A program made the translations under genes and the position numbers. Positions 1-45,540 of a DNA stretch of 45,540 nt are shown piece by piece. This DNA comes from PVC group bacterium (GTDB lineage Bacteria; Verrucomicrobiota; Kiritimatiellia; SLAD01): positions 1 through 45,540 of the forward strand of contig PWVE01000165.1 of assembly GCA_003562335.1 (NCBI GenBank), read 5' to 3'. The notes beneath the pieces were generated by a model. The model searched no databases. It was not told where the DNA came from and saw only the letters and a program-made list of their open reading frames with translations. Numbering within the stretch: the first letter of the stretch is position 1; each line of letters opens with the position of its first letter.

Positions 1-27
1 GAAACGTTCTTTCTTTTCTTGTATCAT
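1..27 (-). CDS. Start of an unidentified gene, cut by the window edge
   Basis: Only nine codons are visible, reading MIQEKKERF. The ATG on the minus strand is preceded by AAAGGAGAA, a strong ribosome binding site seven bases upstream, lying in the 16-nt gap after the stop of the XRE regulator. This spacing suggests the two genes form one transcript. The N-terminus is charged and not a signal peptide. Too little is present to name a product. Confidence 0.6.
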
Positions 28-43
28 GTCCGTTCTCCTTTCA

Positions 44-1153
44 TCATACCTTCACCACCCGCATCCGTTTCAGGTCCCGTAAAATCTCTTTTAGTTCCGC
101 GTGGTTCGCGCCGAGGCGCAGACCTGCCGTGAGCGCGAGGTCCCATAGCCGCCCGTTCGGGGTCAGGATCCGGCGGGAATCGTCAGGTTCGCGATAGTTG
201 GTGTTCCGGTAATGCCTCTTGATTTCGGCGCGTAAGGCCTCCTTTACGTTCCTGGGGATGAGGTCGAGATCGTCGAGCCGGTAGCAGAACGCCTCGGCGC
301 TGACGCCGAAGCGATGCTTGATGCGCAACAGCAGCTCATAGGTCCATTGGTCCGGCTGAATACCCAACTGGTTGACCGTTGCCTGTACGGCCCGGGGCGG
401 CATGAGAAACTGGGCGGCGAACTTGGCAGCGGCATGAGCCGGATCGAGCCGCTGCTTCTTGGGCGTCGCTGGATAGGCCCCGCGTCGGGTGGCCCACGTA
501 TGCAAGAGCAAACGGCCGAGTTGGGCGGCGAGCGTGAACAGTTGGCGTTCCGGTGTGTGGCGGTTGTTGATGATGAAGAAGGCGTTGTCGTTGCGGGGAT
601 CATAGAAGCAGGCTCCGGTGAAGTTGATACGCAAGGGCAAGACCAACACCCGCAGACCGAAACTCTCGAACAACTCGAAGTAATCAAAGACCACCCCGTC
701 ATAAATCCGTAAATGCTGTCGCACCCGATCGGCTAGAGTCGCCAGTCCGGAGTCGGACAATTCCAGCGGCACATAAAGCGGGGTCAGGGCGTGCCTGGGC
801 GCGCCGGCCAAATCCTCCAGCGCCAGCACGCTCTCGATCAGACGGTCCACCACCACGGCCACCGACGGCGTGATACGGGCTGTATCCGCATCCACCTGCA
901 CCAACTCACCGTGAGGCGGTGGTGTCGGCGCACCGGCCGGATCAACGCCGAACAGTTGATTGGGGGTCAGCTGGAAGATTTCGAGCACGGACTCGATGAT
1001 GCGCAGGGTGGGCTGGTTGCGACCTTGTTCAATCATGCTCAGGGCGGACGACCCCACGTGCAAACGATCCGCCAATTCCGCCTGGCTCATACCCGCCGCC
1101 CGCCGCAACTTCCGGATATGAACGCCAAGATTATGCCCCGGATTTACATTCAT
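44..1153 (-). CDS. XRE-family regulator with a degenerate ImmA/IrrE-type domain
   Basis: About 369 residues. The N-terminal ~65 residues form a Cro/C1-type helix-turn-helix (RKLRRAAGMSQAELADRLHV, then SMIEQGRNQPT), which should bind operator DNA. Residues ~100-300 follow the fold of COG2856/ImmA-like putative Zn-peptidases: FESFGLRVLVLPL, an F/YDPRNDNAFFIINN strand, then RQLFTLAAQLGRLLLHT and FAAQFLMP. In active members the helix after RQ.FTLA reads HELGH; here it is AQLGR, so both His and the Glu are gone and metal-dependent proteolysis is unlikely. In ImmA-type proteins this domain senses signals or cleaves repressors; here it may only bind a ligand or protein. The start is taken at ATG 1153; an in-frame GTG at 1159 is the alternative. 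No ribosome binding site is seen. The next gene starts 16 nt downstream. Confidence 0.85.
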   Translation of the reverse strand: MNVNPGHNLGVHIRKLRRAAGMSQAELADRLHVGSSALSMIEQGRNQPTLRIIESVLEIFQLTPNQLFGVDPAGAPTPPPHGELVQVDADTARITPSVAVVVDRLIESVLALEDLAGAPRHALTPLYVPLELSDSGLATLADRVRQHLRIYDGVVFDYFELFESFGLRVLVLPLRINFTGACFYDPRNDNAFFIINNRHTPERQLFTLAAQLGRLLLHTWATRRGAYPATPKKQRLDPAHAAAKFAAQFLMPPRAVQATVNQLGIQPDQWTYELLLRIKHRFGVSAEAFCYRLDDLDLIPRNVKEALRAEIKRHYRNTNYREPDDSRRILTPNGRLWDLALTAGLRLGANHAELKEILRDLKRMRVVKV

Positions 1154-1159
1154 GCGCAC

Positions 1160-1188
1160 ATATGAACATTTAAAATGCAGTTTGTCAA
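1160..1188 (-). promoter_or_regulatory. Possible promoter of the XRE regulator, perhaps giving a leaderless mRNA
   Basis: On the minus strand a perfect TTGACA (1188-1183) is followed, after 17 bases, by TCATAT (1165-1160), a weak -10. The area is AT-rich compared with its surroundings. If used, transcription would begin at about 1153, on the ATG itself, fitting the missing Shine-Dalgarno. The -10 matches the consensus at only three positions, so this is tentative. Confidence 0.3.
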
Positions 1189-1341
1189 ATAATTAATGCT
1201 AAAAATTAATAGATTCCAATGATTACATTTTAGATGTCCTTCTGCAGGTCAGCAACCCCATAGTTCATTTCCAAGCCGCTTTCCGGCATACGCAGGAGCA
1301 TCTCACGCGAGGACCAAGGAGTCACCCCCTGCCAGTCGCCA

Positions 1342-1378
1342 CAAAAGAAAGGCCCGCCGCGGATGCGACGGGCCTTTC
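1342..1378 (-). terminator. Rho-independent terminator of the glutamine synthetase gene
   Basis: GAAAGGCCCGCCGC (1347-1360) pairs with GCGACGGGCCTTTC (1365-1378) with one mismatch and a four-base loop. On the minus strand the stem is followed by TTTCTTTTGT. It lies about 25 bases after the glnN stop. Confidence 0.85.
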
Positions 1379-1403
1379 CCGGTGTGTGTGCAGGGATGAT
1401 GGA

Positions 1404-3584
1404 CTATTTGATGAACAGCATCTCCTGATAGGTCGGCAACGGCCAGAGGTCGTCGGCGACAAGCTCCTCCAAGGCGTCACTTGATTCCCGCACGGCCAGC
1501 GTGGCGGGGAAAACGGTATCGCAGAAGTAGTGCGCGTGCTTGAGGACGTTGCCCGCAGGCTCGTTCTCCAACGCCCCTTCCAGAGCTTCAATCCGATCCT
1601 CAAGCTCCGAGACCAACGCGGACACTTTATCCAGCGAGCGGGTATCACCCTTTTTGCCGGCCGCTTGCAGCGAAGCGCTGGTGGCCGCCAATTCACCCTG
1701 ATAGCGATAGGCCGCCGGCAGGATCATGGTCTTTGCCAGTTCCAGGCAGCTATAGGCTTCGGTAGTGATATCGCTTACGTATTTTTCCGTGTAGATTTCG
1801 TTCCGGCTGGTAAACTCGCGCCGCGACAAGACCTTGTACTTGGCCAGCACATCCGCGTTCGCCTTGGCTCCCACCTCCGACATGACTTCAGCCGTGTTCT
1901 TCAAGTTCGGCAGCCCGCGCTTGGCCGCTTCCTTGTGCCAGGCCTCGGCGTAGTTGTCCCCGTTGAAGATGACTGCTTTGTGCTCCTTGATAACCTTTTG
2001 AATCAATTTTTGGACCGCCGCGTTCAGCTTCTTCTCATCGCCGCCGGTGGCTGCTTCCAGCTCCGAGGCCATGTAGTCCAAGCTTTCGGCCACAATCGTG
2101 TTGAGGATGACCAGCGGACCGGCAATCGATTGGCTTGAGCCCACAGCCCGGAACTCGAACTTGTTGCCGGTGAAGGCAAACGGACTGGTACGGTTCCGGT
2201 CCCCGGCATGCCGCGGCAAGGTCGGCAGGGTATCCACGCCCACTTTAAGGGTGCCGGGTTTCTTCGATGACTTGGCGCCGCCTTTTTCCAACTGCTCAAA
2301 GACGTCGGTCAATTGCTCGCCCAGGAAGATCGAAATAATCGCCGGCGGGGCCTCATTGGCACCCAAACGGTGATCGTTGCCAGCATGCGCAATCGCGGCC
2401 CGCAACAAGTTGCTGTAGAGGTGTACCGCCCGAATTACGGCCGCACAGAAGACAAGGAATTGTGCGTTTTCATGCGGGGTGTCTCCCGGTTCCAACAGAT
2501 TGGCATCGGATGTTCCCAGCGACCAGTTCAAGTGCTTACCTGATCCGTTGACCCCGGCAAACGGTTTCTCGTGCATCAGACAGGCCATGCCGTATTTCTG
2601 GGCCACGCGTTGCAGCGTAATCATCACCAAGTGCTGGTGATCGGTCGCTACATTCGCGTTTTCGAAGACCGGGGCTACCTCAAACTGGCCCGGGGCCACT
2701 TCGTTGTGCCGCGTCTTCACGGGCACGCCCAACTTGTAGAGTTCCTGTTCGGCTTCCAGCATGAACGCCAGGACCCGTTCCGGGATGACGCCAAAGTAAT
2801 TGGCCTCGGCCTCCTGCCCTTTCGGCATCGGTGCCCCAAACAAGGTGCGTCCGGTGACCACCAGATCCGGCCGTGAATAGAAAAAGTTCCGGTCAACCAG
2901 AAAGTACTCCTGTTCCGCACCGGCGGTGGGAATTACCACCCCGGGATTTTCCTGACCGAACAGCTTCAGCACGCGTTGCGCCTGCTTGTTCAACGCCTGC
3001 ATCGACCGCAGCAGCGGCGTCTTTTTATCCAGCGCTTCGCCGGTCCAGGAGCAATAGGCGGTGGGGATACACAAGGTTGTGCCATTCGGGTTCTCCAGAA
3101 TGTAGGCCGGGCTGGTCACATCCCAAGCCGTATAACCGCGGGCTTCAAACGTTGCGCGCAAGCCACCGGACGGGAAGCTCGACGCATCCGGTTCACCTTG
3201 AATCAGGAGTTCGCCACTGAATTCAGCAATCGCGCCACCATCGCCATCGGGCGAAAGAAAACTATCGTGTTTCTGCGCGGTCGCACCCGTTAACGGATAG
3301 AAAACATGCGCATAGTGCGTCGCACCTTTTTCAATCGCCCAATCCTTCATCGCCGTGGCCACGGCATCCGCCACAGTGGCGTCTAAGAGGTCCCCATTAC
3401 GAATCGTCCGCTGAACCGACTTGTAAACGGCCTTCGGCAACCGCGCCTTCATCACGGCGTTGTTGAACACATTCTTGCCGAACAACTCCTTGGATGGCGT
3501 CTCTGTGAAATTGAGTGGTTTTTCAATTGGTTTGTACGACGTCACCGCCGACACTGCTGCATACCTTGCATTTAATACCGTCAT
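1404..3584 (-). CDS. glnN: Glutamine synthetase type III
   Basis: A 726-residue protein, the size typical of GSIII and much longer than GSI (~470). It makes glutamine from glutamate, ammonia and ATP in the cytoplasm. The N-terminus has the GSIII-specific section ([18 protein letters not shown], then [29 protein letters not shown]). The catalytic core shows [13 protein letters not shown], the [12 protein letters not shown] segment, [14 protein letters not shown], and [27 protein letters not shown], which supply metal, glutamate and ATP contacts in the family. The C-terminal ~150 residues are the helical GSIII extension. The ATG is preceded by TAGGAGA. The gene stands alone, with a strong terminator behind it and a long AT-rich leader in front, so it probably has its own promoter. 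No PII or amtB gene is adjacent. Confidence 0.97.
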
Positions 3585-3989
3585 CTAATCGTCTCCTACC
3601 GTTGGGGGTTAAAGCCAGCTACTCGGTAACCGGCCAAATTCCAGTACAGCCCTCTCACCTGAAAAGGCACGCCAAGTAAATAGCAGCAAGCGTGCCAACC
3701 ACGCAACAGGCACATAAATATTTGCGATAAAATGCATCGAATCACCTACCCACAGCACAGCGACTACCCCCTAAATGGAGCGCGTTATCGCCAAATTTTC
3801 TTTATTTTAAGACAGTTGGGCCAACCACCCCCCCCTCACCCACCCCCGCGATATTTTCGATGCCCCACGCGTAAACCGAGCTACAAATAACGATACAATA
3901 ACCACCAATATATACATTAATGAATACCAAGCAGTCACTCATTAACATTTTTGTAATTTACAAAGGTTCGTGCTTATTCAAACGTAACA
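3585..3989. other. Non-coding region between glnN and the first repeat
   Basis: About 400 bases with no credible gene on either strand. It is more AT-rich than its surroundings toward the right side (3770-3990), has a C-rich run near 3820-3845, and must hold the glnN promoter. I could not pick a promoter with confidence. Confidence 0.6.
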
Positions 3990-4178
3990 GCTTCGCGCAA
4001 AACCTCCCGGGGCGACACGGAGGTCGCCCCTTCCAGAGAAGATACAGGCGGAAGCTCTTGCACCCCTCCTCTCCAACCATGGATCAAAAGAGACGCCGGG
4101 TACAGAGGCCCGGCCTACAACGGGGTTCGGGGCTGTAGGCCCGCCCGCTGCGGCGGGCGCGGGAGGTTTTGCAAGAGC
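3990..4178. repeat. Small inverted-repeat element, copy A
   Basis: The right end GGAGGTTTTGCAAGAGC (4162-4178) is identical to the right end of the element at 14156-14313. The left end is a damaged version, with GCAAAACCTCC at 3997-4007 still matching. Directly inside the left end is GGGCGACACGGAGGTCGCCC, a hairpin-forming sequence also present in the 14.2 kb copy. The interior right part has a second GC-rich hairpin, GCCCGC...GCGGGC, near 4140-4160. No transposase or other ORF is inside. It behaves like a non-autonomous repeat of MITE or REP type; how it moves is unknown. Confidence 0.75.
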
Positions 4179-4253
4179 CTCAGGCATACTTCGCTTTTGA
4201 CTGTAAGGACATGCTGTTTTGATCGACGAAGTAGGGTGTATCAGCATTGAGGA

Positions 4254-4339
4254 TTTTGTAAAACCTCCAGCGTGGAACGGGCATCCTGCCCGTGAATCAT
4301 GGGCGGGACGACCATGCCACGGGAAGTTGTGCAAGGGCC
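4254..4339. repeat. Small inverted-repeat element, diverged copy
   Basis: TTTTGTAAAACCTCC (4254-4268) and GGGAAGTTGTGCAAGGGCC (4321-4339) are mutated versions of the ends of the other two copies; the right end matches 16 of 19 bases. The inside is different, with GGGCATCCTGCCCGTGA and GGGCGGGACG motifs. Read on the minus strand the region translates to HGRPAHD..RAGCPFHAGG, a repeat-derived pseudo-peptide rather than a real protein. Confidence 0.55.
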
Positions 4340-4479
4340 TGTACTGTTAAACATTTTACTAATGGCAAATGGGTGGACGACTACGGATCACGAAAAGAGG
4401 TGCTTGAAACCGTCCAGCGTAGTCGTAAACCGAAATGAACACACGAGGATAAAAGGAAACCTGAACAAGGAGGTAACAA

Positions 4480-4989
4480 ATGGCGAGGATTACGTTGAAG
4501 GGCAATGCGACGGAAACGGTGGGTGAATTGCCGACGGTGGGACAAGTAGCCCCGGATTTCACCTTGGTGAATAAAGAGTTGGCGGATGTGTCGCTGGCAG
4601 ATTTTGAGGGGTCTTGGAAAATATTGAACATCACCCCAAGCTTGGATACCAGTGTGTGTGCCGCGTCAGCGGTTAAATTTGACAAGGAAGTGGCCACGCG
4701 GCCGCATGTCAAGTTGCTCAATATATCAGCCGATCTACCGCTGGCGGCGGCTCGTGTTTGCGGGGAGCAAAAGCTGGAGCATGTGGTGACCTTGTCGACC
4801 TTTCGTTCACCCGCCTTCGGGACCGATTACGGGGTACGTATTGTCGACGGACCGTTTGGCGGCTTGCTGGCGCGGTCGGTCTTGGTGTTGGACCCGCAAA
4901 ACAAGGTGGTGCACGCCCAGCTGGTGCCGGAAATAGCTGACGAACCGGATTATGCCGCCGCGCTGGCGGTCCTGCCCGCCGCAGATTAA
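4480..4989 (+). CDS. tpx: Thiol peroxidase, Tpx-type peroxiredoxin
   Basis: A 169-residue protein of the usual Tpx length. It reduces hydrogen peroxide and alkyl hydroperoxides using thioredoxin. The peroxidatic cysteine is C60 in the family signature PSLDTSVCAAS, and the resolving cysteine is C94 in AARVCGEQ, followed by the typical VVTLSTFR. The catalytic Thr/Ser and Arg positions are conserved. The translation start is certain because a full AAGGAGG lies at 4467-4473, six bases before ATG 4480. The C-terminal end runs four bases into the converging methyltransferase gene. It has no signal peptide, so it acts in the cytoplasm, or in the periplasm only if exported by another route. Confidence 0.95.
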   Translation: MARITLKGNATETVGELPTVGQVAPDFTLVNKELADVSLADFEGSWKILNITPSLDTSVCAASAVKFDKEVATRPHVKLLNISADLPLAAARVCGEQKLEHVVTLSTFRSPAFGTDYGVRIVDGPFGGLLARSVLVLDPQNKVVHAQLVPEIADEPDYAAALAVLPAAD

Positions 4990-6128
4990 TACAGGTCGTA
5001 CTGCCCCAAAACGCCGGATAGCCCGCCACTGCTTAACTCGGTGGTGGCCTTCGGCTTAAGTCCGAGTTTCTTTAGCAGCGGGCGGTCTCCGGCGTAGACG
5101 TAGGCCGTGCACCCGGTGCAGCGCTGTTTAAGAAAGTCACCGAATTCTTTGATCCGTTGCTCGGCCGCCGCGCGGTCGCCCAGGCGAACCCCGTAGGGCG
5201 GGTTGGTGACGATGAAGGCATCTGCGATACGCGGGATAGCTCGGAAATCCCGCTGTTCCACTTGGATTGCCTGCCCGCCAGGCAACCGTAAACAGTTTTG
5301 CCGCGTAGCTGCGACGGCGTCCGCCGCGCAATCGCTGCCATGGATCAGCCCACGAGGCACGGGTTTGATTGATTGATCGGCGGACTTTTTGATCGTGGCC
5401 CACGCGGCGGGATCGAAACCGGGTAAATGGGCCAACGCGGGTGCGGGACGCAAGTACCCCGCCGGAATTCGCGCGAACCGCATGGCAGCTTCGCACAGCA
5501 GTGTGCCCGAGCCGCACATCGGGTCGATGAGCGGGCATTGCCCCTCCCACCCCATGATGTGGATGATCGTGGCCGCCAAGGTTTCCTGCAACGGGGCGTC
5601 TACCGTGTGCACGCGATAACCCCGCTTGTGCAGTGAGCCGCCGGACGCGTCGATGCTGATGGTGGCACGGTTATTCCGCACGAAGAGGTGTAACCCCACA
5701 TCGGGCGCCACCGTATCCACCGACGGGCGCTGTCCGCATTGTGCCCGGAAATAATCGCACACGGCGTCTTTTAGTTTCAGCGCCGCGTACCGCGAATGCT
5801 TCAAACCCGGCGTGTTGGACGTGGAGGCGGTAACCGCCAGGGTGTCGTGCGGGTGCATAAGCCGCGTCCACTCCATTTTCTGCGCTGTCCGATAAAGATA
5901 GCGGTCGCTATGACAATCGAACGTGATGAGCGGTGCCAGGACGCGTGTAATGAGGCGCGCGGTATAGATGATGCGTGCACAACCCACGTAATCCACCTGG
6001 AAATGGACGCCGCGAAAGGCGGGCTGGACCCGGTCGGCGCCCAACGCGGTCAACTCAGCGGCCGCCCACGGCTCGACGCCCGGGGCCACTTGCGCGAAGT
6101 AGCGCTGTTGCTGCTCATATTGAAACAT
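4986..6128 (-). CDS. THUMP-domain RNA guanine-N2 methyltransferase, RlmL/YpsC-like
   Basis: About 380 residues. The first ~160 residues resemble the ferredoxin-like and THUMP region that binds RNA (YFAQVAPGVEPWAAAELTALGA at the start is typical of COG0116 proteins). The C-terminal ~200 residues are a Rossmann SAM-binding methyltransferase, with LIDPMCGSGTLLCEAAM as the SAM motif and TNPPYGVRLG as the catalytic motif. Relatives (E. coli RlmL N-terminal half, B. subtilis YpsC) methylate guanine N2 in 23S rRNA. The RlmK half of the E. coli fusion is absent. Start: ATG 6128 is preferred over TTG 6131. The gene converges on tpx with a four-base overlap and is divergent from the Lrp regulator. Exact target base not provable here. 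Confidence 0.9.
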   Translation of the reverse strand: MFQYEQQQRYFAQVAPGVEPWAAAELTALGADRVQPAFRGVHFQVDYVGCARIIYTARLITRVLAPLITFDCHSDRYLYRTAQKMEWTRLMHPHDTLAVTASTSNTPGLKHSRYAALKLKDAVCDYFRAQCGQRPSVDTVAPDVGLHLFVRNNRATISIDASGGSLHKRGYRVHTVDAPLQETLAATIIHIMGWEGQCPLIDPMCGSGTLLCEAAMRFARIPAGYLRPAPALAHLPGFDPAAWATIKKSADQSIKPVPRGLIHGSDCAADAVAATRQNCLRLPGGQAIQVEQRDFRAIPRIADAFIVTNPPYGVRLGDRAAAEQRIKEFGDFLKQRCTGCTAYVYAGDRPLLKKLGLKPKATTELSSGGLSGVLGQYDLY

Positions 6129-6197
6129 CAATTGGTTTTCCTTGCGGTTAACGTGACCCTGTATATCATGCCCCCATGATTGTGGAGGAAAATTATC

Positions 6198-6677
6198 ATG
6201 GACGAACTACTTAAAATATTAAAGGGCAATGCGCTGGAAAGCGCGGAGAATATCGGCAAGATGCTGGGGCTTTCCACCGACGAAGTGCGCACCCGTATAG
6301 CCGAATACGAAAAGAACGGCGTCATCCGGGGCTACCAGGCCATCGTGAACGAAGATGTCCTGAAAATGGACCGGGTGACGGCCGTGATTGAGGTCCGGGT
6401 CAGCCCCGAACGCGAAGGCGGCTTTAACCGGATTGCGGACCGGATCAGCAAGTTTGACGAAGTCCAATCGGTTTACTTGATGTCGGGCGATTTTGACCTG
6501 TTGCTGTTTGTGGTGGGCCGCGACCTGAAAGAGGTGGCGTTTTTTGTCAGCGAGAAACTGGCCACGATCGAGGGCGTGCACGGCACCGCCACCCATTTCA
6601 TGTTAAAGACCTATAAACATCACGGCGTATTCATGGAAACACCCGATGCATATGAACGACTCAAAGTTACGCCCTAA
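6198..6677 (+). CDS. Lrp/AsnC-family transcriptional regulator
   Basis: About 159 residues. The N-terminal ~55 residues hold the winged helix-turn-helix (SAENIGKMLGLSTDEVRTRIAEYEKNGVIRGYQA), the remainder is the RAM/ligand-binding domain (AVIEVRVSP..., QSVYLMSGDFDLLLFVVG). Members form dimers to octamers and respond to amino acids. ATG 6198 has GGAGGA eight bases upstream. The stop lies inside the following aminotransferase gene (32-base overlap), so the two are co-translated. The pairing suggests the regulator senses an amino acid handled by that enzyme; this is inferred from context. Confidence 0.93.
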   Translation: MDELLKILKGNALESAENIGKMLGLSTDEVRTRIAEYEKNGVIRGYQAIVNEDVLKMDRVTAVIEVRVSPEREGGFNRIADRISKFDEVQSVYLMSGDFDLLLFVVGRDLKEVAFFVSEKLATIEGVHGTATHFMLKTYKHHGVFMETPDAYERLKVTP

Positions 6678-7824
6678 TTTACTAGCCCAGCAACTGCAGG
6701 CGGTCCCCCGTTCCGGTATCCGCGATTTTTTTGAAATCGTGAGCACGATGCAGGACGTGATCAGTCTGGGCATTGGCGAACCCGATTTTGATGCGCCCTG
6801 GCATATCCGGGAAGCCTCGGTATTCGCCTTGGAACGCGGGGCCACGAGCTACACGTCCAACCTGGGCCTGCTTTCGTTGCGTCAGGATATTGCACGTTAT
6901 TTGCAGGACACCATGGGGCTGTCGTATGCGCCGGATACGGAAATCCTGATTTCCGTCGGCGTCAGCGAGGCCTTGGACCTGGCCATACGCGCCATTTGCA
7001 ATCCGGGCGATGAGATCATGTACCACGAGCCATGCTACGTGTCCTACGGTCCCCTGATTCAGTTCGCCCATGGCGTGCCGGTGCCGGTACCCACTTCCAT
7101 GGAAAACGAGTTCCGGCTGACGCGCGAGGCGTTGGAGGCCCGGGTAACCCCGCGCACCAAGGCCTTGCTACTGAATTACCCCAACAACCCCACCGGCGCG
7201 GCGCTCGGCCCTGAAGAGGCCAAAGACCTGGCGGACTTTGTGCTGGCGCACGACCTGATCCTGATAACCGACGAGATTTATGCCGAGCTCACCTACGACC
7301 AATCGCACGTCAGTGTGGCGGCGTTTCCGGGGATGCATGAACGCACCATTTTTCTCCACGGATTTTCCAAGGCGTGGGCCATGACCGGATTCCGGCTCGG
7401 CTACGCGTGTGCCCCCCCGGAACTAACAGATGCGATGATGAAGATTCATCAATACACCATGCTCTGCGCCCCGATCCTGAGCCAGGAAGCGGCGCGCGAA
7501 GCGCTCCGGCGCGTGGATGAGGATGTGGAAGTCATGAAGTCGGAATACCGTAAACGACGCAATTTCCTGCTGAATTCCTTTGCGGAAATCGGTCTGCCCT
7601 GCTTTATGCCGCGCGGGGCTTTCTACGCGTTTCCCTGCATTGAGAAGACCGGCCTGACCGCCAAGGAATTTGCGTTCGGGCTGCTCGAACAGGAAAAAGT
7701 CGCCTGCGTGCCCGGCACCGCCTTTGGCCCTTCCGGCGAAGGGTTCGTGCGCTGCGCGTATGCCACCTCACTGGACGCCATCAAAGAAGCCATCCAGCGC
7801 ATGGCCCGCTTCATTGGAGGCTGA
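6646..7824 (+). CDS. PLP-dependent aminotransferase, class I/II
   Basis: 392 residues, fold type I. Seen in order: IGEPDFDAP, the Y69-T70-S71-N72 substrate loop, NYPNNPTGA (N at ~178-181, cofactor binding), ITDEIYAELTY (D209 pairs with the pyridine nitrogen, Y212), and GFSKAWAMTGFRLGY with the Schiff-base lysine K242. This is the AspC-gamma/PatA-like subgroup that uses aspartate, aromatic or branched amino acids with 2-oxoglutarate. The substrate cannot be told from sequence. It overlaps the Lrp gene and precedes murA by nine bases, so a role in supplying an amino acid for envelope synthesis is possible but unproven. Start at 6646 is favoured by GGAA six bases upstream; ATG 6652 is an alternative. 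Confidence 0.93.
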   Translation: MHMNDSKLRPNLLAQQLQAVPRSGIRDFFEIVSTMQDVISLGIGEPDFDAPWHIREASVFALERGATSYTSNLGLLSLRQDIARYLQDTMGLSYAPDTEILISVGVSEALDLAIRAICNPGDEIMYHEPCYVSYGPLIQFAHGVPVPVPTSMENEFRLTREALEARVTPRTKALLLNYPNNPTGAALGPEEAKDLADFVLAHDLILITDEIYAELTYDQSHVSVAAFPGMHERTIFLHGFSKAWAMTGFRLGYACAPPELTDAMMKIHQYTMLCAPILSQEAAREALRRVDEDVEVMKSEYRKRRNFLLNSFAEIGLPCFMPRGAFYAFPCIEKTGLTAKEFAFGLLEQEKVACVPGTAFGPSGEGFVRCAYATSLDAIKEAIQRMARFIGG

Positions 7825-7833
7825 CCCACGGCC

Positions 7834-9126
7834 ATGGCACGCTTCATCATCAACGGACAACAGCCCCTGCGGGGCACCTTCACGCCGTTAGGCAACAAGA
7901 ACGCCGCGCTCCCGATGCTGGCCGCTACCCTGCTCACCGATGAGCCGGTGGTGCTGCGTAATCTGCCGCCCATCGAGGACGTCCACGTCATGTGCGAACT
8001 GCTCACGGCGCTGGGCGTGGACATTACGCTGCGCGGGCAAACCGCCACGCTCTGTGCGGCGGGCCTGCGCCATACCCGGCTCCACCCGGAACATTGTCGC
8101 CGTGTGCGGGGATCGATTCTGCTGGCCGGCCCGTTGGTGGCCCGCCACGGACAAGCGGTGCTGGCCCCGCCGGGAGGCGATGTGATTGGGCGGCGTCGCC
8201 TGGACACGCATTTTGCCGGCTTGAGCGAGTTGGGTATACGTATCCAGACCGGCACCCGCGATTTCCGGCTGCGTCGCGACGCGTTACACGGAGCACGCAT
8301 TGTCCTGGATGAAGCCAGTGTCACCGCCACAGAGAACATCATGATGGCGGCCGTGCTGGCGTCGGGCGTCACGACCATTTACAACGCCGCGTGCGAACCG
8401 CATGTGCAGGATCTCGGACGCCTACTCATCAAGATGGGGGCGCGCATCGACGGTTTGGGCACCAACCGACTGCGGATCCGCGGCGTCAAGCGCCTGCACG
8501 GGGCCACGCACCGTATTCAACCGGACCACATCGAATGCGGCAGTTTCGCAGCCGCCGCGTGGGTTACCGGGGGCGATGTCACACTGCGTGTCAACGGCAT
8601 GGACGCGGACACCTTACACGTTTGCGGCCGCGCTTTTGCCCGGCTGGGGGCGGCCTGGAATCCGCAGCGCGGCCGGTTACACGTGGCTCCCACCGCGCTC
8701 AAGATTCAACCTGACCTTGGCGACGCCATCCCGAAGATCGAGGATGGTCCCTGGCCGGCCTTTCCATCGGATCTCATGAGCGTGGCTATCGTCATGGCCA
8801 CCCAGGCCACAGGCACCTGCCTGTTCTTCGAAAAGATGTTCGAAAGCCGCATGTTCTTTGTCGACGCCCTCATCTCGATGGGAGCGCGCATTGTGCAGTG
8901 CGACCCGCACCGTATCGTGGTTTCCGGTGCCACAGGCTTGCGCGGGGCCCACATGGCCACACCTGATATCCGCGCCGGCATGGCCTTGCTGGTAGCCGCG
9001 CTCGGCGCGCGCGGGCAAAGCGTGATTGAGAATGCCGGCATCATTGACCGGGGATACGCGCAAATCGAAACGCGCCTGCAACAGCTAGGCGCGGATATCG
9101 AGCGGGCAGAAAGCAGTGGGCAGTAA
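7834..9126 (+). CDS. murA: UDP-N-acetylglucosamine 1-carboxyvinyltransferase, Asp-type active site
   Basis: A 430-residue EPSP-synthase-fold enzyme that transfers enolpyruvate from PEP to UDP-GlcNAc, the first committed step of peptidoglycan synthesis, in the cytoplasm. Visible are the PEP-binding GNKNAALPM near the N-terminus, GSILLAGPLVARHGQ, AFPSDLMSVAIVMATQ with the catalytic Asp, and DIRAGMALLVAAL with the PEP-binding Arg. In the mobile loop the residue equal to E. coli Cys115 is D116 (PPGGDVIGRR). Asp at this site occurs naturally in Mycobacterium and Chlamydia enzymes, keeps activity and prevents alkylation by fosfomycin. The gene starts nine bases after the aminotransferase. The last residues (ERAESSGQ) run into a repetitive intergenic sequence, so the stop may have shifted recently. 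Confidence 0.97.
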   Translation: MARFIINGQQPLRGTFTPLGNKNAALPMLAATLLTDEPVVLRNLPPIEDVHVMCELLTALGVDITLRGQTATLCAAGLRHTRLHPEHCRRVRGSILLAGPLVARHGQAVLAPPGGDVIGRRRLDTHFAGLSELGIRIQTGTRDFRLRRDALHGARIVLDEASVTATENIMMAAVLASGVTTIYNAACEPHVQDLGRLLIKMGARIDGLGTNRLRIRGVKRLHGATHRIQPDHIECGSFAAAAWVTGGDVTLRVNGMDADTLHVCGRAFARLGAAWNPQRGRLHVAPTALKIQPDLGDAIPKIEDGPWPAFPSDLMSVAIVMATQATGTCLFFEKMFESRMFFVDALISMGARIVQCDPHRIVVSGATGLRGAHMATPDIRAGMALLVAALGARGQSVIENAGIIDRGYAQIETRLQQLGADIERAESSGQ

Positions 9127-9285
9127 GCAGCGGTCAGTAAGCAGTATTATTCGTTTCCGTAGTCGTCGCCGTAGTCGTCCGCCGAAATGGACAGGAGAAC
9201 GCGGGGATGAAGCATAGAGACGGCCAGATAGGGGGTTCACGATAGCGGGCGACGATAGCGGATTACGATATACGCGTAGTCCCCT
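9104..9285. repeat. Short degenerate direct repeats after murA
   Basis: Three simple repeat texts follow one another: GCAGAAAGCAGTGGGCAGTAAGCAGCGGTCAGTAAGCAG, then CGTAGTCGTCGCCGTAGTCGTC, then CGATAGCGGGCGACGATAGCGG. Units are 7 to 13 bases and imperfect. The first block overlaps the final codons of murA. No function is evident. Confidence 0.55.
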
Positions 9286-9322
9286 CCCTTGCTTTAATGT
9301 AAACGCTGCATTAGAGTTAGGC

Positions 9323-9697
9323 ATGCACGTGGGGATTTTCAGGATAAGCGGTTGGTGTCTGGCGCTGGCGGCCACTTTGTTGGTTGCGGGCTGCTGGGAT
9401 GACAGCAGGTTTGACCACACGCCGGCGGCGGAACAGGGCAGCATCATTGTCGACAATCGTTCCAGCCGGGACCTTGATGTCTTTATTGCCGGCGAACCGG
9501 TGCAGCGGGTGTCAGCCCGCCGCTGGCGCGCCTTTGACCGGGAGCCCGGAGTGTATCGGGTTGTGCTCGATGAACGCCGGGGCGACCGTAACTTTCGCGG
9601 TGACATTGATGTGCTGCGCGGACGGTTAACGGTGCTGGAGGTTACCACCGATCCCGGTCACAGGAATCGATTCAGCGTCTTCACTTACTTTGATTGA
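9323..9697 (+). CDS. Small predicted lipoprotein of unknown function
   Basis: 124 residues. The N-terminus has a positive residue, a hydrophobic stretch and the lipobox LVAGC, giving lipidation at Cys24 and an envelope location. The mature part (about 100 residues) is rich in Arg and Asp, with SIIVDNRSSRDLDVFIAGEPVQRV and a later EVTTDPG, predicted to form a small beta-sandwich that would resemble carboxypeptidase-regulatory or PEGA-like folds. I do not recognise a named family. It stands alone between murA and the receiver gene. Confidence 0.75.
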   Translation: MHVGIFRISGWCLALAATLLVAGCWDDSRFDHTPAAEQGSIIVDNRSSRDLDVFIAGEPVQRVSARRWRAFDREPGVYRVVLDERRGDRNFRGDIDVLRGRLTVLEVTTDPGHRNRFSVFTYFD

Positions 9698-9877
9698 GCC
9701 CGAACTGGCGCGGATGGCTATTTTTTGCCTGTTTAGCCTCAACCAACGCTTGATTTTTACAGGCCGTCAGCCTAGGCTACCTAACCTAGCGTGCAGTGAG
9801 GAATTTTTGTGCGTGAGGCGCGCGGTTCGGCGGCGACGTTGAGGCGGGCGGCGTATAGTTAAGGATACTAGCAGAAC

Positions 9878-9904
9878 AGCGGATTTGGTCCGCTTTATGG
9901 AGGT
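9878..9904 (+). promoter_or_regulatory. Hairpin next to the ribosome binding site of the receiver gene
   Basis: AGCGGA (9878-9883) and TCCGCT (9889-9894) form a six-base stem with the loop TTTGG. GGAGGT, the ribosome binding site of the ATG at 9914, begins five bases after the stem. The hairpin may affect ribosome access or mRNA stability. It lacks a true T-run, so it is not a good terminator. Confidence 0.4.
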
Positions 9905-9913
9905 CTAAATAAA

Positions 9914-10294
9914 ATGGCAAAGATATTGGTTATCGATGACGAAGAGGGCGTACGGCACTATTTTAACAGCCTGCTATCACGTATGGGCTATGAAGTGGAG
10001 ACGGCAGAGGATGGCGAACGCGGATTTGAACTGGCTAGCCAGCCGGGTATCGATCTGATTATAGCGGACTATCAGCTACCTGGCCCCCTGCAACGGGCGG
10101 CCCTGATCAAAGCGCTGCGCGAACAGAGTCCGGACACCCCCGTGGTGGTCATCTCCGGCCACGCGGATGCCCAAACCGTAAGCGAGTGCGAGGAAATGGG
10201 CGTGCAGGACGTGCTCACCAAGCCTTTTGAAATTCCATTTGTTTCGTCGATCGTCAAAAAACTCATTGGGGAGCCGGGCGGAGCCGATCAGTGA
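9914..10294 (+). CDS. Stand-alone response-regulator receiver protein
   Basis: 126 residues, all receiver domain with no output domain. The acidic pair D9-D10 (VIDDEEG), the phosphoacceptor D53 (LIIADYQLPG), the Ser (VVISGHAD) and the conserved Lys in LTKPFEIP are all present. Unlike most receivers, the loop after D53 is altered to QLPGPLQRAAL. The stop overlaps the GTG start of the KaiC-like ATPase (GTGA), so both proteins are made together, and the receiver probably controls or is controlled by that ATPase. No histidine kinase is adjacent; the hybrid kinase at 43.9-45.5 kb is far away. Confidence 0.93.
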   Translation: MAKILVIDDEEGVRHYFNSLLSRMGYEVETAEDGERGFELASQPGIDLIIADYQLPGPLQRAALIKALREQSPDTPVVVISGHADAQTVSECEEMGVQDVLTKPFEIPFVSSIVKKLIGEPGGADQ

Positions 10295-11208
10295 TTGTCA
10301 AGACGCTCAGTGGATTGACCCTTCTTGACGAACCTCACGGAGGAGTGTTTGCCGGGCGCAATTTCTTGATTTGTGGTCGTAGCGGCACCGGTAAAACGGC
10401 TGCCGGCATGCATTTTATCCGGCAAGGCCTGCAACAGGAAGAGCGCTGTCTCTTGCTGTCGACGATGCAGGCGTCGGATATCGCCATATTGGCGGAGTCC
10501 TACGGCTTTTCGTTTGCGGCTGACATTGAACAGGGCAATCTGATCCTGCTGGAATACGAATTCTTTGCGCCGGGGCGGCAAACCTTTCGCGACGCGTTAC
10601 CGGCTGAAGGGTTTGGTCAACTACAGGAACTGATCCAAGCCAACTCCATTACGCGCGTCGTCCTGGACACGGTCCTGCCTTGGGTTTCAGTACCGTCTAC
10701 TGAAAAATTGTCGGAACACATCTTTTCTTTCGTGCGGTCATTCGATCGCATGAACGTAACCACCTTGATGACGCTACCCAAACCGGTCTCGCCGATGGCC
10801 TTTCGCCTAAAAAAGACAATTGAGGAAGTGACCCCCATTTCCGTTTTATTAAGCACCACCGAGGATCAGCAAGCCTTGCGCTGGCAAACCGTGAAGTATT
10901 TGGGCGTTAAACAGACCCCGGGCCCCGTCCTGTACCAACTATCGCCGACCACCGGGATTACCCCTGTTGAGGAGATGGAAGATGAACCGGTGGCTGCTCC
11001 CGAAGCCGTCTCCGCGCGACCGGAACCGGAGTCCGTTCAACCGGCCGCGTTACAAAAAGTGCGTTTCGCGAATAAAATCCAAGCAGCTCCCACGCGGTCG
11101 TCGTCCGTGGCGTCGCACCCGACCGGCCATCAGCCCCCCGTCCCCAAAGGGCCCGCCCGGCTTTCGTCTGTTTGGAAACCGACCCTGACCTCGTCGCCCC
11201 CACGCTGA
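10291..11208 (+). CDS. KaiC/RAD55-like RecA-superfamily ATPase
   Basis: 305 residues starting at GTG 10291, which overlaps the receiver stop. One RecA-like ATPase domain fills residues ~1-225: Walker A GRSGTGKT (29-36), a core strand CLLLSTMQASDIAILAESYGF, and Walker B-like ITRVVLDTVLPWV. This is the KaiC-like/GvpD/RAD55 group, used in signalling and clock-type switches as well as recombination. Only one domain is present, so it is not a full KaiC. Residues ~226-305 form a Pro/Ala/Arg-rich tail without predicted fold, possibly a protein- or DNA-contact region. It ends 97 bases before topoisomerase VI subunit B on the same strand, which suggests but does not prove a link. Confidence 0.85.
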   Translation: MIVKTLSGLTLLDEPHGGVFAGRNFLICGRSGTGKTAAGMHFIRQGLQQEERCLLLSTMQASDIAILAESYGFSFAADIEQGNLILLEYEFFAPGRQTFRDALPAEGFGQLQELIQANSITRVVLDTVLPWVSVPSTEKLSEHIFSFVRSFDRMNVTTLMTLPKPVSPMAFRLKKTIEEVTPISVLLSTTEDQQALRWQTVKYLGVKQTPGPVLYQLSPTTGITPVEEMEDEPVAAPEAVSARPEPESVQPAALQKVRFANKIQAAPTRSSSVASHPTGHQPPVPKGPARLSSVWKPTLTSSPPR

Positions 11209-11305
11209 TACGCGAGGAGTGGCGCACCCCGCCGTGCGCGGGGCAAACCCCAACCGGGCACCAACCAATCCCGATGTGCACCGGTAATTTCATTAGAGAT
11301 CAACT

Positions 11306-12994
11306 ATGGCAAAAAAGAAACCCGTTCGCAAAGAAACAGCGGAAAGCATGGGCGCACGCCAGCGCGAGATTTCCGTCTCCGAATTTTTCCTGAAAAACCG
11401 GCACCTGCTTGGCTTTGACAGCCCGCGCAAGGCGCTATTGACCACCGTTAAAGAGGCTGTCGACAACGCCCTGGACGCGTGTGAGGAAGCCGGCATTCTC
11501 CCCTCCATCAGCGTGGAACTGCGCCAATTGGCGGAAAACCGGTTTGTGGTGCATGTGACCGATAATGGCCCCGGCGTAGTCCGCAAGCAGATCCCCAAGA
11601 TTTTTGCCAAGTTGCTGTACGGCTCCAAATTTCATCGCCTGCGGATGTCACGTGGCCAACAAGGAATCGGTATCAGCGCTGCCGGGATGTATGGCCAATT
11701 GACCACTGGCCGAGCCACCCGTATCTGGTCTAAGACCCAACGTCAAGCATGCGCCCACCGGATCGCGGTCCAGATTGACACCAAAACCAATAAACCGGTC
11801 ATCCTGGAAGACGAAGAAGTTGAATGGGCCCCTGCCTTTCATGCCGAGGACCCGCACGCCGAGCCGGTCACCGCCCACCACGGCACCTGCGTATCGATCG
11901 AAATGGAGGCGGCCTATATCCGGGGCCGTCTATCGGTGGACGAGTTCCTCAAGCAGTGTGCGATCGTAAATCCGCACCTGCAATTACACTACCGGGTGGT
12001 GTTGCTATCCAAGAAAGACCCCAAAGCCGACGCGGCCCAGTCCGATTTCATCGGTCAGGAACCGCCATGGACCGTCTTTGCCCGCGGGGTCGACTCTTTG
12101 CCTCCGCCCAGCGGCGAGATTAAGCCCCACCCGCACGGCGTGGAGCTGGGCGTGTTGATTCAAATGCTCAAGGATTCCAGTGCGCGCACGCTGAAAGTCG
12201 CACTGACGCAGGATTTTTCGCGGGTTAGCGACAAGGCGGCCCACTTCATCTGTGACACGGCTGGCTTAAGTCCCAAAGCCCATCCGCGCCGCATCGCCCA
12301 TCAGGAGAGTGAGGCGCTCTACAAAGCCATTAACGAAGTGAAATTGATGCGCCCTCCCACCGATTGCCTGTCCCCAATCGGCGAGGAACAGATACTGGCC
12401 GGTCTGCAGAAAGAGATCAAAGCCGACTTCTATACGGCCGTGACCCGCAACCCCACCGTGTATCGCGGTAACCCGTTTCAGGTCGAGGTCGGGTTGGCCT
12501 ATGCCCGGCCCGGCGAGAATGCGGATTTGGGCGGGGACGATCCGGTCCGGGTGCTGCGCTTTGCCAACCGCGTGCCCTTACTGTACATGGGTGGCGGTTG
12601 CGCGATTACCAAGTCCGTGAACAGTGTGAACTGGAAATCCTACGGTTTGGCTCAACCCAAGGGCTCGCCCCCGCTGGGTCCCATGGTCATCATGGCCCAC
12701 ATGGCCAGCGTCTGGGTCCCCTTCACCAGCGAATCGAAAGAGGCCGTTGCGCACTATGCTGAAATCATCCGCGAATTGACCTTTGCCTTGCAGGAATGCG
12801 GCCGTCGCCTGTCGGTTTACCTCAACAAGCGTAAACGCGCCGCCGAGGCCGAACGCAAACGGGGCTACATCGAAAAGTATATCCCGCACCTGGCCTTGGG
12901 TCTGCACGATATTCTAAAATTCAGCGACCAAGAGCAAACCAAGGTCGAAGCAGCCCTCAAGGAAATGCTCGAACGCACGCACCTACAAGTCTAA
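11306..12994 (+). CDS. top6B: DNA topoisomerase VI subunit B
   Basis: 562 residues, near the usual 530-ish length of archaeal Top6B. It is the ATPase subunit of the type IIB topoisomerase and closes around the second DNA duplex. The GHKL motifs are complete: KEAVDNALDACEEAG (N box, Mg-ATP), VTDNGPGV (G1), and the LLYGSKFHRLRMSRGQQGIGISAAG segment (lid, G2). The transducer domain carries VLRFANRVPLLYMGGGCAITKSV, with the switch Lys near the NR..L segment. The gene starts with ATG at 11306 with no clear Shine-Dalgarno and is followed 24 bases later by subunit A. Bacterial copies are scattered and usually attributed to transfer from archaea; base composition here looks like its neighbours, so any transfer is old. 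Confidence 0.96.
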   Translation: MAKKKPVRKETAESMGARQREISVSEFFLKNRHLLGFDSPRKALLTTVKEAVDNALDACEEAGILPSISVELRQLAENRFVVHVTDNGPGVVRKQIPKIFAKLLYGSKFHRLRMSRGQQGIGISAAGMYGQLTTGRATRIWSKTQRQACAHRIAVQIDTKTNKPVILEDEEVEWAPAFHAEDPHAEPVTAHHGTCVSIEMEAAYIRGRLSVDEFLKQCAIVNPHLQLHYRVVLLSKKDPKADAAQSDFIGQEPPWTVFARGVDSLPPPSGEIKPHPHGVELGVLIQMLKDSSARTLKVALTQDFSRVSDKAAHFICDTAGLSPKAHPRRIAHQESEALYKAINEVKLMRPPTDCLSPIGEEQILAGLQKEIKADFYTAVTRNPTVYRGNPFQVEVGLAYARPGENADLGGDDPVRVLRFANRVPLLYMGGGCAITKSVNSVNWKSYGLAQPKGSPPLGPMVIMAHMASVWVPFTSESKEAVAHYAEIIRELTFALQECGRRLSVYLNKRKRAAEAERKRGYIEKYIPHLALGLHDILKFSDQEQTKVEAALKEMLERTHLQV

Positions 12995-13018
12995 CCCCAC
13001 TCGCACCAAGGAATCACC

Positions 13019-14152
13019 ATGCCACGCACCACACGCCCCAAAGGACCGCAAGTTGTTACCCGCCAGGAAGCCGCCCATAAGATCGAGGCGGTAGCCGAGC
13101 GGGTACACACCGATATCACGCAGCGCCGCAAAAAACCGGAAATGCGATTTCCAATTCGCTCGCTGGCCAACGTCAAATACGACCCCAAACGCGGTCATTT
13201 TGAAATTCTCGGTAAAGAATCCACCCGGACCCTCTCCTACAATACCGTTAAGGCTTTTGCTCAATCGATGCGATTACTGGCCACCACCAAAAATGATTTA
13301 CTGGACCGGGACGACATTGCCGGCAAACGCGAGGTGTACTACAACAGCAAAAGTTGGGGCGAATGCCGCTTTGATGCCCAGCCGGAAAGCGACAGCTTGC
13401 TGGACGATATTGAGGCGATGCTGGCCATCAACCGCGAACAACTGGGCTACATCCCGGAAGAACGCGGCGGCGAGGTCTGTGGCCCCATAGTCGTCATCGA
13501 CCGCGACCCGTCAACCGGCGAAGATATTCGTATCGACTGCACGAAACTCGGCACCGGTGCCTGGAGCGTCCCCTCGCGGGTGGAACACTTGCGGTTTCAG
13601 TCGAAGGCGAAATTCTTGCTGGCGGTGGAGACTTCTTCACTCTTTCAACGACTGGTTCATCATCGCTATTTTGAAAAGGCCAATTGCATTCTGGTTTCCA
13701 TGAGCGGGGTCCCTACCCGCGCCTGCCGCCGCTTTATCCGGCGCGTGGCGGACGACCTGAAAATGCCGGTGCTCGCCTTTACCGACGGTGACCCGTACGG
13801 CTACTGCAATATCTACCGCACCTTGAAAGCTGGTTCTGGACAGGCCGCTCACATTAACCGCTATTTTTGCGTGCCGTCGGTGCAGTACCTCGGTGTCACC
13901 CCGCAGGACATCATCGACTATAAGCTGGAAGACACCACCCATCCGCTGGAAGAGGTGGACATCAAGCGCGCCAAGGACGCGCTCAAAAACGACCCGTTCA
14001 TCCGGCATCATAAGGAATGGCAACAGGCCCTCAACCAAATGCTGAAAATGGGCGTGCGCATCGAACAGCAGGCCTTCGCCAAATACGGCTTAAACTTTGT
14101 ACTCGACACCTACCTGCCGGAAAAACTGCGCAAGAAAAACTTTCTGCCTTAA
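13019..14152 (+). CDS. top6A: DNA topoisomerase VI subunit A, Spo11-like
   Basis: 377 residues, the typical size. It is the DNA-cleaving subunit. The winged-helix CAP domain has the catalytic tyrosine in KREVYYNSKSWG; by alignment with Spo11 it should be Y108, the second of the pair. The Toprim domain follows with the metal-binding Glu in LLAVETSSLF and LAFTDGDPYGYCNIYRTLKAGS, the hallmark DGD motif. Both active sites are intact, so the enzyme should be functional. AAGGA before ATG 13019 serves as ribosome binding site. The gene stops three bases before the inverted-repeat element at 14156, which probably acts as or near its 3-prime end. Confidence 0.96.
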   Translation: MPRTTRPKGPQVVTRQEAAHKIEAVAERVHTDITQRRKKPEMRFPIRSLANVKYDPKRGHFEILGKESTRTLSYNTVKAFAQSMRLLATTKNDLLDRDDIAGKREVYYNSKSWGECRFDAQPESDSLLDDIEAMLAINREQLGYIPEERGGEVCGPIVVIDRDPSTGEDIRIDCTKLGTGAWSVPSRVEHLRFQSKAKFLLAVETSSLFQRLVHHRYFEKANCILVSMSGVPTRACRRFIRRVADDLKMPVLAFTDGDPYGYCNIYRTLKAGSGQAAHINRYFCVPSVQYLGVTPQDIIDYKLEDTTHPLEEVDIKRAKDALKNDPFIRHHKEWQQALNQMLKMGVRIEQQAFAKYGLNFVLDTYLPEKLRKKNFLP

Positions 14153-14155
14153 AAT

Positions 14156-14313
14156 GCTCTTGCAAAACCTCCGAGGGCGACACGGAGGTCGCCCCTCCGG
14201 GAAATAATAGGCCTATTCCACAAGCTCCCGGAGGGGCAGGCTCCCGCCTACGCCAAGGCTGCTACGGCGTGGCCAGCCGTCCTGCCCTCATGAACGGGAG
14301 GTTTTGCAAGAGC
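14156..14313. repeat. Small inverted-repeat element, copy B, perfect 17-bp ends
   Basis: GCTCTTGCAAAACCTCC at 14156-14172 is the exact reverse complement of GGAGGTTTTGCAAGAGC at 14297-14313, giving a 158-bp element. Just inside the left end GGGCGAC-ACGGAG-GTCGCCC forms a seven-base hairpin, identical to that in copy A near 4.0 kb. There is no ORF of note. It sits between the converging top6A and amylosucrase genes, where folded RNA could end transcription from both sides. Confidence 0.85.
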
Positions 14314-14328
14314 CTGAAGCGCGGCGGC

Positions 14329-16287
14329 CTACCACATCTCGCTTAACCAGCAGAACTGGTACCCGCCCAGCACGAGGGTATTGTTCACCAAATCGGGGCG
14401 GCGTCCGGTGTACAGGTCAACCAATCGCCCGTAACGATGACGACCCCAGTGGGCCAGCCCGTCAAGGTCAAGCGATTGCGGTTTGCCGTTGAAGTTGGCT
14501 ACCACCAACACGGCATCCGTACGCGCGGTTACGTTGTACCGCTCAAACACGAACAGATTGGGGTTTTCGACCGCGATTAACTCGCGGTTATTGAAGTCAG
14601 CGAAGACCGTGATCTCGCTGCGCACCGCCAGCATCTGTTTCAGTCCCTGAAAAATGCGGTATTCCGCCGTACCCGGCGTGTGGCGGCGGTCGGCTTTTTC
14701 CCAATCGATGGTTGGCCGGTGGACCCAACGGGTGTCACCCGATTTGTGCGGATCTTCCATATAGCTCTCGTCGTTGAGCGTGCCGATTTCGTCGCCGTAA
14801 TAGAGCAACGGCAATCCGCCAAAGGAACAGATGATACTGTGCAGCAACAGAATAGTGCGCACAGCGTGATCAATGGCTTGGGGATCCTCCGATTCCAACG
14901 CGTGTTGCAATCCGGTCAGCGACGCTAACGAACCGGAGATACGCGCGTCGCCTGTGCGTTCATTGCGGCCGAACGGCACGCCGCGCGCGTGGGTGCCCGG
15001 ATGCTGGCCGGTCAGGTAATCCACCAGGTAGCGCCGGTGCGAGACCGGTTCATAGCCCGCTTGACGTATATCGTTATCATCGAAGCCCAATCCGATATCG
15101 TCATGGCAACGCACATAATTGAGCCAAGTGGCGCGCTCCAGTTTCAGCGGCACGCTGGTGACGCCCTCCCGTAACAGGCGCGCATTCTTCGTGGCCACCG
15201 CGTCCCAGAGCAGCGCCATCAGTGTGGCGTTGTAGGCGATCTCGCATTCCTTGGCGATGACGGCATCCTCCCCGAAGTACTTGGTCACTTCCACCGGGGC
15301 CACTATCGCTTCGGCGATAAACAGCACGCCGGGGGCTGTGACCTGGCTACAGTCCTTCAACAACTGCAGGATCAAATGGGCTTCGCGCTCGTTTTGGCAG
15401 GTGCTGCCAATCTTTTTCCACAGAAACGCCACGGCGTCCAAGCGCACAATATCGGCCCCCTGGTTGGCCCAAAACAGGATGACATCCAGCATTTCGATAA
15501 ACACCGCCGGGTTGCTATAGTTCAAATCCCATTGATAGGAATTGAAGACCGTCATCACCCAGCGCTGCATTTCCTCGTTCCAGGTGAAGTTGCCGGGTGC
15601 CGTTTCCGGAAAAATCTCGGGCATGCTTTCCTCGAACATATCCGGTACGGCCCGGTTGGGATAGGTGTAATAGAAATCCTGATAGGCAGGATCCCCGGCC
15701 CGGGCTTTGATCGCCCATTCGTGTTCGTCGGAGGTGTGGTTCAACACCACGTCCAGCGCCAGCAAGATGCCGCGCTTACGCATATCGCGTGCCAGCTTTT
15801 GCATATCGGGCAAGGTCCCCACCCGCGGATCAATGGCACGAAAATCGCTCACCGCGTATCCCCCGTCACTGGCACCTTCCGGGCACTTCATGGCGGGCAT
15901 GATGTGCACGAGATTAACGCCCAGCTCCTGAAAATATCCCAAACGCTCGCCGACGCCCTTCAGGTCGCCACCAAACCCGTTGCTGTACAACGCCATCCCG
16001 GCCCACTTTTGATGGAGAAACCAATCGAAATCCTTTTCACGCTCAAGGTCCACTTTCCGTAAAGCCGGTGGACGCCGAATGTACTGGCGGGCCATCGTTT
16101 CCACCAAGCGCTGCGCCTGCAGCTCAAAATCATCGCGCTCGCCGTAAAGATGCTTAAACAGCGAATGGATTCCGTAAAAATTGGCTCCCAACCGGGTGTA
16201 GAAATGGCGTAAATCCCGTGAACTGATTTCGGCTTTTAGCCGATTCAGAATATCGTTCAGCAACGAGTGGGACGCTTGTTCATACAT
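14329..16287 (-). CDS. Amylosucrase, GH13 family
   Basis: 652 residues, matching amylosucrases (~630-650). It builds alpha-1,4-glucan from sucrose and frees fructose. N-terminal helical domain to ~110 (LLNDILNRLKAEIS...), then the GH13 barrel: QELGVNLVHIMPAMKCPEGASDGGYAVSDF, LALDVVLNHTSDEH, the nucleophile Asp in IVRLDAVAFLW, the acid/base Glu in LFIAEAIVAP, and the third acid in RCHDDIGLGF. The loop ending in LLYYGDEIGTLND is also typical. ATG 16287 has GGGAG six bases upstream; an in-frame reading further left overlaps the kinase gene and lacks homology. The gene follows the fructokinase by 20 bases. It lacks a signal peptide, so it is cytoplasmic and needs imported sucrose; no sucrose transporter is in the window. 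A related sucrose hydrolase is the main alternative. Confidence 0.9.
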   Translation of the reverse strand: MYEQASHSLLNDILNRLKAEISSRDLRHFYTRLGANFYGIHSLFKHLYGERDDFELQAQRLVETMARQYIRRPPALRKVDLEREKDFDWFLHQKWAGMALYSNGFGGDLKGVGERLGYFQELGVNLVHIMPAMKCPEGASDGGYAVSDFRAIDPRVGTLPDMQKLARDMRKRGILLALDVVLNHTSDEHEWAIKARAGDPAYQDFYYTYPNRAVPDMFEESMPEIFPETAPGNFTWNEEMQRWVMTVFNSYQWDLNYSNPAVFIEMLDVILFWANQGADIVRLDAVAFLWKKIGSTCQNEREAHLILQLLKDCSQVTAPGVLFIAEAIVAPVEVTKYFGEDAVIAKECEIAYNATLMALLWDAVATKNARLLREGVTSVPLKLERATWLNYVRCHDDIGLGFDDNDIRQAGYEPVSHRRYLVDYLTGQHPGTHARGVPFGRNERTGDARISGSLASLTGLQHALESEDPQAIDHAVRTILLLHSIICSFGGLPLLYYGDEIGTLNDESYMEDPHKSGDTRWVHRPTIDWEKADRRHTPGTAEYRIFQGLKQMLAVRSEITVFADFNNRELIAVENPNLFVFERYNVTARTDAVLVVANFNGKPQSLDLDGLAHWGRHRYGRLVDLYTGRRPDLVNNTLVLGGYQFCWLSEMW

Positions 16288-16307
16288 GTCGACTCTCCCG
16301 GAATGAC

Positions 16308-17180
16308 TTAGCGGTAGTCGGCATACAGGTCGCGGTCGCGCGGCGTGGCCCCGCGCATGCTGAGGATGCGGGTGGCAAACGCCTGGGCCTGCTCCACACA
16401 GGTGCGGACCGGCCAACCCGCCAGTTGCCCGTGCACATACACGGCACTAAAGGCGTCACCGGCCCCCACTGGATCCACGCGGCGTTCCAACGGCGCGGGC
16501 GGGACATGCTCGATCTGCCCGTCCGCGCACAACACGGACGCGCCTTCCTTACCACGGGTCATCACCACTTGCTCCACGCCGGTAGCGGTCTGCAATTCGC
16601 GCATGGCTTGATCGATATCGGCTTGGTCGAAACCAAGCGCCCGTAATTCATCAACGTTCAGTTTCGCCCAGCGCGCCTGCTGTAAATCGGCCACAACGGT
16701 GGTGGCGTCCCACCACGGTTCCCGCAAGTTCACATCCACAAACCGCGCCACGCCCGGTCGAGATGCCAGCGCGCCCCAGGCCGCTCGGGTCACTTCGTTA
16801 CGCAGCGCCAAGGTGCCGTGGTACAAGATAAACGACTCCGGCACCGGTGGCAGAGCGGTGGTCTCAATAAAATCATACGCGACATCCGGCGTGATCGTGT
16901 ACTGCGGTTCGCCACCCTCCATCACGATCTCCACCTTGCCGGTCGGATGCACCGGATCGCGTTGCAAACCGCGATCGTCCAGGCCCCACTCCTGCATCGC
17001 CTGCACAATCGAGTCCCCGGAGTCGTCCGTGCCGATCCGCGAAACAAACCAAGGTTCGTCGCCCAACGCCTGCAAATGCCACGCCACATTAAACGGTGCC
17101 CCACCCAACACTTTTTCCCCGCCGGGAAAACAGTCGTAGAGCACCTCACCAAACACCATGATTTTTGTTTTATTGTTCAT
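16308..17180 (-). CDS. PfkB-family sugar kinase, probable fructokinase
   Basis: 290 residues, ribokinase fold. It begins IMVFGEVLYDCFPGG, typical of fructokinases, with KVLGGAPFNVAWHLQALG as the substrate/lid region and DPVGAGDAFSA as the anion-hole and catalytic Asp signature (PfkB pattern 2). It phosphorylates a sugar using ATP in the cytoplasm. It is the first gene of a two-gene unit with amylosucrase, whose product fructose is the obvious substrate, giving fructose 6-phosphate. The substrate is inferred from context and from the start motif. Confidence 0.9.
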   Translation of the reverse strand: MNNKTKIMVFGEVLYDCFPGGEKVLGGAPFNVAWHLQALGDEPWFVSRIGTDDSGDSIVQAMQEWGLDDRGLQRDPVHPTGKVEIVMEGGEPQYTITPDVAYDFIETTALPPVPESFILYHGTLALRNEVTRAAWGALASRPGVARFVDVNLREPWWDATTVVADLQQARWAKLNVDELRALGFDQADIDQAMRELQTATGVEQVVMTRGKEGASVLCADGQIEHVPPAPLERRVDPVGAGDAFSAVYVHGQLAGWPVRTCVEQAQAFATRILSMRGATPRDRDLYADYR

Positions 17181-17314
17181 GCCTCATACCTACCGATTTC
17201 CCGGCCATAATTCAAGCGATGAACTCACAGCGCCGAACTCGACACTTGCTTCCCGCCTATAGCGTGGTAGTTTTGCTGCATGTTTGTTGCTACGCGCTCA
17301 CCGGATAATGGGTT

Positions 17315-17983
17315 ATGACGGCTCCCGGCCGTGATCCAGTGCCCGCGCCGGCTGCCAAGTCGGCGCAATTTTCCTCCACGCGCCGCCAATTTTTGCGCGG
17401 CTTGGGACTGGTCGGTGCGGCCAGTGTGTGCCCGCCCCTGACCACGGCGGCCACCGCTAATCCCGCCAACGCCAAGCCGTCACACCCGGACCTGGAAGAG
17501 TACGGACGTGATCCGCAACCGGTGATCCTGCAAATCAATGGTCAAACACATACGGTATCCGTTGCACCGCGGGACACCTTGCTGGACGTGCTGCGCCACC
17601 AACTGAATTTGACCGGAACCAAATCGATTTGTGAGCACGGCGCTTGCGGTGGTTGCTCCGTGTTATGGGATGGACGAGCTGTACCTACCTGCCTATGCCT
17701 GGCACGTGAAGCGGCGGGCCATGAAATCCTGACCGTGGAGGGCATTGCGGATGACCCGCGGTTCGCCCCTCTCATCGAGGCATTTTGTGCGCATGACGCG
17801 GCGCAGTGTGGTTTTTGTATCCCCGGGTTTGTGGTGCGGGCCGCTGAACTGTTTTTGCAAGGCGAACGAATGTCCACGGAAGAAGTACAGATCGCTTTGA
17901 GCGGAAATCTTTGCCGATGTGGAACCCACGCCAAGATTGTCACGGCGGTGACCGCCGCTTTGTCGGCCGGAGCAATCGCATGA
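17315..17983 (+). CDS. Molybdenum hydroxylase small subunit, two [2Fe-2S] clusters, Tat-exported
   Basis: 222 residues. Residues ~20-50 form a Tat signal: STRRQFLRGLGLVGAASV, with the twin Arg. Plant-type ferredoxin domain: C-E-H-G-A-C-G-G-C and a later C for the first cluster; then AQCGFCIPGF and NLCRCGTH for the second. This matches the PaoA/YagT type that passes electrons from the molybdenum cofactor to FAD in periplasmic aldehyde oxidoreductases. The order here is small, large, FAD subunit. The ATGA junction with the next gene means they are translated together. The Tat signal on this subunit would export the folded complex, as in PaoABC. Confidence 0.93.
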   Translation: MTAPGRDPVPAPAAKSAQFSSTRRQFLRGLGLVGAASVCPPLTTAATANPANAKPSHPDLEEYGRDPQPVILQINGQTHTVSVAPRDTLLDVLRHQLNLTGTKSICEHGACGGCSVLWDGRAVPTCLCLAREAAGHEILTVEGIADDPRFAPLIEAFCAHDAAQCGFCIPGFVVRAAELFLQGERMSTEEVQIALSGNLCRCGTHAKIVTAVTAALSAGAIA

Positions 17984-20046
17984 GTGCGTCACCGGCACCC
18001 GCAATGGAAAATGTGGCGGCCCGGCCCGATATCCGGGAAAAGGTTACGGGCCATGCGCGGTATACCGTGGATAAGCAGCCGCGCGGCATGGTCTGGGCAC
18101 GCTACCTGCGCTTCCCGTACGGTGCTGGCCGCATTGCCGGGTTCAACATCGACGCGGCGCGCGCAGTACCCGGCGTGCTGGAAGTGTCGGTGAGGGCCGA
18201 TCATCCCCCCCGTTGCGCCGGAGACGTCATCGGCGAAATGGTGGCCGAATCCCCCGCCGCCTTGGACGATGGGCTGGCCGCACTGCGGTTGCAATGCCGC
18301 CCGGGACAACCGACGACTAATCCCGACGACGCCCATGCGGGTGTGCCGCCACCAAATGATGAGGAGGCCGCGACCCTCAAGTCAATTTTTGCCGACGCCA
18401 CCGTGACGGTCGAGGCCGAGTATCGCACGGCCGTGCAAACGCATAGCTGTTTCGAGCCCCACGCCGTGACGGCTATTCCGCAGGACAATGGCGATTTGGA
18501 AGTGGCCGTGAGTACGCAATCGTTGATGAGCTGTCAGGAGCAATCCGCGCGTGCGGCCGATCTCCCGGCCTCGCGCGTACGCGTTAAGGCGGAGTATGTG
18601 GGCGGTGGTTTTGGCAGCAAGTTCGGCATCGGCGCTGAGGGCAATCTGGCCATCAAATGGGCACGCGAATTAAAGCGCCCGTGCCGGGTGGCCTTATCCC
18701 GTCAGGAAGAACACGAAATGGGCGGGAACCGGCCCGGCTCCATCCAGTACTACCACCTTGCGGCGGCGGCGGACGGGCGCCTGTTGGGTGGCCGTATGCA
18801 CTTGGTCAGTGTGGTGGGCCATACCGGGCGGGGCGGTGGGGTACGCGCGCCCAGCTACTATCGATGGGGCGAAATCGTGCGGACCGATGACCAAATTGCG
18901 CTGAACAGCGGATTGCCACGCGCTTTTCGTGCCCCGGCTTGGCCACAAGCTTCCTTCGCCATGGAGTCGGTGTTGGATGAGCTGGCCGCTCGTTTGGGGA
19001 TGGACCCGGTGGAATTTAGGATCCGCAACGAAACCAGCGAGCGGCGCCAGCGTCAATTGCGACAAGGCGCAGAATTGATCGGTTGGAACGAGCGCCCCCC
19101 CGACGGCACCATGACCGGGGTTGTCAAAACCGGCTGGGGCTGCGGTGTGGCTTCTTGGGGCAATTCGCAGGGACGCTGCGCCGTCGATCTGGATGTCTAT
19201 CCCAGCGGTCATTTGGAAGTCCGCATCGGCATTCAGGACATGGGCACCGGTGCAACCGTACTGGCGGTTGATGTGGCGGCGTGGCATCTGGGTTTGGACC
19301 GCAAATGGATAACCGGCAAGATCGGGGTCAGTGATTATCCTCCGGGCCCGGCCAGTGGCGGTTCGATAACCTCGCGTTTCACCGCGCCCGCCGTTCGTGA
19401 TGCGGCCGAAAAGGCCGTGACGGCCTTGAAAGCACGCATCGCGGCCGAATGGGAGCTGGCCCCTAATGACGTGACCTATGCCCAAGGCGTGTTCCGCGCG
19501 GCGGACGGGCGGGAACGGTCGTGGGTCGAGGCTTGCCGGACTATTACGGACGGGAAGATCAATGTGCGCGGTGAATTTAATGACCGGTACTGGGGTCACG
19601 GGAATTCGGACACCGCCCAGTTTGCCAAAGTGGATGTCGACACGGAGACGGGCCTGATACGGGTCCGCAAAATTGTGGCCATTCAAGCCTGTGGATTGGC
19701 CGTAAACCGGCTGACCGCCGAGAATCAGATCGAAGGCGGCGTGATACAAGGCATGAGCTACGCCTTGTTTGAGGATCGGCGTTTGGACGGTCCGACCGGG
19801 GCACAGTACAACGCCGACTTGCTACAGTACAAAATCAGCGGAATAGGTGATCTACCTGAAATTGTGGCGATCATTGATCGTGACGAGGAAGAGGACGGCG
19901 TGCGCTCCCTAGGCGAGCCGACGACCATTCCCACGGCAGGGGCGATTGCCAACGCCGTTGCCAACGCCATTGGAGCGCGCGTCCGGGAACTGCCTATCAC
20001 CCCGGCGCGCGTGCTGGCCGCGTTGGAGGAAAGGGGGTCGGCGTGA
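17980..20046 (+). CDS. Molybdenum hydroxylase large subunit, molybdopterin-binding (PaoC/XdhA-like)
   Basis: 688 residues, shorter than eukaryotic XDH but normal for bacterial three-subunit enzymes. N-terminal a/b-hammerhead domain (IREKVTGHARYTVDKQ), then cofactor-binding segments: YVGGGFGSKFGIGAE, FRAPAWPQASFAMESVLDELAARLGMDPVEFR, MGTGATVLAVDVAAWHLG and the C-terminal LGEPTTIPTAGAIANAVANA, where the Glu is the catalytic base. It oxidises an aldehyde or N-heterocycle using water; the substrate is not evident, but the PaoC resemblance favours aldehydes. It begins at ATG 17980, overlapping the small-subunit stop by four bases, and overlaps the FAD gene by GTGA. It lacks its own signal and should be carried by the Tat subunit. 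Confidence 0.93.
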   Translation: MSASPAPAMENVAARPDIREKVTGHARYTVDKQPRGMVWARYLRFPYGAGRIAGFNIDAARAVPGVLEVSVRADHPPRCAGDVIGEMVAESPAALDDGLAALRLQCRPGQPTTNPDDAHAGVPPPNDEEAATLKSIFADATVTVEAEYRTAVQTHSCFEPHAVTAIPQDNGDLEVAVSTQSLMSCQEQSARAADLPASRVRVKAEYVGGGFGSKFGIGAEGNLAIKWARELKRPCRVALSRQEEHEMGGNRPGSIQYYHLAAAADGRLLGGRMHLVSVVGHTGRGGGVRAPSYYRWGEIVRTDDQIALNSGLPRAFRAPAWPQASFAMESVLDELAARLGMDPVEFRIRNETSERRQRQLRQGAELIGWNERPPDGTMTGVVKTGWGCGVASWGNSQGRCAVDLDVYPSGHLEVRIGIQDMGTGATVLAVDVAAWHLGLDRKWITGKIGVSDYPPGPASGGSITSRFTAPAVRDAAEKAVTALKARIAAEWELAPNDVTYAQGVFRAADGRERSWVEACRTITDGKINVRGEFNDRYWGHGNSDTAQFAKVDVDTETGLIRVRKIVAIQACGLAVNRLTAENQIEGGVIQGMSYALFEDRRLDGPTGAQYNADLLQYKISGIGDLPEIVAIIDRDEEEDGVRSLGEPTTIPTAGAIANAVANAIGARVRELPITPARVLAALEERGSA

Positions 20047-21014
20047 AGGCGTTCGATTACGCGGTAGCCCGTAATCCGGCCGGTCTGGCCGCCGCGCTCA
20101 AGGCCGGGTACACCTTACAGGCGGGTGGCATCGACTTGATTGATCTACTCAAAACCGGTGTTGAGCCCAGCGACCGTATCGTATCCATGGCGGCTTTGGA
20201 CGAGTACCGCCAGATCGAAGTGACAAAGGATGACCTGCGGATCGGGGCCTTGGTGACCTTGCAAACCTTGGCTGAAGACGAATCGGTGCGGACGCACGCC
20301 CCACTGGTGGCAGCGGTAGCGGGCAGCACCGCATCGGCACAGGTACGGGCGCGGGCCACGCTGGGTGGCAACTGCCTGCAGCGACCGCGCTGCGGATATT
20401 TTCGCTCGGCGGCCTTCATGTGTCTAAAAAAAGGGGGCCACCAATGCTTCGCCTGGGAAGGTGAAAATGCGCTGCACTCCATTTTTGGCGGTGGCCCCTG
20501 CCGCATCACCCACCCGTCCAGTCTGGCGCCCGTATTGGTTGCCTTGCAGGCCACGTTTCAGGCCGACAACGGCAGCGAGGCGACCGCATATGCCGCCGAC
20601 GACTTTTTCCGCAACACCGACCAGAATCTATCACAGGAACATAATTTAGCGTCTGACCAGTGGCTCACATCCGTGCATATTCCTTTAACGGCACAGCAGG
20701 CCGGGCATGTCGAAATCAAGCCGCGCGCGCATTACGATTGGCCGGAAGCCTCATGTGCCGCCGTACGAACTGCGGCTGGCTGGCGCATCGTGCTGGGCCA
20801 TGTGGCCCCTCTTCCGTGGCGGGCACGTCAGGCCGAAGCATGGTTGGGTGACCGCACCCTGCAAGACCCCGCCGAAGCACGGGAAGCGGCGGCCCTGGCG
20901 GTTGCGGACGCCGAACCTATGCGCGATAATGGGTATCGGGTAAGACTGGCCCAAGCCGCTGTGCGACGCGCACTCCTGCAAGCAGGTGGCCATCCTGCGG
21001 AGGGTTTGACATGA
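20043..21014 (+). CDS. Molybdenum hydroxylase FAD subunit with a probable [4Fe-4S] site (PaoB-like)
   Basis: 323 residues, starting at GTG 20043. The FAD-PCMH fold is seen from QAGGIDLIDLLKTGV (the usual AGGTDLL loop, here with Ile for Thr) to ATLGGNCLQRPRCGYFR. Cys117, Cys127, Cys135 and Cys153 (RPRC, FMC, HQC, GPC) match the inserted [4Fe-4S] site known from E. coli PaoB and from 4-hydroxybenzoyl-CoA reductase beta subunits, but are absent from ordinary XDH FAD subunits. The C-terminal domain has the usual CO-dehydrogenase flavoprotein shape. The stop overlaps the ATG of the next small gene. The cluster assignment rests on the four Cys and their spacing. Confidence 0.9.
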   Translation: MKAFDYAVARNPAGLAAALKAGYTLQAGGIDLIDLLKTGVEPSDRIVSMAALDEYRQIEVTKDDLRIGALVTLQTLAEDESVRTHAPLVAAVAGSTASAQVRARATLGGNCLQRPRCGYFRSAAFMCLKKGGHQCFAWEGENALHSIFGGGPCRITHPSSLAPVLVALQATFQADNGSEATAYAADDFFRNTDQNLSQEHNLASDQWLTSVHIPLTAQQAGHVEIKPRAHYDWPEASCAAVRTAAGWRIVLGHVAPLPWRARQAEAWLGDRTLQDPAEAREAAALAVADAEPMRDNGYRVRLAQAAVRRALLQAGGHPAEGLT

Positions 21015-21238
21015 TCACGAAAGACAACCAATGGTTCGATGACCAGCCCGCTCCCTGCTGTCGTCAGTTACGGATTAAATCGATGTACTATCGGACGGAT
21101 GAACGACCCGGCCTGTTGCATAACGAAGAAGCGATGGGCTATTGGTGCGCGCACACCAACGATGCGCTCGGGCCGGATGGCCACGCAGCCTGCCACACCG
21201 ACTGCCAAGCCGGTCGGGGCTGTTTTGAAGAAGACTAG
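21011..21238 (+). CDS. Small Cys-rich protein coupled to the molybdenum hydroxylase operon
   Basis: 75 residues; no family recognised. The ATG overlaps the stop of the FAD gene (ATGA), the fourth such junction in this operon, so it is very likely translated. It has six cysteines, C16, C17, C46, C61, C65 and C71, with several His (HTN, GHAACH), an N-terminal acidic stretch (DNQWFDDQ) and an acidic end (CFEED). It has no signal peptide or membrane segment. Cys and His at this density fit a metal or Fe-S site, or a maturation factor for the enzyme. The stop CTAG is shared with the hydrolase gene converging from the right. Confidence 0.7.
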   Translation: MITKDNQWFDDQPAPCCRQLRIKSMYYRTDERPGLLHNEEAMGYWCAHTNDALGPDGHAACHTDCQAGRGCFEED

Positions 21239-22047
21239 CGGGTCTTGCGCAGAAATTCGGCCACTTCACGCCACCAGTCACTGCCGGGATGGTAGTCCAA
21301 GGTGTTATGGTCCCGGTCTTCTTGTAGCCACACGCGTGTCGGCCCGTCGTAAGCCTCTGCCAGCCGCTGCCCGAACTTGGCCGGTACCACTCGGTCCTCG
21401 CCCGCCATGAGCAAAGCCAGCGGCCCGCCGTAATTTTCCAAGTGCCGGGCACTGGGATACCGATCACGCATGAACCAGCGCACGGGGAATATAGGATAAT
21501 GGTGGCGGGCCACGGCGACCAGGGAATCAAATGGGGTACTCATAAAAATACCGGCCACCCGGTCCGGATAAGTCCCCGCCAGATAAGCGGCCACTCCGCT
21601 GCCCAGCGACTCCCCCCCCAAGAACAACCGGCGGTCGGGGTACGCTTCCGCCAGTCGCTCCAGCGCTTCGGTGGCGGCGGCATAGAACGCCTCTTCACCG
21701 GGTCGACCCGGACGGGTTCCGTAGCCTGGGTACTCCATGATGTAGACCACAAAATCCCGGGCAAAGCCATGTGCAAAATAACCGCGATGGGCTGCAAACC
21801 CGGCATTCCCATGAAAAAGGAGCATCACGTCGGCATCAGCTAGCGCGCTTGCCGGCCGCCAGCCAATGATGGTGTCGTCCGCGTCCCGCCAAGGTTCCAA
21901 GCCGTCGGTAGCAGCCAAGGCTATAGCGTCGGCCTCGGTGGTGCGGGTTGGGTAATAGATCATGCGACGCTGGCACCCGGCCAGTACCAGGATCATACCG
22001 ATGTATACCAGCACCGCAATCCGTAGCACGGCCAAAAGAATGTCCAT
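21235..22047 (-). CDS. Alpha/beta-hydrolase lipoprotein
   Basis: 270 residues from ATG 22047. The N-terminus (MDILLAVLRIAVLVYIGMILVLAGCQ) is a signal with lipobox VLAGC, so the protein is anchored in the envelope. The hydrolase core has LLFHGNAGFAAHRG (oxyanion loop), LGGESLGSGVAAYL with the nucleophile Ser, LALLMAGEDRVVPAKFG with the acidic residue and a C-terminal DHNTLDY with the His. This matches BEM46-like serine hydrolases of unknown substrate. The readable frame upstream overlaps the TPR gene and has no merit. It is the last gene of the usp-TPR-hydrolase run, 34 bases after the TPR stop. Confidence 0.85.
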   Translation of the reverse strand: MDILLAVLRIAVLVYIGMILVLAGCQRRMIYYPTRTTEADAIALAATDGLEPWRDADDTIIGWRPASALADADVMLLFHGNAGFAAHRGYFAHGFARDFVVYIMEYPGYGTRPGRPGEEAFYAAATEALERLAEAYPDRRLFLGGESLGSGVAAYLAGTYPDRVAGIFMSTPFDSLVAVARHHYPIFPVRWFMRDRYPSARHLENYGGPLALLMAGEDRVVPAKFGQRLAEAYDGPTRVWLQEDRDHNTLDYHPGSDWWREVAEFLRKTR

Positions 22048-22081
22048 AATCGCTTTCACTCCATCATCCCCGTCCAATAGG

Positions 22082-25000
22082 TCAATTGCGCAGGCGTGCC
22101 AAGACGCGGCGGAGCTCCTCTTCCATCTCAGGCAACAGGGGATGCCCCTCGGCCCGAATTGATTCGAGCAAGGCCCGACTTTCCGTTCGCAGTCCCTGCT
22201 GTTCATACAGCAGCCCGGTATAAAAGCGCGCAAGATAATTGTCGGGGTCCAGTTCAAGTGCCCGTTGCAAAGCGGCTTGTGCTTCATCATGTCGTTCCTG
22301 CCGTAACAACACCAAGCCTAACGTATGCCAGGCAGGCGAATAATCCGGTGCACGTTCAAGTGCGGCCCGGGCGTCTGCCTCCGCCTGGGCGTAGGCCCCG
22401 CGGCGCTGCTGCAGCCAGGCCAAATTGACATAGGCATCCGTGCGCGGAGCCTGTTCGGTGCTGGCGCGGAAGGAGGATTCGGCCAACGCGTAGGCGCCTT
22501 CGGACATTTGCATGGTGCCCAACACATAATTGGCCAGCGGATGTCCGGGATTCTGCGCCAACAAGACTTCGATACGACGCCGGGCGGGTTCCCGGCGTCC
22601 AAAATGCCAATCATAGGACAGCAGCAATTCGTTCGCCGGCAGATAGCCCGGCTGCCGCCGCAATATATTTTCCAGTATACGCTGCGCATCCTCAGTTTGT
22701 CCCAGCTGCGTATAGATGCGGGCCACCATGTACAGGATTTCAGGTCGGTCCTCCGCGCGTTGCAACAATTGGCGCAAGGCGCGTTCCGCCACCTCCTGTT
22801 GCTCCATTTCCAATGCCAACATCGCCTGACCAGCCCAAGCCCGCAAATTTCCGGGTTCCGATCGCGTGGCGTCTTGAAATAATTCCGCGGCCCGGGACTG
22901 ATCACCGCCGACAGCAGCTAGTACGGCGCGTTCAACCCGCAGCGGTTGGTCCGGCAATTGCTGTTGCAGACGCTCCAGATAGTATGCGGCCTGCTCTACG
23001 TCGTTCCTGCGGAGATAACCTTGGAAAAGTGTCAGCAGCAACCGGATATTGGCAGGATCCGCCGCCAGCCGTTCTTTTAGCTCCTCCACCGGATCGCGAA
23101 GCGTGGTTTCCGTATCGAGAGCCGTTTCGGCCCAGGCATCTGCGGTGATGGTATCGCTACCCGCCACCAGTTGGCCGGCCCGCCGGACCTCACGCATACC
23201 CGCACGCGGTTTACCGGAAGCCACCCAAGCCCGGCCACGCATAAAATGCACAGCCGGATTGCGGACGTACCCGTAACTAGCCGATAATTGCCAAATGTTG
23301 GGCTCATGCGCTCGTCGGTCCAAATAGCTGTCGAGTTCCGCTTGCCACGCCTCATGTTCAGGATGCTCCTGCCGCTGGCCCAGTGCCACTAGGTTCAACA
23401 ACGCACTAAGATTGTTGGGATCCGTTTCACGTGCCGCGCGGTACAGGTCAATCGCTTCGTCCAGTCGCCCCGCATCCTCCATCACCACGCCCAAATCATT
23501 CGCCAATTTGCCAAGATGCTGCCTCGCCCAGGCACCAAGCCGCGGAGCATACTCCGATGCCCATTCAGCGGGCGCCCCCAGCCGTGTGCGAAAGGCCTGA
23601 AAATCCGCATAGAGCTGATCGACATTTAAACGGTGATCCTGGGCTACGCCGACATAGATCATATTCAACGGGACCGGCACATAATCAGCCGCCAGCCAAT
23701 AATCCGGCCAGGTGAGCAGCGCCATTTGTTCCGTCGATTCCGGCTCGTTGTTCAACCACGCCCCCAGCAGTGCGGTCATACTAATTTCAGCCAAACTCTG
23801 ATAGCGCGGTTGGTCAAATAATGACGCCACGTAGCGTAGATAATGTGGAGCGCGCGCCTGGGAGAGGTCCAACAAGGTAACGTCCTGAACACGGTCAGCC
23901 GCAGCCAACCGCAAATGGGCATCGAGCAAGCCATTGGTCACGAGCCAAGTACGGTCACCCAAAGCGTCGAGGGTTTCTCTACTTAATACATTGATCTTGC
24001 GTGCAGACGGATCCGACAGTGCCTGGCCATTATGCACTGCACCCCCGACCAAGAGCAGCATAACCCCCCCGCAATACACCCACTCGCGTTTAGACAACAA
24101 GCCCGACCGTTTAGCCGTCGTCCCAGACCATTGACGCAATCCATGCAATAGGGCGCACCCGTAGCCGGCCACGTACCCGCCCCATACCGCGATTAATAGA
24201 AACGGAAAGGCCCACAACCGCCCCGCTCCCACGTGCTCAAGTGGCGATACCGGTAGCCGGAAATACGTGATGAGCGCCAATAGTCCCAGCAGGCCGTGTA
24301 ACAGGACGGACCCCCAGAGGGATGACCGGTTTCGATCGGCATGCTTCGGAGCCAGCACAATCCCCGCAGGCAGTACGGCCAGCAACAAAACCAGCATCCA
24401 ACCGGCTCCGGTCACTTGCTGGCGTGCTTGGGTATACGTATAGGCCGCCACCGCTTGGAAGGCCTCCCACCCGGTCGTCAGGCTCAACCACTCGGCGGTA
24501 GGATGTAGATAAAGCCGCACAACGGGGATACCCCACAAGAGGGATCCGGCGGCCAAGGCCAAACCTGCCCAGCCGCAGGTGCGCCAATTCAAACGGCCCG
24601 CTTGCAGCATGGCAATCAAGGAGAGCAACAACAGAAGGGGCGCGATTAGAACCAATAGAGGAACTTCAGTGACGGCAGCCGCATATGCGAAGCAGAAAAA
24701 GAAGAACAGCCGCCAATCCCGCTGCATCCAGAAGCGTTGAAACACGAGTGCCAAACACAAAACCAACAACACGTCAAAGGGCAAATGGTGCGCGCGCGTG
24801 GCCACCGTCCAGAAGGGCAATGACCACATCAGCAGCATGGCCGCGACGCTACCGGACACGGTTTGCAGCGTAATGCGATGACTGCGTGTACGGATTTCCT
24901 CCCCCGCCCGGTTGTGCGGGATACGGGCCACTAATGTATATACCGCCCAGACCGCACCCGCCGCCAATAACGCACTCAAGGCGTTCAAGCGCCACGCCAG

Positions 25001-25219
25001 CGCGCCGCCAGGCAGGGCCGCCACTACCCGCACCAAGCCGCCCCAAAGGGTGTGGTTCACCGGAATAAACGGGTGCAGACCGGCAAAGCGATCGATCAAA
25101 GAAGCCGATTCCCCGGGCAACGCATAAGGCTCCAGCCGGGCACCGTAACTTACCAGCGCAATTAGCGCGAATACGGGGCCCAGAGGCAAATACGGGCGGG
25201 CGTGGCTCCACAATTTCAT
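22082..25219 (-). CDS. Polytopic membrane protein with a long C-terminal TPR region, DUF2723-like
   Basis: 1045 residues. The first ~400 hold about ten or more membrane segments, with a first loop (RLEPYALPGESASLIDRFAG then HPFIPVNHTLWGGLVRVVAAL) like DUF2723 / TMEM260 family proteins, which are GT-C-type O-mannosyltransferase relatives. Residues ~565-1045 are TPR-like helix pairs, clearest in the last part (PDYSPAWHTLGLVLLRQERHDEAQAALQRALELDPDNYLARFYTG). The protein could be a membrane glycosyltransferase with a periplasmic or cytoplasmic scaffold. Its start is two bases after the universal stress protein stop, so the two are co-translated. The family call is moderate; the membrane/TPR layout is certain. 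Confidence 0.8.
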   Translation of the reverse strand: MKLWSHARPYLPLGPVFALIALVSYGARLEPYALPGESASLIDRFAGLHPFIPVNHTLWGGLVRVVAALPGGALAWRLNALSALLAAGAVWAVYTLVARIPHNRAGEEIRTRSHRITLQTVSGSVAAMLLMWSLPFWTVATRAHHLPFDVLLVLCLALVFQRFWMQRDWRLFFFFCFAYAAAVTEVPLLVLIAPLLLLLSLIAMLQAGRLNWRTCGWAGLALAAGSLLWGIPVVRLYLHPTAEWLSLTTGWEAFQAVAAYTYTQARQQVTGAGWMLVLLLAVLPAGIVLAPKHADRNRSSLWGSVLLHGLLGLLALITYFRLPVSPLEHVGAGRLWAFPFLLIAVWGGYVAGYGCALLHGLRQWSGTTAKRSGLLSKREWVYCGGVMLLLVGGAVHNGQALSDPSARKINVLSRETLDALGDRTWLVTNGLLDAHLRLAAADRVQDVTLLDLSQARAPHYLRYVASLFDQPRYQSLAEISMTALLGAWLNNEPESTEQMALLTWPDYWLAADYVPVPLNMIYVGVAQDHRLNVDQLYADFQAFRTRLGAPAEWASEYAPRLGAWARQHLGKLANDLGVVMEDAGRLDEAIDLYRAARETDPNNLSALLNLVALGQRQEHPEHEAWQAELDSYLDRRAHEPNIWQLSASYGYVRNPAVHFMRGRAWVASGKPRAGMREVRRAGQLVAGSDTITADAWAETALDTETTLRDPVEELKERLAADPANIRLLLTLFQGYLRRNDVEQAAYYLERLQQQLPDQPLRVERAVLAAVGGDQSRAAELFQDATRSEPGNLRAWAGQAMLALEMEQQEVAERALRQLLQRAEDRPEILYMVARIYTQLGQTEDAQRILENILRRQPGYLPANELLLSYDWHFGRREPARRRIEVLLAQNPGHPLANYVLGTMQMSEGAYALAESSFRASTEQAPRTDAYVNLAWLQQRRGAYAQAEADARAALERAPDYSPAWHTLGLVLLRQERHDEAQAALQRALELDPDNYLARFYTGLLYEQQGLRTESRALLESIRAEGHPLLPEMEEELRRVLARLRN

Positions 25220-25221
25220 TA

Positions 25222-26073
25222 TTAGCGCACCAACAATACAGGGACTTGGGCGTGGGTGGTAACACGAGTGGTCGTACTACCCAGAATCATTTCGCGAATG
25301 CGATTGTGTCCGTACGTGCCCATCACAATCAGGTCGCAACCTTGTTCAACCGTATTCTCTTGAATCGCATCTGCGGCGTGGCGCGCTTCCGCAATGAGCG
25401 GGACACCGCCCTTAATGCCAGCTTGCTCAGCAGTCGCCAAGGCCTCCTCCAGCAGCTTGCGGGCCGGGCCGGTGTCCGCTTCCTCGGCTACCGTTAAAAT
25501 AATCAATTCCGCCGCTGTTGCCTGCGATAACGCCACCGCCGTTTGCAAGGCATGACGGGCATGCTCACTGCCGTCATAGGCCAACAGCATTTTACGGGTA
25601 GCAGTAAATTCTGACGGCGTCACCATACACGGTTTTTCCGAGTGCCGAACCACCCGTTCCGCCGTCGACCCCAAGGCCTCCCCTACCATATCCGCATGGA
25701 TTCCGTGGCGGCCCAGAATAACTAAGTCCGCATCGCTCTCTTCATCCAGAATCACACGTGAAGGATGCCCCATGCGCACTATTCCACGTGCGCCTTTGCA
25801 GCCTGCGGCCGTACAGCGTTCATCAAAGGATTGGATGATGGCCTGTCCTTTTTCCTCCAGTACCTCGCGAAATTGCTGCAATTGATTGCCATAGGGTTGT
25901 GCCCCAATCCATCCGGAAATATCCGCCATCAGCGGCCCTTCCAAGACCCGGGAATCCAGCACATGCAGGCCCGTTAAGGTGGCTTGGCATTTTTGCGCCA
26001 GTTCAATGCCAAAAGCAGTCGCGGCATCGCCGCCACGTGATCCATCGGTGCAGGCTAAAATACGCTTAATCAT
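25222..26073 (-). CDS. Tandem universal stress protein
   Basis: 283 residues with two UspA domains. The first starts at IKRILACTDGSRGGDAA and ends with VILGRHGIHADMVGEALGSTAERV; the second starts at KMLLAYDGSEHARHAL and ends with VMGTYGHNRIREMILGSTTTRV. Both show G-x2-G-x9-G-S/T, the nucleotide-binding signature, so both likely bind ATP. It is upstream and almost touching (2 bases) the membrane/TPR gene. UspA proteins respond to stress and adenylate state; the connection to the membrane partner is contextual. Confidence 0.94.
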   Translation of the reverse strand: MIKRILACTDGSRGGDAATAFGIELAQKCQATLTGLHVLDSRVLEGPLMADISGWIGAQPYGNQLQQFREVLEEKGQAIIQSFDERCTAAGCKGARGIVRMGHPSRVILDEESDADLVILGRHGIHADMVGEALGSTAERVVRHSEKPCMVTPSEFTATRKMLLAYDGSEHARHALQTAVALSQATAAELIILTVAEEADTGPARKLLEEALATAEQAGIKGGVPLIAEARHAADAIQENTVEQGCDLIVMGTYGHNRIREMILGSTTTRVTTHAQVPVLLVR

Positions 26074-26174
26074 GATGTACCCTTTCTCTTACGAGTGACT
26101 GGTCCCAAACGCCTATCAAGGGAGCATAAGCGACCCGTCGCATTTTGTCTAGTTTATCGACAAGGTCAATGAGC

Positions 26175-27266
26175 CTATGCAGGCGTCTGCATCCGCGCTC
26201 GTAACCGCTGCTCCCGATCATACTCGCTGAGGGCATCAATGAGCTCATCCAGTTCGCCCGTAATAATTCGGTCCAGGTTGTACAGCGTCAGGTTGATGCG
26301 GTGGTCCGTCAACCGGTTTTGAGGAAAATTATAGGTGCGTATACGCTGACTGCGATCGCCGGACCCTATCTGCGTGCGACGTTCGTCCGCCGTCCGGTCG
26401 GCTTCCTCCTGGCGCTTCAGGTCCAATAAACGGGCCCGCAGTACGCGCATGGCCTTGTCTTTGTTGCGGTGCTGCGACTTCTCATCCTGGCAGGTCACGA
26501 CCAATTGTGTGGGCAGATGCGTCAGGCGCACTGCGGAATCGGTGGTGTTGACGCTCTGTCCACCCGGCCCGGACGAGCGGAAGATGTCCACCCGCACATC
26601 CTCCGGACGCAATTCAATTTCGTCCACATCATCCGCTTCCGCCAATACCGCCACCGTTGCGGCCGAGGTATGGATGCGGCCACCCGCCTCGGTAACGGGT
26701 ATGCGCTGTACCCGGTGTCCACCACTTTCAAACTTTAACGTGCGATAGACCTGCTGTCCCTCGATGGCAAATATTATTTCCTTGAATCCACCGCGCGAGG
26801 AGGGGTTGGCGGCGATTAGATTCGTCTTCCACCCGCGATTCTCGGCAAAGCGCGCATACATGCGATACAAATCGCCCGCAAATAACGCGGCTTCTTCGCC
26901 ACCGGTACCGGCTCGAATTTCCATGATCGTATTCCGGCTATCGTCGGGCGACGGGGGCAACAAGGCTACTTGCCAAGCGCGCTCCGCCCGAGGCTGCTGT
27001 GCCTCCAAGGCGGTGAGCTCCTCGCGGGCCAGTTCCGCCAGTTCAGGGTCGGTTTGCGCATCGGCCAACAGGGCTTGATGGCCTGCGCTTTCCTGTAACA
27101 GTCCGTAATAGGCTTGAGCCTTTTGGCACAAGTCTTTCACATACGCGTGTTCTTCCATCAAGGCGCGGTAGCGCTTGATCTGCCCGCCCAACTCAGGATT
27201 GGCCAAATCGGACTCCAGCTCCGCTAAGCGCTGCTGCAATTGTGCAATATAGGAGGCATCGATCAT
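26175..27266 (-). CDS. prfA: Peptide chain release factor 1
   Basis: 363 residues, the usual RF1 size. It recognises UAA and UAG stop codons and triggers peptide release. The release motif GGQ is in [21 protein letters not shown], and [16 protein letters not shown] carries the PxT motif (PVT) that marks RF1 rather than RF2. The N-terminal helical domain begins [22 protein letters not shown] 27266 fits the family start; a longer reading frame would run into rpmE and is discarded. No prmC methyltransferase gene follows; downstream is usp after 101 bases. Confidence 0.97.
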
Positions 27267-27292
27267 AAGGCTTAGGGCGGCTGACAAACAAC

Positions 27293-27324
27293 GGGCCGGA
27301 CCGCCTTTAGAGACAGCCCGGCCC
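27293..27324 (-). terminator. Weak hairpin between rpmE and prfA
   Basis: GGGCCGG (27293-27299) pairs with CCGGCCC (27318-27324) with an 18-base loop. On the minus strand it is followed by GTTGTTTG. It may terminate part of the rpmE transcripts and reduce prfA expression. Confidence 0.4.
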
Positions 27325-27342
27325 AAGAAATCAATACGGCCG

Positions 27343-27558
27343 CTACTTCGCCGTCGCCGTCCGTGCGCCGTAACGCTTACGGAAACGTTCCACGCGGCCT
27401 TCGGTATCAATATATTTGGCTTGGCCCGTGAAGAACGGATGACATGCCGCACAGGTGTTCACATGCATTTCCTTCACGGTGGACCGGGTCTTTACCTCAT
27501 GGCCGCACGCGCAGCGAATGACGGCATCTACATATTTGGGGTGTATATCGGCTTTCAT
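27343..27558 (-). CDS. rpmE: Ribosomal protein L31, zinc-binding type
   Basis: 71 residues, [20 protein letters not shown]... The four Cys (C-A-C and, after HVNT, C-A-A-C) mark the zinc-binding C+ paralogue. It ends in the basic [10 protein letters not shown] common to L31. ATG 27558 is preferred over an in-frame upstream start. prfA follows 76 bases downstream, an arrangement common in bacteria. Confidence 0.95.
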
Positions 27559-27759
27559 AATTATCCCTGCTTTCAACTTAAAACGGAGCGGATATTAACA
27601 CGCCACGCGCCCAATGCAAGCGAAATTAGCACGAATATGAAAAATACATTGAATCCTGTCCCGCAATGCCGGACTATAGGCGGCAAGTGGTGTGCGGCCA
27701 CGCCCCCCCGATATCGGACTGATAATGGGGCCTTCACGCGAACGACACTCGGAGAAATT

Positions 27760-29055
27760 ATGCGAAAGAAGATCAACGCCATCATGCTAGCCGTGCTCGT
27801 GGTAGGCACGGTAGCACCACGGGCCGACACGGCACCACAGACAATAAATGAGGTGGTCACTTGGATGGCTGACCGCTTGGCCGCGCTGGAGGCGGTCGAA
27901 CAGACGGCCACCATGTCCATTCAACTTGTCTTTGAGGACCGTGAGGAAAAGACGGAAGAGGAGCGATTGTTGGTTTTTCAACGCCCCAACCATTTCCGCG
28001 TGGCGTCGGATATGCACATCCTTGTCGCCGATGAGACCTACTTGTCTATCGCCTTTCCGGAATTGGGCTATTTCATGAAGCTGCCGTTAACGGATGAGCT
28101 GACCGTGGTCATTGAGGAACAGGCTGAAATGGTGGCGGCGATGGTGCTGCCGGATGTCGCGGCCTTATGGGCCCGTGACCCGGCCGTTGCGCTACAGGCA
28201 CTCATCGCCACACTGGAAAGTGAAGGGTTGACGTTTGCGGTGAAGGGATGGGTTGAATATGAGGATCGACCAGCTTTGCACCTGCGTATTACAGACAAGC
28301 GCGAACACGGCATGCTAGCAGACGGACTCGACGCTTGGATTGACGCCGAAACCGGCTTGATCGCGGGACTGTCCGCCGAAATCGATTTTAGCGCCATGCA
28401 GGCTGATTTTGGGGCCACGGCACCGGGATGGCCAGCGCGTTATCATCTGGAATACCGCACGCAATTTGTCACCGTAAATACACCGGTGACTGAATCCCGG
28501 TTTACGCTCGATACTGACGGGTGGGAGCAAGTGGCTGACTTCGATGAACTCGCCGACCGGATGCAAGCGGCGACTGAGCGTTCAGCGGGGCGCGAATGGG
28601 TTGGAACCCCTGCGCCGGATTTCGAGTTGACACTACTGGACGGGGAGGTATTCCGCTTGGCCGATCAGCGGGGGCGCGTGGTCCTCATCGATTTTTGGGC
28701 CACTTGGTGCCCGCCCTGCGTGGAATCACTTCCCTACCTGCAGGCGTTGTACGCCGACCTGCCGGAGGACCAAGTGGTTTTTCTAGGGATCAGCCTCGAC
28801 CGGTCCACGCAACGAGACCGGGTGCAGGCGATGTGGGAGCAGTTTGACATCCGCTACAAAGTAGGTATCAATGCGGGTGGCGACATTGCCACTGCGTATG
28901 AGGTATTCAGCATTCCCACGCTATTAATCGTGGATGCGGAGGGTATTATACGTTATCAAAAAGTGGGGTTTTCCCCGGAGCAAATGGCGGAAGTGCGCAC
29001 AACGCTGACCCAGTTGTTGGATGCAGCGGACGGGTCGCCTAAACTTAATGAGTGA
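27760..29055 (+). CDS. Secreted TlpA-like thioredoxin with a DUF2092 domain
   Basis: 431 residues from ATG 27760, which has GGAG about six bases upstream. A signal peptide (MRKKINAIMLAVLVVGTVAPRADT) is followed by a ~250-residue region resembling DUF2092 (VTWMADRLAALEAVEQTATMS, FQRPNHFRVASDM). The C-terminal 140 residues are a TlpA/ResA thioredoxin domain: GTPAPDFELTLLDGE, FWATWCPPCVESLPYLQ and SIPTLLIVDAEG. The CPPC site acts as disulfide reductant in the envelope. The phosphatase gene starts at 29048, before the stop, so the two are coupled. Confidence 0.88.
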   Translation: MRKKINAIMLAVLVVGTVAPRADTAPQTINEVVTWMADRLAALEAVEQTATMSIQLVFEDREEKTEEERLLVFQRPNHFRVASDMHILVADETYLSIAFPELGYFMKLPLTDELTVVIEEQAEMVAAMVLPDVAALWARDPAVALQALIATLESEGLTFAVKGWVEYEDRPALHLRITDKREHGMLADGLDAWIDAETGLIAGLSAEIDFSAMQADFGATAPGWPARYHLEYRTQFVTVNTPVTESRFTLDTDGWEQVADFDELADRMQAATERSAGREWVGTPAPDFELTLLDGEVFRLADQRGRVVLIDFWATWCPPCVESLPYLQALYADLPEDQVVFLGISLDRSTQRDRVQAMWEQFDIRYKVGINAGGDIATAYEVFSIPTLLIVDAEGIIRYQKVGFSPEQMAEVRTTLTQLLDAADGSPKLNE

Positions 29056-29545
29056 TTCAAAAAACATATTAGTGGTCTGTACCGGCAACATTTGCCGCAG
29101 CCCAATGGCGGAATACCTGTTACGGGCGCGCTTGCCGGCCACGGGCCAGTGGCAGGTCGCTTCCGTCGGCTTGGCGGCCGCCGACGGGCAGCCCGCCAGT
29201 GCGCCAGCACTTGAGGTCTTGGCGGAACAGGGTATTGACGCCACGGCCCATCGCAGTAGGATGGTGCGCCGCGAGTGGCTGGAGCAAGCCGCCTACGTGT
29301 TGGTTATGACGCGTGGTCACTCGGCCGCTATTCTGGCACAGTGGCCGGAATTTGCGGATAAGGTTTATTTAATTGCGGGCTTCGGCCCGGAAGGCGAGGT
29401 CCCCGACATTGCGGACCCAATCGGACAATCGACGGCCGTTTACCGACAGGTTGCGGACCAACTGAAGGACGCGATCGACGATTTTATTTTATATTTGGCG
29501 GATAGAGGGGAAATTGATTCACGCCAACAGAGGGAGCGAACATGA
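29048..29545 (+). CDS. Low-molecular-weight protein-tyrosine phosphatase
   Basis: 165 residues. The active site C-x5-R is VCTGNICRS (C11, R17), and [11 protein letters not shown] carries the general acid Asp near residue 125. This is the YwlE/LMW-PTP family. In B. subtilis YwlE the residue four after Cys is Thr, which selects for phosphoarginine; here it is Ile15, the residue of classical tyrosine phosphatases, so phosphotyrosine is the better guess. ATGA joins it to the rpiB-glyA fusion. In Bacillus ywlE, ywlF (rpiB) and glyA are clustered in the same order. Confidence 0.92.
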
Positions 29546-31221
29546 AGATAGCAGTGGGTGCCGATCACGGCGGTTATGAGATTAAAGAGGCCATCAAGGC
29601 CCATTTACTGGACGAGGGCATCGTCGTTGAAGACGTGGGCACCGACAGCACAGAGTCGGTTGATTATCCCGATTATGCGGGAAAAGTAGCCCGGCTGGTC
29701 TCCGAAGGCGATGTGGACCGTGGCGTCATTGTTTGCACCTCCGGTATCGGCGTATCCATCATGGCCAACCGGTTTCCCCGGGTGCGGGCCGGCGTGTGTC
29801 TCACGGTAGGGATGGCCAAGATGGGCCGTACCCACAATAATATCAATGTCCTGACGATGGGCGGAGCGCTGGTCGACGCAGCACAGGCCACGGCCATTAC
29901 CGATGCATGGCTAAAAACCGAGTATGAAGGCGGACGGCATGAGCGGCGCCTCGGCAAGATTCAGGCATATTCGGCCATGATTGATGACCCGGTGGTATTG
30001 CACGACACCGATCCCGAACTCTATGCCGCCTTGCGCTCGGAAGCGCGGCGCTTACGTGAAAACATTGAGCTGATTGCCTCGGAAAACTATACCAGCCGTG
30101 CGGTGCGTGAAGTACAGGGCTCGGTCATGACCAACAAGTATGCCGAGGGCTATCCCGGCAAGCGTTGGTACCATGGCTGCGAATTCGTGGACGAAGCGGA
30201 ACGTCTGGCCATTGACCGCGCCAAACAATTGTTCGGCGCGGAGCATGCCAACGTGCAACCGCACAGCGGTAGTGGCGCTAATATGGCGGTCTATTTCTCG
30301 GTGCTTGAGCCCGGTGACACGATACTCGCCATGAGCCTGGCCCATGGCGGACATCTGACGCACGGCCATAAGGTCAACTTCTCCGGCCGCTTTTTCAACG
30401 TGGTCCAGTACGGCGTCGACCGTGAAACCGAGTTGATCGATTATGATGAAATCGAGCGCTTGGCCGATGAACACAAACCGAAGCTCATTTGCTGCGGGGC
30501 CAGCGCGTATTCGCGGATCATCGACTTTAAGCGCTTACGCAAGATTGCCGATGGCGTGGGGGCCTACCTGATGGCCGACATGGCCCACATTGCAGGGCTG
30601 GTCGCCGGCGGCTGCCATCCCAACCCCGTGCCCTACTGTGAATTTGTCACGACCACCACGCACAAGACACTCCGCGGCCCGCGTGGAGGGTTGATACTCT
30701 CGCAGGAACGGTTTGCGGCCGATATTGATCGCCAAGTCTTTCCCGGCATCCAAGGCGGCCCGCTGATGCACGTCATTGCCGCGAAAGCGGTCTGTTTTCA
30801 TGAAGCGTTGCAACCGGCCTTCAAGACCTACGCGCAACAAGTGGTACGCAACGCGCAAGCGCTGGCGACCCAACTCGAAAAACACGGCGTGCGCATTGTA
30901 TCCGGTGGTACCGATAACCACGTGATGCTGGTGGATTTAACCTCACTCGACGTGTCCGGGAAGGACGCTGCGGCGGCGCTGGATCTGGCCCGGATCACCG
31001 TTAATAAGAACGCGATTCCGTTTGATACCAAAAGTCCGTTCGTTACCTCCGGTATCCGGCTGGGCACACCGGCCGTTACTACCCGTGGCATGGAAGAAGC
31101 GGACATGAAAAACATCGCCGCTTTCATCCATACCGTACTGGAAAAACCGGACGACAAGAAGGTCATCCAGCGCGTACGCGACGATGTAGTGGCCTTTACG
31201 GCACCGTTCCCTGTACCCTAA
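29542..31221 (+). CDS. rpiB-glyA: Fusion of ribose-5-phosphate isomerase B and serine hydroxymethyltransferase
   Basis: 559 residues in one uninterrupted frame. Residues 1-~143 are Rpi[20 protein letters not shown]65 in [15 protein letters not shown], the RTHNNINVL His, and EGGRHERR. Residues ~150-559 are a full SHMT (GlyA): [56 protein letters not shown] and [14 protein letters not shown] with PLP-binding K375. Both sets of active-site residues are intact. One half interconverts ribose and ribulose 5-phosphate, the other makes glycine and methylene-tetrahydrofolate from serine. No stop, frameshift or internal start with Shine-Dalgarno is seen at the join. Confidence 0.95.
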
Positions 31222-31237
31222 GACAAAGACACCGGCG

Positions 31238-32029
31238 ATGGACACGCCTACCATAGCGGCAACGGACTGGGATGAATGGCTGGAAGCCTTATGCACGCAC
31301 TTGACTTTCCTGCAAGAGGAAGGGCAGTCCCACGTCGCGGTCGATCCCAAACACGTAGCGGCCTGGCGGACGGCCTCGTCGACCACCACGGCCGCATCAC
31401 CTGGAACTGCGGTTCCGCCCCCTAAGGTGGCTGCTGCGCCGTCATCGCCTGCTCCCATGGAGGAAGGGGAAGATATGGGATCGTTGGAAGCCATCGCGCA
31501 GCGCGTCGCCTCCTGCCAGTTGTGCGGGCTTTGTAAGACCCGCACCCGCACCGTACCGGGACAGGGCGCGCCACGGCCCGAACTCATGTTTATTGGCGAG
31601 GGTCCCGGGGCAGATGAGGATCAGCAAGGACTTGCCTTCGTGGGGCGGGCCGGCAAATTGCTCACCAAAATAATTGAAGCCATGGGGTTCCAGCGGGACG
31701 AAGTTTGGATCGGCAATATTGTCAAATGCCGCCCCCCCAACAATCGACCGCCTACCCCCGAGGAGATGAACGCCTGCCTGCCCTACCTGAAAGCGCAGAT
31801 TGCGTTGCTGCAACCGAAAGTCATCGTTTGCCTGGGTGCTACGGCGGTCAAAGGCCTGTTCAATCCCCAAGCCACCATCAGCCGTTTACGTGGGCAATGG
31901 ATGAATTTTGAAGGCATTGACACGATGCCCACCTATCACCCCGCCTACCTGCTGCGGAACCCATCCGCCAAACGGGACGTGTGGGCCGATATGAAGGCGG
32001 TCTTGGAACGATTAGGGCGGTCAGCGTAA
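31238..32029 (+). CDS. Uracil-DNA glycosylase, family 4, [4Fe-4S]
   Basis: 263 residues. The core (residues ~85-260) has the cluster ligands C93, C96, C164 and C180 in C-x2-C and C-x15-C, as in family 4. The uracil-binding loop is GEGPGADEDQQGLAFVGRAGKLL, and PTYHPAYLLRNP is the second motif. It removes uracil formed by cytosine deamination in DNA. The first ~85 residues are an acidic N-terminus and a Pro/Ala/Thr linker common in this family. It lies 16 bases after rpiB-glyA and converges with the FHA gene. Confidence 0.95.
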   Translation: MDTPTIAATDWDEWLEALCTHLTFLQEEGQSHVAVDPKHVAAWRTASSTTTAASPGTAVPPPKVAAAPSSPAPMEEGEDMGSLEAIAQRVASCQLCGLCKTRTRTVPGQGAPRPELMFIGEGPGADEDQQGLAFVGRAGKLLTKIIEAMGFQRDEVWIGNIVKCRPPNNRPPTPEEMNACLPYLKAQIALLQPKVIVCLGATAVKGLFNPQATISRLRGQWMNFEGIDTMPTYHPAYLLRNPSAKRDVWADMKAVLERLGRSA

Positions 32030-32069
32030 GCCCATGATCGTCGCGTAACAGACGCAGATTAGCTTAACT

Positions 32070-32477
32070 TCAACTTCGTTCAGGTTTCGATCCGGATTGG
32101 CCCACGATTTCCTTCAAAATCGTGTCGTATCCCTTGCCACCCGACATTTGCTTTTCCATTTCTTGAAAAGCGGTTGTGGCCCCGCCCGTAGCCGACGCTT
32201 TCTTTACCGTGAAAGAGGTGTTACCCACCCGAATAACATCGTCCGGCTGAAGTGTATGCGACTCGATGCGCTCGTCATTGACGAACGTGCCGTTTTTGGA
32301 AGCTAGATCTTTGACGGTGAACTCGTCGTCCTGCCAACGGATGCCACAATGCAAACGGGACGCCTTTTCGTCTTCAATCACTAAATCCGCCTTTGGGCTG
32401 CGCCCGATGGTCATCGGTTTCTTTTCCAGCTTAACCTCTTTAGTCTGGCCGGCTGCAGTGGTATAAGATAATAACAT
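32070..32477 (-). CDS. FHA-domain protein
   Basis: 135 residues: one forkhead-associated domain (residues ~20-95) with MTIGRSPKADLVIEDEKASRLHCGI and VKDLASKNGTFVNDERI. The conserved G-R, S-R-x-H and N-G residues that bind phosphothreonine are present. The C-terminal 40 residues are low in complexity (MEKQMSGGKGYDTILKEIVG). It is the last gene in the asd-uxs-FHA run, 62 bases behind uxs. A Ser/Thr kinase partner is not in the window. Confidence 0.92.
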   Translation of the reverse strand: MLLSYTTAAGQTKEVKLEKKPMTIGRSPKADLVIEDEKASRLHCGIRWQDDEFTVKDLASKNGTFVNDERIESHTLQPDDVIRVGNTSFTVKKASATGGATTAFQEMEKQMSGGKGYDTILKEIVGQSGSKPERS

Positions 32478-32539
32478 ACGCGTCCTCCCCTCTCAATCAC
32501 GTGACCAGCATAGAGGGGATTTCAAAATTATGCAATCAC

Positions 32540-33505
32540 TCAGATGGCCCCTTTGGCAATGAGCCCCTTGAAGTATTCGATGGTGGCCAGCAACCCCTCT
32601 TCCAGCGCCATCGTTGGGGCCCAATCGAGCACCTGCCGAGCTTTATCGATATTGGGTTGGCGCACTTGCGGGTCGTCTTCCGGCAAAGGATGAAACTCGA
32701 TGGTCGAGGCACTGGCACACAAGCGGATAATGGTTTCCGCAAATTCGCGCACACTCATTTCACGGGGATTTCCGATGTTAACCGGCTCGCTGCAATCGCT
32801 CAGCATTAAACGATAAATGCCTGCGACCAAGTCGGACACGTAGCAAAAACTGCGGGTTTGCCGACCTTCGCCGAATACCGTCAATGGTTCCCCTTTCAGG
32901 GCTTGCACCGTAAAAGCCGGCACCACCCGACCGTCGTTCGGACGCATGCGCGGACCATAGGTGTTAAAAATACGGACAATACGGGTGGCGACGCCATGGG
33001 CACGATGATAGGCCATGGTGATGGCTTCGGCAAACCGTTTGGCCTCGTCGTACACCCCGCGCGGTCCGATCGGATTCACATTCCCCCAATAGGTCTCCCG
33101 CTGCGGATGTTCCAGCGGGTCCCCGTACACCTCCGAGGTGGATGCCAACAGGAAGCGCGCCCCTTTGTCCCGTGCCAGACCAAGTGCCTTATGGGTACCT
33201 AACGCCCCGACCTTTAGCGTCTGAATCGGTAATTCCAAATAGTCGATCGGGCTGGCAGGCGAGGCAAAGTGAAAGATGTAATCAATCTCACCGGGCAAAT
33301 AGATATATTCGGTCACGTCATGCTTGATAAACGTGAACTGATCGTTCCCGGCCAAATGCTCAATGTTCGCCACATTACCGGTGATCAGGTTATCGAGTGC
33401 GATGACGCGATGCCCGCGCGCCAGCAGGTAGTCGCTTAAATGAGACCCCAAAAATCCAGCACCGCCGGTAATGACGGAGGTCGGGTATTGCGGTATTGAG
33501 CTCAT
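32540..33505 (-). CDS. uxs: UDP-glucuronate decarboxylase, UDP-xylose synthase
   Basis: 321 residues, short-chain dehydrogenase fold. [10 protein letters not shown] (residues 14-23) is the NAD site, [24 protein letters not shown] and [14 protein letters not shown] with Y152 and K156 are distinctive of UXS, and [21 protein letters not shown] follows. It turns UDP-glucuronate into UDP-xylose. ATG 33505 fits the family start. It lies 23 bases after asd. The window also holds a UGPase that could provide UDP-glucose; a UDP-glucose dehydrogenase is not present. Confidence 0.93.
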
Positions 33506-33528
33506 GGCTATCTTTCCACGCAAAGTTT

Positions 33529-34644
33529 TCAACCACGACCGAGCAGGATGTTCAACATACGGCGTACAGGCTCGGCGGCCCCCCACAACAGTTGATCGCC
33601 CACCGTGAAGGCCGTCACATATTCGGGACCTAATGCCATTTTGCGTACCCGCCCAATGGCGATATCCAAACGACCGCTAACGGCCGCCGGCGTTAAGGCC
33701 CGCACGGTGTCTTCCTTCGTGTTGGGGACCCAGTGGACCCATTCGTTGGCGGCACGAAGAGCCGCTTCTACCTCATCCAGCGGGATGTCCTGTTTCAATT
33801 TGAGGGTTAAGCCCTGACTATGACAACGCATAGCCCCCACGCGCACACACTGCCCATCCACCGGCAACGGGGTGGCGCGACCCAAAATCTTGTTGGTTTC
33901 GACGCCCCCTTTCCACTCCTCCCGGGTTTGCCCGTTATCCATGGCTCGATCAATCCAAGGGATGAGACTGGCCGCCAGTGGCGCACCGAACTTATCGGTG
34001 GCCAAATCCGCGCTACGCAATAACTCCGTCACCTGCTGTTCAACCTCCAGCACCGGCTGCCGTAGATCGGCGGCGGCCACGCCCGCAGCTTGGCCGATTT
34101 GGGCCATCTGCACCACCAATTCCTTCATTTGAGCGGCACCCGCCCCGGACGCCGACTGGTAGGTCATAGTCGATATCCACTCAACCCAGCCTTGATCGAT
34201 CAATCCGTGGATGGCCAGCAGCATCAGACTGACCGTACAGTTACCGCCGATAAAATCCTTGAGGCCTTTTTCTAACGCCTCATCAATGAGCGATCGGTTG
34301 ACCGGATCCAGCACAATCACGCTGCGGTCTTCCATGCGCAAGGTGGAAGCCGCATCGATCCAGTAGCCATTCCAACCGGCGGCCCGTAAGCGAGGATGAA
34401 CGTCTTTGGTATAGTCGCCGCCCTGGCACGTGACCAGAATATCGTGTTCCGCCAAGGCTTGAACATCCCGGGCATCGGCCAACGGGGCTTGTACCCCATC
34501 AATAACCGGCCCCGGCTCGCCGACCTGTGACGTGGAAAAGAAGCGCGTGGTCACGCCCGCCAAATCATTTTCCGCCTGTAACCGTTGCAGCAGCACGGCC
34601 CCGACCATGCCGCGCCAGCCAATAAATCCTACGCTTTTATTCAT
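33529..34644 (-). CDS. asd: Aspartate-semialdehyde dehydrogenase
   Basis: 371 residues, like the E. coli-type enzyme (367). It reduces aspartyl phosphate with NADPH on the way to lysine/diaminopimelate, threonine and methionine. [17 protein letters not shown] is the NADP-binding loop, [15 protein letters not shown] carries the nucleophile C136, and [15 protein letters not shown] has the catalytic His. ATG 34644 is chosen because an earlier in-frame start would add an unrelated hydrophobic tail. It follows the beta-CASP gene by 84 bases. Confidence 0.96.
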
Positions 34645-34728
34645 AATCTGATATTTCCCAAGGGTTAAACAACCCGCAAAAAATTGCACAGACAGCCCGA
34701 CGTGTCAACGGTTCTGCACCCCATCCTA

Positions 34729-36117
34729 CTAGCCCAGCTCCACGTACGCATTGGTCTCCGGCAGCAGCACGTCCTCGACCAGATTGGCGGCCCGCAAGCG
34801 TTCGGCCAAGGCCTCGCGTTGTGAGGTTTCGCCGTGGGCTAAACAGACGCGCCGCGGTTTAACCGCTTCCACATAGGCCAATAATTCATGGTAATCGGCA
34901 TGCGCACTGAAGGCATCGAGCACCTTGACGTCCGCCTTGCGCTGGAACATGTCGCCGAAAATTTTCACCTCACGCTCCCCTTCCACCAATCGGCGACCGA
35001 GCGTGTGTGCCGCTTGAAAACCGACAATAACCACCGTATTGGCCGGATTCTCAATGCCATGCTTAAGGTGGTGCAAAATCCGCCCGTATTCGCACATTCC
35101 CGAGGCGGCAATCACAATGGCCGGATCCTTGGACTGGGTAAGGGCCTTGGAATCGTTGACGCTGCTGGTGAAGGTGACCCAGTCCGGCCGCATAACCTCA
35201 CCAATCTTGGCCCGCAAACGGTGGAACTCATCGTTCATATACTGGGCGTTGTCGCTGAACACCTGCGTTATCTTGTCCGCCATCGGGCTATCCACATACA
35301 CGGGAATGCGCGGCAACCGCCCGGCGTGTTGCAATGAGGCCAGATGGAAAATGATTTCTTGCGCCCGCTCCAAGGCAAACGAAGGAATCAACACCTTGCC
35401 GCCTTTGTTAATGGTTTCTTCGACCACCTGACACAGCTGGTCATCGGCACCTGCCACCTCACCATGTTCGCGATCCCCGTAGGTGCTTTCCAGCACCAGC
35501 AAGTCAATATCCTGCATGAGCTCCGGGTTGCGCACCAGCGGCAATCCCCGTCGACCCAGATCCACCGCGACGCCCAGCCGTACCTCTTTTCCGCCTTCCC
35601 GCAGCGTAAACACGTTCATGGCGGATCCAAGAATGTGTCCCGCTTCAATAAATGAAACCTCAATACCGGACGCGACAGTAATCGTCTCATAGCCCGTACC
35701 CTTGAACAGCGTGAGCGCAGCTTCAGCATCTTCGGTGGTATACAGCGGGGTGACGGGCTCGGCCCCTTTGCGGTTGGTCTTTTGATTCAGGTAAGCGGCG
35801 TCTTGTTCCTGAATGTGCGCGGCATCCCGCAACATAATGCCGCATAAATCCCGCGTTACCCGCGTCGTGTAAATGGGACCTTGGTAGCCGTGCTTGGCCA
35901 GCATCGGAATCGTACCGGAATGATCAATGTGCGCATGCGACAAGACGACGGCCTCAATGGTGTCCAGCTCGTCGGGCATGGCTTCATTGATTTCGCGCGA
36001 CATTTGACGGCGGCCTTGAAACAATCCAAAGTCCCGCAAGACACGAGAACCGTTCGCCTCGATCAGATACTTCGTACCCGTAACGGTCTCTACGCCACCC
36101 AGAAATTGTATTCGCAT
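34729..36117 (-). CDS. MBL-fold, beta-CASP RNA-processing hydrolase
   Basis: 462 residues. The metallo-beta-lactamase motif HAHIDH is at 61-66, with FIEAGHILGSAMNVF carrying another His, ESTYGDREH the Asp/Glu of beta-CASP, and DAFSAHADYHELLAYVEAVKPRRVCLAHGE the C-terminal RMMBL motif. Bacterial relatives (COG1236, TTHA0252-like) are ribonucleases. It lies divergent from the HhH-GPD gene. Confidence 0.93.
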   Translation of the reverse strand: MRIQFLGGVETVTGTKYLIEANGSRVLRDFGLFQGRRQMSREINEAMPDELDTIEAVVLSHAHIDHSGTIPMLAKHGYQGPIYTTRVTRDLCGIMLRDAAHIQEQDAAYLNQKTNRKGAEPVTPLYTTEDAEAALTLFKGTGYETITVASGIEVSFIEAGHILGSAMNVFTLREGGKEVRLGVAVDLGRRGLPLVRNPELMQDIDLLVLESTYGDREHGEVAGADDQLCQVVEETINKGGKVLIPSFALERAQEIIFHLASLQHAGRLPRIPVYVDSPMADKITQVFSDNAQYMNDEFHRLRAKIGEVMRPDWVTFTSSVNDSKALTQSKDPAIVIAASGMCEYGRILHHLKHGIENPANTVVIVGFQAAHTLGRRLVEGEREVKIFGDMFQRKADVKVLDAFSAHADYHELLAYVEAVKPRRVCLAHGETSQREALAERLRAANLVEDVLLPETNAYVELG

Positions 36118-36165
36118 GTACCCTCCCCTTTGTTACGTTGCTCGCTTGAGCGTAGGGCAATTACG

Positions 36166-36843
36166 ATGGCAAAAACAATGAAAAACAATCCGGCCCCGCT
36201 GGCCAATGTGTATACGGAATTGTGGCGGACGTGGGGTCCCCAACACTGGTGGCCGGGCCGTACGCGTTTTGAAGTGATCGTGGGTGCCATCCTCACCCAA
36301 AACACCGCTTGGTCCAATGTGGAGAAAGCCATCCGGTGCCTACGGGCGGCACGGGCACTGACGCCCCGGCGGTTGCACGCTGCGCCGGTCGACCAAGTGG
36401 CGGAATGGATTCGGCCTGCCGGCTACTTTAACGTAAAAGCGCGGCGCCTGCGGGCCTTCACCACTCTGCTGCACACGCAGTTTAACGGGCAACTCACACG
36501 GCTCTTCGCCTTGGACACGCCCTCGTTACGGCGGGTGTTGTTGTCCGTGAACGGCATTGGCCCGGAGACCGCCGACAGTATCCTCCTGTATGCCGCCAAG
36601 CGCCCGGTATTCGTCGTAGACGCCTATACGCGCCGCATCCTGGCGCGTCACGGCTGGATCGCCCCTGACGCCGACTACGATGCAATCGCACAACTTTTTA
36701 CGAGCCGCCTACCGGCCGACGTAGCACTCTACAACGAATACCACGCGTTGTTGGTACAGTTAGGCAAGACCTATTGCCGCCCAAAACCGGATTGCGCCCA
36801 CTGTCCCTTACGCCATCATACGCCCATCAACAACGGCTGTTGA
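36166..36843 (+). CDS. HhH-GPD DNA glycosylase, endonuclease III-related
   Basis: 225 residues from ATG 36166. VIVGAILTQNTAWSNVEKAI is the first family helix, SVNGIGPETADSILLYAAKRPVFVVDAYTRRI the helix-hairpin-helix and GPD region with D152. Where bifunctional Nth has a Lys, this protein has E134, as in the COG2231/MagIII-like branch, so it should be a monofunctional glycosylase of a damaged base. Cys204, 210, 213 and 225 provide an iron-sulfur set with irregular spacing (C-x5-C-x2-C-x11-C instead of C-x6-C-x2-C-x5-C). The longer reading frame to the left overlaps the opposite-strand gene and was rejected. Confidence 0.92.
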   Translation: MAKTMKNNPAPLANVYTELWRTWGPQHWWPGRTRFEVIVGAILTQNTAWSNVEKAIRCLRAARALTPRRLHAAPVDQVAEWIRPAGYFNVKARRLRAFTTLLHTQFNGQLTRLFALDTPSLRRVLLSVNGIGPETADSILLYAAKRPVFVVDAYTRRILARHGWIAPDADYDAIAQLFTSRLPADVALYNEYHALLVQLGKTYCRPKPDCAHCPLRHHTPINNGC

Positions 36844-36865
36844 ACCGGCTTGCGTTCGGTTTTTT
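36843..36865 (+). terminator. Possible terminator of the HhH-GPD gene
   Basis: AACCG (36843-36847) pairs with CGGTT (36857-36861) and the T-run TTTTTT follows. The stem begins at the last base of the stop codon. Short stem, so moderate confidence. Confidence 0.5.
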
Positions 36866-36917
36866 GCACAAAGCGACCCCATGCGGCATTTTAGCGCACC
36901 ACTGTGGTCTCTGTCGC

Positions 36918-36937
36918 GCCCTTTGCCGACAAAGGGC
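36918..36937. other. Palindromic hairpin between converging genes
   Basis: GCCCTTTG (36918-36925) and CAAAGGGC (36930-36937) form an eight-base stem with a four-base loop. It lies 25 bases after the SRAP stop, on the minus strand, but without a T-run, so it may stabilise or end the mRNA in another way. Confidence 0.45.
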
Positions 36938-36962
36938 TGCGGGCGATCGACTGCGTTAGCAT

Positions 36963-37667
36963 CTAAATCCACGTAGTTTGTTCGGCCACGGATATCCGCT
37001 CCATACAGGCAGGCGTATCGCAGGTCACGCGATTGACTTGCGGAGACACGGGGTAATGTTGCACCTTCACATCCCCGGCCGCCAACAGCGGTTGCAAGTC
37101 GGCGGGCCGGAAGCGCTGATGATCCAGCCAGGCCGCTGTTTCTGATTGCTGTAAAATCAAAGGCATCCGGTCATGAAACGATTGCATGGCATGGTTTGCC
37201 GGGCGTGTAATAATGGTAAAGGTAAAGACTTCCCCGCCTTCGCCATCGCTCCACACGTCCCACAATCCAGCCAAGGCCAGATAAGGCGTGTCCGGCAAAC
37301 AGAAGAAATAGGGTTGCTTGGCCGTCGCACGCCCCTGTGGTACGCGCTTCCACTCGTAAAAACCATTGGCGGGAATCAAACACCGACGATAGCGCAGTGG
37401 ATTACGAAAAGACGGTTTTGCCCACACGGATTCGACACGCGCGTTAATGGGTTTGGATACCATGTGGCCCGGCTTGGTCCATGCCGGAATCAGCCCCCAC
37501 ACCGCCGCCTCCAAGCGCGGACCGTGTCGCCCCTCAACGACCAAGGCCGCCGGCTGGCCCGGTGCCAGGTTATAGCGGGGGCGCCAATCGACCGGCACGT
37601 CCCCGGTCACGCCAAACTGGTCCTGAACCGCCCTCCGTTCGATCTTTTGCACAAACCGACCACACAT
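36963..37667 (-). CDS. SRAP-domain abasic-site protein (YedK/HMCES-like)
   Basis: 234 residues. It starts MCGRF, so Cys2 becomes the catalytic N-terminal residue after Met removal. RYNLAPGQPAALV, the NGFYEWKR Glu, and FHDRMPLIL His are all present. SRAP proteins form a covalent link to abasic sites in single-stranded DNA and protect them. It lies 15 bases behind a small membrane protein gene. Confidence 0.96.
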   Translation of the reverse strand: MCGRFVQKIERRAVQDQFGVTGDVPVDWRPRYNLAPGQPAALVVEGRHGPRLEAAVWGLIPAWTKPGHMVSKPINARVESVWAKPSFRNPLRYRRCLIPANGFYEWKRVPQGRATAKQPYFFCLPDTPYLALAGLWDVWSDGEGGEVFTFTIITRPANHAMQSFHDRMPLILQQSETAAWLDHQRFRPADLQPLLAAGDVKVQHYPVSPQVNRVTCDTPACMERISVAEQTTWI

Positions 37668-37682
37668 CGTGCGACCAGCCGC

Positions 37683-37997
37683 TTAGCGCGGATCCCGTTC
37701 CGTGAACTCGGCGTCGATATAGTCGCCACGAGCGGCCGGGCGATCAGCTTCGGCGGCCTCTTCCATCCGACGCCACTGTCGACGCAACCAGGCCAAACGA
37801 ATAGCGATGACCACCCCACCCACGGCCACCACCCCGAGGACCGCCAGAAATACAAAAAAACCGAGAAAAGCCGCTAAGGTCAGGACCAGCAACGAGCCCA
37901 CCGCACCTGCTATCCGCAAAAGCATATTCGGCGGCTTGCCCGGCAGCCCATAATCGACGCGATAATGATAATTTACAGGTGACATTATCCGTACCAT
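37683..37997 (-). CDS. Small membrane protein of unknown function
   Basis: 104 residues; ATG 37997, with ATG 37985 as a possible start. It has two adjacent hydrophobic segments (about LLRIAGAVGSLLVLTLAAFLG and FFVFLAVLGVVAVGGVVIAI), then a basic and acidic tail (RLAWLRRQWRRMEEAAEADRP). No family recognised. It precedes the SRAP gene and may share its transcript. Confidence 0.65.
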   Translation of the reverse strand: MVRIMSPVNYHYRVDYGLPGKPPNMLLRIAGAVGSLLVLTLAAFLGFFVFLAVLGVVAVGGVVIAIRLAWLRRQWRRMEEAAEADRPAARGDYIDAEFTERDPR

Positions 37998-38090
37998 AAG
38001 TCATTCCACGCCCTGTGGCCAACAAAAAGTGAGGCGGGCAACCGGCCATTTCCCTTGCGTCGCGGGGTAAAGATTGCCACAGTGCCCGGC

Positions 38091-39515
38091 ATGAACGAAT
38101 CCCTTACACCCCAATTCAACCCGATCCGCGCACGCTTGCAGGAAGCCAAAGCGCCCGCGTTATTGGTCCGCCAATTTGAAGCCGCCTTTCAGCAACTGCT
38201 GAGCGCGGATGCGCTGACCCTGCCTGAGCAACAGATCGAGCCTATTACCGCACTACCCGCGCTCGATGACTGGGCCGCCTACACCCAGGCAGGTCAATCG
38301 CTGTATGGTCAAACGGCTCTGATCAAACTGAACGGGGGGTTGGGAACCAGCATGGGGCTGGAACGCGCCAAATCGCTCTTGCCGGCCAAAAACGGCTTAA
38401 CGTTCCTCGACATCATTGTGCGACAGGTGCTGCGACTGCGGGAACGCACCGGAGCGTCCATTCCGCTGATTTTAATGAACAGCTTTTCGACACAATCTGA
38501 TTCGCTGTCGTTATTGGCAAACTATCCGGAGTTGACGGCGGGGCAAGACGATATCCCCTTTGATTTCCTGCAAAACCGCGTACCTAAACTGCTGGCCGAT
38601 ACCTATGCCCCAGCCTTTTCCGCCGAGCGGCCCGCACTCACTTGGTGCCCGCCGGGACATGGCGATATCTATGTCTGCCTGCAAACGACAGGTTTGCTGG
38701 ATCAATTGCGGGCAAAAGGCTATCGCTACGTATTCGTGTCCAACGCCGACAACCTGGGTGCCGTCGCAGACACCCGCATACTGGGATACATGGCCGAGCA
38801 CCAGATTCCCTTCGTCATGGAAGCCACGCGCAGGACCACGGCGGACCGCAAGGGGGGGCACTTGGCCCGTGCCAAAACCGGCGGCCTACTATTGCGGGAA
38901 TCCGCACAATGCCCACCGGAAGACAAAGACCGGTTTCAAGATATTACCCACCACCGTTACTTCAACACAAACAACTGCTGGATCGACTTGGATCAGTTGC
39001 AGGCCTTTCTGGCCCCACGCGAAGGGATCATGCCCTTACCGGTAATGGTGAATCGCAAGACCCTTGACCCACGGGATGACCGGTCGCCAGCGGTGCTGCA
39101 ACTGGAAACGGCCATGGGAGCCGCCCTAGGCGCTATCCCTAACGCCACAGCGGTTGACGTGCCCCGCAGTCGCTTCGCCCCGGTCAAGACCACCAATGAT
39201 TTATTGGCCCTGTGGTCGGATTATCTGGCAATGGATGAGGATTATCAGATTAGCCCGGCACCCGACCGCCAACATCCGAATCTCGATATCCAATTGGATT
39301 CAACTCATTACCGCCTAATCGACGCGTTTACCGCCCGCTTTCCTCATGGTGCACCTTCGTTAAAGAACTGTGCGCTACTGCGGGTCGAAGGCGACATCGA
39401 ATTTGGAACGCAGGTGCAGTGTCACGGCACGGTGCACTGCCAGAATCCACACCATAATCGCGCAGGCATCGCAGACGGTGCGGTATTGGAGGGTGAAGTC
39501 ACTGTTGTGGATTGA
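38091..39515 (+). CDS. UTP-glucose-1-phosphate uridylyltransferase, eukaryotic-type
   Basis: 474 residues, the UDPGP type-1 family (~470-500 aa) rather than the short bacterial GalU (~300). LIKLNGGLGTSMGLERAKSLLPAKNG is the nucleotide-binding loop, SNADNLGAV the metal/nucleotide strand, and NTNNCWIDLDQL a further family motif. It makes UDP-glucose from UTP and glucose 1-phosphate. The C-terminal part (ALLRVEGDIEFGTQVQCHGTVHC) is a left-handed beta-helix. ATG 38091 matches the family start. The VTT protein begins 34 bases later. UDP-GlcNAc or UDP-sugar pyrophosphorylases of the same superfamily are less likely. Confidence 0.92.
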   Translation: MNESLTPQFNPIRARLQEAKAPALLVRQFEAAFQQLLSADALTLPEQQIEPITALPALDDWAAYTQAGQSLYGQTALIKLNGGLGTSMGLERAKSLLPAKNGLTFLDIIVRQVLRLRERTGASIPLILMNSFSTQSDSLSLLANYPELTAGQDDIPFDFLQNRVPKLLADTYAPAFSAERPALTWCPPGHGDIYVCLQTTGLLDQLRAKGYRYVFVSNADNLGAVADTRILGYMAEHQIPFVMEATRRTTADRKGGHLARAKTGGLLLRESAQCPPEDKDRFQDITHHRYFNTNNCWIDLDQLQAFLAPREGIMPLPVMVNRKTLDPRDDRSPAVLQLETAMGAALGAIPNATAVDVPRSRFAPVKTTNDLLALWSDYLAMDEDYQISPAPDRQHPNLDIQLDSTHYRLIDAFTARFPHGAPSLKNCALLRVEGDIEFGTQVQCHGTVHCQNPHHNRAGIADGAVLEGEVTVVD

Positions 39516-39549
39516 GTTCGGCTGCAGGGCTCTTCCCTTTTACAAGCTT

Positions 39550-40089
39550 ATGGTGTTGGGTACTTTTTTAAATCGCATTCCCCGGTGGGCTATTGCCGCT
39601 GGCAGCATGTTGGCAGGGATCGCTATCCTGTCGCTTGCATGGCGGTATACACTGACCACCGAAGAAGCCACCACCCTGCCCGTTTTTGCCTGGGTACACT
39701 TTGCGGGCTACCTATTTTTCATCATTTCCCCGGTTGAATTACTGTACGCGCATATGCTGACTGCGTCGCAACCCTTTACAGGGCTATTTCTCACTGCGGT
39801 AAGCACGGCGCTACTGGCACAGACCATCGATTACGCCATCGGTTATGCGTTCAGTAGCCGCGTAATCGATCGTGTGCTTGGACCACGCAAATATAAACGG
39901 TATATGCGGCGTATCGACCGTTACGGGGGCATGACCATCTTTTTCTTCTGCTTATTACCTTTGTCTTCACCCATCGTGGTGTTGGTAGCCGGGATCATGC
40001 GTTATCCATTGCGCTGGGTGTTCTTGTTCAGCACACTGGGATTGTCACTGAAATATGCTTTTATCGGGGTGCTTCAGGCTTGGAGTTAG
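39550..40089 (+). CDS. VTT-domain (DedA-like) membrane protein
   Basis: 179 residues with about four to five hydrophobic segments. The C-terminal half reads GGMTIFFFCLLPLSSPIVVLVAGIMRYPLRWVFLF, like the YqaA/DedA VTT domain seen in lipid scramblase-related proteins. ATG 39550 is used; the frame to the left overlaps the UGPase gene. The end overlaps the converging gmhA-like gene by 29 bases. Role in the membrane uncertain. Confidence 0.75.
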   Translation: MVLGTFLNRIPRWAIAAGSMLAGIAILSLAWRYTLTTEEATTLPVFAWVHFAGYLFFIISPVELLYAHMLTASQPFTGLFLTAVSTALLAQTIDYAIGYAFSSRVIDRVLGPRKYKRYMRRIDRYGGMTIFFFCLLPLSSPIVVLVAGIMRYPLRWVFLFSTLGLSLKYAFIGVLQAWS

Positions 40090-40717
40090 CCTCCAGCGCC
40101 GCTTCCAGCGCCAAGGATAGCGCATGATAGATGGGAAGATGCAACTCCTGTATGCGGTAGGTTACGTCTTCCGGCACTCGAATACAGCAATCGCACAAAT
40201 CCTTTAAGTGGCCGCCTGAACGCCCGCTCAGCCCGAGCACCGACACCCCCCGCGCGCGGGCCGCATGGGCCGCATGGCAAACATTCGCCGCGTTTCCTGA
40301 AGTGGAAATCGTGATCAGCACATCGCCCGGTCGTGCCAAGACCCAAACCAATTGCGCGAACACATATTCGTCATCTACGTCGTTGGCAAAAGCTGAACGT
40401 AGTGCCGTAAATCCGGTCAACGGTATGGCCCGCATGCCGGGCTGCAAGGTTTTAGCTAAGGGATCCGGCAAACGCGCCTGTTCAGCTTCCGCCAATGAGC
40501 GCGGATGGGAGAAGCTCTTCAGTAATTCCCCCGCCCAATGTTCGCAATCGGCCGCACTGCCCCCATTGCCGCATAGCCATAGGGTGCCGTCGCTTTGCAC
40601 ACATTGCCACAGCAACCCCAAGGCCGTCTCCAGTTCGCGCTGCAACCCCGCACAGGCCGGGTAGCGTTCGATTAAATCAAGCAAGGGCTCACGTGAATTG
40701 TTCATATCCCACTTCAT
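40061..40717 (-). CDS. SIS-domain protein, phosphoheptose isomerase-like
   Basis: 218 residues. LWLCGNGGSAADCEHWAGELLKSF is the GmhA phosphate-binding loop, and VLITISTSGNAANVCHAAHAARARGVSVLGLSG is the second SIS motif. GmhA turns sedoheptulose 7-phosphate into D-glycero-manno-heptose 7-phosphate, a precursor of LPS heptose or S-layer sugars. The N-terminal 30 residues differ from E. coli GmhA. ATG 40717 follows AAAGGAT; ATG 40705 is possible. It is monocistronic, facing the UGPase/VTT pair. Confidence 0.88.
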   Translation of the reverse strand: MKWDMNNSREPLLDLIERYPACAGLQRELETALGLLWQCVQSDGTLWLCGNGGSAADCEHWAGELLKSFSHPRSLAEAEQARLPDPLAKTLQPGMRAIPLTGFTALRSAFANDVDDEYVFAQLVWVLARPGDVLITISTSGNAANVCHAAHAARARGVSVLGLSGRSGGHLKDLCDCCIRVPEDVTYRIQELHLPIYHALSLALEAALEANSKPEAPR

Positions 40718-40752
40718 ATCCTTTTAACGTCCATAAGACAATTCCAGAATGC

Positions 40753-40785
40753 AAAACGCCCCGACGATCGGAACTCGCCGGGGCG
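40753..40785 (-). terminator. Rho-independent terminator of the redoxin gene
   Basis: CGCCCCGACGA (40757-40767) and TCGCCGGGGCG (40775-40785) pair over eleven positions with one mismatch. On the minus strand the stem is followed by TTTT. It is 32 bases after the redoxin stop. Confidence 0.85.
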
Positions 40786-40816
40786 CGTCATGCATTCAAC
40801 TTGTCGGTCGTACAAT

Positions 40817-41431
40817 TTAGTACTTCACCGAGCAACCATAGGCCCGTGTGGTCGGCGTCGCGACTTCTTCGCCAGCCATCGCGGCAGTCAGTGCCGACAC
40901 CACATAGTTTTCGGCGCGTTCAATATCCGCCGGGTTAGCCGACCGGATGCTGTCTATTGCGCCATGGTAGATCAACACGCCATCCGGATTGATCACGTAC
41001 ATTTCAGGCGTGACCCGCGCCCCATACAGCCGCCCCACATCGCCGGACGGATCGTACACGTACGCCGTGGCATTGGCTCCGCTATCCGCAACCAGATAAC
41101 GCGCCTCCTGCGGGGTGTGATACCCTTGCTGACCTTCGCGTGAAGAGCAGATGGTCAACCAAATCACGCCCTTTTCGGTATATTCTTCCTGCAGGCGCTG
41201 CATTTCGCCCGCATCATAGAATTTGCGGACGAAGGGACAACCGGAATTGACCCATTCCAATACCACAAACTTGCCCTCGAAATCAGACAACGAGACCTCA
41301 TTACCCTCAATGTCCGTCGCGGTAAAGTTCGGGGCCGGTTCGCCCACCGTAACCGCAGCCTGTACGCTTATGGCTGAACAAACCGCCACACTTAACGCGA
41401 TTCCACCAAGTAGCTTACTTATCTTACGCAT
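40817..41431 (-). CDS. Secreted redoxin, AhpC/TSA-like
   Basis: 204 residues. Signal peptide (LLGGIALSVAVCSAISVQA), then AAVTVGEPAPNFTATDIEGNEVSLSDFEGKFVVLEWVNSGCPFVRKFYDA. Cys sits in GCPFVRK, a single-Cys place where CxxC would be in thioredoxins. This is the 'redoxin domain, thioredoxin family' group found in many Gram-negative bacteria. A C-terminal Cys (YGCSVKY) could be a resolving partner. GGAGG precedes the start. It is behind the dsbD-like gene, which may deliver its electrons. Confidence 0.9.
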   Translation of the reverse strand: MRKISKLLGGIALSVAVCSAISVQAAVTVGEPAPNFTATDIEGNEVSLSDFEGKFVVLEWVNSGCPFVRKFYDAGEMQRLQEEYTEKGVIWLTICSSREGQQGYHTPQEARYLVADSGANATAYVYDPSGDVGRLYGARVTPEMYVINPDGVLIYHGAIDSIRSANPADIERAENYVVSALTAAMAGEEVATPTTRAYGCSVKY

Positions 41432-41465
41432 ACTATTTCCTCCACTTACTATCCGCCATTCATTG

Positions 41466-41499
41466 AGAGGGCTCGGCCGACGGTATTCCGTAGCCCTCT
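41466..41499. other. Intercistronic hairpin between the dsbD-like and redoxin genes
   Basis: AGAGGGCT and AGCCCTCT (the latter ending at 41499) form an eight-base stem that encloses ACGG-TATT-CCGT, a second stem. The T-run lies on the plus-strand side, so on the minus strand it is more likely an mRNA-stabilising or partial-attenuation structure than a terminator. Confidence 0.5.
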
Positions 41500-41520
41500 T
41501 TTCTACAACATGCCAACCCT

Positions 41521-43677
41521 TTAGGGCAGCTCCTCCAATGCCCGTATCACTAAGCCGGGCCGTAACATTTCAGGTAACGTGACCGGTTCCGCATCAGGAT
41601 CCGCAGCATATAAGACATAGAACGGAATGCTGCTGCGTCCATATCCAGCCAGCACCTCTTCGATCATACTGTCGCGCTGCGTCCAATCGGCCTTCAACGG
41701 GACCACCCCGTGTTCTTCAAAGGCCCTGATCACGCGGGCTGTCGAGAAGGTCAAGCGTTCGTTGACCTGACAAACCGTACACCAGGCGGCCGTAAAGTTA
41801 ATGAAGAAGGGGGTGCCGCTTTCCCGCAGCTCCGCGTAACGTTCCGGCGTGAACGTCTCCCAAGGCATCCCATCGGCACGATCGCCTACCGCCGTGTCCC
41901 CTTCCACTGGTGACACCAAACGCAAGCCGCCGATGCCGACCGCCAGGCCCCCTAGCATAAAAATTACGGCCAACGTACGTCCCGTGAAGCGCACACGCGG
42001 TTCTCGTGAGATGACGCCCCAGCGGCCGAGAATCCATGCGCCGATTCCCACTGCGGTGGCGGCATAGATAAACAACATCAGGCCCGTACCCCCCGTCATC
42101 GTTTCCAGCACTTTTATCAGGTACACGACAAACAGTAGGAACACCCAGCCCAGAGCCTGTTTGAAAGATTCCATCCAAGGACCGGGTTTGGGGATGCGTG
42201 CCAACCAACTAGGGAAAGCGGACAACAAGACGTACGGGAAGGCCATGCCAACCCCCAATAGCGTGAAAATAGCCATCGCTTCCGCTGCGGACAAGGTCAA
42301 CGCATACCCCAATGCGGCCCCCATGAAGGGTGCCGTACACGGAGTAGCAATCAACGTGGCCACCGCCCCGCTAAAAAAGGACCCGACGCCTCCGGACGCG
42401 TTGCTGGCTTTTTGCCCCAGCCCCATCCAGGAAGTACCTACTTCAAACACGCCGAAGAGGTTGAGGCCCAGCAGGAAGAAAAGTATCGAGATGACAAACA
42501 GAAATAGTGGTGACTGCAGATGGAACCCCCACCCCAGTTGTTCGCCCCCAGCCCGCAACGCAATCAAGAGGCCGGCCAAGACCCAGAACGAGACCACAAT
42601 CCCCAAACCAAACAACAGTCCATGCTTGAGGACTTGGGCGGGGGACTCCTCGGCTTGCTGAACAAAAGCCATAATTTTCATGGAAATGACGGGAAACACG
42701 CAGGGCATCAAATTAAGGATAATCCCGCCCAAGAAAGCGAACAATAGGGCTAAGCCCAATCCCATCCCCTCTTCCGCAGGCGGCATAACGGTTCCCGCAG
42801 GCGAGGGCGGCGGACTATCGCTGACAGGCGCTTCAACCCACAGCGCGCGCTCTGTTGGATGTGACCCCCAACTCTCCTCACTAACCAATACGCCACGCAG
42901 GGTTTCGATTTCTTGATCAAAGCGCCGGTCACGCTGCACCGTGAAGGCGTAACCGCCATCGATCGCGCGCCAATCCGGGTCCTCACCGTATAAAAACAAT
43001 TCCGGGTCGCGCGCGAAAAATACCGGATCGTCGTCCGGTTCCTCCCAGCCTTCTGGAGGAATGGCCCACACCTCCAATGCATCCCCTTTCACAAAAGCCT
43101 CAAACACCCAACCCGCATCGGTTAGTGGCCACTCACGGCGGGCTTGATCAAAGACCTCACGCCACTCCTCGTTTACCTGGGATTCTGCGGCCACCGGCAC
43201 CTGTAATGAGAAAGCTGCACTCCCAGGGATGCACTCCTCCTTGCACTCCAGCCAATCAACTTCGGCTTGTAAGTTGAGTGTTTCGCCAGGTGCCCAATCC
43301 GCCGCCACCTCAATGGGCACCATCAACAGCACATCACGTTCAAACCCATAGGTAACGAGGGGCCCCATGGCTAATTTTTCAGGATACGGCCAGTGAATTT
43401 CACCGGCCGTGACGCCGTCCGGCAACTCCCAAAGAATCATGGTCTCGAGGCCAGAGTCGGCTGGGTTAATCCAGTAGGTGTGCCAATGCGGTGCATGCTG
43501 TAGATGTACACCCACCCAGAAAGTCGACCCGGGCTCAATGGCCGCCTTTTCACTAACCAAACGGGCCTCCACGTGCTCGGATCGCCCTATTTCACTAACC
43601 GCAGCGCCAACAGCACCCCCCCATAAAAAAGCGGCAGCCATCACCGCGATTGTTCGCGACATAAATCTATAGAACAT
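41521..43677 (-). CDS. DsbD/ScsB-like thiol:disulfide transporter
   Basis: 718 residues. A signal peptide (MSRTIAVMAAAFLWGGAVGA) leads into an N-terminal periplasmic domain (to ~290) with the Cys pair in DWLECKEECIPGSA. A membrane domain of eight helices follows, with its two redox Cys in NLMPCVFPVIS and ATPCTAPFMGAALG. The C-terminal domain is thioredoxin-like with FTAAWCTVCQVNE. It passes electrons from cytoplasmic thioredoxin across the membrane to envelope proteins. GGAGGG precedes ATG 43677. Its companion is the secreted redoxin 89 bases downstream, perhaps its substrate. Confidence 0.94.
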   Translation of the reverse strand: MFYRFMSRTIAVMAAAFLWGGAVGAAVSEIGRSEHVEARLVSEKAAIEPGSTFWVGVHLQHAPHWHTYWINPADSGLETMILWELPDGVTAGEIHWPYPEKLAMGPLVTYGFERDVLLMVPIEVAADWAPGETLNLQAEVDWLECKEECIPGSAAFSLQVPVAAESQVNEEWREVFDQARREWPLTDAGWVFEAFVKGDALEVWAIPPEGWEEPDDDPVFFARDPELFLYGEDPDWRAIDGGYAFTVQRDRRFDQEIETLRGVLVSEESWGSHPTERALWVEAPVSDSPPPSPAGTVMPPAEEGMGLGLALLFAFLGGIILNLMPCVFPVISMKIMAFVQQAEESPAQVLKHGLLFGLGIVVSFWVLAGLLIALRAGGEQLGWGFHLQSPLFLFVISILFFLLGLNLFGVFEVGTSWMGLGQKASNASGGVGSFFSGAVATLIATPCTAPFMGAALGYALTLSAAEAMAIFTLLGVGMAFPYVLLSAFPSWLARIPKPGPWMESFKQALGWVFLLFVVYLIKVLETMTGGTGLMLFIYAATAVGIGAWILGRWGVISREPRVRFTGRTLAVIFMLGGLAVGIGGLRLVSPVEGDTAVGDRADGMPWETFTPERYAELRESGTPFFINFTAAWCTVCQVNERLTFSTARVIRAFEEHGVVPLKADWTQRDSMIEEVLAGYGRSSIPFYVLYAADPDAEPVTLPEMLRPGLVIRALEELP

Positions 43678-43819
43678 AAACCCTCCTCGACCTTTAGACG
43701 GTTGGACCTTTCAAGCGTTCATAATAGCAAACCGAATCCACCCCTAAATCCTACCCATTTAAAGGCTTTGGTCGGCGAAGAGGCGGCAACCTGACAGCAA
43801 CCCAAGCCCGTTTCCCGGG

Positions 43820-43841
43820 AAAAAGCACGCCTGAAACGTGC
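43820..43841 (-). terminator. Rho-independent terminator of the hybrid kinase gene
   Basis: GCACG (43825-43829) and CGTGC (43837-43841) form a short stem with a seven-base loop. On the minus strand it is followed by TTTTT. It is 23 bases beyond the kinase stop. Confidence 0.7.
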
Positions 43842-43864
43842 GTATCCTGGCAGCACGCACTGCG

Positions 43865-45540
43865 TCAGGGGGATGAAAGCGCGTCCTGAATGGCAACGGA
43901 CATGGCCTCGGCCGTAAAGGGTTTCTGCAGGAAGTTCATGTGCTCAGGTACAATCCCGTTGCGGGCGATGACTTCTTCCGAATAACCCGACATAAACAAG
44001 CATTTTATGGAGGGACACTTCTGTACCACTTGATCGGCCAGCTCTTTGCCATTCATTTCAGGCATGATGACATCAGTCAGCAATAAGTGGATTTCATCTT
44101 TATGTTGGTCCACCAACTGCAGCGCTTCCTTTGGTGAAGCAGTGCTCCAAACGGTAAATCCGGCTCGCTGTAAGGTCCGCTCAGTCAGATTCAGGATACT
44201 GGCTTCGTCCTCCACAATCAAAATCCCCGTACCCTGCTGATCGGTTACAACCGCAGACGCGCCTTCCAGCACTTCCACCCCGGGATCATCGCATACCGGG
44301 AAATACAATCGAAATGCGGTGCCTTGCCCAGCGGTGCTGTCCACTTCAACGTACCCGCCGTTTTGCCGAACGATCCCATACACGGTGGAGAGGCCAAGCC
44401 CGACACCTTGCCCTTTGGCTTTGGTGGTGAAGAAGGGCTCAAACACCTGCCGAGTCAGTTCTTCGTCCATCCCGCAACCGTTATCGGTGACCGATAAAAC
44501 CACATATTCCCCCTTGACCGGATATTCTCCCAAAAACAATTCACGTCCGGATAGGTACACGCGGTCAGCACCAATTTGAATATTTCCACGTTCCGTAATC
44601 GCATCACGCGCGTTCACGCACAAATTGACCAGTATCTGATCCAGTTGGGATGGATCAATCTTGATTTGCGCCTGGCCCTCACCGGGCACCCAATCCAATT
44701 TTATCGACGCATCCATCAACCGCCGAAGCATTCCCAGTAAGTCTGGAACGACCGCCTTCAAGTCCACGACCTGCGGCTTCACGGATTGTCGACTGGCAAA
44801 GGCCAGTAGCTGGCGCGTCAGCTCCACGGAACGTTTGGCCGCGTTCTTCACCTGCTCTAGATCTTGCTTCAACCAGCCATTGTCCCCGGCACCTTCCATG
44901 GCCAACTCTGTATTGCCCAGGATGACCTGCAACATGTTGTTAAAATCATGGGCAATACCGCCTGCCAAGCGCCCGATTGAATTCATTTTCTGCGCCTGCT
45001 GGTACATGCGCTCCCGCTCCAGTTCATCGGTAATATCCCGCTTAATGGCTACAAAGTGGGTCACCTCGCCGTTTTCATTGCGCACCGGCGAAATGGTGGC
45101 TTCTTCAGTGAACAGGTGGCCGTCTTTTGCCCGGTTGACCACCTTCCCACTCCAAACCTGTCCCTGGGCGATGGTATGCCACATCTCCGTGTAAAAGGCA
45201 TCCTCCTGTTCACCACTTTTTAAAATGCGCGGGTTCTGGCCGATTGCCTCGTCTGCCGTATAACCGGTGACCCGCTCAAAAGCGGGATTGACGTACTGAA
45301 TGGTGCCGCTGACATCGGTGATCACAACGGTGTCCGGCGATTGCTCAATGGCGGTTGCTAACCGGGCGCGCTCGCTTTCGGTCTGTTGCTGATCTTCGAT
45401 TACCTTGAGCAGCATGCGGCGCGACTCCTCGGCCTCCGCCAATAACCGGTCCTTTTCCTGCTCGGCACATTTACGGGTATGAATATCGCGGTCCCATCCC
45501 ACGAATCCAACCAACCGTCCCGCCGCATCATGCTTGGGCA
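43865..45540 (-). CDS. Hybrid sensor histidine kinase, N-terminus outside the window
   Basis: At least 558 residues; the frame stays open to the window edge, so the true start is to the right. The visible part starts in the end of a PAS/PAC domain (GFVGWDRDIHTRK), then a coiled coil, a second PAS domain (SPDTVVITDVSGTIQYVNPAFERVTGYTADEAIGQNPRIL), HisKA with the phospho-His in GGIAHDFNNMLQVILGN, HATPase_c (LCVNARDAI, VTDNGCGMD, GVGLGLSTVYGIV) and a C-terminal receiver (ILIVEDEASILN, LLTDVIMPEMNG with the Asp, and the Lys in LQKPFTAE). It has no helix-turn-helix. Signals through internal phosphotransfer to the receiver. No receiver-only partner is adjacent. Confidence 0.93.
   Translation of the reverse strand, partial: PKHDAAGRLVGFVGWDRDIHTRKCAEQEKDRLLAEAEESRRMLLKVIEDQQQTESERARLATAIEQSPDTVVITDVSGTIQYVNPAFERVTGYTADEAIGQNPRILKSGEQEDAFYTEMWHTIAQGQVWSGKVVNRAKDGHLFTEEATISPVRNENGEVTHFVAIKRDITDELERERMYQQAQKMNSIGRLAGGIAHDFNNMLQVILGNTELAMEGAGDNGWLKQDLEQVKNAAKRSVELTRQLLAFASRQSVKPQVVDLKAVVPDLLGMLRRLMDASIKLDWVPGEGQAQIKIDPSQLDQILVNLCVNARDAITERGNIQIGADRVYLSGRELFLGEYPVKGEYVVLSVTDNGCGMDEELTRQVFEPFFTTKAKGQGVGLGLSTVYGIVRQNGGYVEVDSTAGQGTAFRLYFPVCDDPGVEVLEGASAVVTDQQGTGILIVEDEASILNLTERTLQRAGFTVWSTASPKEALQLVDQHKDEIHLLLTDVIMPEMNGKELADQVVQKCPSIKCLFMSGYSEEVIARNGIVPEHMNFLQKPFTAEAMSVAIQDALSSP

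Follow-up and report, generated by a model that had tools for sequence, protein, structure and literature searches.

The window, the whole 45,540-nucleotide stretch of DNA that was analyzed, encodes a receiver (REC) gene that overlaps a KaiC-like gene, followed by the two subunits of DNA topoisomerase VI. The features of this locus are as follows:

9878 to 9894, + strand: 7-bp hairpin in the receiver leader (RNA fold)
9899 to 9904, + strand: ribosome binding site of the receiver gene, GGAGGT (GGAGGTC is kept in congener L034)
9914 to 10294, + strand: stand-alone receiver, 126 aa (PF00072, E 1.2e-23, 83.8 bits)
10067 to 10069, + strand: codon of the receiver phospho-acceptor D52 (alignment of 38 receivers)
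10291 to 10294, + strand: stop/start overlap GTGA
10291 to 11208, + strand: one-domain KaiC-like protein, 305 aa (PF06745, E 1e-18)
10375 to 10398, + strand: Walker A, GRSGTGKT, residues 29-36 (canonical GxxxxGK[ST] in 45 of 49 family members)
10465 to 10470, + strand: residues 59-60 (M, Q), at the KaiC catalytic-glutamate columns (alignment to KaiC)
10666 to 10668, + strand: Walker B aspartate D126 (D in 46 of 49), followed by an LPW motif (P130, W131; W131 in 48 of 49)
10957 to 11205, + strand: proline-rich C-terminal tail, residues 223-305, with VRFA at 11059-11070 and ARLSSVWKP at 11155-11181
11306 to 12994, + strand: DNA topoisomerase VI subunit B, the next gene (NF003218, E 9.7e-189)
13019 to 14152, + strand: DNA topoisomerase VI subunit A (PF21180, E 3.4e-57)

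An aminotransferase gene, murA, and a small lipoprotein-looking ORF lie upstream of the pair, and the genes for topoisomerase VI B and then A lie downstream. Topoisomerase VI is mainly an archaeal enzyme, and both of its subunits (11306-14152) are encoded here in a bacterial genome. Elsewhere in the window, one ORF (29542-31218) fuses an RpiB/LacAB-type isomerase (residues 3-140) to a serine hydroxymethyltransferase (residues 153-529).

An earlier note on this DNA had described a stand-alone receiver coupled to a one-domain KaiC-like gene, and both the Pfam matches and the GTGA overlap bear this out. The overlap may also lead to production of the two proteins in fixed proportion, as had been proposed. 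The receiver contains PF00072 alone, with the acidic pair, phospho-acceptor aspartate, and conserved lysine expected of a stand-alone receiver; D9, D52, and K103 are invariant in an alignment of all 38 family receivers. The phospho-acceptor is thus D52 rather than D53, the residue previously named, which was off by one. A domain scan detected no DNA-binding output domain in either protein of the pair. As the earlier note had stated, no kinase gene was identified beside the pair in the window (Pfam scan of ten plus seven window ORFs, a subset of the total); its companion statement, that no output gene is adjacent, does not carry over to relatives, which do carry neighboring output genes. The only hybrid kinase seen in the window (PAS plus receiver, 43868-45514) is approximately 33 kb from the pair and is a candidate phosphate donor.

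The hairpin reported to precede the receiver ribosome binding site is present, and its stem is retained in congener L034 with altered base pairs (two sequences compared). Its stability, on the other hand, does not exceed that of dinucleotide shuffles (z of -1.07 and -1.00, with 29 and 38 of 200 shuffles equally good), and a terminator scan detected nothing at this position. The hairpin was therefore rejected as a regulatory element.

The KaiC-like protein scores 68.0 bits against PF06745 (curated cut-off of 26.6), and the family profile matches KaiC chains with a best E of 2.1e-37. Its ATP site was evaluated in an alignment of 49 family members that includes the window protein and omits a fragment (L076). 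The Walker A motif begins with alanine (ARHGGGKT) in one homolog, L033, and likewise in its congener L059. At the K-x-R finger, lysine is present in 45 of 49 members, while the arginine is replaced, by leucine in 39, and is kept in only one. The catalytic glutamates of KaiC are E77 and E78, and the E77Q/E78Q variant retains 22% of wild-type ATPase activity (PMC5007536). None of the 49 family members has an acidic residue at either of the corresponding columns (59 and 60), which makes the label "ATPase" used in the earlier note doubtful. Since Walker A is kept and both catalytic glutamates are absent, the KaiC-like protein more probably acts as an ATP-binding switch than as an ATPase with turnover, and it is likely to bind ATP with little turnover, as in ArlH. 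The proposed phosphorylation-controlled RecA-fold switch fits the invariant D9, D52, and K103 and the recurrence of the pair (see below).

The C-terminal tail had been described as a basic and proline-rich extension of about 80 residues. It comprises 83 residues, 15 of which are proline, in agreement with the length and proline richness; however, with four lysines, five arginines, one aspartate, and seven glutamates it is nearly neutral and thus not basic. The window tail carries VRFA at residues 257-260 and ARLSSVWKP at residues 289-297. An RFS/RFA-type motif is present in 26 of 49 tails compared to a mean of 3.0 in shuffled tails, for a pattern that was picked post hoc, and a (K/R)L(S/A)S(V/I)W motif is common, by eye, to the window tail and most tails of family f18. 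An AlphaFold2 model of the window protein, built on an alignment with one relative, was discarded (mean pLDDT of 31.5, pTM of 0.20).

The earlier note had made its proposal depend on the gene pair recurring in relatives, and the pair recurs across the class. Screening of 146 genomes of the class Kiritimatiellae (E <= 1e-15) identified the KaiC-like protein in 45, and a set of 50 loci, including the window, was compiled for analysis of gene neighborhoods. In 38 of the 50 loci, a receiver gene in the same orientation immediately precedes the KaiC-like gene, and 20 of these 38 junctions have the 4-base overlap as called. Three loci (L050, L060, and L063) start at or near a contig end, where an upstream receiver cannot be judged, and seven have upstream DNA with no separate receiver (L033, L059, L068, L069, L074, L081, and the fusion-like L077). 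The N-terminal part of the L077 protein (6634-7992, - strand) scores 11.5 bits against the family receiver model, where the best of 2000 shuffles scores 9.6, and a Pfam scan of this part detected no receiver; this is suggestive only of a natural receiver-KaiC fusion with a degenerate receiver-like N-terminus. In L079 (6637-7844, - strand), the position ahead of the KaiC-like gene that a receiver usually fills is taken by a receiver-PAS protein and an Hpt protein, an arrangement that points to a phosphorelay. Hybrid kinases adjoin the KaiC-like locus in three relatives (L041, L047, and L080), and that in L080 is upstream of the KaiC-like gene. A single locus recovered by a contig scan, from a Kiritimatiellae metagenome, is apparently contig C90 of congener genome G087, which it matches gene for gene. 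In a sample of 387 genomes from the phylum, 36 matched the family profile (E <= 1e-25), 35 of them within the same class. The sole genome outside the class (G148) encodes an AAA gene and a TPR gene beside its KaiC-like gene.

A third gene commonly accompanies the pair in relatives. In 38 of 50 loci, clustering of neighbors identified a co-oriented gene immediately downstream that encodes an AAA protein of approximately 285 residues (one of the 38 is a fragment), and a profile search added an AAA gene beside the KaiC-like gene in four more (L040, L048, L063, and L080). The AAA protein is a member of PF13401 with intact Walker A (GPYGVGKS) and Walker B (DEAQ) motifs. Its nearest NCBIfam model is TIGR03015, the XrtA/PEP-CTERM-associated ATPase, a relative that is likewise found in a polysaccharide locus; module AAA proteins score 110.0, 121.7, and 124.3 bits against this model and are far below its cut-off of 324.5. 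At C240:3601-4368 (L086), separate from the module AAA genes, this genome encodes a protein that is nearer to the XrtA/PEP-CTERM-associated ATPase (257.5 bits).

Polysaccharide genes are the other recurrent neighbors, with a glycosyltransferase cluster in 21 and a TPR/deacetylase cluster in 31 of the 50 neighborhoods. The glycosyltransferase is a family 2 synthase that closely resembles PgaC and NodC. Its DDR and QQxRW segments are invariant, and its gene is divergent from the pair in many relatives. In alignment, the synthases (e.g., L033:8025-9545) also have, at the N-terminus, a segment with four cysteines that resembles a zinc ribbon and, at the C-terminus, an invariant WGTR. A PgaB model matches the TPR/deacetylase copy on contig C191 of this genome (E 1.2e-30). 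Genes for GHL10 proteins are neighbors as well, and a subset of loci also encodes MBOAT and SGNH/DUF459 proteins. In 20 of the 50 neighborhoods, a motif search further picked out a small putative anchor. This protein has a single hydrophobic helix at its N-terminus (judged by eye), a segment rich in proline, and a YVWE-type C-terminus. Collectively, these neighborhoods suggest that the full module in relatives comprises the receiver, the KaiC-like protein, and the AAA ATPase, frequently together with a small membrane anchor, and that it commonly lies beside polysaccharide genes.

The distribution of these genes over the 146 class genomes was compared at thresholds of E <= 1e-200 for the synthase and E <= 1e-90 for the AAA protein. 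The KaiC-like protein (45 genomes) and a strong synthase match (38 genomes) occur together in 36 genomes and singly in 9 and 2, with neither in 99 (Fisher p of 2.7e-23, a value that, like all of these p-values, takes no account of ancestry). Stated differently, a synthase is present in 36 of 45 KaiC-like genomes and in 2 of 101 others. Comparison of the KaiC-like protein to strong AAA matches yielded the same four numbers (36, 9, 2, and 99), and comparison of synthase to AAA yielded 35 genomes with both, 3 and 3 with one, and 105 with neither. These counts leave out eight genomes whose synthase matches are all weaker (1e-128 to 1e-145) and nine whose AAA matches are all weaker; when the latter are included, the KaiC-like versus AAA counts become 40, 5, 7, and 94. 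Of the nine KaiC-like genomes that have no strong synthase match, G077 carries part of a synthase gene at the end of a contig; nine KaiC-like genomes likewise have no strong AAA match. Co-occurrence extends to genes that are not adjacent, as in G022, where the synthase and KaiC-like genes are approximately 217 kb apart on one contig.

Gene copy number follows the same pattern. Five genomes encode two KaiC-like genes (G000, G087, G020, G054, and G063), and all five also encode two AAA genes and two synthases, with some of these genes cut by contig ends (e.g., the second AAA gene of G087 is a contig-end fragment). Among the 40 genomes with one KaiC-like gene, a second synthase is present in 2 and a second AAA gene in 2. 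Because the five two-copy genomes represent three genera, these observations correspond to at most three events.

The genome from which the window derives has two AAA genes of the module family (C142:5936-6799 and C185:9117-9986) and two synthases of the family, on contigs C142 and C191. The AAA gene on C142 adjoins a second KaiC-like gene, the product of which is 44% identical to that in the window, and no KaiC-like gene is beside the AAA gene on C185. The C142 locus (L033), denoted here as set A, comprises KaiC-like, AAA, deacetylase, and SGNH genes and a synthase of its own. It has no receiver, so the KaiC-like protein can persist without one. Phylogenetic reconstruction placed the window KaiC-like protein with family f18 (support of 99/92) and the C191 synthase inside the f18 group (100/99), each of these groups including the same single f2 row, and it placed the C185 AAA protein as sister to f18 (97/91). 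For set A, the KaiC-like and AAA proteins from C142 group instead with G077 (92/97 and 98/93). The receiver tree disagrees with the other three, as the window receiver does not group with f18 and joins an f20 row at 91/82. In another locus (L040, genome G094, family f2), the KaiC-like protein and synthase group with f18, as does the receiver with weak support, as if the set moved between families as a unit.

The C191 locus is ordered as anchor (YVWE), GHL10, TPR, synthase, and deacetylase, followed by DeoR, E2, Lpd, and E1 (DeoR, E2, and Lpd were named by eye and E1 by Pfam). In the congener G087, a DeoR-E2-Lpd-E1 block is directly before REC-KaiC-top6B, and its genes are 77, 74, 82, and 88% identical to those on C191. 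In these two congeneric species, the same block of four genes thus borders the pair in one and the C191 locus in the other, and we infer that one contiguous set, denoted as set B, was broken up. Set B is likely scattered in this genome, with REC and the KaiC-like gene in the window, the AAA gene on C185, and the synthase, PgaB-like deacetylase, and anchor on C191. The KaiC-like, AAA, and synthase trees and the block in the congener favor this assignment, whereas the receiver tree speaks against it. The window therefore likely displays an incomplete set, of which the usual third gene and the probable output locus are on other contigs.

Several characterized systems resemble this module in part. 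In the E. coli cellulose secretion system, BcsE is a single NTPase*-REC*-GGDEF* protein that has a phosphorylation-incompetent receiver and senses c-di-GMP (PMC7439463, PMC11470070). BcsE/BcsF/BcsRQ and the present module have in common a P-loop/RecA-like module that is non-catalytic (probably so in the present case), a receiver, a partner ATPase, and a small membrane protein made up of one helix and a cytosolic tail. In E. coli bcs the regulators are also divergent from the processive synthase, with K-12 bcsE-bcsF-bcsG opposite bcsA-bcsB. Unlike in BcsE, the receiver here is separate and appears phosphorylatable and Walker A is intact, and the partner ATPase is of the AAA rather than the SIMIBI type. 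A comparison by hhalign of the family profile to K-12 BcsE and to its first 217 residues (one BcsE sequence) gave probabilities of <1% each, so that a remote relation is still conceivable, and Pfam scans detected neither PF10995 (BcsE) in the window proteins nor a GGDEF-type domain in either protein of the pair. Because no sequence relation was found, we propose at most that the module works like the BcsE system and claim no membership in it.

ArlH (FlaH) binds ATP without hydrolysis and acts on a partner ATPase, ArlI (PMC8978795). The protein described here likewise has a single KaiC-like domain, a sequence that is compatible with ATP binding without turnover, and a candidate partner ATPase; ArlH differs in belonging to an archaeal motor, in the kind of its partner ATPase, and in receiving chemotaxis input via CheF and ArlCDE (PMC8978795). 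In Myxococcus xanthus, EpsW-EpsZ likewise involves a stand-alone receiver that controls exopolysaccharide synthesis post-translationally; that receiver differs in acting on the phosphoglycosyl transferase of a Wzx/Wzy pathway, and the abstract names no KaiC-like protein (PMC12802240). Full-text searches, with most subscription papers and bioRxiv preprints outside their scope, returned no paper on a KaiC/exopolysaccharide module of this kind.

We consider it reasonably probable that the pair forms the signaling half of a module controlling a synthase-dependent exopolysaccharide system with a PgaC/NodC-like synthase, a PgaB-like deacetylase, and TPR proteins. Its likely job would be to switch polymer production on and off, since it looks like a displaced piece of a module that is beside polymer genes in relatives. 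Weighing against this reading are the discordant receiver tree, the KaiC-like genomes that have no strong synthase or AAA match, the seven loci with no separate receiver (set A among them), the topoisomerase VI genes downstream in the window, and the recovery of the anchor in only 20 of 50 loci. In the predicted sequence of events, a histidine kinase or phosphorelay would phosphorylate D52, for which the required residues are present and the donor is presumed. The phosphorylated receiver would then bind the KaiC-like protein, as their gene coupling suggests, and the KaiC-like protein would bind ATP and oligomerize with little or no turnover, in keeping with the absence of the glutamates. It may in turn recruit and gate the AAA ATPase through its motif-bearing tail and the membrane anchor, and the resulting complex may switch polymer synthesis or export post-translationally. 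Binding, ring formation, docking, and control of the AAA protein and synthase are predicted here from gene coupling and by analogy to BcsE/BcsF/BcsQ. A more specific and more tentative version, which we regard as possible, is a four-part controller particular to the Kiritimatiellae in which a phosphorylatable receiver gates an ATP-locked, non-hydrolyzing KaiC-like ring that is docked by a peptide motif and an anchor onto the AAA protein. Such a controller would be a phosphorylation-run counterpart of the c-di-GMP-run BcsE/BcsF/BcsQ, either separately evolved or an unfused form.

Other roles for the pair were weighed against control of an exopolysaccharide secretion system. Transcriptional or RNA-level control of the polysaccharide genes, in place of assembly on the secretion machine, would be consistent with the divergent orientation of the synthase genes in many relatives and with the functional analog BcsE, which also binds antitermination components (PMC7439463). 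Nevertheless, we regard this as unlikely given that neither protein has a DNA-binding output domain in the domain scan, that the partner gene encodes an AAA ATPase related to the XrtA-associated type, and that the extra gene looks like one for a membrane protein. The adjacent topoisomerase genes raise another alternative, namely that in this genus the pair was recruited to topoisomerase VI. It would then share a transcript with top6B-top6A and adjust DNA topology when a signal is received. The REC-KaiC-top6B order and a spacing of approximately 90-97 bases between KaiC and top6B are kept in the window and in the congener (G087/L034). However, the intergenic stretch itself is poorly conserved, topoisomerase VI genes adjoin the pair in only 2 of 50 loci, both from this genus (the window and L034/G087), and the KaiC-like gene co-varies class-wide with the polysaccharide synthase and AAA genes, which together make such recruitment rather improbable.

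The dispersal of the likely partners on other contigs and the fast divergence of the tail (49% identity between congeners) could alternatively mark the pair as a functionless, decaying remnant of an operon that was scattered. Against this, the genes have no stops, the receiver residues and Walker A are intact, and this genome has genes for the AAA protein, the synthase, the deacetylase, and the anchor. Moreover, dN between congeners is 0.145 for REC and 0.159 for the KaiC domain while dS is saturated for both genes (NG86), which indicates purifying selection on the receiver and the KaiC domain; we consider loss of function highly improbable. Lastly, clear homology to KaiC, the cyanobacterial clock protein of the same domain family, might suggest a KaiC-type timer or clock. 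That reading was rejected, and we give it almost no credence, as the window protein has one KaiC domain rather than two and lacks the catalytic glutamates, and KaiB was detected in none of nine genomes searched, with Synechococcus elongatus positive as the control.

The pair is thus real and conserved, and its genomic association with AAA and polysaccharide genes is strong; the exopolysaccharide control mechanism is a prediction. It predicts that the KaiC-like protein binds ATP without turnover, that binding between the two proteins depends on D52, and that docking occurs by the tail motif. If true, two-component phosphorylation would be linked to polymer secretion through a KaiC-fold protein, and a bacterial KaiC-like family would have a clock-free role with a named output. 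The Kiritimatiellae module would then present a BcsE-type layout, with an inert P-loop module, a receiver, a membrane peptide, and a partner ATPase, that takes phosphorylation rather than c-di-GMP as its input.
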